A stretch of DNA of 64,000 nt from assembly GCF_001660705.2 (NCBI RefSeq), contig NZ_LYBV02000001.1, positions 124,001 to 188,000 on the forward strand. Direction: 5' to 3'. Every line of letters begins with the position of its first letter. Positions within the stretch are counted from its first letter, which is position 1. Origin of the DNA: Saccharicrinis aurantiacus. GTDB taxonomy: Bacteria; Bacteroidota; Bacteroidia; Bacteroidales; Marinilabiliaceae. The position numbers and the translations under genes are program-made. Under the pieces are notes generated by a model. That model worked only from the letters and a program-made list of their open reading frames with translations. It had not been told where the DNA came from and ran no database searches. Positions 1 through 64,000 of this stretch are shown piece by piece.

Positions 1-98
1 CTTGATTCTCCGAAATCGTAGTGTAATTGAATGTTTTGTGCTTTTGCTGCTACTAGGGAAATAGCGACAAATAATACTAAAAAATAAGCTTTTTTCAT
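1..98 (-). CDS. DUF5020-like secreted protein (5' fragment)
   Basis: Only the first 32 or so codons are in the window; the gene runs off the left edge. The start is the ATG at 98-96. The N terminus is a signal peptide (MKKAYFLVLFVAISLVAAKAQ) and the mature start reads NIQLHYDFGES. From memory, an N-terminal QLHYDFG stretch is typical of the Bacteroidota DUF5020 family of small outer-membrane or periplasmic proteins of unknown function. A TACTTTTG promoter element lies 75 bp upstream. The family call rests on about 10 residues and is tentative; export of the product is well supported. Confidence 0.5.
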   Translation of the reverse strand, partial: MKKAYFLVLFVAISLVAAKAQNIQLHYDFGES

Positions 99-172
99 AA
101 GTGTTTTTTTTGAAAATAGGATATAAAACGTTGAAATTAATATTTTTAGCTTAGGTTTTAAATTTGAAGGCG

Positions 173-199
173 CAAAAGTAAACTTTTTTTTTAAACCAA
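173..199 (-). promoter_or_regulatory. Bacteroidota promoter of the DUF5020-like gene
   Basis: On the minus strand the -7 element TACTTTTG (180-173) matches TAnnTTTG exactly, with a TTG at 199-197 separated by 16 nt. It lies about 75 bp upstream of the ATG at 98. Confidence 0.6.
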
Positions 200-311
200 T
201 AAGTGATATGTTCACATTTTCTTAATGTTTAATCAGAATATTATCTTATTGTAGATGTCCTTAATATGTCATTTGAAATAGATAATAGCGCATTATAAAA
301 AAGAGTTTTTC

Positions 312-319
312 TATCTTTG
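312..319 (+). promoter_or_regulatory. -7 promoter element of the porin gene, abutting its start codon
   Basis: TATCTTTG is an exact TAnnTTTG match and ends 6 nt before the ATG at 326. If used, transcription would begin at or next to the start codon, giving a leaderless or nearly leaderless mRNA. Confidence 0.5.
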
Positions 320-325
320 TCGGCA

Positions 326-2374
326 ATGAAATTAAACTGTATATATTTATTCTTGTTTCTTATCAGTATCAATTCAACGTTTGCTCAAGGCAGCTTTGAA
401 GAGGAGCCAGAAGAAAAAGAAGTTGAGACGGTTGATGTGCACGACCGATTTAGAAATTGGGTGTTAATTGACAACAATACTTTTATAGATAGCGTTGCTA
501 TAGATACTACTTTAGCAGGCTTTCATGTTGATAACTTATCTTTTAAAGAGAGTTTCTCAAATACTTCTACAGGTAATATAGGTTCTCCATTTACTTCCAA
601 TTTATTATCGAATCAAGAGAGTTTTAATGAGTTTATTTTTGTAAGTAATATCAAATATTTGCTGAATCAACCCGAAGATATTGTTTGGTTTAATACTAAA
701 ACACCTTTCTCTGAATTAACTTATCGTAATGGTCAGCCAGCTAGGCGTAAGGAAGAGAACTTTTCTGCTTTCTTTAGTACTAATGTTACAAAGGATTTTA
801 ATTTTGGTGCTGAGTACAATACTTTATCTACGCAAGGTATGTATAATGCGCAAAATGTTGATGTGCGTAACTTCAAGTTTTTTACAAGTTACGTTGGAGA
901 AAAATACGCCATTCATTCGGCTTTCTTATATAATAAAGCACTTCACCTTGAAAGTGGAGGTTTACTTAATGCAGATCATGAGTATATAACAAATCCTAAT
1001 CCTGAGTCTGGCGATTTTAGTAAGCCCGAAGATATCCCCGTTGAATATCAGGATGCTTTTAGTAGGGTTCAAAACTATAATTTCTTTTTATCGCATAGTT
1101 ATAATATTGGTAGTATTACTATCAATAAACCAGCTTCTGAGGAGCTTGATTCTTTGGGTAATGTTATCAAAGATGATTCATTTGAACCTATATCGGTACC
1201 GGTGAGTACCATATATCACACATTGAATGCTAGTACTTATAGGAGGAGTTATAATATTGATGATTTAACAAATAAGTATAACGATGCTGGGGAGATTCCA
1301 ATTTATGATAGTATTTATATCAACCCTTACGAAACAATGGATAGTACAACCTATACGAAGTTAAGTAATGTATTCCAAATAAAATTTAATGAGGAAGCCA
1401 ATTCCTTATTGCGTTTTGGATTAAGGGCCTATATAGGTAACGATATAAAAACGTACATGATGCCTGATGAGTCTATCAAAGATGAGGATGATAATGGTGA
1501 TCTTGTTTATACTTACCAATACCAAAAAGAAACTCTTGTCACGAGTTATTTTGGAGGGCAAGTTTTTAAGAACCTAGGAGATAACTTTTGGTGGAATGCA
1601 GACGGCCGTTTGTATTTTCAAGGATATAAGGCCGGAGATATACATGTATCTGGAGAAATAAACTCATTATATCGTGTTTTTAAAGATACAGCAGGTATCT
1701 ATGCTAAAGGGTACTTAGATTTACGCTCAGCTGAATATTTTGAGGATAATTATTATTCTAACCATTTTCAATGGGAAAATGCAATTAGTAAACAAGAAAA
1801 AACAATTAACCTAGAGGCAGGTATAAATATTCCTACACGACGAATGAAATTATCGTGGCAATCGAAAACCATGAGCGATTATATTTATTGGGATCAAAAT
1901 GCTATGCCTAAGCAAACAACAGATGTAATTAGTGCATTTCAAATATCTTTAAATAAAGATTTTACGGCAGGGCCTTTTCATAGTAATAATAAGTTAGCCT
2001 ATCAGTATTCTAGTAATCAAGAGTTGTACCCTGTGCCTGATTTCGCGGCATTTACCTCAAATTACCTAAACTTCTATTTGGCAAAACGTGTTCTTCAGTT
2101 TCAGGTTGGGGTTGATGTACGTTACCATACTGCTTTTTACGCCAAAGCTTACATGCCGGCTACTGGCCAGTTTTATTTGCAGAGTGATCAAAAAATTGGG
2201 AATTATCCCTTTATGGATTTCTTTATAAATATGCATCTAAAACGTGCTAACTTCTACTTTAAACTTGATCACTTCAACGAGAGTTTTATGGATCAAAATT
2301 ATTTCGTTTCAAAGGGTTATCCATATCAGCCTATGCGAATTAAGTACGGAATTACATGGCGTTTTTATGATTAA
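326..2374 (+). CDS. Putative porin (outer-membrane beta-barrel)
   Basis: A large outer-membrane beta-barrel of the Bacteroidota putative-porin type (682 aa from the ATG at 326). A signal peptide (about residues 1-21, ending FAQ) is followed by an acidic stretch and then alternating aromatic/polar strands through to the C terminus, which ends in an aromatic (WRFYD) as expected for BAM-recognised barrels. The frame is open back to a TTG at 317, but that codon lies inside the TATCTTTG promoter element, and the ATG at 326 begins a perfect signal peptide, so 326 is preferred. The substrate is unknown. A lipoprotein transglycosylase gene follows after 57 bp on the same strand and may be co-transcribed. 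Confidence 0.8.
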   Translation: MKLNCIYLFLFLISINSTFAQGSFEEEPEEKEVETVDVHDRFRNWVLIDNNTFIDSVAIDTTLAGFHVDNLSFKESFSNTSTGNIGSPFTSNLLSNQESFNEFIFVSNIKYLLNQPEDIVWFNTKTPFSELTYRNGQPARRKEENFSAFFSTNVTKDFNFGAEYNTLSTQGMYNAQNVDVRNFKFFTSYVGEKYAIHSAFLYNKALHLESGGLLNADHEYITNPNPESGDFSKPEDIPVEYQDAFSRVQNYNFFLSHSYNIGSITINKPASEELDSLGNVIKDDSFEPISVPVSTIYHTLNASTYRRSYNIDDLTNKYNDAGEIPIYDSIYINPYETMDSTTYTKLSNVFQIKFNEEANSLLRFGLRAYIGNDIKTYMMPDESIKDEDDNGDLVYTYQYQKETLVTSYFGGQVFKNLGDNFWWNADGRLYFQGYKAGDIHVSGEINSLYRVFKDTAGIYAKGYLDLRSAEYFEDNYYSNHFQWENAISKQEKTINLEAGINIPTRRMKLSWQSKTMSDYIYWDQNAMPKQTTDVISAFQISLNKDFTAGPFHSNNKLAYQYSSNQELYPVPDFAAFTSNYLNFYLAKRVLQFQVGVDVRYHTAFYAKAYMPATGQFYLQSDQKIGNYPFMDFFINMHLKRANFYFKLDHFNESFMDQNYFVSKGYPYQPMRIKYGITWRFYD

Positions 2375-2431
2375 AATTGTAAACCTTATTGCCAATTACC
2401 TCGTATGTACTTATAAAACAAATTATTCTCT

Positions 2432-3853
2432 ATGAGGTTTCTTATTGCTGTAATTGTATTATTGTGTTCATTAAGCTCATGTAGTACGCCTTCTGGTACA
2501 AAATCAGAGGAGGTATATGAGGAGGAGGTAAGTATCGACTTTGATGAAATAAAAAAGCGTGGCAAATTAGTTGTTGTTACAGATTACAATTCAATTAACT
2601 ATTTTATTTATAAAGGTACTCCCATGGGGTATCAGTTAGAATTGTTAAATGCTTTTTGCGATAATCTTGATTTAGAGTTAGAGTTAATTGTTGATAACGA
2701 TTTTGAGAATAACCTCGGCGACTTGAGAAGGGGTGATGTTGATCTTATTGCCAAAAACCTTACGGTAACCAATGACCGTTCTAGGTTAGTTACTTTTACA
2801 GAGCCTCATGCCTATGCGCGTCAGGTATTAATTCAGCGTAACGATGCCTTAATTGATAAGGCAAATTCAGATAGTCCATTCAAAGAGACCATCACCAACC
2901 AACTAAACTTAGCTGGTAAAACCATTTATATCCCCAAAGGCTCAGCGTATAAGTCGCGCTTGAATCATTTATCCGATGAAATAGGCGATAGTATTAATGT
3001 GGTTGAAATTGCGCACTATGAAGCTGAGCAACTAATAGGATTGGTTTCGGAAGGCGAAATAGATTATACGATTGCCGATGAAAATGTAGCCAAAGTAAAT
3101 ACAAACTACTACAGCAATATCAATATTGATATGGCCATTAGTTTTCCTCAAAAAATTGCATGGGCAGTACGTAAGTCTTCGCCTGATTTATTATCCGTAT
3201 TGAATAACTGGATAGTACGTTTTAAGGAAACTCGCAGGTATCGCTACATTTATAAGAAGTACTTTATCAACAGACGCTCAAGCCATATTGTCGACAATAG
3301 TTTTAATTCGTTTAAGGGAGGAAGTTTTTCTCGCTTTGATGATATTATAAAAAATGAAGTAAATGATTTCGATTGGGATTGGCGATTAGTAGCATCACTT
3401 ATTTATCAAGAATCTCGATTTGAGCCTGAAATTGAAAGTTGGGCAGGAGCAAAGGGATTGATGCAATTGATGCCAGCTACGGCAGAACGCTTTAAGGTGG
3501 ATGATGTGTATTCACCAGGCGAGAATATTAGAGGAGGGGTTGAGTTATTAAAGTGGCTTGACAAAAGAATGGCCATCAGAATTCAGGATCCTGTTGAACG
3601 ACAGAAGTTTGTATTGGCCTCTTACAATGTTGGGATAGGGCATGTGCTTGATGCGATGCGCTTGGCTGAGAAATATAAAAAGAATCCAAAATTATGGACT
3701 GATAACGTAGACTTCTATTTATTGAATAAATCCAATCCTAAATATTTTAAAGATCCTATTGTTCAATTCGGGTACTGTAGAGGTGCTGAGCCATATATGT
3801 ATGTTAAAGAAATTATTGAACGATACGAGCATTACAAAAATTTAGTGGATTAA
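2432..3853 (+). CDS. mltF: MltF-like membrane-bound lytic murein transglycosylase
   Basis: A predicted lipoprotein (lipobox ending LSSC, Cys about residue 17) with two modules. Residues about 45-265 form a bacterial extracellular solute-binding (SBP_bac_3) domain, with GYQLELLNAF, LTVTNDRS and FTEPHAY typical of the fold. Residues about 295-430 form an SLT lysozyme-like domain with YQESRFEP (catalytic Glu about 327), AGAKGLMQLMPAT and LASYNVGIGH. This is the MltF architecture: the enzyme cleaves MurNAc-GlcNAc bonds to 1,6-anhydro products, and the SBP-like domain is regulatory in studied homologues. At 473 aa it is of normal length. Its 3' end overlaps the convergent Nudix gene by 12 bp. Confidence 0.9.
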   Translation: MRFLIAVIVLLCSLSSCSTPSGTKSEEVYEEEVSIDFDEIKKRGKLVVVTDYNSINYFIYKGTPMGYQLELLNAFCDNLDLELELIVDNDFENNLGDLRRGDVDLIAKNLTVTNDRSRLVTFTEPHAYARQVLIQRNDALIDKANSDSPFKETITNQLNLAGKTIYIPKGSAYKSRLNHLSDEIGDSINVVEIAHYEAEQLIGLVSEGEIDYTIADENVAKVNTNYYSNINIDMAISFPQKIAWAVRKSSPDLLSVLNNWIVRFKETRRYRYIYKKYFINRRSSHIVDNSFNSFKGGSFSRFDDIIKNEVNDFDWDWRLVASLIYQESRFEPEIESWAGAKGLMQLMPATAERFKVDDVYSPGENIRGGVELLKWLDKRMAIRIQDPVERQKFVLASYNVGIGHVLDAMRLAEKYKKNPKLWTDNVDFYLLNKSNPKYFKDPIVQFGYCRGAEPYMYVKEIIERYEHYKNLVD

Positions 3854-4483
3854 TTCTTCCTCGTAATGCAAAAGTAATTGTTTTAATTCGCTAATAATCA
3901 TTGCGGTTGCACCCCATATTCGGTGCTTATCTATATCAAAATATGGCGCTGTGATATCATGTCCATTTATATTCTTTTCAAATTGCTTTACACTATTCGG
4001 ATTCATAATCTGATGCAGTGGAGCTTCTATAATTTCATCAACCTCATAATTATCGGGCTTAAATTCCGGTTCCTCAGAACAATAGGCAATAAATGGATAA
4101 ACGTTAAAGTTACTATTGGGAATGTAGGTTGGTGTTAGTGAGCCTATGGTTGTAATGGAGTTACTGTGAATGCCAATTTCTTCGTAAGTTTCTCTTAGGG
4201 CAGTATGTTCAAGGTCTCTATCTGTTTCTTCAACCTTTCCTCCAGGCAAACTGATTTGACCGCTATGCGCCCCTTTATATTGTGCCCTTAATGTAAACGG
4301 AATGTAAATGCTTCCATTTTTAGGATATAAAAGGATGAGTACACTGCTGTTTTTAGCTGAATTTATTGGGTATGATCGGTTGGAAGTATTTCTGTCTGAG
4401 GGAGACATGATAAGTTGCGCTGCCTTGCCAGGGAGTTCTGTTTTTGTTTTTTCTTGAATGTATTTTATGAGTTTCAGATTCAT
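3842..4483 (-). CDS. NUDIX hydrolase, CoA pyrophosphatase (NudL) type
   Basis: A 213-aa cytoplasmic Nudix protein. The Nudix box is LPGGKVEETDRD followed by TALRETYEEIGI. It deviates from the strict GX5E spacing in the way seen in the CoA-pyrophosphatase (NudL/NUDT7) subgroup, which hydrolyses CoA and acyl-CoA to phosphopantetheine and 3',5'-ADP. The upstream AQLIMSPSDR-like stretch also suits this subgroup. Substrate assignment is family-level inference. It is convergent with, and overlaps by 12 bp, the MltF gene. A strong hairpin terminator separates its start from the upstream permease gene, so it is probably transcribed alone. Confidence 0.8.
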   Translation of the reverse strand: MNLKLIKYIQEKTKTELPGKAAQLIMSPSDRNTSNRSYPINSAKNSSVLILLYPKNGSIYIPFTLRAQYKGAHSGQISLPGGKVEETDRDLEHTALRETYEEIGIHSNSITTIGSLTPTYIPNSNFNVYPFIAYCSEEPEFKPDNYEVDEIIEAPLHQIMNPNSVKQFEKNINGHDITAPYFDIDKHRIWGATAMIISELKQLLLHYEEELIH

Positions 4484-4531
4484 GCTTTAATAGTTTTGTT
4501 TTAAACTACTAAAAATCTCACAAAAGTCCAT

Positions 4532-4563
4532 AAAAAAAGCCGGTTTCCCCACCGGCTTTTTTT
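4532..4563 (-). terminator. Intrinsic terminator downstream of the FtsX-type gene
   Basis: Perfect stem AAAAAAAGCCGGT / ACCGGCTTTTTTT with a 6-nt loop (TTCCCC). The A/T flanks make it potentially bidirectional; position suggests it ends the minus-strand permease transcript before the Nudix gene. Confidence 0.85.
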
Positions 4564-4688
4564 GCATTGTCTTTGTCTATTATTAATCTAAACCTTTGTC
4601 TAAATACATATAGAGTATTATAAATTTCGTGCCAAAAAATCTCGCTACGATAATTTGTTTGTTAAATATTGTTACTAGGCTGTGCTTC

Positions 4689-5933
4689 TTAATCAAAGCG
4701 TATGGCTTCAACAGGTGTTATCTTGGTAATTAAGTAGGAAGGCCCTACCATCATTAAGTAAGAAACAAGTAGGGTGCCAATGTTTAAATACACAATATGT
4801 AAGGCATTAATGTATATTGGTACAGTATCTAAATAATAGTTTTCTGGATTTAGTTTAAACAGGCCAAATTGCTGTTGGATTAAGCAAAGTGTAAGCCCAA
4901 TTATATTACCAATTACAACTCCTCGTATTATTATAAATGAACCGAGGTAAAGAAATATTTTTCTGATATTCCAGTTTTGTGTTCCTATCGATTTTAAAAT
5001 ACCAATCATTGATGTTCTTTCAAGAATGATAATTAGTAAGCCTGATATCATATTAAAGCCTGCAACAATTACTATTAAAGTTATAATAACAGCTACATTC
5101 ATATCTAACAAGCCAAGCCATCCGAAAATTTGAGGTTGTTGTTGTTGAATGTTTGAAATGCGTAACATTCCACCATCTGGTGAGATTCTGGAGGCTGCAA
5201 GAATATCAATTTCTCGGCTGAGTTCCTCTAATTGATCAAAACTATCTAGCGTAATCTCGTAGCCAGTTATCTGGTTGTTATTCCAATTGTTTAGTTTAAC
5301 AATTTGTCTGATGTCAACAAACATAAACATCTTATCAAATTCGGCTAGGTGCGTGTCGTATATTGCTGCTATTTTAAAGTTACGCGCTCTTATTTTATCC
5401 TGGAAAAAGTACATTGGTACCTTATCTCCAATATTAAGTTGCAGTAGTTTAGCTATTGTATTTGAAATGATAATTTCATTGGATGTTTTAGAGGTATTGT
5501 AATTGGGAAGTTTCCCTTCTGTGATGGTAGATTCCAAGTAGCTCCAATCATAATCACTGCCTGTTCCTTTTAAAATAATACCTTGTATATTATCCTTGGT
5601 TTTAATCAGTCCAGGCTTAGTAGCAAATTCTTGGATGTGTTTGATGCCTTCAAATTCATAAATTTCTTCAACAAATATGCTATCCTTTCTGATGGGATTT
5701 GTTTCAAATGAAGAGTTGTAATCATAATTTATTATTTGAATGTGTGATCCAAAGCCAACAATCTTATTTCTAATTTCACGTTTAAAGCCTGTGCCAATGG
5801 TAAGGGATAAAATCATTACTGTAACTCCTAAGATAATGCCTAGGGTTGCAATGGTAATGACAGGGCCCGCTATTTTTTTACCGGTTATTTTCCCTTTTCG
5901 TATTTTATTGGCAATATATAGATTGATGTTCAT
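4689..5933 (-). CDS. ABC transporter permease, FtsX/LolC-LolE family
   Basis: A 414-aa inner-membrane protein with the FtsX/MacB/LolE layout: an N-terminal TM (about residues 25-47), a large periplasmic domain (about 48-270), then three C-terminal TMs (about 278-305, 322-350 and 375-400) ending with the typical TKITPVEAIRFD tail. It most resembles the LolC/E type that extracts lipoproteins from the inner membrane, for which the ATPase LolD would be needed; no ATPase gene is adjacent. An aminotransferase gene lies 61 bp upstream on the same strand, but a hairpin between them suggests separate transcription. Confidence 0.8.
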   Translation of the reverse strand: MNINLYIANKIRKGKITGKKIAGPVITIATLGIILGVTVMILSLTIGTGFKREIRNKIVGFGSHIQIINYDYNSSFETNPIRKDSIFVEEIYEFEGIKHIQEFATKPGLIKTKDNIQGIILKGTGSDYDWSYLESTITEGKLPNYNTSKTSNEIIISNTIAKLLQLNIGDKVPMYFFQDKIRARNFKIAAIYDTHLAEFDKMFMFVDIRQIVKLNNWNNNQITGYEITLDSFDQLEELSREIDILAASRISPDGGMLRISNIQQQQPQIFGWLGLLDMNVAVIITLIVIVAGFNMISGLLIIILERTSMIGILKSIGTQNWNIRKIFLYLGSFIIIRGVVIGNIIGLTLCLIQQQFGLFKLNPENYYLDTVPIYINALHIVYLNIGTLLVSYLMMVGPSYLITKITPVEAIRFD

Positions 5934-5944
5934 GCTTAGAAATT

Positions 5945-5979
5945 AAAAACGCCCTAAAGATAGTATTTAGAGCGCTTTT
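5945..5979 (-). terminator. Terminator downstream of the aminotransferase gene
   Basis: On the minus strand GCGCTCTAAA pairs with TTTAGGGCGT (10 pairs, two of them G-T) around a 7-nt loop and is followed by a T run. It lies just after the aminotransferase stop and just before the FtsX-type start. Confidence 0.65.
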
Positions 5980-5994
5980 ATTCCTTAAGAATTA

Positions 5995-7191
5995 TTATTT
6001 CTTTCCAGGATAAACTTCAAGAGCTTTTTCAAGGATAATGAGCGATTTTTTTAAGTCTTCTTGCTTTAGTACGTATGCGATTCTCACTTCATCCTTACCC
6101 AAATACCTACTGTGGTAAAAACCAGATCCCGGAGCTAACATTAAGGTTTCGTTATTGAACGAATACTCTCCTAATAGCCACTCGCAAAAATGATCGGAGT
6201 CATTTACCGGTAGTTTCGCCATTGTGTAAAACGCTCCCTTCGGAGTCAAAGATTTCACACCAGGTATTTTATTTAATCCTTCAACAAGCAGATTTCTACG
6301 TTCTAAATATTCCTTATAAACATAGCCACTATATTCAATAGATGCATCTAGCGAGGCGCAAGCAGCTAACTGTCCAAACAGGGGAGGACTTAATCTGGCC
6401 TGAGCAAATTTCATTGCAGAGCTAATCACACTTTTGTTTCTACTAACTAATGCCCCTATTCTGATACCGCATTCGCTATATCTTTTACTTACAGAGTCTA
6501 TTAGTACAACATTTTCTTCTATGCCTTCTAGTTGTAATGCAGATATGTGTTCTTGGTCATCGTAGCAAAACTCGCGGTATACTTCATCTGAAAGAAGGTA
6601 TAAATCGTGTTTTAAAACAATGTCTCTCAAATGATTTAACTCTTCTTGAGAATATAAATAACCCGTTGGGTTATTGGGATTGCATATAAATATTCCTTTT
6701 GTTTTATAGGTAATCAGTTTCTCAAACTCTTCAATTGGAGGAAGTGCAAATCCATCCTCAAATTTTGAAGAAATAGGTTTGATGTTAATACCTGCTGCAG
6801 TAGCAAATCCGGCGTAGTTCGCATAAAATGGTTCAGGTATAATTATTTCATCTCCAGGGTTGAAACAACAAAAGAAAGCGAATAAAAAAGCTTCAGATCC
6901 TCCGGTTGTAACCATTATATCATCGTAAGCAATATCAACATTGGCTTCTTTGTAATATTTGGTTAGTTTTTTTCTATACATTGGCATACCTGCCGAGTGA
7001 GTATATGCTGCAACTTTTCTATCAAAATTTTTCACCGCATCCAAGGCTTCTTGTGGAGTGTGGATGTCGGGTTGGCCTATGTTAAGGTGGTAAACTTTAA
7101 TACCTTTACTTTTAACTTCTTCCGATATTGGTACCAATTTTCGTATTGGTGATTGAGGCATATCATTTCCTCTTTTTGATATTGATGGCAT
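5995..7191 (-). CDS. PLP-dependent aminotransferase, class I/II
   Basis: A 398-aa fold-type I aminotransferase. Visible landmarks are HLNIGQPDIHTP near the N terminus, VTTGGSEAF (cofactor phosphate cup), NPNNPTG, LLSDEVYREF (Asp that pairs with the PLP ring nitrogen), the Schiff-base lysine in SVSKRYSECGIRIG, and the C-terminal DEVRIAYV arginine region that binds the substrate carboxylate. The overall pattern is that of aspartate/aromatic aminotransferase-like proteins; the substrate cannot be read from sequence. Translation could begin at the first Met (PSISKRG follows) or a few codons in. It is monocistronic as far as can be seen. Confidence 0.85.
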   Translation of the reverse strand: MPSISKRGNDMPQSPIRKLVPISEEVKSKGIKVYHLNIGQPDIHTPQEALDAVKNFDRKVAAYTHSAGMPMYRKKLTKYYKEANVDIAYDDIMVTTGGSEAFLFAFFCCFNPGDEIIIPEPFYANYAGFATAAGINIKPISSKFEDGFALPPIEEFEKLITYKTKGIFICNPNNPTGYLYSQEELNHLRDIVLKHDLYLLSDEVYREFCYDDQEHISALQLEGIEENVVLIDSVSKRYSECGIRIGALVSRNKSVISSAMKFAQARLSPPLFGQLAACASLDASIEYSGYVYKEYLERRNLLVEGLNKIPGVKSLTPKGAFYTMAKLPVNDSDHFCEWLLGEYSFNNETLMLAPGSGFYHSRYLGKDEVRIAYVLKQEDLKKSLIILEKALEVYPGKK

Positions 7192-7379
7192 ATATGTATT
7201 TTAATTTAGGAGGTAAAAATACCTAAAAGCTATCTTTTATCATGTTTTATTTACAAAAAAGATAAATAAAAATTTCAATGCCTTGACTGGTAGTTCAGTG
7301 TAGCATTGTGAAGTACGTATTAGTATATGTTTTATTTGATTATCACTATATGTTTGTTTAATAGGCTAATAATTTGTCC

Positions 7380-7387
7380 TATTTTTG
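7380..7387 (+). promoter_or_regulatory. Promoter of the DUF5686 gene
   Basis: TATTTTTG matches TAnnTTTG, with TTG at 7354-7356 and a 23-nt spacer. It lies about 90 bp before the ATG at 7476, leaving an untranslated leader of about 80 nt. Confidence 0.55.
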
Positions 7388-7475
7388 CTCTACCTAAGTC
7401 AAATTTGCAAGTATGTTTTGTTATGATGGAGCTTGCAGATATTAAAAGTCATTTTCTATAAACCGTACTTACTTT

Positions 7476-10073
7476 ATGAGAGTATTTCTTTTGTTCCTTT
7501 TAGCTTTTCTTTGTTCCGAATTCTCTGCGCAATCTGTATCAGGAACTATTTCTTCAATCGACGGTCAGAGTATTCCTTTTGCATCTATTTATATTAAGGA
7601 ATTAACCACCGGAACCACAAGTAATGCCCAGGGAATATATAGCCTAAGGTTAGATAAGGGCGAATATCATATTTACTTTCAGGCTTTAGGCTTTGCCCGT
7701 AAGGAGATTAAAATTGTTGTAAGTAATGAGGATATAGAAATGGATATTACTTTGCAAGAGCAAGATTATCGACTTAAAGAAGTAAAGGTTTATTCAGGAA
7801 AGGAAGATCCTGCTTATGCAATTATGCGCAAATCAATTAGTCTAGCTCCTTATTTTCAACAGCAAGTTAAACGTTATAATGCTGATGTTTATTTAAAAGG
7901 AGGGTTTGATATGGATAAGATTCCTCTGATTATGCGCAAGCAATTAAAAGAAGAGGGTATTGAGCAAGGGCAGAATTACGTATCCGAATCGGTAAATAAA
8001 ATAAAGTTCACCCTCCCTAATCAGTACGAACATATACAAGTTTCAAAGCGTTCTAGCATCCCAAATGATAGCGAAGATCAGGTAATGGGATTTTTAAATT
8101 ATAGTTTTTACGATGTAGATAATGAAGATTTAATTAGTCCGCTTTCTCGTAAATCATTTTCATTTTATAAGTTTCAGTATATCGGTTTTTTTAAGCAGGG
8201 AGATTACTATGTGAATAAAATAAAAGTAATTCCCAAAAGGAAAAATCAGAAGCTGTTTTCAGGATACATATATATAGTAGATCAACTCTGGAATATTCAC
8301 TCCGTAAATTTATCAAATACTCAGTTTTTTGGCACTATTAAAGTTAAGCAAGTGCAGGAGCAGGTTAAAGAACGCGTGTGGCTTCCTGTGAGTCATTTGT
8401 TTGATGTGGATGTTAAATTGATGGGTTTTAAGTTAAAGGCTAATTATAGTGGTTCGGTTGATTATCATGATATTGAGTTGAATGACGCCTTGGTTGTTCC
8501 CGAATCGGTGCTAATTGCTTATGGGGGAATGGAAGAAGAGGAGAGTGACAGTATACCGCAATTATCAAAAACTGAAAAAAAAATCGAAGCCTTACTCCAG
8601 AAGGATGATCTAAGTAATAGGGATATGCTAAAACTAACTCGTTTGGTGAATAAGGAGAAGAAAGAAGAAAAAGATGAGAGTTTGGAAATTGATGATTGGA
8701 GTAGTAATTATAAGGTAGTTAAGGATACTGTGAAGCGTGATAGTATTCAGTGGGATGTAATAAGACCAATCCCTTTATCAGATAATGAGATCAGTAGCTT
8801 TAATAAGAGAGACTCAATAAATATGTCTCTCAGATCAGCAGAAGGAGATACAACTAAAGCTTTTAATAATCATAAAAATAGGAGTCTGTTTTCGAAAGTA
8901 ATATCAGGGTATCATTCTTTTTCAAAGGATAGTGCCCTGCAAATAAGCTATCCCGGACTCATAAACCTTAAAGCATTTGATTTTAATTCAGTGGCAGGGT
9001 TTTCATATATGCAGACAATGGAGGCCCGTTGGAAACTGGATACAATTCACCACCTAACTGTTCAGCCTTATTTAAAATATGCTTTTGCACAGGAGCAGCT
9101 CACATGGAGGTTTGAGAATAAATACTATTTTGCCCCTTTACAAAGAGGTGTTCTTAGTTTGTCAGCAGGTCAGTGGTTTTCCGATTTTAATGATGAAAGT
9201 GGTACACACCCATTGCTTAACGCGATGTCTTCGCTTTTTTTTAAAGAAAATTATTTAAAGTTATATCAAGGCAATTATATAAAGGGAGCAATCGATATAG
9301 ATATAGTAAATGGTTTGCAGTTCTCAACTGGGTTAAAACATGCTAGGTATATTGAGCTTGAGAATAGTACCGATTTTGCATTAGCATACCCTAGTAGGTC
9401 GTATGAACCTAATAACGTGGTTTCAAACGTTGATTCAACATATTTTAATTCCCGATCAAGTAATAGTTTCAGCGCATCGTTACATTATACCCCTAAGAAT
9501 TATTATAAAATTGTACATGGCCGAAAAGTAATGCAGTATTCTGATTTCCCTACTGTTTCATTAAGTTATAGAGGAGCGTTTGATTTTGGTAATACAGAAA
9601 TGTCGAATTACAATTTAATGGAACTAAGAATAAGGCAAGAACTTGATTGGAGTTTTATGTACGCCTTTAAATACGACCTGAGTATTGGAAAGTTTTTTAA
9701 TGTTGGTGAAATGCATTTTTCAGAGTTCAAACATTTTAATACTTCCGAAATACCAATCTCTTTTAAGCAATGGCACAATGGCTTTGTGTTGCTAAATGAT
9801 TACGAGTATAGTAGTAATGATTGGTTTATTCAGGGCCATTTAAATTATAAGTCACCTTATCTCTTACTTAAGAATCTACCATTTCTTCAAGATAAATTGT
9901 GGAATGAAAATTTATATCTTCATTTTTTGACGAATGAAAAAATATTGAATTATAATGAGCTAGGGTATGGTATCTCAGATATCCTATTAGTAGGTTCTGT
10001 TGGTGCTTTTGTTTCTTTCGAAAATACCTCTTTTAAGATGTGGGGAGTTAGGGTTGCTATTACTCTATGGTAG
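7476..10073 (+). CDS. DUF5686 outer-membrane protein with N-terminal carboxypeptidase-D-like domain
   Basis: A large envelope protein of 865 aa with a signal peptide (about 1-19, ending SAQS). Residues about 20-105 form a CarboxypepD_reg-like beta-sandwich (SGTISSIDGQSIPFASIYI...TSNAQGIYSLRL), a plug-like module common on Bacteroidota outer-membrane proteins. The remainder matches the DUF5686 family: a charged linker at about 350-460 rich in Lys/Glu/Asp, then a predicted beta-barrel ending in WGVRVAITLW with a terminal aromatic. The function of the family is not established; homologues resemble TonB-receptor-like proteins without a canonical plug. It has its own promoter upstream. Confidence 0.8.
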   Translation: MRVFLLFLLAFLCSEFSAQSVSGTISSIDGQSIPFASIYIKELTTGTTSNAQGIYSLRLDKGEYHIYFQALGFARKEIKIVVSNEDIEMDITLQEQDYRLKEVKVYSGKEDPAYAIMRKSISLAPYFQQQVKRYNADVYLKGGFDMDKIPLIMRKQLKEEGIEQGQNYVSESVNKIKFTLPNQYEHIQVSKRSSIPNDSEDQVMGFLNYSFYDVDNEDLISPLSRKSFSFYKFQYIGFFKQGDYYVNKIKVIPKRKNQKLFSGYIYIVDQLWNIHSVNLSNTQFFGTIKVKQVQEQVKERVWLPVSHLFDVDVKLMGFKLKANYSGSVDYHDIELNDALVVPESVLIAYGGMEEEESDSIPQLSKTEKKIEALLQKDDLSNRDMLKLTRLVNKEKKEEKDESLEIDDWSSNYKVVKDTVKRDSIQWDVIRPIPLSDNEISSFNKRDSINMSLRSAEGDTTKAFNNHKNRSLFSKVISGYHSFSKDSALQISYPGLINLKAFDFNSVAGFSYMQTMEARWKLDTIHHLTVQPYLKYAFAQEQLTWRFENKYYFAPLQRGVLSLSAGQWFSDFNDESGTHPLLNAMSSLFFKENYLKLYQGNYIKGAIDIDIVNGLQFSTGLKHARYIELENSTDFALAYPSRSYEPNNVVSNVDSTYFNSRSSNSFSASLHYTPKNYYKIVHGRKVMQYSDFPTVSLSYRGAFDFGNTEMSNYNLMELRIRQELDWSFMYAFKYDLSIGKFFNVGEMHFSEFKHFNTSEIPISFKQWHNGFVLLNDYEYSSNDWFIQGHLNYKSPYLLLKNLPFLQDKLWNENLYLHFLTNEKILNYNELGYGISDILLVGSVGAFVSFENTSFKMWGVRVAITLW

Positions 10074-10164
10074 TTATTTAGGTATTTATGCAACCTATTT
10101 ACATATCTTGCGTATCAGCGAGTAAAGGAAGCTGGTGTTGTGTGAATGTTTAAATTTCTATGCT

Positions 10165-10995
10165 ATGAAAAATGTAAAATTTTATGATGTATTAAAACGT
10201 GTATTTAATTTAGTTTCGATATTTATTGTATGCTGCTTATTATTTTCGGCTTGTACAAAAGATGATTCTTTGTTAGAAGAAGCTGACGAAATATTTGACG
10301 AACTGCAATCTGAAGATAATAAAGAGAAGGACGATGAATCAACAAACGATGAATCTGATAATTCAGAAGAAGAGGAAGACTCAGAGGTGGAACAAAACGA
10401 TGAAAATGATTCTGAAGAAGAGAACTTAGATGAAGGTGAACACCAAGAAGAGGAAACTGATGATTCAACAGATTCTGAAGAACAAGAAGTTGAAGAAGAA
10501 ACTAGTGTGGATGTAAGTGATGCGATTGGAGTAAATAACACATATGATGTAGTTTATAAAATTACGGATAAAATATACTTCGACATTGAGGATGTTGATT
10601 TGTCAGGGATAAGTAAAATTAAAGTAGTTGGTATTAATGGGAATATGTACATTGGCCTACTAAGTAAAGAGAAACACAGTAAGTACATATTAATGGATAT
10701 GTCAGCTACAAAAGCAAAAGTTACTGTTGGGGGTATTAATAATACTATTGAGGTGCTTGGATTAGAGCCATCAAATTGCAGAAAGTTAATCTTATTTAGT
10801 GTGATGCCGAAAACTTCAAGTATTTATAAGAAAAATGGGAAGGTGTATGTAGAAATAATACCAATAAATGATAGCGAAAATTATGGTTCGAGAGTATTGG
10901 TATATATTGGAGAAGAGAGTAAAATGAGTGACGCTGAAATTAAAACACAGCAAGACAGAATTATGAAAGATAATATTGAAACAGATTCATGGTAA
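10165..10995 (+). CDS. Acidic surface lipoprotein, function unknown
   Basis: A 276-aa predicted lipoprotein: a hydrophobic signal ending LLFSAC with +1 Cys at about residue 32, then TKDDS. CTKDD matches the X-K-(D/E)2 lipoprotein export signal described for surface display in Bacteroidota. Residues about 45-120 are a low-complexity run of Glu, Asp, Ser and Asn (almost no Lys). The C-terminal half (about 125-276) looks globular, with beta-rich segments, and is not recognised. A GTG at 10135 is in frame, but the ATG at 10165 starts a proper signal sequence. It is followed by a perfect 38-bp palindromic terminator. Confidence 0.7.
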   Translation: MKNVKFYDVLKRVFNLVSIFIVCCLLFSACTKDDSLLEEADEIFDELQSEDNKEKDDESTNDESDNSEEEEDSEVEQNDENDSEEENLDEGEHQEEETDDSTDSEEQEVEEETSVDVSDAIGVNNTYDVVYKITDKIYFDIEDVDLSGISKIKVVGINGNMYIGLLSKEKHSKYILMDMSATKAKVTVGGINNTIEVLGLEPSNCRKLILFSVMPKTSSIYKKNGKVYVEIIPINDSENYGSRVLVYIGEESKMSDAEIKTQQDRIMKDNIETDSW

Positions 10996-11019
10996 TAGTT
11001 GAGTAAAATAATCATTTAC

Positions 11020-11057
11020 ATAAAAGGAGGAAGTACAGCTGTACTTCCTCCTTTTAT
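11020..11057. terminator. Bidirectional terminator, perfect 38-bp palindrome
   Basis: A fully self-complementary sequence centred at 11038/11039 (arms of 19 nt containing AAAAGGAGGAAGTAC). It sits between the convergent acidic lipoprotein and the 144-aa membrane protein genes and carries A/T runs on both sides. Confidence 0.85.
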
Positions 11058-11077
11058 ATTGTGTATTGGCTTAAGTT

Positions 11078-11512
11078 TTAGAAACAGAATCTAGCATTAA
11101 AACCAAAGCTATCAGCATTAAAACTCGTGTTGTCAATTATTTCTAAAGTAGGTCGCCAATCAATTCCAAGAGCAATCGGAACTCCTGCAAAATGATATTC
11201 AATACCAATTTCACCAGCAACACCTAGTTTAAAATCATCACCAATAAATGTTGTTACACCGGCACCTGTATACCAATTTAAACCTTCTACATCTCCAAGT
11301 GGTTTATACAAGAAGTCCCATAGCGCATCAATTCCAACGCCATCACCAAAAGATACATCAGCATGTATTCTGCTAAATTCGCCTAATCCAAATACTCCGT
11401 CGATGGCAACGTTATTTCCACTAAAGCTACCAAATCTTACACCGACTTCCTGTGCATTGGCACTAGCTGCTAATCCTGTAATAACAAGAGCAATAAATAG
11501 TAATTTTTTCAT
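11078..11512 (-). CDS. Small outer-membrane beta-barrel protein
   Basis: A 144-aa exported protein: signal peptide about 1-20 (ending ANAQ), then glycine/aromatic-rich alternating strands (VGVRFGSFSGNN, YTGAGVTTFIGDDF, EIGIEYHF) and a C-terminal Phe (FNARFCF). This is the layout of short outer-membrane barrel proteins carrying the C-terminal insertion signal. The size would suit an 8-stranded barrel. No enzymatic motif is visible and the role is unknown. The gene is convergent with the acidic lipoprotein gene and shares its palindromic terminator. Confidence 0.7.
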   Translation of the reverse strand: MKKLLFIALVITGLAASANAQEVGVRFGSFSGNNVAIDGVFGLGEFSRIHADVSFGDGVGIDALWDFLYKPLGDVEGLNWYTGAGVTTFIGDDFKLGVAGEIGIEYHFAGVPIALGIDWRPTLEIIDNTSFNADSFGFNARFCF

Positions 11513-11716
11513 AATGTTCTAATTTCTAAGTTAGTGTATTTGCTTGTTTAACAATATACATATAAAATAGTTCGTAATAAAAATTAAACTTACGTTTAGT
11601 ATTAAATCAAAATTATGTATTGTATGTGTGAATGTCAATAGCTCGCAAGTAAATAATAAAGTAATTATTAATGATGCTTTACTTTCATAAATATGAAGTT
11701 AAAGGCTATTTTTTTG

Positions 11717-11724
11717 TACTTTTG
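11717..11724 (+). promoter_or_regulatory. -7 promoter element of valS
   Basis: TACTTTTG matches TAnnTTTG, 86 bp before the valS ATG. The predicted transcript would carry a leader of about 80 nt; no long leader ORF or T-box-like structure was seen in it. Confidence 0.55.
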
Positions 11725-11810
11725 TCATCCGAAAATTGAACAACTTTATTTAAATGCATACCTGCAAATAAGTTGTGTAGTAATTAAGTAACCATAGTAT
11801 TATTTATAAA

Positions 11811-14435
11811 ATGGAATTAGCAAGTACATACAATTCGGTTGAAACCGAGGATAAGTGGTATAAGTATTGGATGGATCAGAATCTTTTTCATTCAGAACCT
11901 GATGAAAGAGAGCCCTACACTGTCGTCATTCCGCCACCTAATGTTACCGGAGTATTACATATGGGACACATGCTAAATAATACTATTCAAGATATTTTAG
12001 TTCGTAGGGCTAGAATGATGGGTAAAAATGCTTGTTGGGTTCCAGGTACTGATCATGCATCAATTGCTACCGAAGCAAAGGTTGTGAATAGACTAAAAAC
12101 TCAAGGTATTGATAAAGCTGATTTAACGCGTGATGAATTTCTTGGCCATGCTTGGGATTGGACTGAAGAGCACGGAGGAATTATTCTTGAGCAATTAAAA
12201 AAGCTAGGTGCTTCGTGTGATTGGGATAGAACTTGTTTTACATTAGATAAGGAACGTAGCGAATCGGTAATTGATACATTCGTTAAACTACATGAGAAGG
12301 GTCTTATTTATCGTGGTGTTAGAATGGTCAACTGGGATCCGGATGCCCTAACTGCTGTATCAGATGAAGAGGTAGTTTATAAAGAAGTAAAATCTAAATT
12401 ATACTATTTAAACTACAATATTGAAGGAGAAGAGGGAACGGTAACAATTGCAACTACTCGCCCTGAAACCATATTGGGTGATACTGCAGTTTGTATTAAT
12501 CCTAACGATGAGCGTTTTACTCATCTTAAAGGAAAACGTGTTATTGTGCCTTTGGTAAATCGTTCTATTCCTATAATAGAAGACGATTATGTTGATATGG
12601 AATTTGGTACAGGTTGTTTGAAAATTACGCCTGCACATGATATCAATGACTACGAAATGGGTATGCGTCATAATTTGGAGAGCATCGATATATTAAATGA
12701 TGATGGTACCTTAAGCGAAAAAGCCCAGTTATTTGTGGGTAAAGATCGTTTTGTGGTTCGTGAGGAAATAATCCCAGAATTACAAAAAGCAGGTAACGTA
12801 TTAAAAATTGAAGATTACGATAATAAAGTTGGTTGTTCAGAAAGAACGGGTGCGGTTATTGAGCCAAAACTTAGTACGCAGTGGTTCTTGAAAATGACCG
12901 AGATGGCCAAGGTTGCTCTTGATGCTGTTATGACTGACGAAGTTCAGTTCCATCCGGCTAAATTCAAGAATGTATACCGCCATTGGATGGAGAATGTAAA
13001 AGATTGGTGTATTTCACGTCAATTATATTGGGGACATAGAATCCCAGTTTACTATCTCGAAAATGGAGAGTTTGTCGTTGCTAAGAATGATGAAGAAGCC
13101 GTAAGGTTGGCGAAAGAAAAAAGGGGCAATGACGCTTTAACTATTGCTGATCTTCGTCAAGAAGAAGACGTGCTTGATACATGGGCGTCATCATGGTTGT
13201 GGCCTATTTCTGTTTTTGATGGTTTTAATCCTGAAAAAAATGAAATAGATTACTATTATCCAACAAGTGATTTGGTAACAGGTCATGATATTATATTCTT
13301 TTGGGTAGCACGTATGATTATGGCTGGTTACGAATTTAAAGGAACATTCCCATTTAAGAATGTATACTTTACTGGTATGGTTCGTGACGATCAAGGTCGT
13401 AAAATGAGTAAGCAATTGGGTAATTCTCCAGACCCATTAGATTTAATTGCTAAATATGGAGCTGATGGTGTACGTGTTGGTATGCTATTGTGTTCTCCTG
13501 CAGGAGGTGATTTATTATTCGACGATAGCTTAACTGAGCAAGGCCGTAACTTTGCAAATAAAATTTGGAATGCTTTCCGATTGGTTAAAGGATGGGAAGT
13601 TGACAGTTCACTTCCGCAGCCTGATAGTGCAACAAAAGGCATTGAGTGGTTCAGTCATAAATTAAACCAAACCATTGAAGTAGTTAACGATCACTTTAGT
13701 AAATATCGTATTTCAGATGCTTTAATGTCTGTTTATACTTTATTTAGAGATGATTTCTCTTCATGGTACCTTGAGATTGTTAAACCAGGTTATCAACAAC
13801 CAATTGATGAAGTTACCTTAAAAGCAACTATCGATAATTTTGATAAGATTTTAAGATTACTACACCCATTTATGCCATTTATCTCAGAGGAAATATGGCA
13901 ATTACTTGAGCCTAGAAAAGAAGGCGAAAGTATTATGGTTGCTCAGATGCCGGAGGTAACTAAGGTTGATGAAAAATTGTTAGCTAATTTTGAGTTGACT
14001 AAAGAAGCTGTTGCAGGAGTACGTAATATTCGTAAGCAAAAAAATATAGCCAATAAAGAAGTAATTGCTTTAAGTATATTAGATAATGATGGTTCTTTGG
14101 ATAAAACATTTATTCCAATACTTAGTAAATTGGCTAATGCTAGCGAAGTAAACTTTGTAACAGAAAAAGTATCCGGTGCATTATCGTTTATGGTAAAAGC
14201 TACAGAATATTATATTCCACTTGGTGATTTAGTTGATGCAGAAGAAGAAATTAAAAAACTAGAGGAAGAATTAAAATATCAAAAAGGATTCTTGATTTCT
14301 GTTAGTAAGAAGCTGAGTAATGAGCGCTTTGTTAATAATGCACCTGAAAAGGTTGTTGCTATTGAAAAGCAGAAACAAGCAGACGCAGAAGCTAAAATAA
14401 AAGCAATAGAAGAAAGTATTGCGAACTTAAAATAA
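11811..14435 (+). CDS. valS: Valyl-tRNA synthetase
   Basis: A class Ia aminoacyl-tRNA synthetase that charges tRNA-Val. At 874 aa it is close to the usual bacterial size. The HIGH signature appears as [11 protein letters not shown] (about residue 45) and the KMSKS signature as [11 protein letters not shown] (about 530). The editing (CP1) domain lies between, with [14 protein letters not shown] typical of Val/Ile/Leu enzymes that hydrolyse mischarged Thr-t[14 protein letters not shown]-type residues ([12 protein letters not shown]) follow the catalytic core. The anticodon-binding domain occupies about 620-760 and the C-terminal arm is a Lys/Glu-rich coiled coil (about 805-874), characteristic of ValRS. 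It is single-gene, with its own promoter and terminator. Confidence 0.97.
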
Positions 14436-14460
14436 AAAACCATTTAAGGTTGAAAAATGA

Positions 14461-14491
14461 AGGGAGTTTGGTATCAGACTCCCTTTTTTTT
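14461..14491 (+). terminator. Intrinsic terminator of valS
   Basis: AGGGAGT pairs with ACTCCCT around a 10-nt loop, followed by eight or more T residues. It lies 25 bp after the valS stop. Confidence 0.85.
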
Positions 14492-14564
14492 GTATATGCA
14501 ATTCTGTATTGTTAATAAGCACAAAAAACACTCCCTCTAATTACGTAATTTTCATCCTTTATTG

Positions 14565-14572
14565 TACTTTTG
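14565..14572 (+). promoter_or_regulatory. -7 promoter element of purL
   Basis: TACTTTTG matches TAnnTTTG, 35 bp before the ATG at 14608. It lies inside the in-frame 5' extension of the ORF, which argues that translation starts at 14608 and not further upstream. Confidence 0.6.
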
Positions 14573-14607
14573 CAGCAGATTCAATAAATCTCAAAACAGG
14601 AAGAAAC

Positions 14608-17600
14608 ATGGTCCTTTTCTTTAAAGGTAAATCTGAACAGATTTTAGCAGTAGGCTGCGATGCTAATTTAGCAGCAGAAGATGTAAAAAAGCTTGAATGG
14701 GCTTTTAGTGGTGCCACCAAAACCGATGAAACGGACTTAGGTGGTTTTTTTGTTGGACCTCGTAAAGAGATGATTACTCCTTGGAGTACCAACGCCGTAG
14801 AAATCACTCAAAACATGGGCATCGAAGGTATTACTCGTATCGAGGAGTACTTTAAAGTAGCTGATGAAAAAGCTGAGTTTGATCCAATGTTACAGGTATT
14901 GTATACCGGATTAAATCAGGAAATTTTTAACATCGACAAAGAACCAGATCCAATTGTAGAGATTGATGATGTGGGCGCTTATAACAAATCGGAAGGTTTA
15001 GCTTTAAGCGAGGATGAGGTTCAATACCTTGAAGGATTGGCCGTAAAATTAGGTCGTAAATTAACAGATAGCGAAGTGTTCGGTTTCTCTCAAGTAAACT
15101 CAGAGCACTGTCGTCATAAAATATTCAACGGTACTTTTATTATTGATGGAGAAGAGAAAGAAAGCTCTTTATTCAACTTAATCAGACGTACTTCAAAAGA
15201 AAATCCAAATTTCTTAGTTTCAGCTTATAAAGATAATGTAGCATTTGTTGAAGGACCAAAAGCGGTTCAGTTTGCTCCAGCATCGCACGATAAGCCTGAT
15301 TATTTCCAAACCAAAGAAATTGATACTGTTCTTTCATTAAAGGCAGAAACACATAACTTCCCAACAACTGTTGAGCCTTTTAATGGTGCTGCAACAGGTG
15401 CAGGAGGAGAAATCAGAGACCGTTTAGGTGGAGGTAAAGCATCTCTTCCATTTGCTGGTACAGCTGTTTACATGACTTCTTATTCTCGTTCAGAAGAGGG
15501 TAGAGCATGGGAGCAAGCCAACGAGGCGCGTCCTTGGTTATACCAAACACCAGAGCAAATCTTAATCAAAGCTTCTAACGGAGCTAGTGATTTTGGTAAC
15601 AAGTTCGGTCAGCCAATGATTTGTGGTTCGGTGCTTACATTTGAGCACTTCGAGAACCAAAAGAAATTTGCTTTTGATAAAGTAATTATGTTGGCCGGAG
15701 GTATTGGTTTTGCTAAAAAATCGGATGCCTTAAAAGATACTCCAGATAAAGGCGACAAAGTGGTGCTTTTAGGTGGCGATAACTACCGTATTGGTATGGG
15801 TGGTGGAGCCGTTTCGTCGGTAGCAACTGGTGAGTTCGACAATGCCATTGAGTTAAATGCCGTTCAGCGTTCAAATCCTGAAATGCAAAAACGTGCCATG
15901 AATGCCATTCGTGCCATGTCTGAGGCCGATGAAAATCCAATTGTGTTAATTCACGATCATGGTGCTGGTGGTCACTTAAACTGTTTATCAGAGTTGGTTG
16001 AAGAAACAGGTGGTGTTATCGATTTAGATAAACTTCCGGTGGGAGATCCAACCTTATCTGCCAAAGAAATTGCAGGTAACGAGTCGCAAGAGCGTATGGG
16101 TCTTGTGCTTAAAGAAAAAGACATTGACAAATTAAAAGCGGTTGCCGATCGTGAGCGTTCACCAATGTATGTGGTGGGTGAAACAACAGGCGACATGAGC
16201 TTTGTATTTAAAGATAGTAAAGGTAATGCGCCAATCAATTGGCAACTTTCAGATATGTTTGGGAATCCTCCTAAAACAATTATGGAAGATAAAACAGTTG
16301 AGGAGTCGTACGAGGCAGTATCTTACGATGCTTCTAAAATCGAGGATTACCTAAAGAGTGTATTACAATTAGAAGCTGTTGCTAGTAAAGATTGGTTAAC
16401 AAACAAAGTTGACCGTTCGGTAACTGGTAAAGTGGCCAAGCAACAATGTGCCGGTGAAATTCAAATTCCATTGAATAACCTAGGGGCTACTTCTATTGAT
16501 TATACAGGAACTAGCGGATTGGCAACATCAGTAGGTCACGCACCTGCAATTGCCATGATCGATCCTGCTGCAGGTTCAAAAGTAGCCATTGCCGAGAGTT
16601 TAACCAACTTAGTTTGGGCACCGTTTGCACGTGGTGTTAAAGGCATCTCGTTAAGCGCCAACTGGATGTGGCCTTGTAAAAACGAAGGCGAAGATGCCCG
16701 TTTATACAAAGCTGTTGAGGCAGTAAGTGAGTTTGCTTGCGATTTAGGAATCAACATCCCAACAGGGAAAGATTCTTTATCGATGACTCAAAAATATAAA
16801 GATGGAGAGCAAGTAATCTCTCCGGGAACGGTAATTATTTCTGCTGCTGCAGAGGTTAGTGAAGTGCGCCAAATTGTTGAGCCGGTATTAAAGAAAGATG
16901 TAGATACTAAATTAATCTATATCGATCTTTCTTTCGATGCTTTAAAATTAGGCGGTAGTTCATTTGCACAGGTGGTAAATAAACTAGGTGCTGAGGCTCC
17001 AACGGTTGCCGATAACCAATATTTCCTTACGGGATTAGAAACACTTCAATCTTTAATTAAGGATGATTTAATTCTTGCAGGTCACGATATCTCTGCCGGA
17101 GGTATGGTAACTGCAATGTTAGAGATGTGTTTTGCCAATAAATCACATGGTTTAAACATCGATTTATCAGCTATCGAAGAGCAAGACCTAGTAAAAGTAT
17201 TGTTTGCCGAAAATCCAGGTGTATTGATTCAGGTTAAGGATGAAGCTAAAGTAACGGCTTTATTAACCGAAAAAGAGTTGGCTTTCCAAGTGATTGGTTC
17301 TCCTGTTGAGGCACGCACATTAAGCATCACTAAGTCGGGCGAAACAATGAGCTTCGATATTGATGAGATGCGCGATACTTGGTACAAAACTTCGTATTTA
17401 TTAGATCGCAAACAAAGCGGCGAAGCGCAAGCCAAAGCACGTTTCGAAAACTATAAACAACAACCATTACAATATAAGTTTAATGCCGATTTTGCAGGAA
17501 CACTTGCAGCTTACGGTTTAGAGGCTAAGCGTAATGGCATGTCGGGCGTAAAAGCCGCTATCATCCGCGAAAAAGGTGTGAATGGCGATCGTGAGATGGC

Positions 17601-18297
17601 TTATTCAATGTACCTAGCTGGTTTCGATGTAAAAGATGTTCATATGACTGACCTTATCACAGGTCGCGAAACTTTAGAGGACGTTAACTTCATCGTATTT
17701 GTAGGTGGATTCTCTAACTCTGATGTTTTGGGTTCTGCAAAAGGTTGGGCCGGAGCATTCCTATACAACCAAAAAGCAAAAGCAGCACTTGATGCGTTTT
17801 ATGCACGTCCTGATACTTTAAGTTTAGGTATCTGTAATGGATGTCAGTTAATGGTTGAGTTAGGGTTAGTTTACCCAAATCACGATGTGAAACCAACCAT
17901 GGAGCACAACGATTCGCATAAATTCGAGTCGAACTATGTGAACATGAATATCCAAGATAACAACTCTGTAATGTTAAAAACATTGGCAGGAAATACCTTA
18001 GGTGTTTGGATTGCACATGGCGAAGGTAAATTCAACATGCCAAAAGCAGAGGCAGAGTACAATATTGCAGGTAAATACGCCTACGATGCTTATCCAGCTA
18101 ATCCAAATGGTTCTGATTTCAGCACCGCAGCAATCGTATCAAACGATGGTCGCCACTTGGCTATGATGCCTCACTTAGAGCGTGCTATTTTCCCATGGCA
18201 ATGTGCACACTATCCTGAGGACAGAAAAGCCGATGAGGTTACCCCTTGGATCGAAGCTTTTGTAAATGCTCGTAAATGGGTTGAAGCAAACAAGTAA
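14608..18297 (+). CDS. purL: Phosphoribosylformylglycinamidine synthase (large, single-chain)
   Basis: Fourth step of de novo purine synthesis: FGAR plus glutamine plus ATP gives FGAM. This is the fused PurL type: PurS-like N-terminal domain, linker, two AIR-synthase-like halves, then a class I glutamine amidotransferase. It is 1229 aa from ATG 14608. Visible motifs are SEHCRHKIF, AETHNFPTTVEPF (about 246), GHDISAGGM (second half), and in the amidotransferase FVGGFSNSDVLGS, the nucleophile in LGICNGCQLM (Cys about 1075) and PHLERAIFPW near the end. The frame stays open to 14509, but that stretch contains the promoter. A hairpin terminator follows, so it appears monocistronic. Confidence 0.97.
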   Translation: MVLFFKGKSEQILAVGCDANLAAEDVKKLEWAFSGATKTDETDLGGFFVGPRKEMITPWSTNAVEITQNMGIEGITRIEEYFKVADEKAEFDPMLQVLYTGLNQEIFNIDKEPDPIVEIDDVGAYNKSEGLALSEDEVQYLEGLAVKLGRKLTDSEVFGFSQVNSEHCRHKIFNGTFIIDGEEKESSLFNLIRRTSKENPNFLVSAYKDNVAFVEGPKAVQFAPASHDKPDYFQTKEIDTVLSLKAETHNFPTTVEPFNGAATGAGGEIRDRLGGGKASLPFAGTAVYMTSYSRSEEGRAWEQANEARPWLYQTPEQILIKASNGASDFGNKFGQPMICGSVLTFEHFENQKKFAFDKVIMLAGGIGFAKKSDALKDTPDKGDKVVLLGGDNYRIGMGGGAVSSVATGEFDNAIELNAVQRSNPEMQKRAMNAIRAMSEADENPIVLIHDHGAGGHLNCLSELVEETGGVIDLDKLPVGDPTLSAKEIAGNESQERMGLVLKEKDIDKLKAVADRERSPMYVVGETTGDMSFVFKDSKGNAPINWQLSDMFGNPPKTIMEDKTVEESYEAVSYDASKIEDYLKSVLQLEAVASKDWLTNKVDRSVTGKVAKQQCAGEIQIPLNNLGATSIDYTGTSGLATSVGHAPAIAMIDPAAGSKVAIAESLTNLVWAPFARGVKGISLSANWMWPCKNEGEDARLYKAVEAVSEFACDLGINIPTGKDSLSMTQKYKDGEQVISPGTVIISAAAEVSEVRQIVEPVLKKDVDTKLIYIDLSFDALKLGGSSFAQVVNKLGAEAPTVADNQYFLTGLETLQSLIKDDLILAGHDISAGGMVTAMLEMCFANKSHGLNIDLSAIEEQDLVKVLFAENPGVLIQVKDEAKVTALLTEKELAFQVIGSPVEARTLSITKSGETMSFDIDEMRDTWYKTSYLLDRKQSGEAQAKARFENYKQQPLQYKFNADFAGTLAAYGLEAKRNGMSGVKAAIIREKGVNGDREMAYSMYLAGFDVKDVHMTDLITGRETLEDVNFIVFVGGFSNSDVLGSAKGWAGAFLYNQKAKAALDAFYARPDTLSLGICNGCQLMVELGLVYPNHDVKPTMEHNDSHKFESNYVNMNIQDNNSVMLKTLAGNTLGVWIAHGEGKFNMPKAEAEYNIAGKYAYDAYPANPNGSDFSTAAIVSNDGRHLAMMPHLERAIFPWQCAHYPEDRKADEVTPWIEAFVNARKWVEANK

Positions 18298-18347
18298 AGA
18301 AGAGTGAAGTAAGAAGACAGAAGTGTGTTTTTACCATAGATATTAAG

Positions 18348-18376
18348 AAAGCCCGATTCTTACGAATCGGGCTTTT
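18348..18376. terminator. Intrinsic terminator after purL
   Basis: AAAGCCCGATTC pairs with GAATCGGGCTTT around a TTAC loop, with T residues after it. It lies 50 bp after the purL stop and 84 bp beyond the stop of the convergent sensor kinase, so it may serve both. Confidence 0.85.
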
Positions 18377-18459
18377 GTATTTTATGCTTTTTGAATCTTG
18401 TTAAGTTAATCACAAATGCTTGGAAGGGCAGAAATTAGGGTTCGGTTGATATTTATTAA

Positions 18460-19461
18460 CTACTTTAACTTTTTTGAGCAAACTATAATAAACTTGGTTC
18501 CTAATTTACCATCAGATTCTACTTTAACCTCGCCTTCGTGTTTATCCATTATCTTTTTTACAATTGAAAGTCCTATGCCAGTGCTTTCGTGGATATCTTT
18601 ATGAGCAAGAGTTTGAAATACTTCGAATATCTTTTCGTGATATTTAGAGGGGATTCCAGGGCCATTATCTTCAAAGCTTATCTCGTAAAAATTAGGCTTT
18701 TCTTCACTTGAAATAGTTATCTGGCAAAGTTTTTTGTCGTTATACTCGATGGCATTGTTTAACAAGTTCGATATTAGTTGTGATATCTGTGTTTTATCTC
18801 CATTTATGGTAGGCAAAGTACCTTGAATTTCGAGTTTTACATTATTTAGGTTCTGGTATTTTTCATACTCCTCATGTACCAAAAGGTTAAGGTTAATGGC
18901 TTCAACGGTAATTTTACCAATTTTAGAATAATGTAATATTCCATTAATTAAATTTTCGAGTCGCTCAACTTGTTTTAATAGTGTGTTTAAATGATCCTGA
19001 ACCTCTTCAGTTTGTCCGTCCTCTAAATCTGCTTTTATGAACGATGCTAGGCTATATATTCCCCTGAGTGGAGCTTTTAAATCATGCGAGGTAACGTAAG
19101 CAAAGCGTTCGAGTTCTTTATTTTTTAGTTCGGTATCACTTAAGTTTTGGTTTATTTCTTTAATTTTTTTAAAGCTATCTAGTCCTGAGCTAACCACAAT
19201 AAATACAAAGTGTGAACCCAATAAGAATATTATCCCAGACAGGAACTCGAGTAATTCAGAGCGACCTAAAATAACCAATAGAACAACAAATAGATAACCA
19301 ATAAAAAAAACAAACATGGATATACTCAAGCCTCGCCATTTACCCCTTAGTTTATTTGTGGGTAACATATTAAGGATTCTTTTTGTGCGGTTTGCGCTTA
19401 ATAGCATAATAACTGCACCTACAGAAATAAAAGTTATTGTTATGTAATCGTATAAAGTCAT
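18460..19461 (-). CDS. Membrane sensor histidine kinase (orphan)
   Basis: A 333-aa kinase with three N-terminal TM helices (about 5-22, 44-66 and 72-92) and almost no extracellular domain, so any signal is probably sensed in or at the membrane. A short coiled-coil linker leads to the HisKA domain with the phospho-acceptor in YVTSHDLKAPLRG (His about 126). The HATPase_c domain shows the N box (NNAIEYN), G1 box (DNGPGIP) and G2 box (STGIGLSIVKKIM). No response-regulator gene is next to it. Its ATP-binding domain resembles phytochrome-type kinases common in Bacteroidota. Confidence 0.85.
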   Translation of the reverse strand: MTLYDYITITFISVGAVIMLLSANRTKRILNMLPTNKLRGKWRGLSISMFVFFIGYLFVVLLVILGRSELLEFLSGIIFLLGSHFVFIVVSSGLDSFKKIKEINQNLSDTELKNKELERFAYVTSHDLKAPLRGIYSLASFIKADLEDGQTEEVQDHLNTLLKQVERLENLINGILHYSKIGKITVEAINLNLLVHEEYEKYQNLNNVKLEIQGTLPTINGDKTQISQLISNLLNNAIEYNDKKLCQITISSEEKPNFYEISFEDNGPGIPSKYHEKIFEVFQTLAHKDIHESTGIGLSIVKKIMDKHEGEVKVESDGKLGTKFIIVCSKKLK

Positions 19462-19796
19462 GAAGGGCTATTTTAAAGTAGTTATACTTAATACAAAAAT
19501 GCGAATGTGCCTATTTGTATTACTAAAATAACTATTGCTGAGATATTTATTATGCTTTTTGAAATATTATACCATTAAAATTTTAAAAGCCCTTCTTTTA
19601 TTGAATGTTTTATATTTACTGTATTATACCAAAAACACCACCAAATGATTGGTATAAATTGTTTCTATAAAGCTTCTACTTCTTCATAAAATGTCAATTT
19701 AGCTATGGCTATATTTCTATTTTATTCATTGTAGAATCTATAAATAATTCAATTTCTTATCAATCATTTGATGGTGTTTTTGGTATAAGCATCAAT
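19462..19796. other. Intergenic region holding a long inverted repeat
   Basis: 335 bp without a credible gene, between the orphan kinase start and the response-regulator stop. It is very AT-rich. Its main content is the pair of 28-bp inverted arms annotated separately at 19624-19788. No promoter match to TAnnTTTG was found for the kinase gene. Confidence 0.7.
19624..19788. repeat. MITE-like element with 28-bp terminal inverted repeats
   Basis: The left arm (19624-19651) starts TTATACCAAAAACACC; the right arm (19761-19788) is its reverse complement with a single mismatch in 28. The intervening 109 bp are AT-rich and encode nothing evident. A third partial copy of the tip (TTGGTATAA at 19650-19658) lies inside. 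The right tip is only 8 bp from the response-regulator stop codon, so the structure may also act as its transcript end. No clear target-site duplication was found. Confidence 0.65.
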
Positions 19797-20486
19797 TTAA
19801 TCTTTGTTCACTTTTAATAGATAACCACTTCCGTGGATGTTTACAATTTCTACGTGTTTATCTTCTCGTAGGTATTTTCTCAGCTTGGTTATATAAACAT
19901 CCATGCTACGCGTAGTAAAATAATTATTCTCGCCCCATATTTTGGTAAGGGCTTTTTCACGAGGCATTACTTTATTAATATTCTCGCATAACATTTTTAA
20001 TAAATCGGCTTCTTTGGGTGAGAGTTGTTGCGAGTAGTTTTCAGAACTTAGAGTACGCATTTCGTAGTTAAATTCTAAAAAACCTAATTTGTATACGCTT
20101 TCTTTCGGACTAACTTCTTGATGAGTAGATCTGCTAAGTATGGCATTTATTTTTGCTATAAGTATTTCAGAGTCAAAAGGCTTGGTTATGTAATCATCTG
20201 CTCCAACGCCATACCCCTGTAATACATCCTCTTTTAGTGTTTTTGCGGTTAAAAATATGAGGGGGATATTTTCGTTTATGGTTTTAATTTCTCTTCCAAT
20301 GGTAAAGCCATCAATGTTCGGAAGCATAACATCCAAAATGCAAATATCAAAATAATCGGGCATGTAGGTTTTCATTGCATTAGCGCCATCCTTCACCCAG
20401 GTTACATTGAACCCATTTATTTCGAGGTACGATTTCATAACAGTCCCAAAATTGAGATCGTCTTCTACCATAAATACCTTCTTCAT
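19797..20486 (-). CDS. OmpR/PhoB-family response regulator
   Basis: A 229-aa two-domain regulator. The receiver domain (about 1-120) has the acidic pair (VEDD near residue 8), phospho-acceptor Asp in CILDVMLPNIDGF (about 53), Thr in FLTAK (about 81) and the conserved Lys in DYITKPF (about 103). The C-terminal winged-helix domain (about 130-229) ends with the wing GSGYLLKVNK. It is encoded 11 bp downstream of a sensor kinase, its obvious partner. The pair resembles RprX/RprY of Bacteroides, though identity cannot be proved here. Four TTAAC repeats upstream of the operon are a likely binding site for it. Confidence 0.92.
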   Translation of the reverse strand: MKKVFMVEDDLNFGTVMKSYLEINGFNVTWVKDGANAMKTYMPDYFDICILDVMLPNIDGFTIGREIKTINENIPLIFLTAKTLKEDVLQGYGVGADDYITKPFDSEILIAKINAILSRSTHQEVSPKESVYKLGFLEFNYEMRTLSSENYSQQLSPKEADLLKMLCENINKVMPREKALTKIWGENNYFTTRSMDVYITKLRKYLREDKHVEIVNIHGSGYLLKVNKD

Positions 20487-20497
20487 ATTTCTTAGTT

Positions 20498-22141
20498 TTA
20501 GTTAAGTTGTTTTTCGTTTAGGGGTAAAGTTAAGGTAAATTGACTTCCCTCGCCAAGTTTACTTTTGAGTTTAATATCGCCTTTGTGTTGAAGCATAACT
20601 GCTTTTACGTAGCTTAAGCCAAGGCCAAATCCTTTTACATTGTGTATGTTGCCTTTTGTTGCTCTAAAAAACTTATCAAAAGCTTTGGCTTGCTGTTCTT
20701 TACTCATTCCAATGCCATTGTCTTTTACGCAAATTTCAATGCTAGTTTTTGTATTTGTAGTACTTACCTCTATATGAGGTTCCTCTTTACAATATTTAAT
20801 AGCATTTTCGAACAAATTAAGCAAAACATTGGTAATATGCACTTCATCAACCAAGCAAGAAGTTTTTGGAGCATTAAAATTTGATAAGATAACCCCTTCT
20901 TTCTCATTCACAAGAAGCGCTATTTTATTAATGGCTTCTTGAATTATTTTATGAATATCAACACTAATAGGGACCAACTGTAAATCTTTTTTTTCTATCA
21001 AAGACATTTGCAGAACACGCTCAACTTGTTTATTCATGCGTTGATTTTCTTCCTTAATAATCCGTATAAACGGAGAAATATTTTCCGGACTGTTCAATAT
21101 TATTGGATTTGCAATATTATCTGCAGCTAAATTAATGGTTGCAATAGGAGTTTTTAGTTCATGAGTCATATTGTTGATAAAGTCCGATTTTATTTCCGAA
21201 ACTTTTTTCTGATCAACAATAGTTTTAAGGGTGAAATAAAAAGTAAGAAGTATAATTACTGTAAGTAAAAAAGAGCCCCCAAATAATAAGGAAAGTGATT
21301 TCATAATAAATCGATCTTTATCGGGGAAGTATATATCGAGAACATAACTATTTTGGCCTCGCATAATATTATCCGGAAAGAGCAAGCAACTAAATAGTTT
21401 TGAACTTTCATCAACCTCATAATATTTAGATGATAAAGTGGTTTTGTTAGATCGGTTATTGGTGTATATACCAAATTCGTAATCTAAATTGACACCTCTA
21501 TTAAATAACTCACTTTTAAGTGTTTTCTGAAGCTCCTTTTTATTTATAAATTTCCGTTTATCCGATTTTTGCATATGAAGCTCATAATTAAACTGATTAA
21601 AAAGCGTCATGGCATTTATCGTTCCGTTTTGAATGTGATTGATAATTTGGTTTAATGAATCTGTTAAATGATTCATAGCCTTTTCAATCTCATACATATT
21701 AGCACCGTTTTGAGGATCTAAAGTATTTCGTGATATCTGATATTTTCGGCTAATGCCATTCTCGGTAATATTTGCTTGTGCCGAGAATATACCATACGGA
21801 TTGTGCTCCATTATTTTTACAACGCCCGTATTAGTAGCTTGTTTGTTGTTTTGAGTGGCTGTACTAGGAAAATATGGAACCGTGTAGCTTCTACTATTTT
21901 TTGCAGTATCAATACTCAATGAAACCTGATTATTTGGCGCATATTGATTCAAGAAATAATTAGCGGCTTGGTTTCTTTGAAGTTTATATACGGTTTGATT
22001 TAAAGCATCAAATACCGAAGCATTAAATTTCTCAGTTTGTACGTTAATTGCGTTGCTTACCCAAATGTACTGTAGTGCAATAATCCCAAACAGAGAAATG
22101 CACATTAATGTTACTAAACCAACTAAAGTTCTTTTTTGCAT
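20498..22141 (-). CDS. Sensor histidine kinase, RprX-like
   Basis: A 547-aa kinase with a first TM at about 8-28, a long extracytoplasmic sensor domain (about 29-280) of no recognised fold, and a second TM at about 283-305. The HisKA domain follows, with FINNMTHELKTPIATI (His about 326). The HATPase_c domain has NAIKYC, DNGIGMS and FGLGLSYVKAVM. FDKFFRATKGN before the G2 box is typical of the Bacteroidota RprX-type kinases. It is first in an operon with the response regulator 11 bp downstream. The promoter has TATATTTG 27 bp upstream and TTG at 17-nt spacing, and tandem TTAAC repeats sit just behind the -33 region. Confidence 0.92.
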   Translation of the reverse strand: MQKRTLVGLVTLMCISLFGIIALQYIWVSNAINVQTEKFNASVFDALNQTVYKLQRNQAANYFLNQYAPNNQVSLSIDTAKNSRSYTVPYFPSTATQNNKQATNTGVVKIMEHNPYGIFSAQANITENGISRKYQISRNTLDPQNGANMYEIEKAMNHLTDSLNQIINHIQNGTINAMTLFNQFNYELHMQKSDKRKFINKKELQKTLKSELFNRGVNLDYEFGIYTNNRSNKTTLSSKYYEVDESSKLFSCLLFPDNIMRGQNSYVLDIYFPDKDRFIMKSLSLLFGGSFLLTVIILLTFYFTLKTIVDQKKVSEIKSDFINNMTHELKTPIATINLAADNIANPIILNSPENISPFIRIIKEENQRMNKQVERVLQMSLIEKKDLQLVPISVDIHKIIQEAINKIALLVNEKEGVILSNFNAPKTSCLVDEVHITNVLLNLFENAIKYCKEEPHIEVSTTNTKTSIEICVKDNGIGMSKEQQAKAFDKFFRATKGNIHNVKGFGLGLSYVKAVMLQHKGDIKLKSKLGEGSQFTLTLPLNEKQLN

Positions 22142-22167
22142 ATTGTAGATTAACCTTTATACCTATA

Positions 22168-22175
22168 CAAATATA
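22168..22175 (-). promoter_or_regulatory. -7 promoter element of the kinase/regulator operon
   Basis: On the minus strand TATATTTG (22175-22168) lies 27 bp before the kinase ATG, with a TTG 17 nt further upstream, within the TTG-N17-23-TAnnTTTG pattern reported for flavobacteria. Confidence 0.65.
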
Positions 22176-22202
22176 GAGTTTTATAATGCCTGCAATTACA
22201 CT

Positions 22203-22239
22203 TTAACTAATCCTTAACTCACTTTAACCCGCCCTTAAC
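22203..22239. promoter_or_regulatory. Tandem TTAAC operator (four direct repeats)
   Basis: TTAAC occurs at 22203, 22214, 22224 and 22235, with start-to-start spacing of 11, 10 and 11 bp, about one helical turn. Read on the operon strand these are GTTAA repeats ending a few bp upstream of the -33 TTG. Tandem direct repeats on one DNA face are the standard target of OmpR/PhoB-type dimers, so autoregulation by the adjacent regulator is the simplest inference. Confidence 0.6.
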
Positions 22240-22261
22240 CCTGTACTATTTATAAGATGCA

Positions 22262-22356
22262 TACTTTTACAATGACAATAAAACAAGGGTTAATTTTCAT
22301 AGTGTAGTGTAAAATAGTAGAAGAACATGAATTTGCTTGCAAGTTCATGTTTTTTT
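22262..22356 (+). ncRNA. Candidate small RNA ending in an orphan terminator
   Basis: A hairpin at 22323-22350 (AACATGAA / TTCATGTT, extendable inward with one G-T pair) is followed by six T residues on the plus strand only. No plus-strand gene precedes it. TACTTTTA at 22262-22269 is one base off the TAnnTTTG element and would give an RNA of about 80 nt. The region between contains no convincing ORF. This is speculative and based only on promoter-like and terminator-like sequences. Confidence 0.25.
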
Positions 22357-22399
22357 ATGCCTAATTTTTAAATTAATGTAATGTTGGCCGTTGATGTGC

Positions 22400-22948
22400 T
22401 TAGTTCATTACTCGATCTTTTACTTTAATGGCAGGATTACCTCGATAAATTGAAAAAGCTTCAAGATTATTGGAGGCCACAGAATTAATTGCCAATACCG
22501 AATGTGTTTTGCAATGTGTGTTAGCTGTTACAATAGATTTTGCGCCTATCCATACGCCATCTTCCAGGGTAATGGGACCGATCATTAAGTCAAAGGTTTC
22601 TTTAGTGTAATTATGGTTTCCGCAGAGTAAAAGAACACCTTGTGATAAGCAACAATTAGCACCAATCTTCACTGTATCTAAATTATCTATCCACACCTGT
22701 TCTCCTATCCAAGTATTTTCACCAATTGAAAGTTTCCAAGGGTATTTAATATTCACACTGGGTTTAATTACTACACCTTTGCCTATGTGCGCCCCAAAAC
22801 ACTTTAGCAGAAATACTTTTATACCCGATATCGGAATTAATGAATGATTGAATACCAAGGCATTTGTCCAATACCAAAGGGTACGCATAATAATGTTTCC
22901 GGGTTTATACCAACTATTATTGTATTTCGATAAATCGGTTCTTTTCAT
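22400..22948 (-). CDS. Hexapeptide-repeat acetyltransferase, WcaF/colanic-acid type
   Basis: A 182-aa left-handed beta-helix acyltransferase that would acetylate a sugar of a surface polysaccharide. Hexapeptide turns begin at about residue 50 (IGKGVVIKPSVNIKY) and continue through IGENTWIGEQVWI, CLSQGVLLLCGNHNYT (with the catalytic His in GNHNY) and LEDGVWIGAKSIVTAN. The N-terminal part (ALVFNHSLIPISGIKVFLLKCFGA) is typical of the putative colanic-acid acetyltransferase WcaF group. The start codon overlaps the stop of the EamA gene upstream by 1 nt (TAATG), so the two are translationally coupled. Confidence 0.8.
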   Translation of the reverse strand: MKRTDLSKYNNSWYKPGNIIMRTLWYWTNALVFNHSLIPISGIKVFLLKCFGAHIGKGVVIKPSVNIKYPWKLSIGENTWIGEQVWIDNLDTVKIGANCCLSQGVLLLCGNHNYTKETFDLMIGPITLEDGVWIGAKSIVTANTHCKTHSVLAINSVASNNLEAFSIYRGNPAIKVKDRVMN

Positions 22949-23844
22949 TATTTAGTTCCAAAAATGAGTAATGTGATACCAATAAGTATACCTAATAAAT
23001 AAAGCGCTTTTACTTTAATGTTCTTTTCATTAAAGAAGATGGCGGCAAATGTAAACGCTATAATAACACCTCCTCTGCGTAAAGCTGATATTACTGAAAT
23101 CATACTATCAGGAATGTGTAAAGCATAAAAATAGAAAAAATCAGCTATTATTAAGAAAATACCAATTAATGGGATGCTCCATCTCCACTTGAAGGGGGTA
23201 GTTTTGCCTTTTTGAGGTAACCAAATAATTAGTACAATAGGAATCATAAGGGCTACTTGGTAGAACGTAAAATAGCACTGTACGGCCATTCGGTTAATTT
23301 TTTGAAGTAAAAATTTATCGTATAAACCACTTACAGCACCTAATAAGGTTCCTATTATTATAAATAAAATCCATTTGTTACGTTTAAAATTGATGCCTTC
23401 TGTTTTACCTGCTATAGAGAAAAGGTAAAAGAACCCCAGAGTTATAATAATACCTATCCACTGAAGTGGACTTAGGCGTTCATTAAAAATAATGATTGCT
23501 CCTATCAAAGTCCATAAAGGCCCTGTAGCTCTTATTGGTGCTACAATGGTAAGGGGTAAGTGTTTTAATGCAAAAAATGAAAAACTCCATGATCCAACCA
23601 CAATCACTGATTTTAGTAATAGCATTAAATGCTCAGTGGTACTTATTGTGGGAATATAAAATAAACTAGATTCGTTTAACAAACCAGATTTGGAAAAATA
23701 TAAAAGTGGGATAAATAGGAGCGAACTGCTTATTGAGCTGAATAATAATATGGGAAATACAGCATTATTATTTAATGATACTTTTTTTACTACATCGTAT
23801 ACACCTAAAAACAGCGCTGATACTAAGGCTAAGATCCACCACAT
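22948..23844 (-). CDS. EamA (DMT) family transporter
   Basis: A 298-aa inner-membrane protein with ten predicted TM helices in two EamA repeats. Each repeat has the APIRATGPLWTLIGAI / SALRRGGVIIAFTFAA type motif and a following FNE(R/K) turn. Members export metabolites or act as nucleotide-sugar or lipid-sugar flippases; the direction and substrate are unknown. It is the first gene of a two-gene unit with the WcaF-like acetyltransferase, hinting at a glycan-precursor role, but that is inference. A TAGTTTTG promoter element lies 36 bp upstream. Confidence 0.85.
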   Translation of the reverse strand: MWWILALVSALFLGVYDVVKKVSLNNNAVFPILLFSSISSSLLFIPLLYFSKSGLLNESSLFYIPTISTTEHLMLLLKSVIVVGSWSFSFFALKHLPLTIVAPIRATGPLWTLIGAIIIFNERLSPLQWIGIIITLGFFYLFSIAGKTEGINFKRNKWILFIIIGTLLGAVSGLYDKFLLQKINRMAVQCYFTFYQVALMIPIVLIIWLPQKGKTTPFKWRWSIPLIGIFLIIADFFYFYALHIPDSMISVISALRRGGVIIAFTFAAIFFNEKNIKVKALYLLGILIGITLLIFGTK

Positions 23845-23879
23845 TATAAATAATAGTTCTAATTAGTTTAATTCTGCTG

Positions 23880-23887
23880 CAAAACTA
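23880..23887 (-). promoter_or_regulatory. -7 promoter element of the EamA gene
   Basis: Minus-strand TAGTTTTG (23887-23880) matches TAnnTTTG, 36 bp before the EamA ATG. It lies in the 135-bp divergent gap shared with the hydantoinase-like gene. Confidence 0.45.
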
Positions 23888-23979
23888 TTAATTAGATTGA
23901 GTGCACGAAAGTAAATAGAGTTATTGTTTTGTATAAAGATGTGAAAACGCTAAATTGAGTTGTCTAAGAATATCTATAT

Positions 23980-25323
23980 ATGAACTATCTGCTATTAAAA
24001 AACGGTTTTGTTGTTAGTCCTCATTCTATTAAAAAGGAAGATATTTTGGTAGGTGGTAATAAAATATTAGAAATTGCCCCTAGTTTAAAACGACCAACTT
24101 CAGAAACGCCGGTTATTGATGCATCAGATAAATACATAATGCCTGGTATTATAGATATCAATAGAAGTTTTCTCGAACTTATCAAATGTCAATCAGATAC
24201 TGAAGAAATCTTAAGGTTGAATCAAGCACAGATGTATAATGGAACAACCATGATGATTGATTCAATTGAAGATAATCCTAAAAAAGATTACCAAAAAAAT
24301 ATTGAAGCAGCTAAAAAACGTGGTAGCCAGAATAGTATTGATTTTAGTTTTCATTTAAAGTTTAATAAGCTCAAAAACATAACAACAGATATTATTGATA
24401 ATAGTTACTTGCACGAAGGTATAAGTAGTTTAACCATAAACATAGGTAGCCTTTATGCAGTTTCTGAAGAAGTTATACAAAATATACTATCTGGTATTTT
24501 AAATAACGACCTTTTGTTGGTTTGCGATTTAAGTATCAACCACAAAAAAGAAGAGAAGTCTTCAGAGTTATACAGTACTAAAACCATTGAGGATCATTTT
24601 CAAACATTGAATATGCTTATCAATGTAGGTGTTTCATATGGTTGCTCAATAATGTTTACCAATATATTATTTGTAGAAGAGTATAACCTTATTTACGGAG
24701 GTATTGAGCGAAAAGCAGATTTTTATGGAAGTTTAATTCTTCCATTCAATATCGGAGAAACTCAAAAAGTAAATGGCCTTTCAAATAGAAATTATCTATT
24801 TAAAGACGCAACTAATAAGTTAACATTTCTGAGTGAAGAGGCTGTTTGGCAAATTATAAACTCAAATAGATTTATAATTGCTAGTCCTCCATTTAATTTA
24901 CAAAGCTCTAATGATGTTTCGAGCGAGTTGGTTTACAATAGGCCAGATAGGTATCATTATTTAAGAAATTATCAAAGTGTTCTTTTTACTTCTGGGGTTA
25001 ATCAAAAGCAAATTAGTATACAAAAGTTGAGTAATATTACTTCAACTCTGCCTGCAAAACTTATGGGTGTATATCCTCAAAAAGGTATTTTAGCAATTGG
25101 ATCAGATGCAGATATAGTGGTTTGGAATCCTGATTTCGATAGGAATTTATATTGTACCTTGCCATCAGCAGAAGCAAATCATAATGAATACAAATTAAAA
25201 GGTAGGTGCGATTTCGTATTTTTAAAAGGACAAATGGTATACAATGGTGAACTTTTCGACTCACGTAAAACTTCGGGGAGTTTTATTTTCCGAACGTCCT
25301 TAGAGCCTCTAAATTTGGAATAA
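23980..25323 (+). CDS. Hydantoinase/dihydroorotase-like protein lacking metal ligands
   Basis: A 447-aa protein of the cyclic amidohydrolase fold. The N-terminal beta-sandwich strand (LLLKNGFVVSPHSIKKEDILVG) and the C-terminal LPAKLMGVYPQKGILAIGSDADIVVWNP are clearly of the D-hydantoinase/dihydropyrimidinase type. The active site is not: the usual PGxIDxHxH is PGIIDINRS (His61 and His63 equivalents are Asn and Ser), the position of the carboxylated Lys is not Lys, and the GTDHxP aspartate/histidine region is FTSGVNQ. It is therefore probably a non-catalytic paralogue, comparable in principle to CRMP proteins. The frame is intact. A small outer-membrane protein gene follows after 34 bp. Confidence 0.75.
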   Translation: MNYLLLKNGFVVSPHSIKKEDILVGGNKILEIAPSLKRPTSETPVIDASDKYIMPGIIDINRSFLELIKCQSDTEEILRLNQAQMYNGTTMMIDSIEDNPKKDYQKNIEAAKKRGSQNSIDFSFHLKFNKLKNITTDIIDNSYLHEGISSLTINIGSLYAVSEEVIQNILSGILNNDLLLVCDLSINHKKEEKSSELYSTKTIEDHFQTLNMLINVGVSYGCSIMFTNILFVEEYNLIYGGIERKADFYGSLILPFNIGETQKVNGLSNRNYLFKDATNKLTFLSEEAVWQIINSNRFIIASPPFNLQSSNDVSSELVYNRPDRYHYLRNYQSVLFTSGVNQKQISIQKLSNITSTLPAKLMGVYPQKGILAIGSDADIVVWNPDFDRNLYCTLPSAEANHNEYKLKGRCDFVFLKGQMVYNGELFDSRKTSGSFIFRTSLEPLNLE

Positions 25324-25357
25324 TTATTGTTATCTAAGTCTACTAAAATGTAGTATT

Positions 25358-25948
25358 ATGCGTATTCTTCTCCTTTTATTTGCCATTGTTTCAACATCTT
25401 TTTGCGTTAAAGCACAAGATAATATTGCAATGCAGAATATTGATCATGGTAGCGATATTATGCTTCAACTAGATTCTTTGGAACTAGTTTATAATATACA
25501 ACCCAAAGTGAGTTATGAATTGGGTACAAGTGCTTTTACTAATTTCGATGGTTTTTACGGATTCAATACTTATGTATCTCCGCATATGGTATTTCAGCCA
25601 AGTAAAAAGTGGATTGTAGACGGAGGGGTTTATTTGGGCAGAACGCAGGCTTTTAATGTGCCATACTACAACAATACAAGTGCGGATCAAACTATAATAG
25701 ACATGGGGGTTTATGCCAGAGGAACCTATTTGGTTAACGATAAGCTTTATGTAGGAGGAGCAGGATATATGAATTATGCAAATGTAGAAACATCGTTACC
25801 AAATGATAGAAGAAATGCCTATAACAATATAACCGGAGAAACCTTTGTGGGATATAAATTCTCTGATTCATTTCGTGTTGAAGCAGGATTTAGCATAAGT
25901 AATTATAATACTAATAACCCTGCATTTATGAATCAAAGAAACTTTTAA
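25358..25948 (+). CDS. Exported beta-barrel-like protein, function unknown
   Basis: 196 aa with a signal peptide (about 1-19, ending VKAQ). The mature part has alternating aromatic/glycine strands (KVSYELGTSAFTNFDGFYGF, GVYLGRTQAF, GVYARGTYLV, VGGAGYMNYANV, GFSISNYNT), consistent with a small outer-membrane barrel, but it does not end in the usual aromatic-rich strand (it ends MNQRNF). It begins 34 bp after the hydantoinase-like gene and is likely co-transcribed. Its stop codon directly abuts that of the convergent downstream gene, with no room for a terminator. Family not recognised. Confidence 0.55.
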   Translation: MRILLLLFAIVSTSFCVKAQDNIAMQNIDHGSDIMLQLDSLELVYNIQPKVSYELGTSAFTNFDGFYGFNTYVSPHMVFQPSKKWIVDGGVYLGRTQAFNVPYYNNTSADQTIIDMGVYARGTYLVNDKLYVGGAGYMNYANVETSLPNDRRNAYNNITGETFVGYKFSDSFRVEAGFSISNYNTNNPAFMNQRNF

Positions 25949-26431
25949 TTATTCTTCGTCTCTGTAATTATCTCTATTTTTTATATTGACTACGAATGAT
26001 GCGTGGTGCATTTTCACATATTGATCTAACAGTCTAAAACCATCTCCGCTTAAATTTATAATTGAGGGATAAAACTCAACAATTAATTCTTTGGCTTTGG
26101 CATGACTTAGCTCGATGAATTCAGAAACTCCTTCAAGAGCTTTAATCTTTTTTACCACCCTTTCTACTCCTATTAGTTCTTCCTTTTTTCTGTAATCAGG
26201 ATAGTTATTATCCTTATCGAGTACTGATTCAGAGGTGGAAATAATTTGATTTGCAAAGGTCTCAATAATTTCTTCAGCAATATCATCTTCTTTACTATTA
26301 GGGTGATACTTATGAAACAACATAAGCATCTCTAATTTAAATTTAGTTCTAAATTTAGCATAAAACTCATCTGTAGCTTCAAATGCTTTTAGTAGTTCTC
26401 GAATCTTATCTTCTTTATTAAATTGCTTCAT
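25949..26431 (-). CDS. Hypothetical alpha-helical cytoplasmic protein
   Basis: 160 aa, highly charged, with no signal peptide or TM segment, and predicted almost entirely helical (KEDKIRELLKAFEATDEFY, DDIAEEIIETFANQ, VERVVKKIKALEGVSEFIEL). No family is recognised and no catalytic motif is seen. Codon use resembles its neighbours. It is transcribed towards the exported-protein gene, and the two stop codons are immediately adjacent (25946-25948 and 25949-25951). Confidence 0.55.
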   Translation of the reverse strand: MKQFNKEDKIRELLKAFEATDEFYAKFRTKFKLEMLMLFHKYHPNSKEDDIAEEIIETFANQIISTSESVLDKDNNYPDYRKKEELIGVERVVKKIKALEGVSEFIELSHAKAKELIVEFYPSIINLSGDGFRLLDQYVKMHHASFVVNIKNRDNYRDEE

Positions 26432-26658
26432 GACGTATTCTAATTCAAATGATTATTACCTATAAAGGTCTGAATATTAGAAAAGTTTAGTTTGATTCCA
26501 TTCAATTTACGTCAATTTTATTTATCAGTCTACATTTTTGTCGAAAAATAGGTAATTATGTTTCCATTCTGTAGGAAATACTTAGTGATAATATGTCCAT
26601 CTGCTTGATTAGTATTGGATTGTATTGTTTGGCATAGGTTTTATAACACACCCTAAGT

Positions 26659-27009
26659 ATGAAACAGCCTTTTAGTATAAATACAAAACTCGAGATTGAT
26701 AAAAATGGTGTTCTATTTTTAAATGAGAAGAGAATACGATTATTAAAACTTATCGGAGATCTGGGGTCAATTAATGCAGCTACTAAGGAAATGAAGATGT
26801 CATATCAGCAGGCATGGTCATTTATAAAAGAGATGAACGAAATGTCACCTCTTCCATTGGTGATACGAAAAAGAGGAGGTTCAAATGGCGGAGGAGCCTA
26901 CTTAACTAAATCTGGTGAGAATGCTTTGGCTGTTTATAAGCAGATTGCGGCATCACAAGAAGCTTTAAATAAGCAGATAGTAGAGCATCTAGGTTGTCAT
27001 TTTTTTTAA
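26659..27009 (+). CDS. ModE-type winged-helix regulator (DNA-binding domain only)
   Basis: 116 aa corresponding to the N-terminal LysR-like winged-helix domain of ModE. It has KRIRLLKLIGDLGSINAATKEMKMSYQQAWSFIKEMN (helix-turn-helix with the typical GSI..AAK..MSY.. pattern), then LVIRKRGGSNGGGAYLTKSG (wing), then a dimerisation helix. The C-terminal molybdate-binding (TOBE/Mop) domains of E. coli ModE are absent, as in many short ModE homologues, so how molybdate is sensed is unclear. It heads a same-strand cluster with a TrmO-like gene, a porin and modA. A palindrome resembling a ModE box follows its stop at 27014-27037. Confidence 0.85.
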   Translation: MKQPFSINTKLEIDKNGVLFLNEKRIRLLKLIGDLGSINAATKEMKMSYQQAWSFIKEMNEMSPLPLVIRKRGGSNGGGAYLTKSGENALAVYKQIAASQEALNKQIVEHLGCHFF

Positions 27010-27013
27010 AAAC

Positions 27014-27037
27014 CGTTATTCATTTCTATGAATAATG
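27014..27037. promoter_or_regulatory. Candidate ModE box 1
   Basis: CGTTATTCAT-TTCT-ATGAATAATG: a 10-bp inverted repeat with a 4-nt spacer and one mismatch. The half-site CGTTAT also forms the core of the E. coli ModE operator. It lies between the ModE-like gene and the TrmO-like gene; the same half-site with the same spacing recurs at 27592. Confidence 0.5.
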
Positions 27038-27066
27038 CAATTCAGTAATCTAAAAAATAATCATAT

Positions 27067-27552
27067 ATGAACACTATTAGTTTCGTGGCGATTGGAACTA
27101 TTCATACGCCGCATAAAACACTATCCGATATGCCAATTCAGCCCAATGGTGCGAAAGGCATAGGTGGGTTTATTGAATTACAAGAAGAGCTTATTGAAGG
27201 CTTAAGTGATTTAGATGGCTTTTCGCATTTAACTCTTTTGTATCATCTGCATAAAGTAGAAAAGTGTGAATTAAAGGTAACACCATTTATGGATAGTGTC
27301 CCTCGTGGAATTTTTGCCACACGATCTCCTATTCGACCAAATCCAATTGGTTTATCAACGGTAAAACTCAAAAATATTGAGGGCAACCGAATTCATATTG
27401 AAGATGTAGATATGTTAGATGGTAGTCCGTTAATTGACATTAAACCTTTCTTCGGAGAAATGGATAATCGTTATAATGTTTCTTTAGGTTGGCTCGATAA
27501 ATCAAAAGGTTCGTGCTGTGAGACAGTTAGATCAGATGAGCGATTTTTGTAG
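27067..27552 (+). CDS. TrmO/TsaA-family SAM-dependent methyltransferase
   Basis: 161 aa of the TsaA-like beta-barrel (YaeB/TrmO). In E. coli TrmO methylates N6 of threonylcarbamoyl-A37 in some tRNAs. Motifs visible are FVAIGTIHTPH at the N terminus, GFIELQEELIEGLSDLDGFSH and the SAM-binding RSPIRPNPIGLS. The C-terminal domain of full-length TrmO is absent, as in many archaeal and anaerobe homologues. It lies inside a molybdate locus, between candidate ModE boxes, so a role linked to molybdenum or its cofactor, not tRNA, deserves consideration. The fold is certain; the substrate is not. Confidence 0.8.
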   Translation: MNTISFVAIGTIHTPHKTLSDMPIQPNGAKGIGGFIELQEELIEGLSDLDGFSHLTLLYHLHKVEKCELKVTPFMDSVPRGIFATRSPIRPNPIGLSTVKLKNIEGNRIHIEDVDMLDGSPLIDIKPFFGEMDNRYNVSLGWLDKSKGSCCETVRSDERFL

Positions 27553-27591
27553 TATAAACCCAATCCGTCAACATTTTTAAATTTTAATTAC

Positions 27592-27615
27592 CGTTATTCA
27601 TTTTTTAGAATAAAG
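27592..27615. promoter_or_regulatory. Candidate ModE box 2
   Basis: CGTTATTCAT-TTTT-TAGAATAAAG. The left half is identical to box 1 (shared CCGTTATTCATTT) and the right half keeps the GAATAA core at the same 4-nt spacing. It ends 3 bp before the porin ATG at 27619, a position suited to repression. Confidence 0.4.
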
Positions 27616-27618
27616 CTT

Positions 27619-28788
27619 ATGAAGTACAATGCAATATTAATTTTCCTATTAATAATAACATTTCAGGTTGCGCGAGCTGCAGAAGAAGAGAACGAAATAA
27701 ACCCATTTATTAAATTAGATAAGAATAAGTTATTTCAACCAGTGCTCGATCTTGAGTTTTGGTATGTATATAGTATGAACGAGAAACAATCAGGGGAGGA
27801 AGTGTATGATCGATCAGATGCGATGTTTAGAAGAGTTAGAATTGGAGCAAAGGGAAATCCTACACCATGGTTAAATTATATATTCAGATTCAGTGCCGAT
27901 AGGGTTGGTGAAGATGTATATACTGCTGTTAAGGGTTCTTACAATGGGATATCGGTATGGAATGGTTACTTTACAATAAAACCGTTATCAGATAAAAACC
28001 TTTTGAATATTCATATGGGATATTTTTGGACAGGTGTTAGCCGTGAATTTACAAACTCTCCATGGAATGTCGCAAGTTTAGATAAAACTAGGTCAAACTA
28101 TTATTTGCGTCATTTTGTTAGTGGAAAGGGTAATGGTATTGAAAGTGGAATTGCCCTAGGTGGTATTAAAAACTTTAATAAATGCGCCATTAGTTATCGT
28201 ACAGGGGTATATGAACCAAGTGCCTACTCATGCAGTAATTACGGGAATAAATTATTTACAGGTAGGGCGGTTTTAACTATTGGAGATGGAGAACAGTCGA
28301 AATATAGTTATATGGTGCCCGCTAATAATTGGCGAAAAACCAAAAGTATTTCAATCGGACTAGGAGGTTCTAGTCAGCAAAATGGTAAACTTTGTGATTC
28401 TGTTTTGTTTAAAACATCTTACACTTATGGTGCCGATTTGTTAGTTTGTTACAAAGGCATTCGTATAGAAGGAGAATGTTTTGCTATGAAACGAGAGGAT
28501 CAAGCTAAGCAAAAAATAGATGCGATAACATGGTATGCAAGAGCTTCGTATAACTTTATTATTGCCAATAAATATATTGAAGCGGTGGTGTGTTATGATT
28601 CTTATGATGCAAGTGGAAGTAAATCTGTATATAAGTTTATTGGTGATGACAATTCATTAGATATGGGGTTAAATTGGTACCTAAGTAAAGATAAACTTAA
28701 ATTAGCTCTCCATTATATTATACAGGATGGTACAACATCGCCAAACTTAGGAAACTATATAGGAACAGCTCTACAATTTAGACTGTAA
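27619..28788 (+). CDS. Porin, OprP/phosphate-selective-porin-like
   Basis: 389 aa with a signal peptide (about 1-20, ending ARAA) and a beta-barrel. LEFWYVYSMNEKQ, FRRVRIGAKGNPTPWLNYIFRFSADR and the C-terminal strand YIGTALQFRL match the 16-stranded OprO/P-type porins of Bacteroidota. It is placed 31 bp before modA and just behind a candidate ModE box, so it probably admits molybdate or a related oxyanion across the outer membrane. That specificity is inferred only from context. Confidence 0.75.
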   Translation: MKYNAILIFLLIITFQVARAAEEENEINPFIKLDKNKLFQPVLDLEFWYVYSMNEKQSGEEVYDRSDAMFRRVRIGAKGNPTPWLNYIFRFSADRVGEDVYTAVKGSYNGISVWNGYFTIKPLSDKNLLNIHMGYFWTGVSREFTNSPWNVASLDKTRSNYYLRHFVSGKGNGIESGIALGGIKNFNKCAISYRTGVYEPSAYSCSNYGNKLFTGRAVLTIGDGEQSKYSYMVPANNWRKTKSISIGLGGSSQQNGKLCDSVLFKTSYTYGADLLVCYKGIRIEGECFAMKREDQAKQKIDAITWYARASYNFIIANKYIEAVVCYDSYDASGSKSVYKFIGDDNSLDMGLNWYLSKDKLKLALHYIIQDGTTSPNLGNYIGTALQFRL

Positions 28789-28819
28789 TAAAAATCTAAC
28801 AAATAAAGAGGATATTAAG

Positions 28820-29590
28820 ATGAGAGATATTAAAATAATAATAGTTGTAATTGCAATAGTACTTTGTTCATGTGTCAACAATACTAAAAAGGATGCTAAA
28901 AATAGATTAGTTGTTTTTGCAGGCGCTGGATTAACTGATGCTTTAACTGAAATTTGCGATTCTTTTTTTATTACAAACGGAGTGGAAGTAAAGCTTAATT
29001 TAGCCTCAAGCGGAACACTTGCCCGCCAGATAGAACAAGGAGGAGAACCGGATTTATATATATCTGCAAGTAAAAGGTGGGCCGATTATATTGATAGTTT
29101 AGGCTACGTTGTTGATCAACAAAAAACGATGGTTGCAGGTAATAAGTTATCTCTTATTCAGCCTATAAATAGTAAAACTAGTGTTGATATAGATTCAGCA
29201 ATTATTTGGAGTGATATACTAGCAGATGATTATTTTTCGATAGGAGATCCAAGTCATGTTCCAGCAGGTAAGTATGCTGTTGCAGCGTTAAAACATTATG
29301 GATGGTACACTACAATAAAGCCTAAGATGTTGCCTGCAAAAGATGTACGATCGGCTTTAATGGTTGTTGAATTGGGCGAAGTCCCTTACGGGATTGTATA
29401 TAAAACCGATGCCTTAAAATCTTCAAAGGTTAAAATTGTTGCCGATTTTGCGGATGGATCACATCCTGCAATTCAAAATATAGCATCTGTAATTAGCGAT
29501 AAAAGTAACGCCCAGTTGCTGTATAAATATTTGCAATCTCCACTAGCTAAATCAATATGGATGAAGTATGGATTCTCTGTGCCAGAATAA
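28820..29590 (+). CDS. modA: Molybdate-binding lipoprotein ModA
   Basis: 256 aa, predicted lipoprotein (VLCSC lipobox, Cys at about 18). The type II periplasmic-binding fold is clear: LVVFAGAGLTDALTEI, then LNLASSGTLARQIEQGGEPDLYISAS (the SSG...Q...G.P.D motif of ModA/WtpA), GDPSHVPAGKYAVAAL and the C-terminal SPLAKSIWMKYGF. Ser residues in GAGL.DA and ASSG normally ligate molybdate. ModB and ModC do not follow: the next gene is convergent, behind a strong hairpin, so the permease and ATPase must be elsewhere or absent. Confidence 0.88.
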   Translation: MRDIKIIIVVIAIVLCSCVNNTKKDAKNRLVVFAGAGLTDALTEICDSFFITNGVEVKLNLASSGTLARQIEQGGEPDLYISASKRWADYIDSLGYVVDQQKTMVAGNKLSLIQPINSKTSVDIDSAIIWSDILADDYFSIGDPSHVPAGKYAVAALKHYGWYTTIKPKMLPAKDVRSALMVVELGEVPYGIVYKTDALKSSKVKIVADFADGSHPAIQNIASVISDKSNAQLLYKYLQSPLAKSIWMKYGFSVPE

Positions 29591-29625
29591 AATAAATGAA
29601 TTCTCTATAATCAATTAATGGAAAA

Positions 29626-29663
29626 GTAAGAAAGCTTGTTGGTTGAATAACAAGCTTTCTTAC
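29626..29663. terminator. Bidirectional terminator between modA and the dehydrogenase gene
   Basis: A perfect 15-bp stem (GTAAGAAAGCTTGTT with its complement) and an 8-nt loop. It lies 36 bp after the modA stop and 10 bp beyond the stop of the convergent gene. Confidence 0.8.
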
Positions 29664-29672
29664 AATACTGTT

Positions 29673-30743
29673 TTATTCAAAGCTTAGCTTGAATTTTTCA
29701 GCCAAACTCTTTAAATCCTCTACTACCGGGGGAAGAAGGTCAATGCCATTTTTAAGTCGCTCTGCGGTAATGGCTCTTTCAGGGTCACCAGGAACCAATA
29801 CTTGATCATGTCCTTCGCTAGGAACAGCATTTCGGAAAGTAGTTATCCAATTGTCCATATGTGATTTAAATTCGTCAGCAGGTCTAAATGCATCCACACG
29901 CATAGCTCCTAAAAAGTGTCCTATACCTTCACCAACTGGGTTTTCAGGTAATGGGGCATAAGCAACAAAAGGCGGAACCCATGGTCCGTAGTTCGCTCCT
30001 GGTAAAACAGCCGATAAAATATCTACCAAAGAACCTAAGCAATACCCTTTGTGACTTCCATGCACTCTATCGCTTCCCAAAGGCAACATTGCACCTCCTT
30101 TTTTAAGAATGGCAGCATCTGTTGATGGGTTTCCGTTTTCATCTTGAGCCCAACCTTCGGGTATACTCTCGCCTTTACGCTGCAAAACTTCTAACTTACC
30201 ATTAGCCACAGGTGTAGTTGCCATATCAATAACAACAGGAGGTTCCTTATCGGCCGGAATTGCAACCGAAATAGGATTGGTTCCTAAAAATTTACTTTTT
30301 GAGAAGGTAGGAGAAACCAGAGCGCTTGCATTAGTCATACTCCATCCAATCATATCTTCCTCAGCAGCCATCATAGAGTGGTATCCGGCGATACCATAAT
30401 GATTTGAGTTTTTAACAGCAACCCAACCGGTACCAGCAAGCTTCGCTTTTTCCATGGCAATTTTCATAGCCTTTGGAGCCACCATTAAACCTGCTCCTAG
30501 GTCACCATCAATAACGGCAGTACTGGGAGTTTCGTGAACTATTTTCACATTAGGTGTTGCATTTAAGCGACCCTTTTCCCATAAGCGAACATAGCCACTT
30601 AACCTTGCAACGCCATGAGAGTCAACTCCACGTAAATCAGCAGAAATAAGAACTTCAGCTGCTAAACTAGCATCGTTATTAGTACTACCCATGGCTAGGA
30701 ATACATTTTTAATAAAATTTTGTAAATATTTTGCAGTATACAT
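29673..30743 (-). CDS. Malate/L-lactate dehydrogenase family (Ldh2) oxidoreductase
   Basis: A 356-aa NAD(P)-dependent 2-hydroxyacid dehydrogenase of the LDH2/MDG family, which is unrelated to classical Rossmann malate dehydrogenases. Motifs are ADLRGVDSHGVARLSGYV (catalytic His region), VKNSNHYGIAGYH, GWSMTNASALVSPTFS, LGTNPISVAIP and DMATTPVANGKLE. Members oxidise malate, lactate, ureidoglycolate, sulfolactate or delta-1-piperideine-2-carboxylate; the substrate is unclear here. It has its own TATATTTG promoter 23 bp upstream and shares a hairpin terminator with modA. Confidence 0.88.
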   Translation of the reverse strand: MYTAKYLQNFIKNVFLAMGSTNNDASLAAEVLISADLRGVDSHGVARLSGYVRLWEKGRLNATPNVKIVHETPSTAVIDGDLGAGLMVAPKAMKIAMEKAKLAGTGWVAVKNSNHYGIAGYHSMMAAEEDMIGWSMTNASALVSPTFSKSKFLGTNPISVAIPADKEPPVVIDMATTPVANGKLEVLQRKGESIPEGWAQDENGNPSTDAAILKKGGAMLPLGSDRVHGSHKGYCLGSLVDILSAVLPGANYGPWVPPFVAYAPLPENPVGEGIGHFLGAMRVDAFRPADEFKSHMDNWITTFRNAVPSEGHDQVLVPGDPERAITAERLKNGIDLLPPVVEDLKSLAEKFKLSFE

Positions 30744-30765
30744 GTATCTGAATTAAAATGTGCAG

Positions 30766-30773
30766 CAAATATA
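30766..30773 (-). promoter_or_regulatory. -7 promoter element of the dehydrogenase gene
   Basis: Minus-strand TATATTTG (30773-30766), exact TAnnTTTG match, 23 bp before the ATG at 30743. Confidence 0.55.
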
Positions 30774-31260
30774 ACAAAAGTGAAATAAGTACTTTAATCA
30801 AAAAATAGTGAGAGAATTATTATTTTAGAATTAATCATAAATTTATTGTGATCTGAAAATAGAAATACACTTCCTGAAAACAGTTACTTATTTAAAGGGA
30901 GAGTATATGCTTAATCGTAGAATAATAATAGTAATCCTTAAGTGAAAAACATACCCTGAAAAGAGGAATAGATTATACCATCATTGGATACGACTCATAC
31001 TCAACTAGAGTTTACTATGGATTGAGATTGTTTTATCGTCAATGTACGTTTTCATATATAATGCGATAAGGTAGCTTTACTTAAGCTAATGAGGAAAAAA
31101 GAGGCTGTCTCACAACTGAATTTTTCAGACAACAAACTTTCAATTTGTAAGTTGACTTGGTAAAGAAACTTTGATGTTATTAATTTCAAGGTGAAATATT
31201 GAGTTTAAGGAATGTTTTTGTGTTTTTAAGTTGGAGTTAGCTTACGAATTTGTAACTAAA

Positions 31261-31297
31261 AAGAAGAGGCCGTCTCATTCTGAGACAGCCTCTTTTA
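31261..31297 (-). terminator. Intrinsic terminator of pheT
   Basis: Stem AGAGGCCGTCTCA / TGAGACAGCCTCT (13 bp, one mismatch) with a 3-nt loop, and a T-rich stretch on the minus strand after it. The stem core resembles that of the rho terminator. Confidence 0.85.
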
Positions 31298-31317
31298 CGA
31301 TATATGTTATTTTTTGA

Positions 31318-33774
31318 TTATCCTCTTAATTGAGCGTTTACTTCACGCTCTAGGTTTTTAATCATGCTATTCATAATCTTATCGATTTGTTTATCGGTAA
31401 GGGTTTTGTTTTCATCTTGTAGAATGAAGTTAACGGCATATGATTTTTTATCGGCAGGTAAATTTTTGCCTTCGTAAATATCAAATAGAGATACTTTCTT
31501 TAAAAGCTTCTTTTCTGTTTTTTGCATTACAGCTTTAATCTCGCCAAAATTAACTGACTTATCAATTAGTAATGCTAAATCTCTGCTAACCTCTGGGAAT
31601 TTAGGGATATCAGTAAATAATACATTCTGACGGCCAGCTATTTTTAATAAGTTATCCCAGTTAAATTCTGCAAAATAAACCGATTCTTTAACTTCAAGCG
31701 ACTGAGCAACTTTTGAACTTACTAAACCAAAATCAACTAAACTAATTTTGTTTTTAGTGCTAATATTGATGCCCTCTGCAAATAAATCATTGTTAGCATC
31801 TTGCTCGCTTAATTGAGCTTCGCCAATATTTAATCGCTCTAATATATTGTTTACAACACCTCTAATATCAGCAAATGATACTTTGCGTTCTTGGCTATTC
31901 CAACTTGCCGGAATCATATTTCCTGTTAAGAAAATACCTAAATGTTGTTCTTCTCTAAACTTCTCTAACGAACCTTTTTCGCCTTCCGGATTTAAGAAAT
32001 AACAATTACCGAATTCGAATAATTTAAGATCGCCTTTTCTGCGGTTGATATTGTGTTTTGCCGACTCTAAGCCACCCATTAAAAGCGTTTGGCGCATTCC
32101 GCCTAAATCTGAACTCAATGGGTTGAATAATGCTACCACATTCTTTTCAGGATAGGTTTCTGACTCAGCGTACAAACTTGGTTTTGTAAGTGAGTTGTTC
32201 ATAATTTCGTTAAATCCTAACGAAACCAATTGGTTGGCAATAGTATTCACTACTTTGTGGTTATCTGGCTTATCAGAGTATACTAAAGTTGAGTGAACAG
32301 CTTGTGGAATCTCAATATTATTGTATCCGTAAATACGAAGTATATCTTCAATAACATCAACATCACGTTGTACATCTACTCTATAAGGAGGAATAGAAAG
32401 CAAAACAGCTTCTTCATCTTCCTTGATAATATTCATATCTAAAGCAGCAAAAATGCTTTTTATTTTTTCTTCACCTAATTTTTTTCCAATTAAGCGGTCA
32501 ATGTTTTTCCATTTTACCTCAACCTCAAAGTTTTTAATAGGTTCAGGATAAATATCTGTAATTTCAGACGAGATGGTACCACCAGCAACTTCTTGTATTA
32601 ATAATGCTGCACGCTTTAAAGCGTAAATTGTGATGTTAGGATCGATACCACGCTCAAAACGGAAAGAAGCATCTGTACTTAAAGTATGGCGTTTAGCTGT
32701 TTTACGAACATAAACAGGATTAAAGTATGCACTCTCTAAAAATATTTTAGTTGTTGATTCTTTAACACCACTTTTTTCGCCGCCAAAAACACCCGCAATA
32801 CACATTCCTTCTTCTGCATTGCAAATCATCAAATCATTATCTGATAATTCTCTTTCAATACCATCAAGAGTTGTGAATTTTGTTTTATCGTTTAAGGTTT
32901 TAACTACAACTTTATCGCCTTTAATTTCAGCTCCATCAAAGGCATGTAAAGGCTGACCTAATTCGTGTAGTACAAAGTTGGTAACATCAACCACATTGTT
33001 AATCGGCGTTAAGCCAATAACTGATAATTTGTTTTTTAACCAGTCAGGTGATTCTTTTACTTCAACTCCACTAATTGTAAGTCCTGCATAACGAGGGCAA
33101 GCAGTTGTGTTTTCAACGCTAACTTCAACAGGGTAATCAGTATTTTCAACTTTAAAATCATCAACAGATGGCCATTTTACTTCAGCTACTTCGTTGTTCG
33201 ATTTTAAGTACGCTGCTAAATCACGAGCAGTACCAATATGTGAAGCTGCATCAACACGGTTTGGTGTTAAATCAACTTCAATAATAATATCAGACTCAAC
33301 ATTAAAGAAATCTTTAGCTAAAGTACCTGCCGAAACTTCTTCTGGCAGTTCCATGATACCGCCATCAGCAGCACCAACACCAATTTCGTCGGCTCCACAA
33401 AGCATACCTTGTGATAATTCGCCTCTAATTTTCGATTTTTTAATAACAAAGCTTTCATCACCGCTATAAAGAGTAGTACCCACAGTTGCAACAACCACAG
33501 TTAAGCCGGCTCTTACGTTTGGTGCTCCACAAACTATTTCTAAAGTTTCGTCGGTACCAATGTTAACGGTTGTTTTACTAAGTTTATCAGCGTTTGGATG
33601 TTTCTCGCAAGTAAGAACTTTACCAATAACTAAACCTTCTAATCCGCCTTTTATAGATTGAACCTCTTCGATTCCACCTACTTCAAGACCGATGTCTGTA
33701 AGGATTTTTGAAACCTTATCAGTTTCGATGTTAATGTCTAAATAGTTCTTTAACCAGTTGTACGAAATTAGCAT
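31318..33774 (-). CDS. pheT: Phenylalanyl-tRNA synthetase beta subunit
   Basis: 818 aa, the normal size for the bacterial beta chain of the alpha2-beta2 PheRS. Domain order: N-terminal B1 with the EMAP/tRNA-binding OB fold (about 40-150, KHPNADKLS then VCGAPNVRAG), B3/B4 editing domain (about 210-390, TPINNVVDVTNFVLHELGQPLHAFD), B5 (about 400-470), the catalytic-like core (about 480-690) and a C-terminal FDX-ACB domain (about 725-818, FPEVSRDLALLID). It clears Tyr-tRNA-Phe and binds tRNA. pheS is not adjacent. A TACTTTTG promoter lies about 94 bp upstream. Confidence 0.97.
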   Translation of the reverse strand: MLISYNWLKNYLDINIETDKVSKILTDIGLEVGGIEEVQSIKGGLEGLVIGKVLTCEKHPNADKLSKTTVNIGTDETLEIVCGAPNVRAGLTVVVATVGTTLYSGDESFVIKKSKIRGELSQGMLCGADEIGVGAADGGIMELPEEVSAGTLAKDFFNVESDIIIEVDLTPNRVDAASHIGTARDLAAYLKSNNEVAEVKWPSVDDFKVENTDYPVEVSVENTTACPRYAGLTISGVEVKESPDWLKNKLSVIGLTPINNVVDVTNFVLHELGQPLHAFDGAEIKGDKVVVKTLNDKTKFTTLDGIERELSDNDLMICNAEEGMCIAGVFGGEKSGVKESTTKIFLESAYFNPVYVRKTAKRHTLSTDASFRFERGIDPNITIYALKRAALLIQEVAGGTISSEITDIYPEPIKNFEVEVKWKNIDRLIGKKLGEEKIKSIFAALDMNIIKEDEEAVLLSIPPYRVDVQRDVDVIEDILRIYGYNNIEIPQAVHSTLVYSDKPDNHKVVNTIANQLVSLGFNEIMNNSLTKPSLYAESETYPEKNVVALFNPLSSDLGGMRQTLLMGGLESAKHNINRRKGDLKLFEFGNCYFLNPEGEKGSLEKFREEQHLGIFLTGNMIPASWNSQERKVSFADIRGVVNNILERLNIGEAQLSEQDANNDLFAEGINISTKNKISLVDFGLVSSKVAQSLEVKESVYFAEFNWDNLLKIAGRQNVLFTDIPKFPEVSRDLALLIDKSVNFGEIKAVMQKTEKKLLKKVSLFDIYEGKNLPADKKSYAVNFILQDENKTLTDKQIDKIMNSMIKNLEREVNAQLRG

Positions 33775-33867
33775 TTGTATATTTTTTGGTTCCTAGTAAT
33801 TACAAAAGGAACTTTGTTTTACTTTATTATTTTATGAGAAAAGTATTATTGCTCATTTTTGGGAGAA

Positions 33868-33875
33868 CAAAAGTA
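33868..33875 (-). promoter_or_regulatory. -7 promoter element of pheT
   Basis: Minus-strand TACTTTTG (33875-33868), 94 bp before the pheT ATG. The only nearby upstream TTG (33891-33889) is spaced 13 nt, too close for the usual pattern. No Phe-rich leader ORF was found in the 5' UTR. Confidence 0.5.
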
Positions 33876-33978
33876 ACTATTTTGAAGTCAACTTCCTTAA
33901 TAGAAGATTGAATTTTATCTTTAAAGTTAAATTTTTTATAAAAGCGAATAGGATATGTAAATATTGTAGCACGTGTTG

Positions 33979-33986
33979 TATATTTG
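33979..33986 (+). promoter_or_regulatory. -7 promoter element of surE operon
   Basis: TATATTTG, exact TAnnTTTG match, about 80 bp before the surE ATG at 34066. It is the only such match in the divergent pheT-surE gap on this strand. Confidence 0.5.
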
Positions 33987-34065
33987 AAAACTGAAAAAAT
34001 AGTGTTTAAATAATAATGTTTAACTATTATTTTCTACGCTTTTATTACACACTTCTTATTTAATT

Positions 34066-34836
34066 ATGAACAATAAAAAACCAGTTATTTTAGTTAGTAA
34101 TGATGATGGCATTAATGCCAAAGGTATTAATGAATTAGTAGATGCAGTTAAGGAGTTTGGGAAGGTTTTTGTTGTATCTGCTGATAAATCTTTTTCAGGA
34201 ATGTCGCATGCCATCACAGTAAATGAACCTCTTAAAATAAAAGATTTAGGAGTTAGAGATGATGTTCATTATTACGAAACTAATGGTACACCAGTTGATT
34301 GCGTGAAATTGGCAATTCATTATCAGTTGGCTGAGAAGCCTGACTATGTTGTTTCTGGCATTAATCATGGAACAAATAGCTCAGCAAGTGTTCACTATTC
34401 AGGAACGCTCGGAGCTGCTCGTGAAGGGTGTATGAATGGAATTCCTTCTATTGGTTTTTCTTTATGTAGCTATGATGCCGATGCTGATTTTTCAGAAAGT
34501 AAACGAGTTGTTAAATCGGTATTGTCAAGTGTAATAAAATCGGGCTTACCTAAGGGAACATACTTGAATGTAAATATTCCGGATTCGGATAAACTTGATG
34601 GCATTAAAAAGGCAAGGATGGCTAAAGGAAAGTGGGAAGAAGAGTTTGTTGAAGGCCAGGATCCACGAGGAAGGAAGTATTATTGGTTAAGTGGGCAATT
34701 TAAAAACGAAGAGCCAGAAGCAAAAGATACAGACGAATTTTTCTTAAATAATAATATGGCTTCTGTAGTTCCCTGCCATATTGATGTAACCGACTATTCT
34801 ACACTAAATAATACAAATCTATCATATGAACTGTAA
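34066..34836 (+). CDS. surE: 5'/3'-nucleotidase SurE
   Basis: 256-aa metal-dependent nucleoside-monophosphate phosphatase (survival protein E). The N-terminal metal-binding motif VSNDDGINAKGI carries the Asp-Asp pair, with the downstream ligands Ser/Asn in SFSGMSHAIT and SGINHGTNSS. YYETNGTPVDCVKLA and HYSGTLGAAREGCMNG are also typical. It acts in the cytoplasm on nucleotide pools and possibly polyphosphate. Its end overlaps the next small membrane-protein gene by 11 bp, and lpxB follows; this surE-lpxB order is familiar in Bacteroidota. Confidence 0.95.
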   Translation: MNNKKPVILVSNDDGINAKGINELVDAVKEFGKVFVVSADKSFSGMSHAITVNEPLKIKDLGVRDDVHYYETNGTPVDCVKLAIHYQLAEKPDYVVSGINHGTNSSASVHYSGTLGAAREGCMNGIPSIGFSLCSYDADADFSESKRVVKSVLSSVIKSGLPKGTYLNVNIPDSDKLDGIKKARMAKGKWEEEFVEGQDPRGRKYYWLSGQFKNEEPEAKDTDEFFLNNNMASVVPCHIDVTDYSTLNNTNLSYEL

Positions 34837-35122
34837 GTGCAATAAATTATATATAGGACTATTAATAGGCTTAATATTACCAATAATTACAACATATCTA
34901 ATATTTTACTTCCGTTTTGGAGATAATATGGAATACGGTGAATTTATGAGTCAATTAACCCAGGCGCATGGTTTAACAAAGTTGTTAAGTCTTAGCGTTC
35001 TTCCTAACCTTTTGTTTTTTTTATTAGCCATTAAATTGGAGCGATTACTAGCAGCAAGAGGAATTGTAACAGCAACTTTGTTGTACGCAATTGCAGTAAT
35101 AGTTTTACGCTTTGCATTATAA
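34826..35122 (+). CDS. Small membrane protein between surE and lpxB
   Basis: 98 aa with three predicted TM helices (about 8-28, 52-71 and 76-96) joined by a short acidic loop (GDNMEYGEF). No family is recognised. The N-terminal residues NCKCNK contain a Cys-Lys-Cys. It starts inside surE (11-bp overlap), which implies translational coupling, and ends 48 bp before lpxB, so the three genes form one operon. The overlap, uniform codon use and TM pattern support a real gene. The context suggests a lipid A or envelope role, but that is inference only. Confidence 0.65.
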   Translation: MNCKCNKLYIGLLIGLILPIITTYLIFYFRFGDNMEYGEFMSQLTQAHGLTKLLSLSVLPNLLFFLLAIKLERLLAARGIVTATLLYAIAVIVLRFAL

Positions 35123-35170
35123 CCCATACACCTACCTATAGTACCGTAGATAATTAGATTAATTGAAATA

Positions 35171-36304
35171 ATGAGATATTATATAATAGCAGGAGAAGCT
35201 TCAGGAGATTTACATGGTTCAAACCTAGTGAAAGGATTAAAGAATGAAGATACGGAGTGCGAGTTTCGTTTCTGGGGAGGTGATTTAATGCAAGCTGAAG
35301 GAGGTGAGATGGCAATGCATTATTCTAAAACTGCTTTTATGGGAATAAAAGAGGTACTTAGTAATTTAGATAAAATAAAAGCCAACCTTCGTTATTGTAA
35401 ATCAGATATTGAAGCTTATAATCCTGATGTTTTAATACTTATTGATTATCCAGGTTTTAATTTACGTATTGCCGAGTTTGCCCATAAAATGGGTTTAAAA
35501 GTATTTTATTACATCTCGCCAAAAATATGGGCTTGGAATACAGGAAGAGTAAGTAAAATTAAAAAATATGTGGACAGAATGTACACCATTCTTCCATTTG
35601 AAACTGAGTTTTATAAAAAGCATAATGTACCAATTAACTATGTTGGTAACCCTGTTCTTGATGCCATTGATGCTCGACCTAATAAAGCAGAAACGGTTGG
35701 TGAATTTACAAAGCGAAATGGTTTAAGTAATAAACCTATGGTAGCTTTGTTGGCGGGTTCGCGTAAGCAAGAGTTGAACTACATTTTGCCAACAATGCTA
35801 AGTGTTGTAGAGTCTTTTCCTGAGTATCAATTTGTAATTGCTGGCGCACCTTCGTTTTCGGCGGAGCATTATCAAGAATTTGTAAAAGGGAAAGATGTTA
35901 GTATAATATTTGACCAAACATATGAGTTGGTACAGCACTCGCAAGCTGCCTTAGTAACTTCAGGAACAGCAACCTTAGAAACCGCACTTTTAGATTGTCC
36001 TCAGGTAGTTTGTTATAAAATGTGGGGAGGTAAATGGTTTTATGCTTTTATCAAGAAGTTTATCCTGAAAATACCGTTTGTATCCTTAGTAAACTTAGTA
36101 CTAAACAAGGAAGGTGTTAAAGAGTTGATTCAGGATGAGTATACTACCGAATCTGTTACAGCAGAACTTAAAGATTTGTTACATAATCAGGATTACAGAA
36201 TAAAGATGTTTATCAGTTATAACGATTTACATACAATTATGGGAAGACCAGGAAGTAGTGCTAAAGCTGCAAAACTAATGGTTCAAGAATTGAAGAATAA
36301 CTAA
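35171..36304 (+). CDS. lpxB: Lipid-A-disaccharide synthase
   Basis: 377-aa GT19 glycosyltransferase that joins UDP-2,3-diacylglucosamine to lipid X at the inner face of the cytoplasmic membrane, step five of lipid A synthesis. Motifs are IAGEASGDLHGSNLV at the N terminus, LIDYPGFNLRIA, YYISPKIWAWN, YVGNPVLD, LLAGSRKQEL and the C-terminal TSGTATLETALLDCPQVVCYK nucleotide-binding stretch. Length is normal. gldF begins 3 bp after its stop, so lipid A synthesis and a gliding ABC transporter are co-transcribed. Confidence 0.96.
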   Translation: MRYYIIAGEASGDLHGSNLVKGLKNEDTECEFRFWGGDLMQAEGGEMAMHYSKTAFMGIKEVLSNLDKIKANLRYCKSDIEAYNPDVLILIDYPGFNLRIAEFAHKMGLKVFYYISPKIWAWNTGRVSKIKKYVDRMYTILPFETEFYKKHNVPINYVGNPVLDAIDARPNKAETVGEFTKRNGLSNKPMVALLAGSRKQELNYILPTMLSVVESFPEYQFVIAGAPSFSAEHYQEFVKGKDVSIIFDQTYELVQHSQAALVTSGTATLETALLDCPQVVCYKMWGGKWFYAFIKKFILKIPFVSLVNLVLNKEGVKELIQDEYTTESVTAELKDLLHNQDYRIKMFISYNDLHTIMGRPGSSAKAAKLMVQELKNN

Positions 36305-36306
36305 TT

Positions 36307-37038
36307 ATGTGGAGTTTATACAAAAAAGAAATTATTTCGTTTTTTAGTTCCTTAACAGGCTATTTGGTTGTTGGTGTTTTTCTAATGTTAAGCGGATTGT
36401 TTCTGTGGGTTGTTCCAGGAGAATTAAATATTTTATTTAGCGAGTATGCTAGTCTCGATTCTCTGTTTTACTTAGCACCTTGGTTGTACTTGTTTTTAGT
36501 GCCTGCTGTTACCATGCGTCTTTTTGCCGATGAGAAAAGAATAGGAACAATGGAGTTGTTATTTACTCGTCCGTTAACTGAAATGCAAATAGTTTTGGCG
36601 AAGTACTTTGCCGGTTTAACTCTAATTATTGTGAGTTTATTACCCACTTTGATTTACTACTTTAGTGTTTATCAATTGGGAAGTACAGTTGGAAATATTG
36701 ATACAGGCGGAACAAATGGCTCTTATATAGGATTGTTGTTTTTGGCATCTATTTATGTTGCCATCGGTGTATTTAGTTCAAGTCTTACTGATAATCAGGT
36801 GGTCGCTTTTGTAACTTCCGTAATACTATGTTTTGTATTTTACTTTGGTTTTGATGCACTTTCTGATGTTGTATCTAACAATCAATTAAGATCCATAGTT
36901 TTAAATTGGGGTATCGATTCTCATTATCAATCCATAAGTAGAGGAGTAATTGACTCTAGAGATATAATCTATTTCCTTAGTGTTATTGGTGTCTTTTTGT
37001 TTGCATCAAAAACTGTTTTGTTAAGTCGAAAGTGGTAA
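36307..37038 (+). CDS. gldF: Gliding-motility ABC transporter permease GldF
   Basis: 243-aa ABC-2 type permease with six predicted TM helices. The N terminus MWSLYKKEIISFFSSLTGYLVVG and the RLFADEKRIGTMELLFTRPLTE stretch are characteristic of GldF. With GldG (next gene) and the ATPase GldA it forms the transporter needed for gliding in Flavobacterium johnsoniae; no gldA is seen in this window. In non-gliding Bacteroidota the pair is kept with unknown function. The gene starts 3 bp after lpxB. Confidence 0.92.
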   Translation: MWSLYKKEIISFFSSLTGYLVVGVFLMLSGLFLWVVPGELNILFSEYASLDSLFYLAPWLYLFLVPAVTMRLFADEKRIGTMELLFTRPLTEMQIVLAKYFAGLTLIIVSLLPTLIYYFSVYQLGSTVGNIDTGGTNGSYIGLLFLASIYVAIGVFSSSLTDNQVVAFVTSVILCFVFYFGFDALSDVVSNNQLRSIVLNWGIDSHYQSISRGVIDSRDIIYFLSVIGVFLFASKTVLLSRKW

Positions 37039-37059
37039 TTAAAAAATGCAATAGTTCAG

Positions 37060-38754
37060 ATGCTTAAAAGTAAAAAAACACAACATATATCTCAATTAAT
37101 TCTAGTTATTGGAGCTGCTATTGTTATTAATATGATAGCAATCAATTGGTTTTTTCGAGTTGATTTAACTAGCGAGAAGCGTTATACCCTTGCTGATAAT
37201 ACAAAATATTTTCTCAAAGATTTAGAGGAGGTTGTTTATGTAAAAGTTTACCTGCATGGAGATTTAAATGTTGGGTTTAAGAATTTATCGCGAGCAACTA
37301 ATGAGTTGTTAGATGAATTCAGAGTTTATGCTGGGAGTAATATTGAGTATAGCTTTATCGATCCAATGGAAGGATCAAAGAAGGAACAAAAGGAGCGCCT
37401 AAGCGAGATGGAAAGTTTAGGGATGGCTCCTCAACAAGTTTTTGAGGCAGGCGAAGATGGTCGAAATACGCGCACTTTGGTTTATCCTTTTGCAGTAGTT
37501 TACTATAATGGAAAACAGTTGCCGATAAATTTATTAGAAAATGTTCAGGGCTTCTCTGGTTCTGAAAACTTAAATAAATCACTAGAAACCTTAGAATATA
37601 AATTTGTAGATGCTTTTCGAAGAATTACGAGTGATGAGAAGATGCGTATTGCATTTTTAGAAGGTCACGATGAGTTGGACGAATTAGATGTATTGGATAT
37701 AACTGATCAGTTATCGCAAAATTATGAAGTAGATAGAGGGGTTTTAGGTGATGATCCAAACATATTAAGTCCGTATAAAGCAGTTATTATTGCTAAACCT
37801 CAAGAGAGATTTTCAGAGTTAGATAAGTATATCCTTGATCAGTACTTAATGAATGGTGGACGCATAATGTGGTTGGTTGATGCAGTGAATATAACTGTTG
37901 ATAGTTTGCGTAAGTCTGGTGAGGCTGTGGGTATATTGAGCGATATAAATATTAGCGATCAACTTTTTAAATATGGGGTTCGCATTAATCCTGTTATTGT
38001 TCAGGATATACAAGCAGGTATGATTCCTGTTTCAATTGCAAAACCCGGGCAACAGCCAAGTATAGTACCGGCTCCGTGGCTTTACAGCCCTTTGCTAATA
38101 CCGCAACCCAACCATTCTATAACACGAAATTTAAATGTAGTAACATCCGAATTTGTTAGTACTATTGATACTGTAAATAACGATTTAGATCTAGAAAGAA
38201 GTGTTTTGTTACGTAGTTCGCGTTACTCAAAGGTTGATCAAGTTCCAGTTTATATTACTCTAGCTTTGGTAAATCAGAAACCTGATAGGAGAGAATTTAC
38301 ACAATCGTTTTTGCCAACAGCAATCGCGCAAAAAGGAGTATTTAAATCAATTTTTGAGAATCGTTTAAAGCCAAATAATATTAATTCTGATTTGCCAATT
38401 TTAACATCTAGTAAGCCAACAAAAATGATAGTTGTAGCTGATGGCGATATCATTAAAAATAAAGTGCGCTTTAAGGGGACAAACCCCAAAGTGTTGCCTC
38501 TAGGTTTCGATGAAATGACCAATACCACCTTTGGTAATAAGGACTTTATTGTTAATGCTGTTAATTATCTTTGCGATGATGAAGGTTGGATGAATCTGCG
38601 TAGCAGAAGTTATACTTTACGAATGCTCGATAAAAGCAAAGTTTCTGAGCAATCATTTTATTGGAAGTTGTTTAATTTAATAGCTCCGATTTTCTTTCTT
38701 GCACTAATTGCCTCTCTAGTGTTCTATTATCGCAAGATTAACTATAAAAAATAA
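37060..38754 (+). CDS. gldG: Gliding-motility-associated protein GldG
   Basis: 564 aa with an N-terminal TM (about 12-32), a large extracytoplasmic domain of the ABC_transp_aux/DUF4350 type (about 35-520: VDLTSEKRYTLADNTKYFL, FLEGHDELDELDV, YLMNGGRIMWLVDAVN) and a C-terminal TM (about 535-557) ending in a basic tail. It partners GldF. The spacing of 21 bp to gldF and 6 bp to the next gene indicates one operon. GldG is required for gliding where tested. Confidence 0.92.
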   Translation: MLKSKKTQHISQLILVIGAAIVINMIAINWFFRVDLTSEKRYTLADNTKYFLKDLEEVVYVKVYLHGDLNVGFKNLSRATNELLDEFRVYAGSNIEYSFIDPMEGSKKEQKERLSEMESLGMAPQQVFEAGEDGRNTRTLVYPFAVVYYNGKQLPINLLENVQGFSGSENLNKSLETLEYKFVDAFRRITSDEKMRIAFLEGHDELDELDVLDITDQLSQNYEVDRGVLGDDPNILSPYKAVIIAKPQERFSELDKYILDQYLMNGGRIMWLVDAVNITVDSLRKSGEAVGILSDINISDQLFKYGVRINPVIVQDIQAGMIPVSIAKPGQQPSIVPAPWLYSPLLIPQPNHSITRNLNVVTSEFVSTIDTVNNDLDLERSVLLRSSRYSKVDQVPVYITLALVNQKPDRREFTQSFLPTAIAQKGVFKSIFENRLKPNNINSDLPILTSSKPTKMIVVADGDIIKNKVRFKGTNPKVLPLGFDEMTNTTFGNKDFIVNAVNYLCDDEGWMNLRSRSYTLRMLDKSKVSEQSFYWKLFNLIAPIFFLALIASLVFYYRKINYKK

Positions 38755-38760
38755 GCCAAT

Positions 38761-39678
38761 ATGCGCACTAAAATATTAGTTGCCTTTGTAATACTTGTAG
38801 GGTTGGTTCTTTTCTTTATGTTTAGGTCTAATTCAGGCACAATGAAAAAAGCTTTAGATCTTAAGGCTGATAAGGTGAATAGTTGGACGGATATTTTTAT
38901 TGTATCTGGTGACGATTCGCTCCAAATTTCAAAACAAGGAGAGTTGTGGTCGTTAAATGATGGTTTAGAGGTTTCTAAGCTCAAGGTAGATATGTTGAAA
39001 GACTACTTATCTAACCTATCTGTGCGATACCCCTTAACCGGACCTAAAGGCGAAACTGTAAAAAATAGCATTAAACAAGTTGGAACTCGGATAACTGCAA
39101 AATCAGAAGGGAATGAAACTTATGAAGTCTTTTTGCAGCAAGATCATAATATATTGTACGCTTATCGTAATAAGGCCAAATATCCTAATGTATTGTACGA
39201 CTCAGCCGAAGCTGATTATATATTCTCGAATGACCTCGTAAATCCAATATTTTGGAGAAATAAAACTTTGTTTTCACTTCAGAAGGAATCCATTGAAAAC
39301 GTAAATATGGTTTGGGCCAATAATGATGATTCATTTGTAATCAGTCAAGAGGATGAAGAGATAATTGTAAAAAGTAATAATAGCAAGGTTCTTGATAATG
39401 ATATAGCCAAGTTTTACTTATATGAGTTTAAGCACCTCGAACTATCTCGTCGGATTTCTAAAGTAGATACTTGCATAGGACAAAAGTTATGTGATTTATC
39501 AATAAGAGAAAAATTAGGTAAAAATCATAAGATACAGTTTTATCAGTTTCTTCAATCAGGTGAGGTTTCAAAAAGTGAACTGCTGGTTAATGTATCTGAA
39601 TCTAAAGAATGGGGAGTTGTTTCCTTTATACAAGTAGATCCAATTTTACGAAAAGCCTCATTTTTTATTAAAAAGTAG
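38761..39678 (+). CDS. DUF4340-like membrane-anchored protein
   Basis: 305 aa: one N-terminal TM (about 5-23) and an extracytoplasmic beta-rich domain. LSNLSVRYPLTGPKGE and the repeated short ligand-like strands resemble the DUF4340 proteins that accompany GldG-type ABC systems. It begins 6 bp after gldG, so it is very likely part of the same complex or pathway. No catalytic motif is seen. The family match is from memory of pattern and gene order, and so moderate. Confidence 0.6.
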   Translation: MRTKILVAFVILVGLVLFFMFRSNSGTMKKALDLKADKVNSWTDIFIVSGDDSLQISKQGELWSLNDGLEVSKLKVDMLKDYLSNLSVRYPLTGPKGETVKNSIKQVGTRITAKSEGNETYEVFLQQDHNILYAYRNKAKYPNVLYDSAEADYIFSNDLVNPIFWRNKTLFSLQKESIENVNMVWANNDDSFVISQEDEEIIVKSNNSKVLDNDIAKFYLYEFKHLELSRRISKVDTCIGQKLCDLSIREKLGKNHKIQFYQFLQSGEVSKSELLVNVSESKEWGVVSFIQVDPILRKASFFIKK

Positions 39679-39868
39679 CTATCAAATTCTCGACTTTACT
39701 TTTTTTGACCGGATGTTGAAAAATTGTAATAACTAGCTCAAAATAGGCTTGCTAAACTCAAAGAATTCTCTTATAATTACCAATGCTTATTAAAATTTCA
39801 CCTGCTTTTTAAGTCTTTGATTTTTAACGAGCAGACAAGTAGTAATCAGTAAAATAAAAATTCATATA

Positions 39869-40993
39869 ATGAAATTTGTTGTTTCAAGTTCCGAACTTCT
39901 TTATCACTTACAAGCCGTAAGTCGTGTTGTTAGCAATAAAAGTTCAATTCCTATTTTAGAAAATATTTTATTCGAATTAGCAGGGGATAAACTAACCATT
40001 ACGGCTTCTGATTTAGAGTCTACAATGGTAACATCAATGTCTCTTGATAATAGCGAAGGTGAAGGTTTAGTGGCATTGCCAGCTAAAATATTGCTTGAAA
40101 CGCTTAAAAAATTCCCAGAGCAACCCATAAGTTTTGATATTAACAACGATTCATTAGCTGTTGATATTCTTACGGATAGAGGTAAGTATAGTGTTGTTGG
40201 ATTAAGTGGAGATGAGTTTCCTGAGATTCCAGAAGTGGATAAAGATAAATCATCGAATTTATTATTGCCAGCATCAGTTTTATTAGCAGGTATTAATAAA
40301 ACTTTGTTTGCCACTGCTGACGATGAATTACGACCAGTGATGAATGGTATTTTAATGGAGATGTCTCCAGAGAATTTAACATTTGTAGCGAGTGATTCTC
40401 ATAAATTAGTTCGTTATCAGCGTATGGATGCTACAACTGAGTTTAGCTCTTCATTTATTTTACCTAAAAAGCCAGCTTCATTTTTAAAGAGTGTTTTGGT
40501 AAAAGAAGATGGTGATGTAACAATTGAGTTTGATGATAAAAATGCATTCTTCGTTATGGAGAATCATCGTTTAGTTTGCCGTTTGGTAGAAGGTAATTAT
40601 CCAAGTTATAATGCTGTAATACCTCAAGATAATCCGAATAAAATTATTGTTAATCGCCAGGAGGTTGTAAATACTTTGGGTAGAGTTTCTCTATTTTCAA
40701 ATCAAGCTAGCAACTTAGTGAAGTTATCCATTACTGGAGATAAGATGATGGTATCTGCGCAGGATATTGATTTTTCTATCTCAGCATATGAAAACTTAAG
40801 TTGTCAGTATAGTGGTGATGCAATAGAAATTGGTTTTAAATCAGCATTTTTAGCTGAATTATTAGATAATATCTCGTCAGAAGAGATTGTGATGGAGTTA
40901 GCAGATCCTGCAAGAGCAGGGATCTTTTTGCCTTTAGAAAATGATGGGCCTGAGGATGAGCTAATGCTTTTAATGCCTATGATGATAAATTAA
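39869..40993 (+). CDS. dnaN: DNA polymerase III beta sliding clamp
   Basis: 374-aa clamp with three topologically similar domains; the ring dimer encircles DNA and tethers polymerase III. Landmarks are FVVSSSELLYHLQAVSRVVSNKSSIPILENIL at the N terminus (first helix and strand), ILPKKPASFLKSVL and GDVTIEFDDKNAFF in the middle domain, and the C-terminal LMLLMPMMIN that forms the partner-binding cleft (PMMIN tail). dnaN lies 190 bp after the gldFG operon, with a GNRA-loop terminator after it. It is not next to dnaA here. Confidence 0.97.
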   Translation: MKFVVSSSELLYHLQAVSRVVSNKSSIPILENILFELAGDKLTITASDLESTMVTSMSLDNSEGEGLVALPAKILLETLKKFPEQPISFDINNDSLAVDILTDRGKYSVVGLSGDEFPEIPEVDKDKSSNLLLPASVLLAGINKTLFATADDELRPVMNGILMEMSPENLTFVASDSHKLVRYQRMDATTEFSSSFILPKKPASFLKSVLVKEDGDVTIEFDDKNAFFVMENHRLVCRLVEGNYPSYNAVIPQDNPNKIIVNRQEVVNTLGRVSLFSNQASNLVKLSITGDKMMVSAQDIDFSISAYENLSCQYSGDAIEIGFKSAFLAELLDNISSEEIVMELADPARAGIFLPLENDGPEDELMLLMPMMIN

Positions 40994-41014
40994 AATATAT
41001 AAGTCAATATATTG

Positions 41015-41044
41015 AAAAAGGGAAGCGAAAGCTTCCCTTTTTTT
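41015..41044 (+). terminator. Intrinsic terminator of dnaN
   Basis: A perfect 12-bp stem AAAAAGGGAAGC / GCTTCCCTTTTT closed by a GAAA tetraloop, with a further T run. It lies 21 bp after the dnaN stop. Confidence 0.92.
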
Positions 41045-41145
41045 ATTCTAACAGTTTGGCTATATTCAAACCATAAAATAGTGAACAATATAATTAAGTT
41101 CATGTTTCCTAAACTGAATAAACAACTAATTAAAGAAAAAGAATT

Positions 41146-41751
41146 ATGGAGAAGTCATATAGTTTAGAAAACCCGTGGGGGTTCTCTTTTAGAGGAGTAT
41201 TTTTAATAATACTAGGTGTGTTTGCATTAACCAATAAGCCAAATACATTTGAGCCTTTAATGTTGATATTATCAATGTTGTATCTGTTTGCTTCATTTAT
41301 GACTATTGCAGGTATGTTTGTGTTAAAAAAAGAACCAATCACAATTTTTAGTTTTTTGCGTTTGTTTTTAAATGTGGCATCATTTGTTTTAATGGCTGTT
41401 GGTTTTTTGGCCTATTATAATAGTGCAGTCACATTGGATGCTGCAAGAGAGTATGCTATTACGCTTATTTTAATAACGTTTTTGATATCCTTAACGAGGA
41501 TAACTGTTGATTTAATATATAATATAAAGCAGAACCCTCATTACGCATTAATCTTAATAATTGAGTGTGTATTGATGTCGCTTTTAGTAATGTCATTTTA
41601 TCAGGTTTATACTGAGTTGGGGAATCTTGTTATAACAGGAGATGCTGAGCATATTATACACAACCTTACTGTTTTTGGTAGTATTGGTATTGCTTTCGGA
41701 ATTATAGAAATTGTATTAAATAGACTAATTGTTGTCTTAAAAATTAAGTAA
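41146..41751 (+). CDS. DUF308/HdeD-like membrane protein
   Basis: 201 aa with six predicted TM helices arranged as two-helix hairpins, hydrophobic throughout. FSFRGVFLIILGVFALTN and the following ASFMTIAGMFVL resemble the DUF308 repeats of HdeD-type acid-resistance proteins. The function is unknown. It is a single gene between a dnaN terminator and a 17-bp perfect bidirectional terminator shared with menB. Confidence 0.65.
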   Translation: MEKSYSLENPWGFSFRGVFLIILGVFALTNKPNTFEPLMLILSMLYLFASFMTIAGMFVLKKEPITIFSFLRLFLNVASFVLMAVGFLAYYNSAVTLDAAREYAITLILITFLISLTRITVDLIYNIKQNPHYALILIIECVLMSLLVMSFYQVYTELGNLVITGDAEHIIHNLTVFGSIGIAFGIIEIVLNRLIVVLKIK

Positions 41752-41809
41752 TTTATTAGATGCTTTTATCTTGAGGTTTTCTGCTTCAGGAAATCGCTAT
41801 TTCATTCAT

Positions 41810-41854
41810 ACAAAAAGAGCTTGTCACTTAATAAAGTTGACAAGCTCTTTTTGT
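41810..41854. terminator. Bidirectional terminator between the DUF308 gene and menB
   Basis: A perfect 17-bp stem (ACAAAAAGAGCTTGTCA with its complement) with an 11-nt loop, between convergent genes. Confidence 0.88.
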
Positions 41855-41871
41855 ATATAAGTTTTCTTTTG

Positions 41872-42693
41872 TTACGGGAACTTTGGGAACTGTTTAAAGT
41901 CAGGATCACGTTTCTCAAGAAATGCATGTTTTCCTTCCTGCGCTTCCTCCATTAGGTAATACATTAAAGTAGCATCACCAGCCATTTCCATAATACCATG
42001 TTGTCCATCTAATTCAGCATTTAATCCTCTTTTAATCATGCGTAATGCCAATGGACTGCGTTTCATTATTGTTCTGCACCATTCAACAGTAGTATCTTCT
42101 AAATCTTCTAGAGGTACCACTTTGTTAACCATACCCATTGTTTCAGCTTCTGCAGCAGTGTATTGTTCGCATAAGAACCAAATTTCACGGGCTTTCTTCT
42201 GCCCTACGTGGCTAGCTAAATAAGATGAGCCAAAGCCAGCATCAAAACTTCCTACTTTAGGACCAGTTTGCCCGAAGCGAGCATTGTCAGATGCAATGGT
42301 AAGGTCGCATACAACGTGTAATACATGTCCTCCGCCTATAGCGTATCCGTTTACCATAGCTATAACAGGCTTAGGTAACGATTTAATTTTTTTATGTAAA
42401 TCCAATACATTCAATCGAGGTACGCCATGTTCGTCAATATAGCCACCTACACCTTTAACCTTTTGGTCGCCACCAGAACAAAATGCTTTATCTCCAATTC
42501 CGGTAAGCACAACTACGCTAATATCTTGGCGTTCACGACAAACCTCAATGGCTTCTAATAATTGCATAATTGTTTCCGGACGAAAAGCATTGTATACTTC
42601 AGGCCTGTTGATTGTTAGTTTGGCAATGCCTTCGAAGAATTCAAATTTGATATCGGAATACTCCTTTATAGATTCCCAGTTATATTTACTCAT
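41872..42693 (-). CDS. menB: 1,4-dihydroxy-2-naphthoyl-CoA synthase
   Basis: 273-aa crotonase-fold enzyme that closes the second ring in menaquinone synthesis, converting O-succinylbenzoyl-CoA to DHNA-CoA. Motifs are [25 protein letters not shown] (oxyanion hole), [27 protein letters not shown] and [13 protein letters not shown], followed by the C-terminal helix ending [11 protein letters not shown]. The Gly in QTGPKVGS (Asp in the mycobacterial enzyme) indicates the bicarbonate-dependent type I MenB. It is encoded 15 bp after menD. Confidence 0.96.
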
Positions 42694-42708
42694 ATCGTGT
42701 GTTTTATA

Positions 42709-44406
42709 TTATCTATTGTTACTAAAATTCTTAAAGTAATTACGAAGTATCTTACCGTTAATATCTCCAGGTGTAAAAACCTCAAGTAATGAAGCTTTGG
42801 TGTTGTTGTTTACGAAGTTATTATAAGTATCTTCTAGTTCCTCAAGTGATGATGCGCTAAAATAATCTAATCCATAGGTATAAGCAAGATGTTCTGCTTT
42901 ATATTGGTGCTTGGCTTCGAAGAATTGCTCCAATTCTGGTGAATCTGATGGCCCAGGAATGAATCTGAAAATTCCACCACCACCATTATTGATAACAATT
43001 ACTTTAAAGTTCTTTTTCAAATACGAATTCCATAAACCATTTGAATCATACATAAAACTAAGATCTCCCGTAATAAGGATAGTTGGGTTCTCAGAGTTAA
43101 TTGATGCTCCAACAGCAGTACTTACGCTACCGTCAATACCACTTGTGCCTCTATTGGCAAAAGAGTGAACCTTAATATCGTCTTGGAACAGCTGCGCGTA
43201 ACGAACAGGAGTGCTGTTGGCCAATTGTAATTGAGATTTTTCTGGCAAATGGGTAAAGATGTGATTTAGTGCTTTTAAATCACTCCACTTTGTTTGCTCA
43301 ATAAACTGCTCGTGTAAAGCTTGGTTTTTTAACGAGCGCTTTTGCCAAATATCTTTAAATCTGCCGGTTTCAACCTTTAAGTGCGATGCTACTTGAGAGA
43401 AAAACTCATAAGCATCCATTTTTACTGATAGGCTTAAACGTTGAAAAGTATCAATAACTTTATCGGATTGAGAAATGTGCCAATGTTCTTTTGGAGGATT
43501 GTTACGTAAGAATTCTTTTATCTTTTTACTAACAATTTGTCCGCCCAATGAGATTAATAAGCTTGGCTTAAATAAAGCAGCTTCATCTTCGTCAATAGAG
43601 AATATTTGCCTATCGATACAAGTGATGAAATTATCGCAAAATTGATTTGTTGTTGTTTCAGTTAAGAATACTGTATTTGATAGTTGGCCTAAGTGACTAA
43701 GCACTTGGCTCATTTTTTCACAAGGAGCTAAAACTCCTGCGACAATCATTACGGACTCTGCTTTATTCCATTTTGTGGCTAATTCTTGTATTTGATCTGC
43801 GCTTAAAGTCTGTTCCGGAATTAACTGTTCAATTGGTCGCGATACTCTTTTTTCAGCGGCAGTTCTTCCGTATAAAGGTTCGCGTAAAGGAATATTAATA
43901 TGCACAGGGGCAGGCACGGGATGCATGGTGTTATTCAGTGCTTCGGATATTGACCTGTTGGCGTACCATGCATCATCATCATGAGCAATCTTTACAGGCA
44001 GGTCAATACTATGCTTAATGTAATTGCTAAAAATGTTACTTTGATCGATTGTTTGACCATCGGCTTGACCTACCCATTCTTTTGGTCTATCTGCTGTGAG
44101 AACAACTAGAGGAATCTCTTGATAATATGCTTCAGCAATTGCTGGTGCATAATTTAAAGCTGCAGTTCCGCTGGTGCATATTATGGCAACCGGGCGGCGC
44201 AGTTGTTGTGCCATACCAAGTGCTACGAAGGCAGCGCTTCGTTCATCAACTATAGTGAAACATTCAATGTTTTCAATAGCGTTAAATGCTATTATTAATG
44301 GAGCATTTCTTGATCCTGGAGAGATTACAACCTCGCGGATTCCTTTTTTTATACATTGTTGTACAAGTAACTGTACGACAGATTTGTCTGATGTGGTTTT
44401 ACTCAC
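42709..44406 (-). CDS. menD: SEPHCHC synthase (MenD)
   Basis: 565-aa thiamine-diphosphate enzyme that adds a succinyl semialdehyde unit from 2-oxoglutarate to isochorismate, the first committed step of classical menaquinone synthesis. The N-terminal PYR domain shows VVISPGSRNAPLIIAF and VDERSAAFVALGMA (catalytic Glu). The C-terminal PP domain shows GTSGIDGSVSTAVGAS and GDLSFMYDSNGLWN with INNGGGGIF (Mg-ThDP motif). Length is normal. With menB it forms a two-gene unit; the isochorismate synthase and menC/menE are not seen here. The menaquinone suits a respiratory-anaerobic Bacteroidota. Confidence 0.96.
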   Translation of the reverse strand: MSKTTSDKSVVQLLVQQCIKKGIREVVISPGSRNAPLIIAFNAIENIECFTIVDERSAAFVALGMAQQLRRPVAIICTSGTAALNYAPAIAEAYYQEIPLVVLTADRPKEWVGQADGQTIDQSNIFSNYIKHSIDLPVKIAHDDDAWYANRSISEALNNTMHPVPAPVHINIPLREPLYGRTAAEKRVSRPIEQLIPEQTLSADQIQELATKWNKAESVMIVAGVLAPCEKMSQVLSHLGQLSNTVFLTETTTNQFCDNFITCIDRQIFSIDEDEAALFKPSLLISLGGQIVSKKIKEFLRNNPPKEHWHISQSDKVIDTFQRLSLSVKMDAYEFFSQVASHLKVETGRFKDIWQKRSLKNQALHEQFIEQTKWSDLKALNHIFTHLPEKSQLQLANSTPVRYAQLFQDDIKVHSFANRGTSGIDGSVSTAVGASINSENPTILITGDLSFMYDSNGLWNSYLKKNFKVIVINNGGGGIFRFIPGPSDSPELEQFFEAKHQYKAEHLAYTYGLDYFSASSLEELEDTYNNFVNNNTKASLLEVFTPGDINGKILRNYFKNFSNNR

Positions 44407-44575
44407 TTAAATCTTTTTAGTTTATAAAATGCTTAACATCAATCCTTATGGGTTTATAAAATATCCATATGAATCGATGAGGTTTGAGCCGTGTAAAGAT
44501 AGGAGAATATAGTATTATCAAAAAATGTAATAGAATAATCTTTGGCCTATAATTAAGGGATGAGAATTTGTAGAA

Positions 44576-45331
44576 TCACAATAATATTTTTTCAAATGAT
44601 ACTTCCATTAGAAAGGAGTTGATATTTGTATTTTTATTGATGCCGATAAATTGATAAGTGCATGCAGCCTCCTTTATTTGTGTATAATTAATTCGTACTT
44701 CCTGTTCACAAGCTACCTCATGCATGTAGTTAATTGATACATTGGTTACTTTGTTGTTAATATGCCAATCGCGGGGTAGGCAGTCGAGTACCCAATCTAA
44801 ATAGCGAATGCTGTTTAGGTGGTTGTTCATATCTAAATCATTGTATCTTACCTTTCTTATGCATTCGTCTTTTAAGGAAAGTTTGGTGGGTTTTATTCGT
44901 TCTGTTGATACTTCACTTAAACCTTCTCCAAAAACATAAGGAATTGTAGCAAGTATCTTTGAAGGGTCTTGTAAAACTCGGCTTTCTAAATCGGCTATAA
45001 TCCAATCAGAACTACCTTTTGCACAAACAGTATCGTTTAAAATTACTTCAAAGTCTCTCCGTGCAAAAAGTCGGTTGGCGCTTACAGTCCATGTTCTTAA
45101 GGTAACTTTATCGTTCCATTTAGGATATTTATTTACATTGATGTGTAATCGGCTTAGAGCCCAGAATGAATTGTGATTTTCCTTTAGGTGGAAGAATCCA
45201 AACTGTAACTCTTCAGCATGAAGCCAAGCCACTTCCTGGAAGAAGGCAAAAATTCGGCTGATTCTTATGTTTTGATTTATATCAACATCGTAGGTGCTTA
45301 CTTCAAATTCTTTTGTATATATATTGCTCAT
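44576..45331 (-). CDS. Acyl-ACP thioesterase (FatA/FatB-like)
   Basis: 251-aa double hot-dog protein that hydrolyses acyl-ACP to free fatty acid. The N-terminal half has KEFEVSTYDVDINQNIRI and AWLHAEELQFG; the C-terminal half has YNDLDMNNHLNSIRYLDW, the DxNxHxN motif with the catalytic Asn-His pair of the FatA family. It sits between menD (170 bp downstream) and a LysR-type gene (68 bp upstream, same strand). Hydrolysis of DHNA-CoA in menaquinone synthesis is an alternative suggested only by the neighbour menDB. Confidence 0.8.
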   Translation of the reverse strand: MSNIYTKEFEVSTYDVDINQNIRISRIFAFFQEVAWLHAEELQFGFFHLKENHNSFWALSRLHINVNKYPKWNDKVTLRTWTVSANRLFARRDFEVILNDTVCAKGSSDWIIADLESRVLQDPSKILATIPYVFGEGLSEVSTERIKPTKLSLKDECIRKVRYNDLDMNNHLNSIRYLDWVLDCLPRDWHINNKVTNVSINYMHEVACEQEVRINYTQIKEAACTYQFIGINKNTNINSFLMEVSFEKILL

Positions 45332-45399
45332 TGGTATCTTTTCGGGGTTTTTAAAGGTGTTAAGTCAAATTACATATATTTAGTTTGTTCTTCTATAAT

Positions 45400-46227
45400 T
45401 TATTTTGAATAGTGTTCAATTATTTGTTTTACTGCAGGGTTATTTAAACTGTCTTTAGCATAAGATAATCCAATTTCTCTGTAATATTTTGGTCCATTAT
45501 AAGGTTTTACAACAAATCCTTTAGCACCTTCTATTAAATATTCGGGGAGAAAAGAAATCCCTAAACCAGCCATCAGCATGGTTAATACATCCGTTTTTGT
45601 GGCGCAATTTGCTACAGTATTCCATTTGTCTCCAGTTGTATTTAAAATAGATAGGCTTTGTTGGTGTGCTTCGCAAGGAGGACAATGAATAAAAGGTTGA
45701 TTCTTCAAGTCAATTAAATCAATAATGTCTTTTTCTGCTAATGGGTGATTTTCGGGGATGCACAATACGTAATTTTCTTTCCAAAGAGGTAAAAAGTGAT
45801 GAGACTCAAACTTCCATTCTCTAACTAAAATATTAAGTTCGCATTCTTGCGCCATTGGTCTTAAGTCCCATTCAATATTATTTATTTCATTCGATAATAT
45901 ATTAAAGAAACTTCGTTTGTAGTGTTGAGAAATACTATCAGCAATACCAACAACTACTTTTTGTTTTAAAGATCCCTCTCTAAATATTTCAGGAATTGAC
46001 TGTAATTCACCAATAATGCGTTTGGCAATAGGGTATAAGTAATGTGCATCCTCTTTTAATTCAACCCCACGTTTGTGTCTATTAAAAAGAGGTTTACCAA
46101 TCAGCTCTTCCAATTGTTTTATTCCGTTGGAAATATTAGGTTGAGAAACAAAGCACTTCTCTGCTGCGCGTGATAGGTTTTTTTCTTCGTAAACAGCTAC
46201 GAAAAAACGGAGTAGTCTTTCATCCAT
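45400..46227 (-). CDS. LysR-family transcriptional regulator
   Basis: 275 aa: N-terminal winged helix (about 1-60, FVAVYEEKNLSRAAEKCFVSQPNISNGIKQLEE) followed by a periplasmic-binding-like effector domain (about 88-270). It is slightly short for the family because the linker is compact. It is divergently transcribed from the SDR gene across 167 bp, the classic arrangement in which the LysR protein controls the neighbour. It may also drive the thioesterase gene 68 bp downstream. The effector cannot be predicted. Confidence 0.9.
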   Translation of the reverse strand: MDERLLRFFVAVYEEKNLSRAAEKCFVSQPNISNGIKQLEELIGKPLFNRHKRGVELKEDAHYLYPIAKRIIGELQSIPEIFREGSLKQKVVVGIADSISQHYKRSFFNILSNEINNIEWDLRPMAQECELNILVREWKFESHHFLPLWKENYVLCIPENHPLAEKDIIDLIDLKNQPFIHCPPCEAHQQSLSILNTTGDKWNTVANCATKTDVLTMLMAGLGISFLPEYLIEGAKGFVVKPYNGPKYYREIGLSYAKDSLNNPAVKQIIEHYSK

Positions 46228-46285
46228 AATTATAACTTATAATAGCTATATAAAAATAGTATTTTGAGCGGGTAAAGTTAAGCTA

Positions 46286-46293
46286 TACCTTTG
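46286..46293 (+). promoter_or_regulatory. -7 promoter element of the SDR gene
   Basis: TACCTTTG, exact TAnnTTTG match, about 100 bp before the SDR ATG, inside the divergent LysR-SDR gap where an operator is expected. Confidence 0.5.
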
Positions 46294-46394
46294 TAATATA
46301 ATAATTCATATAAAAATGGATTGCTTATACATTGCTAATAATAAAGAGTTGGGGATGTATGTGGAAGTTAAAGTGGTTTTAAAAATATATCATT

Positions 46395-47123
46395 ATGAAA
46401 ACTAATAATAAATTAATTGTTATTACAGGAGCAAGTTCTGGAATTGGGGCTGCTACAGCTCAGTTGTTCTCAAAAGAAGGATATTCTCTTTTACTATTAG
46501 CACGAAGAGTTGAAAAGTTAGAAGCTCTTTCTTTACCCAATACCATTTGTAAAAAGGTGGATGTTACTGATATTGCTGCTGTAAAAGATGCTGTTGCAGA
46601 TGCTGAAAAAAAGTATGGTACAGCGGAAGCGATTGTTAACAATGCGGGAGTTATGTTGTTAGGGGATTTAACAACACAAGATCCACAAGAGTGGAAAAGA
46701 ATGTTTGATGTAAATATTATAGGAGTTCTTAATGGTATGCAGGCTGTTTTACCGCAGATGAAAGCGCGTAAAGGTGGAACTATTATAAATGTTAGTTCAA
46801 TTGCTGGGCGAAAAACTTTTCCGAATCATGCCGCATATACAGGTACTAAATTTGGAGTTCATGCTATAACTGAGAATGCAAGAGAAGAAGCAGCTCCATT
46901 TAATGTACGTATGGTTACCATTGCTCCAGGAGCTGTTGAAACCGAGTTGTTATCGCACACTACTTCTGACGAAATTAAAGCTGGTTATAATGTTTGGAAA
47001 GAAGAAATGGGTGGGGTTTTAAAACCTGAAGATATTGCGAATGCAATATGGTATGCTTTTAATCAACCTCAAGGTGTAAATGTGCGCGAAATTGTATTAG
47101 CAGCAACAAAGCAAGAGTCGTAA
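46395..47123 (+). CDS. Short-chain dehydrogenase/reductase, NADP type
   Basis: 242-aa classical SDR: TGASSGIGAA (cofactor loop), LARRVEK with basic residues favouring NADP, KVDVTD, NNAGVM, the catalytic Ser in NVSSIAG and the YTGTK tetrad Tyr-Lys, then IAPGAVET. It is closest to the YdfG/serine-dehydrogenase-like group in pattern (VMLLGDLTTQDPQEWKRMFDVNI). It is divergent from LysR and 93 bp upstream of an aldo/keto reductase gene, so the two reductases may act together on carbonyl compounds. Confidence 0.88.
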   Translation: MKTNNKLIVITGASSGIGAATAQLFSKEGYSLLLLARRVEKLEALSLPNTICKKVDVTDIAAVKDAVADAEKKYGTAEAIVNNAGVMLLGDLTTQDPQEWKRMFDVNIIGVLNGMQAVLPQMKARKGGTIINVSSIAGRKTFPNHAAYTGTKFGVHAITENAREEAAPFNVRMVTIAPGAVETELLSHTTSDEIKAGYNVWKEEMGGVLKPEDIANAIWYAFNQPQGVNVREIVLAATKQES

Positions 47124-47216
47124 AATATGCTGATAGAAGTATTGCTATCTTTCTTGTATTTTTTGTTAAATATGTAAGAAAGGTGCTACCTTGCTTTCTG
47201 AATAAATAAGAATACT

Positions 47217-48167
47217 ATGAAGACTTTAGAATTTACGAATGGCGATATGCCTATTTTGGGTTTGGGTACATGGAAATCGGCACCCGGTGATGTATACAAT
47301 GCAGTAAAGGAAGCGCTTAAGTTAGGATATAGACATATTGATTGCGCAGCTGTTTACGGAAACGAATCAGAAGTAGGTAAGGCAATTTCAGAATCAATTA
47401 GTGAGGGAGTTGTAACAAGGGAAGAGTTGTGGGTGACTTCTAAATTATGGAATAATATGCACGGGAAGAGTAATGTTGTTACTGCCATAAAGCAAACATT
47501 GTCTGATCTTCAATTAGATTATCTTGATTTATACTTAATTCATTGGCCGGTACCATTCAAAAAGGAGGTGCCAGCAGCCTCTAAACCTGAAGATTTTGTT
47601 TCGTTAGCGGATCAACCAATTGCGGATACTTGGTTGGGTATGGAAGAGGCGTATGCTTTGGGTTTGAGTAAGAATATTGGAGTGAGTAATTTTAGTATTA
47701 AAAAATTAAAAGACCTGATAAGTAACTGCAAAATAAAACCATGTTTAAATCAGGTTGAGCTTCACCCGTATTTTCAACAAGATGATTTGGTGGATTATTG
47801 CCAAAGTGCAGATGTGCATGTTATGGCTTATTCTCCATTGGGATCTTCAGATCGACCACAAGGTTTAAAAACAGCAGATGAACCTGTTTTATTAGAGGAT
47901 ATAAAACTAACGGAGCTGGCAAAAGAAAAGGGTGTTTCTATTGCTCAGTTGATTTTAGCGTGGGCAATGCAAAGGTCTATTTCAGTTATACCAAAATCAG
48001 TTAATCCTGCCCGATTAAAACAGAATTTAGATTCTGTTGATTTATCATTGACAGAACACGAAATGGCTCAAGTTAAAGCTGTAAACAAAAACAGAAGGTA
48101 TGTGAACGGGAGTTTCTTTGCGATAGAAGGTAGTCCTGTTACTCTTGAAAATCTGTGGGACTTATAA
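47217..48167 (+). CDS. Aldo/keto reductase
   Basis: 316-aa NADPH-dependent (beta/alpha)8 reductase. It has GLGTWKSAPGDV, YRHIDCAAVYGNESEVG (catalytic Asp and Tyr), WVTSKLWN (catalytic Lys), LYLIHWP (catalytic His), IGVSNFSIKKL and the cofactor-binding IPKSVNPARLKQN, with a C-terminal substrate loop ending SPVTLENLWDL. It resembles eukaryotic aldose-reductase-like AKR1-type enzymes in length. Likely co-transcribed with the SDR, it ends at a hairpin shared with the convergent TetR gene. Confidence 0.92.
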   Translation: MKTLEFTNGDMPILGLGTWKSAPGDVYNAVKEALKLGYRHIDCAAVYGNESEVGKAISESISEGVVTREELWVTSKLWNNMHGKSNVVTAIKQTLSDLQLDYLDLYLIHWPVPFKKEVPAASKPEDFVSLADQPIADTWLGMEEAYALGLSKNIGVSNFSIKKLKDLISNCKIKPCLNQVELHPYFQQDDLVDYCQSADVHVMAYSPLGSSDRPQGLKTADEPVLLEDIKLTELAKEKGVSIAQLILAWAMQRSISVIPKSVNPARLKQNLDSVDLSLTEHEMAQVKAVNKNRRYVNGSFFAIEGSPVTLENLWDL

Positions 48168-48180
48168 AATATTAAGTTAT

Positions 48181-48213
48181 GGAAATCCAATTACTTGGAT
48201 TTCCTATTTTTTT
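48181..48213. terminator. Terminator between the aldo/keto reductase and TetR genes
   Basis: A perfect 10-bp stem GGAAATCCAA / TTGGATTTCC with a TTAC loop and a following T run on the plus strand. The TetR stop codon (48204-48206) lies at the base of the stem. Confidence 0.85.
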
Positions 48214-48779
48214 ATTCCATTCCAACTTAATTCAAAAGCTTCCTCTATCGTCTGATCCGAAATAGTGTAGGTGCCTAAGAAGTGTTCGGCAGCAATTTCT
48301 CTTATAAAGCCAAGCATTGAGTAAAATAATAAAGCAGCGTCAATATTAGATTTCACTTCGCCTTCCTTTTGGCCTTCTTTTAATAGGTTGATAATAGGTT
48401 TTTTTAAGTCGTGTGCAATTCTGCGTTGTTCCTCACTAATGTACGGAGAGCGGTAATACTGTTCAAGAAAAACGCTTTCTTTATGGAATTCAATTCTGTG
48501 GTTAAAATAGTTAATCCAAATACCTTTTATTTTATTTTTAAAAGGAGCAGTTTTATCAAAGTTAGCTAAAAACCGAGAGGCTGCATTCTCTTGTAGTTCA
48601 AGATAAAGAGCGTTAATTAGTAATTCTTTCGATTCAAAATAAATATAGAGAGTACCTGTAGCCAATTTAGCTTGTTTGGCTATTTTACTCATTGTTAACC
48701 CTCCAAATCCTTCTTTTTCAACAAGAAACATAACTGCATTATATATTGCAATCGTCTTATTTTTATCTTTAACTCTCAT
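48204..48779 (-). CDS. TetR-family transcriptional regulator
   Basis: 191 aa: N-terminal helix-turn-helix (about 8-55, AVMFLVEKEGFGGLTMSKIAKQAKLATGTLYIYFESKELLI) and a C-terminal helical ligand-binding domain (about 80-191) of the AcrR type. It is convergent with the aldo/keto reductase gene. Its upstream neighbour on the same strand is a lipoprotein gene 172 bp away. The target and ligand are unknown; TetR proteins of this size often control efflux or lipid genes. Confidence 0.9.
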   Translation of the reverse strand: MRVKDKNKTIAIYNAVMFLVEKEGFGGLTMSKIAKQAKLATGTLYIYFESKELLINALYLELQENAASRFLANFDKTAPFKNKIKGIWINYFNHRIEFHKESVFLEQYYRSPYISEEQRRIAHDLKKPIINLLKEGQKEGEVKSNIDAALLFYSMLGFIREIAAEHFLGTYTISDQTIEEAFELSWNGIKK

Positions 48780-48951
48780 ATTTCAAAAAAAATGTACTCT
48801 AGATAATATATTCTTTTGCTATCGATTAACGTAAAAGGGTTAAATAAGGTTTCATTAGCATGATAGATGAACAATAAAATTTGGTGAATCAATAAAATTA
48901 TACCATTAAATAAATTCATCAAAAATTTAATGCACTGCTTTTTAGATGATA

Positions 48952-49593
48952 TTATCTTATAAAAGTTCTAGATAATTCATGTTCACCTTTTGTTAAATAG
49001 TAGTTTATCCAAATTAACTCAGAATCGTCTTTAGGTAATATCATAAAGAAATATGTATCAAAAGAAACGGGGATATCATTAAAAATTACAAGTCCATCTT
49101 TATTGGTATTCAATATTTCTATAGAATTCTGTCGGATGTTTTGAGATGTCATCGAATTATTTTCCCATAACATGTTAGCAATTTTACTTGTTATTAGGGC
49201 AACTTCAGTGTTTTCCATAGGAGTAACGGAGTTGTTGTCTGTTTCTTCTTGAAATAAGGATAGTTCAAGTGATCCAATGTTACTTAATGGATCCAATACT
49301 ATGTTTTTATTGGTAATGGTAAGTTTATTTATTTGCTTTGAATCTTGGAATAATTTACCCTTATTTTCAATTTGTGCATATATGGCAAAGCTTTCTTTTT
49401 TGATGGTATTAATATCAATTGATAAGTTTGAAGAACTTACTTTTTCTTCATTAATAAATAATTCAGCATTCTGACCTATTACATTAATGCTAATGTTTTG
49501 TTTATTAGGTGAATTGTAAGTAATCTCAGAACTGTCGTTTTTGCATGATGTTAAAAACAAACAACTTAATAATAGATAATTTAATGTTTTCAT
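48952..49593 (-). CDS. Predicted lipoprotein, function unknown
   Basis: 213 aa with a lipoprotein signal (LFLTSC, Cys at about 17) followed by KNDS, close to the K-(D/E) surface-export pattern. The body is rich in Asn/Ser/Ile and predicted beta-strand (EITYNSPNKQNISINVIG, IYAQIENKG). No family is recognised. It is flanked on both sides by the similar sequence TTATACCATT(A/C)AA (48898 and 49728). A TATATTTG promoter element lies 98 bp upstream. Confidence 0.6.
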   Translation of the reverse strand: MKTLNYLLLSCLFLTSCKNDSSEITYNSPNKQNISINVIGQNAELFINEEKVSSSNLSIDINTIKKESFAIYAQIENKGKLFQDSKQINKLTITNKNIVLDPLSNIGSLELSLFQEETDNNSVTPMENTEVALITSKIANMLWENNSMTSQNIRQNSIEILNTNKDGLVIFNDIPVSFDTYFFMILPKDDSELIWINYYLTKGEHELSRTFIR

Positions 49594-49690
49594 AGTTGGT
49601 TTAAAAATCAGAACCTTTCTTACTATAGCAATGTCAGCTTGTTAGTGTGGTAGGGTTCTGAAGTGTATTTGCAATGTCTAATATCGGGTG

Positions 49691-49698
49691 CAAATATA
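49691..49698 (-). promoter_or_regulatory. -7 promoter element of the lipoprotein gene
   Basis: Minus-strand TATATTTG (49698-49691), exact TAnnTTTG match, 98 bp before the ATG at 49593. Confidence 0.45.
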
Positions 49699-49716
49699 TG
49701 AAAACAATTATTATCA

Positions 49717-49754
49717 TATACACTAAATTATACCATTCAATAATTTAGTGTATA
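49717..49754. terminator. AT-rich hairpin after the DUF4251 gene
   Basis: A perfect 14-bp stem TATACACTAAATTA / TAATTTAGTGTATA with a 10-nt loop, 33 bp after the DUF4251 stop. There is no T tract, so termination is uncertain; it might be a repeat-derived palindrome. Confidence 0.45.
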
Positions 49755-49786
49755 GTAAGAGCTTGTTATTGTTGAACTAGAGGAGT

Positions 49787-50311
49787 TTATTTTTCTTCTT
49801 CTGGTGTATATTCTTCTATATTTCCATTGTAAGAAATTTGTTGTAAGTGGTCGGATCCAACAGATAGGCTGGCAGACCCACCTCCAAACATATCAAGAAT
49901 ACACCTGTAATTTTTGCCATCATCTTTAATTTCAAAGATTAAAGTTACCTTCATTTTCTTTTCGTTTATTTCTATGCTTTTTTCAATCATTTCTGATTCA
50001 AAACGGATGCCACCTCTTTCGCCTGGAGTTGCAGAAAAAGCTCGACCAAAATACGGCATTTCTGCATGAGCAGAATCATTAGATATGCGCAGAAAATTAG
50101 GGTTTGTAGTTAAATCAACGTTTCGGTACCCGGTAGGAAATGCTCTATCTGCAATAAATTCTAACTTTTTATTTGAAATTAAATCTTGTAGTTTTTCAAA
50201 TTCTTCTAATTTTTCAAGCTGGCGTTTTTCCTTTTTACTTAATTTATCTTGAGCAGTAATAGTTGAAATACTTACCATCAGTACTAAAAGTAATCCTAAA
50301 ATCTTATTCAT
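49787..50311 (-). CDS. DUF4251 secreted protein
   Basis: 174 aa with a signal peptide (about 1-20, ending ITAQ), a Lys/Glu-rich helix (KLSKKEKRQLEKLEEFEKLQDLI), then a beta domain with FIADRAFPTGYRNVDL and FEIKDDGKNYRCILDMFGGGSASLSV, the characteristic DUF4251 features. The family is confined to Bacteroidota and its function is unknown; it is often periplasmic. Promoter TATATTTG at 50367-50360 overlaps the divergent ABC-F promoter region. Confidence 0.8.
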   Translation of the reverse strand: MNKILGLLLVLMVSISTITAQDKLSKKEKRQLEKLEEFEKLQDLISNKKLEFIADRAFPTGYRNVDLTTNPNFLRISNDSAHAEMPYFGRAFSATPGERGGIRFESEMIEKSIEINEKKMKVTLIFEIKDDGKNYRCILDMFGGGSASLSVGSDHLQQISYNGNIEEYTPEEEK

Positions 50312-50334
50312 AACAATAAATTAAATGGTTATAC

Positions 50335-50342
50335 TACTTTTG
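50335..50342 (+). promoter_or_regulatory. -7 promoter element of the ABC-F gene
   Basis: TACTTTTG, exact TAnnTTTG match, about 120 bp before the ATG at 50464, facing away from the DUF4251 promoter 25 bp to its right. Confidence 0.5.
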
Positions 50343-50359
50343 TAAAGCAAATTCAATAC

Positions 50360-50367
50360 CAAATATA
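50360..50367 (-). promoter_or_regulatory. -7 promoter element of the DUF4251 gene
   Basis: Minus-strand TATATTTG (50367-50360), 49 bp before the ATG at 50311. It overlaps the region transcribed from the plus-strand ABC-F promoter, so the two promoters probably interfere. Confidence 0.45.
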
Positions 50368-50463
50368 ATTTTTGAAATATTGATAGCTATTACAATATAG
50401 TAATAATAAGGAAAAAGGTAATTTAAAACGTATCCGTTTGAGGTACAATTTAGTATAGTTAAG

Positions 50464-52332
50464 ATGAATTATTTATCGGTTGAAGACCTAACGCAGCACT
50501 GGGGAGAGATTAAGTTATTTGATAATCTAACGTTTGGTATCTCGGAGGGACAGAAAGTTGGATTGATTGCAAGAAACGGAGAGGGTAAAACAACTTTGCT
50601 CAATATTTTAGGTAAAGTTAAGCCTGCAGAAACAGGTTCGGTTGTTTATCGTAAAGGAATTTCTTTAGGATACCTGTCACAAGATCCGGTTTTGAATAAC
50701 GATAATACAGTAATCGAAGAGATTTTTGCTTCAGAGAATCCTCAGGTAATTGCAATTAAGGCTTATGAAAATGCGCTTGCAAATGAAGATCATGAAGCTT
50801 TAGGGGATTTAATTGAGCAACTTGATAAATTAGGTGCTTGGGATTTTGAAGCACGTATTAAGCAAATTCTATCTCAACTTAAAATTACGCGTTTTGAACA
50901 AAAAATTAGTCAGCTAAGCGGAGGGCAAAAGAAACGTGTTGCTATGGCTAATATTTTAATTAACGAACCTGATTTTTTAATATTGGATGAGCCAACAAAT
51001 CACCTTGATTTGGAGATGATAGAATGGTTAGAGGAGTACTTGAAACGTTCAAAGGCTACTTTAATAATGGTTACGCATGATAGGTATTTTTTGGATCGTG
51101 TTTGTAACGAAATTCTTGAGATGGCGGATAGAACACTCTATCCGTATAAGGGTAATTATGCCTATTTTCTCGAAAAAAGAGAAGAGCGTATTGCTACAAC
51201 AGCACAGCAAGTTGAAAAAGCAAAGAATCTCTTAAAGAAAGAACAAGATTGGATGAATCGTCAACCACAGGCTCGTGGTACAAAAGCGAAATATAGAATT
51301 GATGCTTTTCATGATTTAAAAAAGAAAGCCAATAGCGGAACAACAGAGAAGTCTATTAATCTGAATATAAAATCAGCTAGGTTAGGTAAAAAAATTATTG
51401 AGTGTTTTGATATAAATAAGAGTTTTGATGACTTAGCTATACTAAAGGATTTCAGTTACAAATTTGCCCAAGGTGAAAAATTGGGTATTATTGGAAAAAA
51501 TGGTACGGGTAAATCAACCTTCTTAAATACCATTACAGGCGCTTTGCCTCCGGATTCAGGAACCATTGAAACAGGTGAAACTGTTGTGGTTGGTTACTAT
51601 CATCAGAATGGAATGAAGATAGATGAGTCGAAAAAAGTAATTGATGTAATTGCTGAAATTTCGGAGAATATTACATTAGGTTCTGGAGATTCAATGGGCC
51701 CAGCTCAGTTTTTGCGTTACTTTTTATTTGGAAACGAAATGCACCATGTGCAGGTTGATAAATTGAGTGGAGGCGAGAAGAAACGATTGTACTTGATGAC
51801 TGTATTGATGAAGAATCCAAATTTTCTGATTCTTGATGAGCCTACCAATGATTTAGATATTTTCACCTTAAATCTGTTAGAAGAATACCTTCAAGCTTTT
51901 AAAGGTTGCGTTATAATTGTTTCGCACGATAGGTATTTTATGGATAAAATTGTAGATCATCTTTTTGTTTTTGAAGGGCAAGGAGAGATTAAAGATTTCC
52001 CAGGAAATTATTCAATTTATCATGATTTTAAAGTAAACGAAGAAAAGGAAAAGCGCAAACAAGAGCGAGCAGTAAAAGAACCTGCAAAACCAAAAACTGA
52101 AGTAAAAGAAAAGCCTCGGAAATTATCTTTTAAAGAGAAGAAGGAAATGGAAGAGATTGAAGCTAATTTGGAAGCGTTATCTGCGGAAAAAGAAGAGATT
52201 GAAAACGGTTTGAATTCGGGTACGTTGGATAACGAAACGCTTACTGAAAAATCAAAGCGCTTAAATGAAATTATGGCAGAGCTGGACGAAAAAGAAATGC
52301 GTTGGTTAGAGTTGAGTGAAATTGGCAGCTAA
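50464..52332 (+). CDS. ABC-F family ATPase (Uup-like)
   Basis: 622 aa with two ABC domains and no TM segments. The first Walker A is GLIARNGEGKTTLL with LSGGQKKRVAMA and LILDEPTNHLDL; the second is GIIGKNGTGKSTFL with LSGGEKKRLYLM and LILDEPTNDLDI. The interdomain linker (about 235-300) is basic and helical (the P-site tRNA interaction motif). A C-terminal Lys/Glu-rich coiled coil (about 530-622) is typical of Uup-like members. ABC-F proteins act on the ribosome, relieving stalling or giving antibiotic resistance. It is not a transporter subunit. The next downstream feature is the pheA operon promoter. Confidence 0.93.
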   Translation: MNYLSVEDLTQHWGEIKLFDNLTFGISEGQKVGLIARNGEGKTTLLNILGKVKPAETGSVVYRKGISLGYLSQDPVLNNDNTVIEEIFASENPQVIAIKAYENALANEDHEALGDLIEQLDKLGAWDFEARIKQILSQLKITRFEQKISQLSGGQKKRVAMANILINEPDFLILDEPTNHLDLEMIEWLEEYLKRSKATLIMVTHDRYFLDRVCNEILEMADRTLYPYKGNYAYFLEKREERIATTAQQVEKAKNLLKKEQDWMNRQPQARGTKAKYRIDAFHDLKKKANSGTTEKSINLNIKSARLGKKIIECFDINKSFDDLAILKDFSYKFAQGEKLGIIGKNGTGKSTFLNTITGALPPDSGTIETGETVVVGYYHQNGMKIDESKKVIDVIAEISENITLGSGDSMGPAQFLRYFLFGNEMHHVQVDKLSGGEKKRLYLMTVLMKNPNFLILDEPTNDLDIFTLNLLEEYLQAFKGCVIIVSHDRYFMDKIVDHLFVFEGQGEIKDFPGNYSIYHDFKVNEEKEKRKQERAVKEPAKPKTEVKEKPRKLSFKEKKEMEEIEANLEALSAEKEEIENGLNSGTLDNETLTEKSKRLNEIMAELDEKEMRWLELSEIGS

Positions 52333-52424
52333 CAGTTTATTACGTATAGGAAGTTTCAAATGACAAATTTCATTAAAATTCGGTAAATTTTAATCAATTT
52401 ATTTTTACCGCTAAAAATAATTAT

Positions 52425-52432
52425 TACTTTTG
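52425..52432 (+). promoter_or_regulatory. -7 promoter element of the pheA operon
   Basis: TACTTTTG, exact TAnnTTTG match. Transcription would start near 52439, about 26 nt before the leader peptide ATG and about 190 nt before pheA. Confidence 0.6.
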
Positions 52433-52464
52433 TCAGCGTTACAATTAAAACAAGAGATTTAGTG

Positions 52465-52542
52465 ATGACCCACATTGCATATTTTTATAGCTTTTATTTT
52501 TACTTTTTTGGTTTCTGTAATCCAAAAGAGGTGGGTATATAA
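52465..52542 (+). CDS. Phe/Tyr leader peptide of the pheA attenuator
   Basis: A 25-codon ORF starting ATG 52465 and ending TAA 52540-52542. Residues 6-17 read YFYSFYFYFFGF; the whole peptide has six Phe and four Tyr codons. The downstream operon makes exactly these two amino acids. Stalling at these codons when charged Phe- or Tyr-tRNA is scarce would leave GGTGGG (52530-52535), at the end of the ORF, free to pair with CCCACC (52574-52579) and block the terminator. A further pairing, ACCCAC (52468-52473) with GTGGGT (52531-52536), gives the alternative state. The ORF is short but its composition and placement are highly unlikely by chance. Confidence 0.85.
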   Translation: MTHIAYFYSFYFYFFGFCNPKEVGI

Positions 52543-52602
52543 TATATAATTACTAACAAGAAATTATAAAAGTCCCACCATAACAGGTGGGACTTTTTTT
52601 TT
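52468..52602 (+). promoter_or_regulatory. Phe/Tyr transcription attenuator (segments 1 to 4)
   Basis: Four mutually exclusive segments. Segment 1 is ACCCAC (52468-52473), segment 2 GGTGGGT (52530-52536), segment 3 GTCCCACC (52572-52579) and segment 4 GGTGGGAC (52586-52593). Pairing 1:2 or a ribosome at the leader stop allows 3:4, the terminator. A ribosome stalled on the Phe/Tyr codons allows 2:3, the antiterminator. The layout matches classical amino-acid attenuators of proteobacteria. Confidence 0.8.
52568..52602 (+). terminator. Attenuator terminator before pheA
   Basis: A perfect stem AAAGTCCCACC / GGTGGGACTTT with a 6-nt loop followed by a run of nine T residues, ending 28 bp before the pheA ATG. 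It would end transcription before pheA unless the antiterminator forms. Confidence 0.9.
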
Positions 52603-52629
52603 ACGTCAATATTAAACGAAGAAATAGGA

Positions 52630-53532
52630 ATGAGCTTAAGAAAAGTAGCTATACAAGGCGGTGCCGGTTCAAATCATGAGATTGCCGCAAATGCTTTTTT
52701 TGAAGAAGATAGTTTGGAGATGGTTCCTTGTGAGTCTTTTCCAGAGCTCTTTGATACTTTAAAAAGCGACAATAGCATATACGGTATTGTGGCTATTGAG
52801 AACACTTTAGTTGGAAGTATTCTTGAAAATTATACTTTGCTTAAAGATTCGGGTTTGGTTATCATAGGGGAGTATAAGTTGCGTATTAAGCATCAGTTAA
52901 TGACTTTACCAGGTCAAAAAATTGAAGATATAACAGAGGTGCATTCTCATCCAATGGCACTCGCTCAATGTCGTCAGTTTTTCAAGGATTATCCCCACAT
53001 TAAATTAATTTCTGCTGATGATACAGCCCTAAGTGCAAAGCGTATTAACGATGGTCAGCTAACAGGTGTTGCTGCTATTGCTCCTGATTTGGCCGCAGAG
53101 CAATATAATATGGAAATTATAGCTCAGGATATTGAAACCAACAAACGAAATTTCACACGTTTTTTAATTGTTTCAGATAGAGGAAAAACGGAAGTGGATG
53201 ATTTATTAATCAACAATAAAATAAATAAATCGTCTATCGTATTTGCGCTTCCTCATTCAGAAGGAAGTCTATCAAAAGTGCTTTCTATATTAGCATTCTA
53301 TAACATAAACTTAACTAAAATACAATCATTACCTGTTGTAGGGCAGGAGTGGGAATACTTATTTTACGTTGATCTAATATTTGAAGATTACATAAGATAT
53401 AAACAATCATTAGACGCTATAAAGCCACTGACAAAAGGTTTGCAAAGCCTAGGTGAATATCATGTTGGCAAACGTTCTTTCGATACTGTTAGTAACGATA
53501 ATAAACCTTTATCAGAACAAAAAACCTTCTAA
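52630..53532 (+). CDS. pheA: Prephenate dehydratase
   Basis: 300 aa; converts prephenate to phenylpyruvate. The periplasmic-binding-like catalytic domain spans about 5-190 (AIQGGAGSNHEIAA, YGIVAIENTLVGSILENY, VHSHPMALAQCRQFF, and NKRNFTRFL, whose Thr-Arg-Phe is the catalytic TRF motif). The ACT domain (about 200-290) shows SEGSLSKVLSILAFYNINLTKIQS; the usual ESRP of Phe-inhibited enzymes reads IQSLP, so feedback binding may be altered. There is no fused chorismate mutase, which instead sits on the DAHP synthase two genes downstream. It is the first gene behind the attenuator. Confidence 0.95.
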   Translation: MSLRKVAIQGGAGSNHEIAANAFFEEDSLEMVPCESFPELFDTLKSDNSIYGIVAIENTLVGSILENYTLLKDSGLVIIGEYKLRIKHQLMTLPGQKIEDITEVHSHPMALAQCRQFFKDYPHIKLISADDTALSAKRINDGQLTGVAAIAPDLAAEQYNMEIIAQDIETNKRNFTRFLIVSDRGKTEVDDLLINNKINKSSIVFALPHSEGSLSKVLSILAFYNINLTKIQSLPVVGQEWEYLFYVDLIFEDYIRYKQSLDAIKPLTKGLQSLGEYHVGKRSFDTVSNDNKPLSEQKTF

Positions 53533-53536
53533 TAAA

Positions 53537-54700
53537 ATGAGCATACAACCTGCAAAAAGAATTAGCGAAGTAAAAGAATATTACTTTTCTAAAAAGCTAA
53601 GAGAAATTGATGAAAAGCGTCAGCAAGGCATGTCTATTATAAACCTAGGGATAGGTAATCCAGATAGACCACCGCATGAGGATGTTTTAGCGGAGTTAAC
53701 ACAGGCTTCTAATGCATCTACTAATCATGGTTATCAGAGTTATGTTGGTATTCCCGAATTACGCGAAGCATTTTCAAAGTGGTATTCAAAGCATTTTAGT
53801 GTTGAGTTAAATCCTGCAAAAGAGGTATTGCCATTAATGGGGTCTAAGGAAGGTATCATGCATATTTCAATGGCTTTTTTAAATAAAGGCGATAAAGTGC
53901 TTGTGCCAAATCCAGGATATCCTACTTATGCTTCGGTATCTAATTTGGTGGAAGCGGAAATGGTTAATTATGAACTTAAGGAGGAGTTAAATTGGCAACC
54001 TGATTTTGATGAGTTAGAAAAGCAAGATTTATCAAAAGTAAAACTCATGTGGGTAAATTACCCCAATATGCCTACTGGTGCCAACGCTACTATTGAGTTG
54101 TTTGAAAAACTAGTTGCCTTTGGTAAAAAGCACAATATATTAATCTGTAATGATAACCCTTACAGCTTTATATTGAATGACAAGCCACTTAGTATATTTA
54201 GAGTAAAAGGCGCAAAAGATATTTGTATTGAGTTAAACTCATTAAGCAAATCGCATAATATGGCGGGTTGGCGTGTTGGAATGGTAGCTGCGAAGTCAAG
54301 TTATATCCAATATATATTACGTGTAAAAAGTAATATGGATAGCGGAATGTTTAAACCATTACAATTAGCTGCAGTAAAGGCTTTAAGTCTTGAAAAAGAT
54401 TGGTACGGTGAGGTAAATAAAGAATACCTTGAGCGTAGAGAATTAGTATGGAAGATTATGGATATGCTCAATTGTAAGTACGATAAAGATCAATCGGGTA
54501 TGTTTATTTGGGCTCGTATTCCTGAAAATATTAGCTCGGCCATTGAATTGTCAGATGTAATTTTGAATAAAGCACATGTTTTTATTACACCGGGCACAAT
54601 ATTTGGTAGTCAAGGTGATAAATTCATCAGAATTTCATTGTGTGCCAATAAAGAAGTGTTAAAAGAATCAATAATAAAAATACAGAACAGCTTAAAATAA
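53537..54700 (+). CDS. Aminotransferase of the Phe/Tyr operon
   Basis: 387-aa fold-type I aminotransferase; the ATG at 53537, 4 bp after pheA, is preferred over an in-frame start inside pheA. Motifs are INLGIGNPDRPPHEDV, GSKEGIMHIS, VPNPGYPTY, WVNYPNMPTGA, ICNDNPYSF and the Schiff-base Lys in NSLSKSHNMAGWRVG. The pattern resembles LL-diaminopimelate/aspartate-type aminotransferases. Its position between pheA and the DAHP synthase suggests transamination of phenylpyruvate and 4-hydroxyphenylpyruvate (or of prephenate), but that is inference. Confidence 0.88.
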   Translation: MSIQPAKRISEVKEYYFSKKLREIDEKRQQGMSIINLGIGNPDRPPHEDVLAELTQASNASTNHGYQSYVGIPELREAFSKWYSKHFSVELNPAKEVLPLMGSKEGIMHISMAFLNKGDKVLVPNPGYPTYASVSNLVEAEMVNYELKEELNWQPDFDELEKQDLSKVKLMWVNYPNMPTGANATIELFEKLVAFGKKHNILICNDNPYSFILNDKPLSIFRVKGAKDICIELNSLSKSHNMAGWRVGMVAAKSSYIQYILRVKSNMDSGMFKPLQLAAVKALSLEKDWYGEVNKEYLERRELVWKIMDMLNCKYDKDQSGMFIWARIPENISSAIELSDVILNKAHVFITPGTIFGSQGDKFIRISLCANKEVLKESIIKIQNSLK

Positions 54701-54707
54701 AAGAGAG

Positions 54708-55787
54708 ATGGATAAATTAAATCTTGAAAAAATAAGCCTTCCAGGGCTTGACCTAGAGCGTCCGTGGGTAATTGCAGGACCATGTAGTGCAGAAACAGAA
54801 GAGCAGGTTTTAGAAACTGCTAAACAATTAAAAGCCGAAGGGTACAATATTTTTAGAGCTGGAATATGGAAACCACGTACTCGTCCGGGTGCTTTCGAAG
54901 GTGTTGGAACTTTAGGTTTACCATGGCTTAAAAGAGTGAAAGAAGAAGTAGGTATGTATGTTGGTACAGAGGTAGCCAATGCAAACCATGTTTTCGAAGC
55001 TTTAAAATATGGTGTTGATATTCTTTGGATTGGAGCTCGTACTACTGCAAACCCATTTGCTGTTCAAGAGATTGCTGATGCACTTAAAGGTGTTGAAATA
55101 CCTGTGTTAGTAAAAAATCCAGTGAATCCTGATCTTGAGTTATGGATTGGTGCTTTAGAGCGTATCAACCGTGCAGGTGTTACTAAATTAGCTGCTATAC
55201 ACCGTGGTTTCTCTACTTACGATAAAACAAAATACCGTAATCATCCACAATGGCAAATTCCAATTGAGTTAAAACGTCGTATTCCTGAGTTGCCAATTAT
55301 TTGTGATCCATCTCACATTAGTGGAAAAAGTGAGTTGATTTACGAGATTTCTCAAGAAGCAATGGATCTTGATTTCGATGGTTTATTAATTGAATCACAT
55401 CGTTGTCCTGAGAAAGCATGGAGTGATGCATCTCAACAAGTTACACCTAAAAACTTAAAAGAGATTACAACAAAAATTGAGTTACGTGATCCTAAAATTG
55501 GTGAGAAGCCACGTACTGAATTAGATAATCTTCGTTTAACTATCGATGAGTTAGATACTAAAGTATTAGAAGTTCTTCAAAAAAGAATGGAAATCTCTGA
55601 ATCAATAGGTAAATATAAAAGAGACAATAATATTACCATTTTACAGTCTCGTCGTTACGATGAGATTATGAATAACCGTAAAGAGCGTGGTATGAAATTA
55701 GGTCTTTCAGACGAGTTCTTAACGGATCTTTTCGAAAGTATTCATAAAGAATCTGTATCGCGTCAGAACGATATAATGAATAAATAA
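54708..55787 (+). CDS. aroF: Bifunctional DAHP synthase / chorismate mutase
   Basis: 359 aa. Residues about 10-260 form a type I beta (KDPG/AroA-like) DAHP synthase: WVIAGPCSAETEEQV, FRAGIWKPRTRPGAFEG, GTEVANANHV, WIGARTTANPF, KNPVNPD, and DPSHISGKSELI with the metal ligands. Residues about 275-359 are an AroQ-type chorismate mutase (LRLTIDELDTKVLEVLQKRMEIS, IGKYK, R..EI...R). It catalyses the first step of the shikimate pathway and the branch to prephenate in one chain, and the CM domain probably provides feedback control. It begins 7 bp after the aminotransferase. Confidence 0.95.
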   Translation: MDKLNLEKISLPGLDLERPWVIAGPCSAETEEQVLETAKQLKAEGYNIFRAGIWKPRTRPGAFEGVGTLGLPWLKRVKEEVGMYVGTEVANANHVFEALKYGVDILWIGARTTANPFAVQEIADALKGVEIPVLVKNPVNPDLELWIGALERINRAGVTKLAAIHRGFSTYDKTKYRNHPQWQIPIELKRRIPELPIICDPSHISGKSELIYEISQEAMDLDFDGLLIESHRCPEKAWSDASQQVTPKNLKEITTKIELRDPKIGEKPRTELDNLRLTIDELDTKVLEVLQKRMEISESIGKYKRDNNITILQSRRYDEIMNNRKERGMKLGLSDEFLTDLFESIHKESVSRQNDIMNK

Positions 55788-55790
55788 TTT

Positions 55791-55940
55791 AAGTATCAAG
55801 TAATAAGACACAAGTATCAAGATATCACTCTGATATTTGCGTCTTATTCTTGAAATAAATTAATTCTACAAATAATGAAGATAAAGTATAGTAAGGCCTT
55901 GAAAAACATCTTGTGTCTTGATACTTGCATCTTGATACTT
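55791..55940. repeat. Inverted repeat built from AAGTATCAAG units, aroF-tyrA gap
   Basis: Two copies of AAGTATCAAG (55791-55800 and 55812-55821) face two copies of its reverse complement CTTGATACTT (55917-55926 and 55931-55940). AAGACACAAG and CTTGTGTCTTG extend the match, so the 150-bp gap between aroF and tyrA could fold into a long stem. It encodes nothing. The look is that of a dispersed palindromic (REP/MITE-like) element inserted in an operon. Confidence 0.7.
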
Positions 55941-55949
55941 TAAAATAAA

Positions 55950-56723
55950 ATGAAAATCTGTATACTTGGAGCCGGAAAAATGGGGACTTGGTTAAGTGAT
56001 GCACTATGCCTCGATCACGAAGTAGCCCTTTACGATCCAAACTTAGAAAAATTAAAATACGTTTTTAATACGCAACGTCTTACAAAGCTCGAAGAAATAA
56101 CTGAGTTTGCACCCCAAATTCTAGTTAATGCGGTTACTTTAAAGTATACCATTCAGGCTTTTGATGAGGTAATTCCTTACCTACCTAAAACTTGTATTAT
56201 TTCTGATATCTCATCGGTTAAAACCGGATTTAAAGAGTATTACGAAGCATCAGGTATGCCGTATGTTTCTACCCATCCAATGTTCGGACCAACTTTTGGT
56301 AACCTCAAAAGCTTAGGCGATCACCATTCAATTATTATTTCAGAAGGTGATCATTTGGGTAAAACATTTTTCAAAGATTTTTATAGTAGTCTCGGACTAA
56401 ATATACATGAGTACTCGTTTGTTGAGCACGATGAAACAATTGCATATTCATTGTCTATTCCTTTTTCATCAACTCTTGTGTTTGCATCGGTCATGAAAAA
56501 GCAAGAAGCACCTGGTACTACCTTTAAAAAGCATTTCGATATTGCCAAGGGTCTGTTAAGTGAAGATGATTATTTATTATCTGAGATTTTATTTAATCCA
56601 TTCACAAGCGGACAGGTTGAACAAATTAGGCTTAAACTAAAAGAGCTATTAGCAATTATTGAGACTAAAGATACCAAGAAGATGCAAGAATTTTTGGCTG
56701 AAGTAAGAGAGAATATTGAATAA
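55950..56723 (+). CDS. tyrA: Prephenate dehydrogenase
   Basis: 257 aa; oxidatively decarboxylates prephenate to 4-hydroxyphenylpyruvate for tyrosine. The Rossmann motif is ICILGAGKMGTWLSD with the acidic residue in ALYDPN favouring NAD, then DISSVKTGF and STHPMFGPTFGN (catalytic His region), and a C-terminal all-helical dimer domain. No ACT domain is seen, so regulation by Tyr is probably transcriptional, through the attenuator, or lies in the partner chorismate mutase. It is the last gene of the operon, 162 bp after aroF across an inverted-repeat element. Confidence 0.92.
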   Translation: MKICILGAGKMGTWLSDALCLDHEVALYDPNLEKLKYVFNTQRLTKLEEITEFAPQILVNAVTLKYTIQAFDEVIPYLPKTCIISDISSVKTGFKEYYEASGMPYVSTHPMFGPTFGNLKSLGDHHSIIISEGDHLGKTFFKDFYSSLGLNIHEYSFVEHDETIAYSLSIPFSSTLVFASVMKKQEAPGTTFKKHFDIAKGLLSEDDYLLSEILFNPFTSGQVEQIRLKLKELLAIIETKDTKKMQEFLAEVRENIE

Positions 56724-56766
56724 CCTTTTACTGGTTGTTTACAAGGTGTAAGTTTACAACTTAATG

Positions 56767-56808
56767 AACCTATTTATTTAGAACAGATATTCTATATAAA
56801 TAGGTTTT
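56767..56808. terminator. Bidirectional terminator after tyrA
   Basis: A 17-bp stem (AACCTATTTATTTAGAA with its complement, one mismatch) and a 6-nt loop. It is convergently shared with the 116-aa hypothetical gene. Confidence 0.7.
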
Positions 56809-56811
56809 GCT

Positions 56812-57162
56812 TTATAGGGCTTTATTGATTTGATCTAGAAATGATTCTACCTCATGTAGGTTTATGTCTTTAACTATACGTGAAAGTACCTTCCCGTCTT
56901 TTAGTTCTAGTTCTAATTCGTAGTTTTCACGATAATCTTCAACGTTAAATAGTCTTCTAACACTAAATGGAGTTTTTACCACTGCTAGAAAACTAAGCCA
57001 ATAACTCAAGCGAGAATGAATAGGCGTATATGCTTTTTCGATAGTAACTTCTTTTAAGCTATCAAAATCTATTTTATGCTCTTGGGTGTAATTGTCATAG
57101 AAAATGATTTGTTGCTCTTCTATAGCTAATCCCAGTTGTTGTAATATTTCTATATCACTCAT
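56812..57162 (-). CDS. Hypothetical cytoplasmic protein
   Basis: 116 aa with no signal or TM helix; mixed alpha/beta with a basic patch (HSRLSYWLSFLAVVKTPFSVRRLFN) and an acidic C-terminal helix (LHEVESFLDQINKAL). The strand pattern (IIFYDNYTQEHKIDFDSLKEV, YELELELKDGKVLSRIV) is reminiscent of a small PH-like or DUF-type barrel, but no family is recognised. It is convergent with tyrA. The 346-bp gap upstream holds the thrS promoter on the other strand. Confidence 0.5.
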   Translation of the reverse strand: MSDIEILQQLGLAIEEQQIIFYDNYTQEHKIDFDSLKEVTIEKAYTPIHSRLSYWLSFLAVVKTPFSVRRLFNVEDYRENYELELELKDGKVLSRIVKDINLHEVESFLDQINKAL

Positions 57163-57508
57163 AGGGTAATAATACTTAATATGATCGGATACTCCAATTA
57201 GATTCTACGAAAGTTAAGTTATTTAATTATGGAATTTATTTATAAGGATCTTGTTTTTCTGGAGTTAAGTGAATTCTTATTTTTGAATTTATGAGTAGTA
57301 ATACCTATGCACTCGTAGTTGTTATTTCTTAATTCTCAGAAAGTGGTTTATAGTCAAATATGCTGAAACAGAATTAATGCTGATAGTTATTTTAGTTTCT
57401 TTTAATTCAGTTTTTTTGCACGAGGTGGAAAATTATTAAACGTCTGTAGTCTTTTCTTTAACAAACTCATTATCTTTGTGCGTTTTTTGATATTAAAATA
57501 TTCATCAT
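57163..57508. other. Intergenic region before thrS
   Basis: 346 bp, AT-rich, no ORF of note. It holds the thrS promoter (TATCTTTG at 57471-57478). No leader peptide with Thr codons, T-box-like element or hairpin terminator was found ahead of thrS. No minus-strand TAnnTTTG was noticed for the hypothetical gene. Confidence 0.7.
57471..57478 (+). promoter_or_regulatory. -7 promoter element of the thrS-infC-rpmI-rplT operon
   Basis: TATCTTTG, exact TAnnTTTG match, 30 bp before the thrS ATG. The 5' UTR would be only about 25 nt. Confidence 0.6.
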
Positions 57509-59458
57509 ATGGTTAAAATAACCTTCCCCGATGGCACAGTGCGTGAGTACGAAGCAGGTGTTACCGGTTTAGAAATAGCAAAAAGTATTAGTCCTCGCTT
57601 AGCAAAAGAGGTTTTATCTATATCTGTTAACGACGAAACGTGGGATATATCTCGTGCGATAACGTCTGATGCATCTATTAAATTATATAAGTGGGAAGAT
57701 GAAGAAGGAAAGCATGCTTTCTGGCACTCTTCAGCTCACCTTATGGCCGAAGCCTTAGAGGCTTTATATCCAGGTATGAAATTTGGTATAGGACCATCTA
57801 TCGAAAATGGTTTTTATTACGATGTTGATCCTGGAGATGGAGTTGTAATTCGTGATGCTGATATGCCTAAAATCGAAGCTAAAATGAAAGAGTTGGCGCG
57901 TTTGAAAAATGCATACCAACGTTCTGAGGTTAGCAAAGCTGAAGCATTAAGCTATTTCACTGAGAAAAATGATGAGTATAAGCTTGAGCTTATAAATGAG
58001 CTTGAAGATGGTACTATTACTTTTTACAAGCAAGGTGAATTTACCGATTTATGTCGCGGACCACACTTACCATCTACTAGTGCCATAAAAGCTGTAAAAG
58101 TATTAAGTATCGCAGGAGCTTATTGGCGCGGTGATGAAAAACGTAAACAGCTAACGCGTATTTATGCAATTACTTTTCCAAAGCAAAAGATGCTTGAGGA
58201 GTGCTTGGTTAAGCTTGAAGAAGCTCAAAAACGCGATCATCGTAAAATAGGGAAAGAACTTGAGTTATTCGCTTTCTCGCAAAATGTAGGTCAAGGATTA
58301 CCGTTGTGGTTACCTAAAGGGGCTATGTTACGTGAGCGTTTAGAAAATTTCTTGAAAAAAGTTCAACGTAAATATGGTTACGTACCTGTAATTACACCGC
58401 ATATTGGAAACAAGCAACTATACGTTACTTCCGGTCATTATGCAAAATATGGTGAAGATTCATTCCAACCTATAAATACACCTGCAGAAGGAGAGGAGTT
58501 TTTGTTAAAACCGATGAACTGTCCACACCACTGTGAGATATTTAAAACAAAGCCTGTTTCTTATAGAGATTTACCAATTAGAATGGCTGAGTTTGGAACT
58601 GTTTATCGTTACGAGCAAAGTGGAGAATTGCATGGATTAACACGTGTTCGTGGTTTTACTCAAGATGATGCCCATATTTTCTGTCGTCCTGATCAGTTGA
58701 AAGATGAGTTTAAAAAGGTTATTGATATTATTCAATATATTTTTAAAGCGCTCGATTTTAAAGATTATATAGTTCAGGTTTCTTTACGAGATAAAGAAAA
58801 TCATGAAAAATATATCGGAACAGAAGAGAATTGGGAAAAAGCAGAGTCTGCGATTATTGAGGCTTGCGACGAACGTGGTATGAATACCATTGTAGAGTAT
58901 GGTGAGGCTGCATTTTATGGGCCTAAGCTTGACTTTATGGTACGTGATGCTATTGGTCGTAAATGGCAATTAGGTACTATTCAGGTTGATTATAACTTGC
59001 CAGAACGTTTTGAATTAGAGTATATGGGTAGCGATGGAGTAAAGCATCGTCCTGTAATGATTCACCGTGCACCATTCGGAAGTATGGAGCGTTTTGTTGC
59101 TGTATTAATAGAACATACAGCCGGAAAGTTTCCATTATGGTTAACTCCTGAACAAGTGGTTGTTCTGCCAATTAGCGAAAAATATAACGAATACGCTGAA
59201 AAAGTTTCAAATGTTCTAAATAATTCCGATATTCGCAGCGTTTTAGACGATAGAAATGAGAAGATCGGAAGAAAAATCCGTGATAACGAGCTGAAACGCA
59301 TACCATTCCTGCTTATTGTAGGCGAAAAAGAAGCCGAAACAAATACCGTTTCAGTACGTAAACAAGGGGATGGAGATAAAGGAGCAATGACAATTGAAGA
59401 ATTTTCAGCCTTTATTAACAACGAAGTAGAAGAACAATTATCTTCAATAGATAAATAA
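57509..59458 (+). CDS. thrS: Threonyl-tRNA synthetase
   Basis: 649-aa class II synthetase. TGS domain about 1-62 ([23 protein letters not shown]); editing domain (about 65-225) with [11 protein letters not shown] and CRGPHLPST; catalytic domain (about 245-535) with [10 protein letters not shown] (zinc-binding Cys/His), FRYEQSGE-type motif 2 ([22 protein letters not shown]) and motif 3 [11 protein letters not shown]; anticodon-binding domain about 545-640. Charges tRNA-Thr and removes Ser. It is first in the conserved thrS-infC-rpmI-rplT order. infC follows after 34 bp. Confidence 0.98.
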
Positions 59459-59478
59459 ATAAATTATTAACTAATTAT

Positions 59479-59485
59479 AGGAGGA
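59479..59485 (+). promoter_or_regulatory. Strong Shine-Dalgarno sequence of infC
   Basis: AGGAGGA at 59479-59485, 8 nt before the ATA at 59493 counting from AGGAGG. A full-length SD is unusual in Bacteroidota, where genes mostly lack one, and here it marks the start codon. Confidence 0.8.
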
Positions 59486-59492
59486 CTTAACA

Positions 59493-60053
59493 ATAGCAAC
59501 TCATAGAAGAAGGACAGGCAGGCCCCCTCAAAAAGAAACGCCGCAATTTCGTGTAAATAACGCGATTCGAATTCCAAAAGTAAGACTTGTTGGAGAAAAT
59601 ATTGAGAACCCGGGGGTATTTTCTACTACTGAGGCTATGAAAATGGCTGATGAGTTAGAATTAGATTTAGTTGAGATATCGCCAAATGCTGATCCTCCTG
59701 TATGTCGTGTAATCGATTATCAGAAGTTTTTGTATCAGCAAAAGCGTAAACAAAAGGAACTGAAATCGAAAGCAGTTAAAGTTGTAGTTAAAGAAATCAG
59801 ATTTGGTCCGAATACCGACGACCATGATTATGAATTCAAACTAAAACATGCGATTAAGTTTCTTGACGAAGGTGCTAAAGTGAAAGCTTATGTATTCTTT
59901 AAGGGACGTTCGATATTATTTAAAGAGAAAGGTGAAATCTTATTATTAAGATTTGCACAAGATCTTGAAGAGTATGGGAAAGTTGAACAGTTACCAAAGC
60001 TTGAAGGAAAGAGAATGATTATATTCTTGTCTCCTAAGAAAGTTAAAAAGTAA
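59493..60053 (+). CDS. infC: Translation initiation factor IF-3 (ATA start)
   Basis: 186 aa when started at ATA 59493. The N-terminal domain reads [28 protein letters not shown] and [18 protein letters not shown]; the linker is basic; the C-terminal domain has [18 protein letters not shown] and [11 protein letters not shown]. The first in-frame ATG (59637) would remove about 48 conserved N-terminal residues. Upstream of ATA the frame meets a TAG at 59478-59480 and offers no ATG, GTG or TTG. Rare AUU/AUA/AUC start codons on infC allow IF-3 to repress its own translation, because IF-3 rejects non-canonical starts. The gene lies 34 bp after thrS. Confidence 0.93.
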
Positions 60054-60089
60054 CGATCAATTATATTAAACAATTTAATATTAGTTACA

Positions 60090-60287
60090 ATGCCAAAAAT
60101 GAAGACGAATTCCAGTGCTAAAAAGCGTTTTAAAATCACTGGAACTGGTAAGATTAAAAGAAAACATGCTTTTAAAAGTCACATTTTAACAAAAATGTCT
60201 AAAAAGCGTAAAAGAAATCTTACTTACGCAGGTCAAGTTCATGCAGCTGATGAGAAAAACATCAAGTTATTATTGAACATGAAATAA
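60090..60287 (+). CDS. rpmI: 50S ribosomal protein L35
   Basis: 65 aa, very basic: [21 protein letters not shown] followed by [22 protein letters not shown]. This is the whole family signature at the normal length of about 65. It binds 23S rRNA in the large subunit. The gene lies 36 bp after infC and 95 bp before rplT, in the universal order. Confidence 0.97.
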
Positions 60288-60323
60288 TAAGGACGGTACC
60301 TTATTACAATTATTATTAATCGA

Positions 60324-60362
60324 ATGAAGTTAGCTAGAAAGACTCCAAGAGTGGAGCGCTAA
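60324..60362 (+). other. Short ORF and hairpin between rpmI and rplT
   Basis: A 12-codon ATG ORF ([12 protein letters not shown]) ends 20 bp before rplT, and its 3' half forms a small hairpin CTCCA-AGAG-TGGAG (60343-60356). In other bacteria L20 represses its operon by binding mRNA structures upstream of rpmI or rplT. Whether this is such a site or chance is undecided. Confidence 0.25.
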
Positions 60363-60382
60363 TCATTCTAAAAAGCAAAAAA

Positions 60383-60742
60383 ATGCCAAGATCAGTAAAT
60401 GCTGTTGCTTCAAGAGCAAGAAGAAAAAGAATTTTAAAAGAAACTAAGGGTTCTTTTGGAAGAAGAAAGAATGTATGGACGGTAGCCAAAAATGGATATG
60501 AAAAAGGTTTAGGTTACGCATACCGTGATAGAAAAAGAAAGAAAGGTCAATTTAGAGCATTATGGATTCAAAGAATCAATGCTGCTGCTCGTTTAGAAGG
60601 AGTTTCATACTCTAAATTAATGGGTGCAATGACTAAGCAAAATATTGAAATTAACCGTAAAGTTTTAGCTGACTTAGCTGTTAATCATCCAGATGCTTTT
60701 AAAGCTGTGCTTACAAAAGCAATGGAAGCTGCTAAAAACTAA
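60383..60742 (+). CDS. rplT: 50S ribosomal protein L20
   Basis: 119 aa, the normal length. Basic N-terminal tail [22 protein letters not shown], then [39 protein letters not shown], and the C-terminal SKLMGAM...[14 protein letters not shown]20 is an early assembly protein on 23S rRNA and an operon autorepressor in studied bacteria. It is the last gene of the thrS-infC-rpmI-rplT unit, followed by a strong terminator. Confidence 0.98.
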
Positions 60743-60761
60743 GAGTAGCTCAACAAAATAG

Positions 60762-60796
60762 AAGCCGTTAAGAATATTTCTTAACGGCTTTTTTGT
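60762..60796 (+). terminator. Intrinsic terminator of the thrS-rplT operon
   Basis: A perfect 13-bp stem AAGCCGTTAAGAA / TTCTTAACGGCTT with a 3-nt loop and a T run. It lies 20 bp after the rplT stop. Confidence 0.92.
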
Positions 60797-60882
60797 TTTT
60801 ATACTTACAGAAACCAAGTAACATCCTCAATTTCTCAATTAGTCACTTATAATTGGGCTTAGTTATTCTGATACCAGGGTAA

Positions 60883-61041
60883 TACCAATACTACATTAAA
60901 ATGAGCCTTATTCTTTCGTCCTTTTTAACTTATCCATCGTTAAAAAATATCGCCGTAGCTAAGGCTATGACTCAATTTTTCGCCTTGCTTAGCTAAAAAT
61001 ACACAAAACAATTTAAGGCTCACTTTAAAATAGAATTGGTA
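60883..61041. repeat. MITE-like element with 28-bp inverted ends
   Basis: The left end (60883-60910) begins TACCAATACTACATTAAAA and the right end (61014-61041) is its reverse complement with about 4-5 mismatches in 28; both inner edges carry GAGCCTTA. The interior also holds an imperfect inverted pair (AGCTAAGGC with GCCTTGCTTAGCT). The outer tip on the right reads TTGGTATAA, like the tips of the element at 19624-19788. No ORF. Confidence 0.65.
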
Positions 61042-61113
61042 TAACCTATTTTACGAAGAAATATAGGTACTTATGCAGTGTTTATTCGGGTTGGATAGAC
61101 ATAGTATCGTAAA

Positions 61114-61154
61114 AAAAAACAGGCCGTCTCAGAGATTGAGACGGCCTGTTTTTT
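61114..61154 (-). terminator. Intrinsic terminator of rho
   Basis: An 18-bp perfect stem (AAAAAACAGGCCGTCTCA with its complement), 5-nt loop and T run on the minus strand. The core AGGCCGTCTCA also occurs in the pheT terminator. Confidence 0.93.
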
Positions 61155-61172
61155 ATATATTATTTGTAATGC

Positions 61173-62858
61173 TTAATCTGAATTCATAGAGATTAAAAAC
61201 TCCTCATTAGATCTAGTTTGTTGCATTCTATCTTTTAAGAAATTCATAGCTTCAACTGGAGTCATATCTGCTAAGTAATTGCGTAAAATCCATAATCTAC
61301 TAATGTTATCTTTCTCAACAAGTAGATCATCTCTACGAGTACTTGATAGAGTAACATCAACAGCAGGGTAAATACGTTTGTTAGATAATTTTCTATCTAA
61401 CTGAAGTTCCATATTACCAGTACCTTTAAATTCTTCAAAAATAACTTCATCCATTTTAGAGCCAGTCTCAGTAAGGGCAGTAGCTAATATGGTTAATGAA
61501 CCACCATCTTCAATATTTCTCGCTGCTCCAAAGAATCGTTTTGGTTTGTGAAGAGCATTTGCGTCAACACCACCGGACAATACTTTACCAGAAGCTGGAG
61601 ATACTGTATTGTAAGCTCTCGCTAAACGAGTAATAGAATCTAAAAGTACTACCACATCGTGCCCACACTCTACCATACGTTTTGCTTTCTCTAATACAAT
61701 ATTTGCTACCTTAACGTGTCTTTCAGCTGGTTCATCAAATGTAGAAGAGATAACTTCTGCATTAACGCTCCTTGCCATATCAGTAACCTCCTCAGGTCGT
61801 TCGTCAATAAGTAGTATAATCATGTATACTTCTGGGTGATTAGAAGCAATAGCGTTGGCAACTTCTTTTAAAAGAACAGTTTTACCAGTTTTAGGTTGTG
61901 CAACAATAAGTCCCCTTTGTCCCTTTCCGATAGGAGCAAACATATCTACAACACGTGTTGATAAGCTATCTTTGCCACTTCCTGCTATTTTAAACTTCTC
62001 ATCTGGGAATATTGGCGTTAGGTGGTCGAATGAGACTCTATCTCTAACGATTTGAGGAGAGCGTCCATTTATTTCTTCAACTTTAATTAACGGGAAATAT
62101 TTCTCACCTTCTTTTGGTGGTCTGATGGCTCCTAATACTGTATCACCAGTTTTTAATCCAAATAACTTTATCTGTGACTGAGATACATAAATATCATCAG
62201 GAGAATTTAAGTAGTTATAGTCTGACGATCTTAAGAAACCATATCCATCTTGCATGATTTCAAGAACGCCAGATGCTGAAATTATGCCATCAAAATCAAA
62301 AGATTTGTCTTGGTTCTTTCTATGGTGTTGGTTGTTGTTATCTTTTTGGTTCTTGTTGTCATGTGGCTTGTTTCTTTTGTCATCATGACGATTGTTTGCT
62401 TGTCTTTTATTTTCGGATGCAACAGGAGGATTCTCTTTTGCTTGAGGTTCTTTCTGTTCTGGTTTTTTATCCGAAGTTTTAACTTCTTGAGGATTGGTTT
62501 CCTTTTTGATTTCTGCTTTCTTTTCAGGTTCAATCACGGATTCCTTTTTAACCTCATTTGCAGCAGCCTTGGCAACTTCTGCAATCGGAGAAGTTTTTTC
62601 GGTAGCTTTTTCTGCAGGTTTCTTTTTATCTGTAGTGGGTTGCTTTACAGGCTTGTTAACTCTAGGGCGCTTGGTGTGCTTTTTATCTGCTGGTTTGTCA
62701 GTTTTCTTTTTTTCAGAGGCAATAATGGCTTGCTCATCTAGGATTTTGTAGATTAAATCCTGTTTTTTAAACGAATCAATTCGTTTAATGTTAAGCTCCT
62801 TAGCAACCTCTTTAAGTTCTGCTAAAAGCTTCTTGTTTAATTCAAGAATATCGTACAT
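61173..62858 (-). CDS. rho: Transcription termination factor Rho with disordered insert
   Basis: 561 aa against about 420 for E. coli Rho. N-terminal helix-extended-loop domain about 1-48; then a Lys/Glu/Pro/Asn/Asp-rich low-complexity segment (about 50-186) predicted disordered; RNA-binding cold-shock-like domain about 192-265 ([15 protein letters not shown]); ATPase core with Walker [12 protein letters not shown] (about 325), Walker [18 protein letters not shown] loop [21 protein letters not shown] and arginine finger region. The hexamer unwinds RNA and ends transcripts. Such inserts are usual in Bacteroidota Rho and have been linked to phase separation in Bacteroides. It is divergent from rpoD. 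Confidence 0.97.
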
Positions 62859-63346
62859 AATATAATACTACCAATAAATAACTGGGGAAATAAGTGAAAC
62901 GAACTAATGTTCGATATAATAAGTTTAAAATGTTCTGATTTGTCTGAGTTGACTGTATGAAATACATTATTTTAAAAGATGTGATACTCAGAGGTACATT
63001 GCAAACTTAGTAAATAAGAAATGAAGATGCAAATTTGATTGTTTAAATTTTAATAATGATGATTTTACAATTCGTTATTATGCAACTATGGTTAGTTAAG
63101 ATTTGAATGAGTAAATAATTGGTCTTTGTATGATAATTTTACACTTTGCTCTTAGATTTCCTAAAATTTATGTAATGTAACACCCTTTTTATTAGCGTAA
63201 AAAAACCAAAAGAGCTATTTTTTGTTATATTTACTGAACGCTGCATAAAACTAATATTAATTGAATCATTTATTTAATGTTGGTATACATAGCGAGTATT
63301 TGGCTAAAACTATTATTAACCCATAATTTAAACCTTGTAAATTGTT
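62859..63346. other. Divergent rho-rpoD intergenic region
   Basis: 488 bp. A minus-strand TAAGTTTG element at 63002-63009 can start rho with a UTR of about 135 nt, long enough for the Rho autoregulation known elsewhere. On the plus strand no exact TAnnTTTG was found; TATATTTA at about 63226-63233 is one base off and 113 bp before the rpoD ATG. No ORF of note. Confidence 0.6.
63002..63009 (-). promoter_or_regulatory. -7 promoter element of rho
   Basis: Minus-strand TAAGTTTG (63009-63002), exact TAnnTTTG match, about 143 bp before the rho ATG. Confidence 0.45.
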
Positions 63347-64000
63347 ATGCGACAATTAAAAATAACGAAGCAGGTAACCAATAGAGATACTCCTTCCTTA
63401 GATAAATACCTCCACGAGATTGGTAAGGTGAAATTATTAACGGCAGAGGAGGAAGTTAAACTAGCCAAACGTATTAAGGATGGTGATACCGTAGCTTTAG
63501 ATCGCCTTATTAATGCCAATCTTCGATTTGTAGTTTCGGTTGCGAAACAATACCAAAACCAAGGCCTGAGTTTGCCAGATTTAATAAATGAGGGAAATCT
63601 TGGATTAATCAAAGCAGCTCAAAGGTTTGATGAAACTCGAGGGTTTAAGTTTATCTCCTACGCAGTTTGGTGGATACGTCAATCGGTACTTCAAGCACTG
63701 GCCGAACAAGCTAGAATAGTTAGGTTACCGCTTAATAAAATTGGCTCAATGAATAAGGTGAATAATACCTTTGCTGCATTGGAGCAGGAGTATCAAAGAG
63801 AGCCTACAACTGAAGAGATCGCTCAAGTGTTAGACCTAACACCGAAAGAAGTAAAGGATTCATTAAAGGCAATGCATAAGCATATCTCTATGGATGCACC
63901 TTTGCGAAAAGATGAGGATAATAACTTGTATGATACATTGCTATCTACAGATTCTATTAGTCCTGATAATACACTTCTAAGTGATTCCTTACGTAAGGAA
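63347..64000 (+). CDS. rpoD: Primary sigma factor RpoD/SigA (3' end cut by window)
   Basis: 218 codons are present from ATG 63347, open to the window end. Region 1.2 [24 protein letters not shown], region 2 [60 protein letters not shown], and region 3 with [16 protein letters not shown] are all seen (each is contiguous in the protein). There is no region 1.1, as expected for the short (about 287 aa) Bacteroidota primary sigma that reads TTG/TAnnTTTG promoters. It is divergent from rho. Confidence 0.96.

Follow-up and report, generated by a model that had tools for sequence, protein, structure and literature searches.

The window analysed here is a 64,000-nucleotide stretch of the Saccharicrinis aurantiacus genome, and the locus that concerns us lies on its forward strand, where four genes follow one another: pheA, for prephenate dehydratase (52630-53532; PF00800, plus an ACT-domain hit too weak to reach the Pfam cut-off), a class I/II aminotransferase gene (53537-54700; PF00155), a gene in which DAHP synthase (PF00793) is fused to chorismate mutase (PF01817; 54708-55787) and tyrA, for prephenate dehydrogenase (55950-56723; PF02153). 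An earlier note on this DNA had read these genes as an operon, pheA-aminotransferase-aroF/CM-tyrA, and Pfam matches for all four bear out the gene assignments. Upstream, at 50464-52332, lies an ABC-F gene, and between it and the small elements that occupy us for the rest of this paper stands a promoter box.

That box, TACTTTTG (52425-52432), is a -7 element of the Bacteroidota TAnnTTTG type, read directly from the DNA, and transcription would be expected to start a few bases 3' of it. Next comes a leader-peptide ORF of 25 codons, MTHIAYFYSFYFYFFGFCNPKEVGI (52465-52542; ATG, 25 codons, TAA), with an in-frame GTG (52462) immediately 5' of its ATG. Residues 6-17 of the peptide are YFYSFYFYFFGF; 10 of these codons specify Phe or Tyr, and Tyr and Phe first occur side by side, at codons 6 and 7. 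The interval closes with an intrinsic terminator, AAAAGTCCCACC-ATAACA-GGTGGGACTTTT (52568-52597), a perfect 12-bp stem whose T run (52594-52602) shares its first four bases with the end of the 3' arm and ends 27 nt upstream of pheA. Promoter, Phe/Tyr-rich ORF and perfect terminator had all been claimed in the earlier note, and all are present.

How might these pieces act on one another? The same note proposed that GGTGGG (52530-52535) can choose between two partners, and the three motifs are where it had put them. In the RNA, segment 1 has an outer part, ACCCAC (52468-52473), which pairs with GUGGGU (52531-52536) in the folding and in relatives, and an inner part made of the control codons themselves, CUUUUUUGG (52503-52511). 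The pairing of these codons, CTTTTTTGG, with CCAAAAGAG (52522-52530), which adjoins segment 2, was overlooked before; it appears both in the folding and in the swap test described below, and because of it helix 1:2 exceeds the six pairs first counted. Segment 2, GGUGGGU (52530-52536), lies at the end of the ORF and takes as its partner either segment 1 or the CCCACC (52574-52579) of segment 3, the 5' arm of the terminator (AAAAGUCCCACC, 52568-52579); segment 4 is the 3' arm (GGUGGGACUUUU, 52586-52597).

Computed, these alternatives amount to two mutually exclusive foldings, either 1:2 together with 3:4 or 2:3. The isolated helices have energies of -17.1 (1:2), -12.7 (2:3) and -19.2 kcal/mol (3:4), within the range of the E. 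coli trp attenuator, and the leader as a whole has a folding energy of -42.9 kcal/mol, its shuffles one of -25.6 +/- 3.7 (z = -4.65; 0 of 200 shuffles). For free nascent RNA ending at 52545, folding gives the ACCCAC:GUGGGU pairing a probability of 0.98, and in the free RNA up to 52576, which represents the state without translation, helix 1:2 stands at 0.95-0.98. Ribosome states were represented by folding the RNA to the terminator loop with the ribosome footprint masked: the predicted probability of 2:3 is 0.95-1.0 with the ribosome at codons 1-18, a range covering every Phe/Tyr codon, and 0 with the ribosome at codons 20-26, stop codon included, segment 2 being inside the footprint of a ribosome placed at the stop codon. 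Once the RNA is full length, the terminator 3:4 wins at equilibrium in every masked state, so the decision of the switch must fall during transcription.

Is such a leader an accident of one genome? Among 167 pheA loci collected phylum-wide (related species are counted as independent here and in all of our statistics), 105 carry, upstream of pheA, an ORF that begins with ATG and has 8 or more Phe or Tyr in 10 consecutive residues. The controls gave such an ORF in none of 3363 equally long windows elsewhere in these loci, in none of 167 reverse strands and in 2 of 1670 dinucleotide shuffles. When 7 or more in 10 are taken as sufficient, the counts are 127 of 167 pheA loci, 2 of 3363 windows, 0 of 167 reverse strands and 7 of 1670 shuffles. 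Since comparable ORFs are nearly absent from the control windows and shuffles, U-richness is no explanation for the leader ORF. It occurs throughout the Marinilabiliaceae and elsewhere in the Bacteroidales (Paludibacter and Prevotella-like lineages among them), as well as in one named Flavobacteriaceae MAG and many further families of class Bacteroidia; judged by these genomes, the mixed Phe/Tyr leader is conserved across much of the class. In other words, the relatives in which the earlier note had suggested seeking the ORF and its alternative pairing have kept both, together with the terminator, and so have lineages far beyond them. Within the genus, each genome has one strong match to the R1 covariance model, located at pheA, and no second high-scoring copy, the extra matches being weaker (E 1e-4 to 1e-2).

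The leader keeps company with the operon. If we call operon-type those loci in which pheA is followed by an aminotransferase gene or aroF, an ATG leader is found in 132 of 140 of them and in 0 of 26 solitary loci (Fisher p about 1e-23). L156, one of the eight operon-type exceptions, does have a Phe/Tyr ORF, which went unscored in the leader count because its ATG start is apparently missing. Seven operon-type loci (L124, L130, L144, L150, L163, L091 and L092) are without a detectable leader, and in these another control may stand in for it; three of the seven belong to one family (f35), which is why a substitution may have taken place there. The promoter, too, recurs: of 133 leader loci, 91 have TAnnTTTG 20-75 nt 5' of the leader ATG, most commonly at -28 to -32, as against 6 of 396 control windows further upstream, a placement which argues that the leader is part of the transcript.

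If the two foldings matter to the cell, their arms should have changed together. Of 111 loci, 93 have a best 2:3 pairing stronger than that of at least 98 of 100 shuffles, and 99 have their segment 2 within -18 to +15 of the stop codon. When arm 3 is exchanged between species, the mean helix 2:3 goes from -14.49 kcal/mol with its own arm to -9.49 +/- 0.31 with a swapped one, the best of 10,000 permutations reaching -10.68; the corresponding exchange for 1:2, segment 2 against segment 1, gives -15.94 (own) and -12.34 +/- 0.27 kcal/mol (swapped). Arms as different as AGAGGTGGG/CCCGCCTC, AGAGCAGG/CCTGCTC, ACGAGACC/GGTCTCG, AATGAGAACT/AGTTCTC and GCAGTGAGC/GCTCACTG illustrate the co-variation of 2:3, and the comparison shows that segment 2 has evolved together with arm 3 of the terminator.

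Closer to home, among 33 close relatives, the terminator stem 3:4 has five pairs altered on both sides (38 cells versus 11.7 in shuffles). The 2:3 helix is 97.5% paired in the same relatives and shows no double change; it varies mostly as A/G opposite U, because GGUGGG pairs with CCCACC and CCCGCC alike. The 1:2 helices are 87-88% paired (87.4% for the outer part), with few double changes. The compensatory changes that the earlier note hoped to see in all three stems are thus found for 3:4 within the close clade and for 2:3 across the phylum, not for 2:3 within the clade and sparingly for 1:2; the sequence evidence for 2:3 co-variation comes from the phylum-wide comparison, not from the close clade.

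We consider it very probable that this is a ribosome-mediated, leader-peptide transcription attenuator of the trp/pheL type, in which a ribosome stalling on the leader controls pheA-aminotransferase-aroF/CM-tyrA. What one asks of such a device is seen here: a small ORF in which end-product codons abound, lying before the biosynthetic genes; an intrinsic terminator between the ORF and the first gene; mutually exclusive 1:2/3:4 and 2:3 helices, with segment 2 masked by the ribosome at the stop codon; and conserved pairing with compensatory change, in 3:4 among the 33 relatives and in 2:3 phylum-wide. Onto the layout of these parts, their conservation, the arms that co-vary in 2:3 and 3:4, the link to the operon and the folds predicted for each ribosome position, we would place transcription, translation, stalling and readthrough of the leader in this organism in the following way. 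RNA polymerase would start shortly 5' of 52465, and a ribosome would translate the leader behind it. With charged Phe- and Tyr-tRNA plentiful, the ribosome would come to the stop codon and cover segment 2 (52530-52536), leaving arm 3 free for arm 4, and transcription would terminate near 52602. With Phe-tRNA (and probably Tyr-tRNA) scarce, it would wait at codons 6-17 and break helix 1:2, the 2:3 antiterminator would form before arm 4 is made, and the polymerase would read into pheA. In the absence of translation, 1:2 would form first and favour termination.

Could the arrangement be simpler than this? One might suppose a plain terminator, serving the ABC-F gene or acting as a constitutive damper on pheA, next to a T-rich ORF that arose by chance, with no regulation at all; the hairpin is a strong one, the ABC-F gene ends about 235 nt before it and the ORF is indeed U-rich. 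We find this hardly credible, because the chance controls yield almost no comparable ORF (0 of 3363 windows), segment 2 co-evolves with arm 3, a promoter box separates the ABC-F gene from the leader and many leaders occur at loci whose upstream region yielded no ABC-F gene. A terminator belonging to the ABC-F gene was considered as such and rejected on the co-variation evidence. One might also suppose that some other riboregulator (a T-box, a riboswitch or an RNA-binding protein) or translational control acts on the leader, and here the same genome offers a hint, a Trp leader before trpE for which the scan gave no intrinsic terminator, so that variants of a non-terminator kind may exist nearby. 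This, too, is very improbable for the pheA leader, whose pairing logic requires terminator and ORF jointly. No Rfam family matches over the window at the gathering cut-off, T-boxes included, and T-boxes are likewise absent from a permissive search of the leader. The best of the weak matches in that 241-base search is Phe_leader (RF01859), at 30.3 bits (E = 0.0019) against the 55 bits of that family's gathering cut-off, which leaves our leader outside the family as Rfam draws it.

Attenuation before amino-acid operons is an old story, and candidate attenuators were reportedly described in Bacteroidetes/Chlorobi as well, by Vitreschak et al. in 2004. The nearest likeness is pheL of E. coli (RF01859), which also has a peptide rich in control codons, the 1:2, 2:3 and 3:4 helices, an intrinsic terminator and a position directly 5' of pheA. 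It holds Phe codons but no Tyr codons, and it controls the gene for CM-PDT alone, whereas the leader of the window has both codon types and serves a shared Phe/Tyr operon. The pheL attenuator is under Phe-tRNA control (PMC11802643). In Corynebacterium glutamicum, AroR is a Phe-Tyr-Phe leader before aroF, through which the ribosome attenuates an operon for DAHP synthase; it differs in having three named control codons, in sensing Phe limitation with no effect of Tyr availability and in its phylum and operon (PMC11802643). Within our own phylum, leader-peptide-like attenuation with putative leader peptides has been described upstream of amino-acid operons of Flavobacterium psychrophilum, along with a structured 5' element of pheA, conserved in Flavobacteriaceae and without an Rfam match; the accessible part of that account contains neither a peptide sequence nor any Phe/Tyr logic, and nothing beyond Flavobacteriaceae (PMC9723704). 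Two other elements differ in operon or phylum, namely Bacteroid-trp (RF01692), a cis-regulatory motif listed for Bacteroidetes (PMC2864571), and uORFC-13-1 of Acholeplasma, in which a uORF coding for Phe, together with a terminator, precedes aroF (PMC8632094). Bacteroides thetaiotaomicron has sORFs in 5' UTRs that are reminiscent of leader peptides (PMC7366714).

Other leaders turned up along the way. Upstream of hisG, chorismate-binding (trpE-type), homoserine dehydrogenase and leuA genes of the same genome, we looked for further examples and found a His leader, MTYITHHHGHLYKLP, about 190-60 nt 5' of hisG (L190, G000:C28), followed by a strong terminator, AAGAGGGCTTACC...GGTTAAGCCCTCTT with a T run, and a Trp leader, MNNTWWWHWLFLT, 94-40 nt 5' of trpE (L191, also G000:C28). 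The latter has no intrinsic terminator in the terminator scan and no Bacteroid-trp match in Rfam; with no terminator found, regulation at trpE may act on translation or in some other way. At seven loci, spread over three lineages, two Phe/Tyr leader ORFs stand in series before pheA: L073, L074 and L075 (Bacteroidales MAGs), L106 (G097), L116 (G226), L129 (G427) and L169 (G132). L073-L075 and L106 have a terminator after each ORF, whereas a strict scan finds only the first terminator in L116 and L129 and none in L169; in these last three, a GGCC-rich, hairpin-like sequence and a T run follow the second ORF. To judge by their layout, the double leaders look like tandem attenuators in series.

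What, then, does the ribosome sense? We lean toward true dual sensing of Phe and Tyr, both codon types being present and conserved in the control region. The rival is an attenuator that senses Phe-tRNA alone and retains its Tyr codons for some other reason, for example because AAAGUAAGAG-type sequence in segment 2 needs UAC UUU repeats as its partner. That reading is possible, although we would not bet on it. It has precedent in AroR, whose Phe-Tyr-Phe codons respond to Phe and not to Tyr (PMC11802643), and it has the control codons' membership of helix 1:2, which means that pairing constrains base changes there. It has to contend with Tyr in 126 of 127 distinct leaders, at least two Tyr in 125 of them, and Phe in all 127; with the use of both UAU (280) and UAC (204) for Tyr (TTT and TTC number 538 and 171 in the whole leader set); and with core positions that, in the aligned close clade, change almost solely among TTT/TTC and TAT/TAC. 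Phe and Tyr are also interleaved beyond chance, with 538 switches against 428 +/- 14 when labels are shuffled within each leader (0 of 1000), as expected if the ribosome must meet each type early, although pairing constraints could also be a source of the alternation. Finally, tyrA sits in the operon, from which an input from Tyr would be expected.

Trp is a guest in this company. Trp codons are found within the Phe/Tyr core of 27 of the 127 distinct leaders (L133, L139, L118, L137, L142, L155 and L057 among them), and Trp makes up 27 of 393 core residues other than Phe, Tyr and Met, compared with 209 of 34170 residues in PheA proteins, which are Trp-poor; these codons may be there because DAHP synthase also feeds Trp synthesis. 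We give an even chance to the broader idea of an aromatic OR-gate, old and widespread in Bacteroidia and in some lineages doubled into a tandem pair, in which selection has interleaved Phe and Tyr (and, in some lineages, Trp) codons so that a shortage of either would halt translation at almost one and the same point and open the whole aromatic operon that they share.

To our knowledge, the regulation of amino-acid synthesis in Bacteroidota is poorly known in comparison with proteobacteria. The earlier note held that a leader of this kind is little described in the phylum, and for the joint Phe/Tyr leader this stands, a search of open-access papers having found no description of one; it does not stand for leader-type attenuation as such or for a structured element 5' of pheA, both reported for F. 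psychrophilum (PMC9723704), nor for Rfam's Bacteroid-trp (PMC2864571). Given that report on amino-acid operons, the leader of the window is an instance of a known mechanism. The principle is that of classical attenuation, and the mixed Phe/Tyr control codons are what differs here. They make the leader a clean test case for the sensing of two amino acids by one leader, which did not hold in the one published Phe-Tyr-Phe case we found, C. glutamicum AroR (PMC11802643), and the leader set is a ready alignment for a family of the Rfam type. An unannotated, conserved leader peptide tied to one operon indicates, moreover, that classical attenuation is a standard mode of control in much of Bacteroidia.
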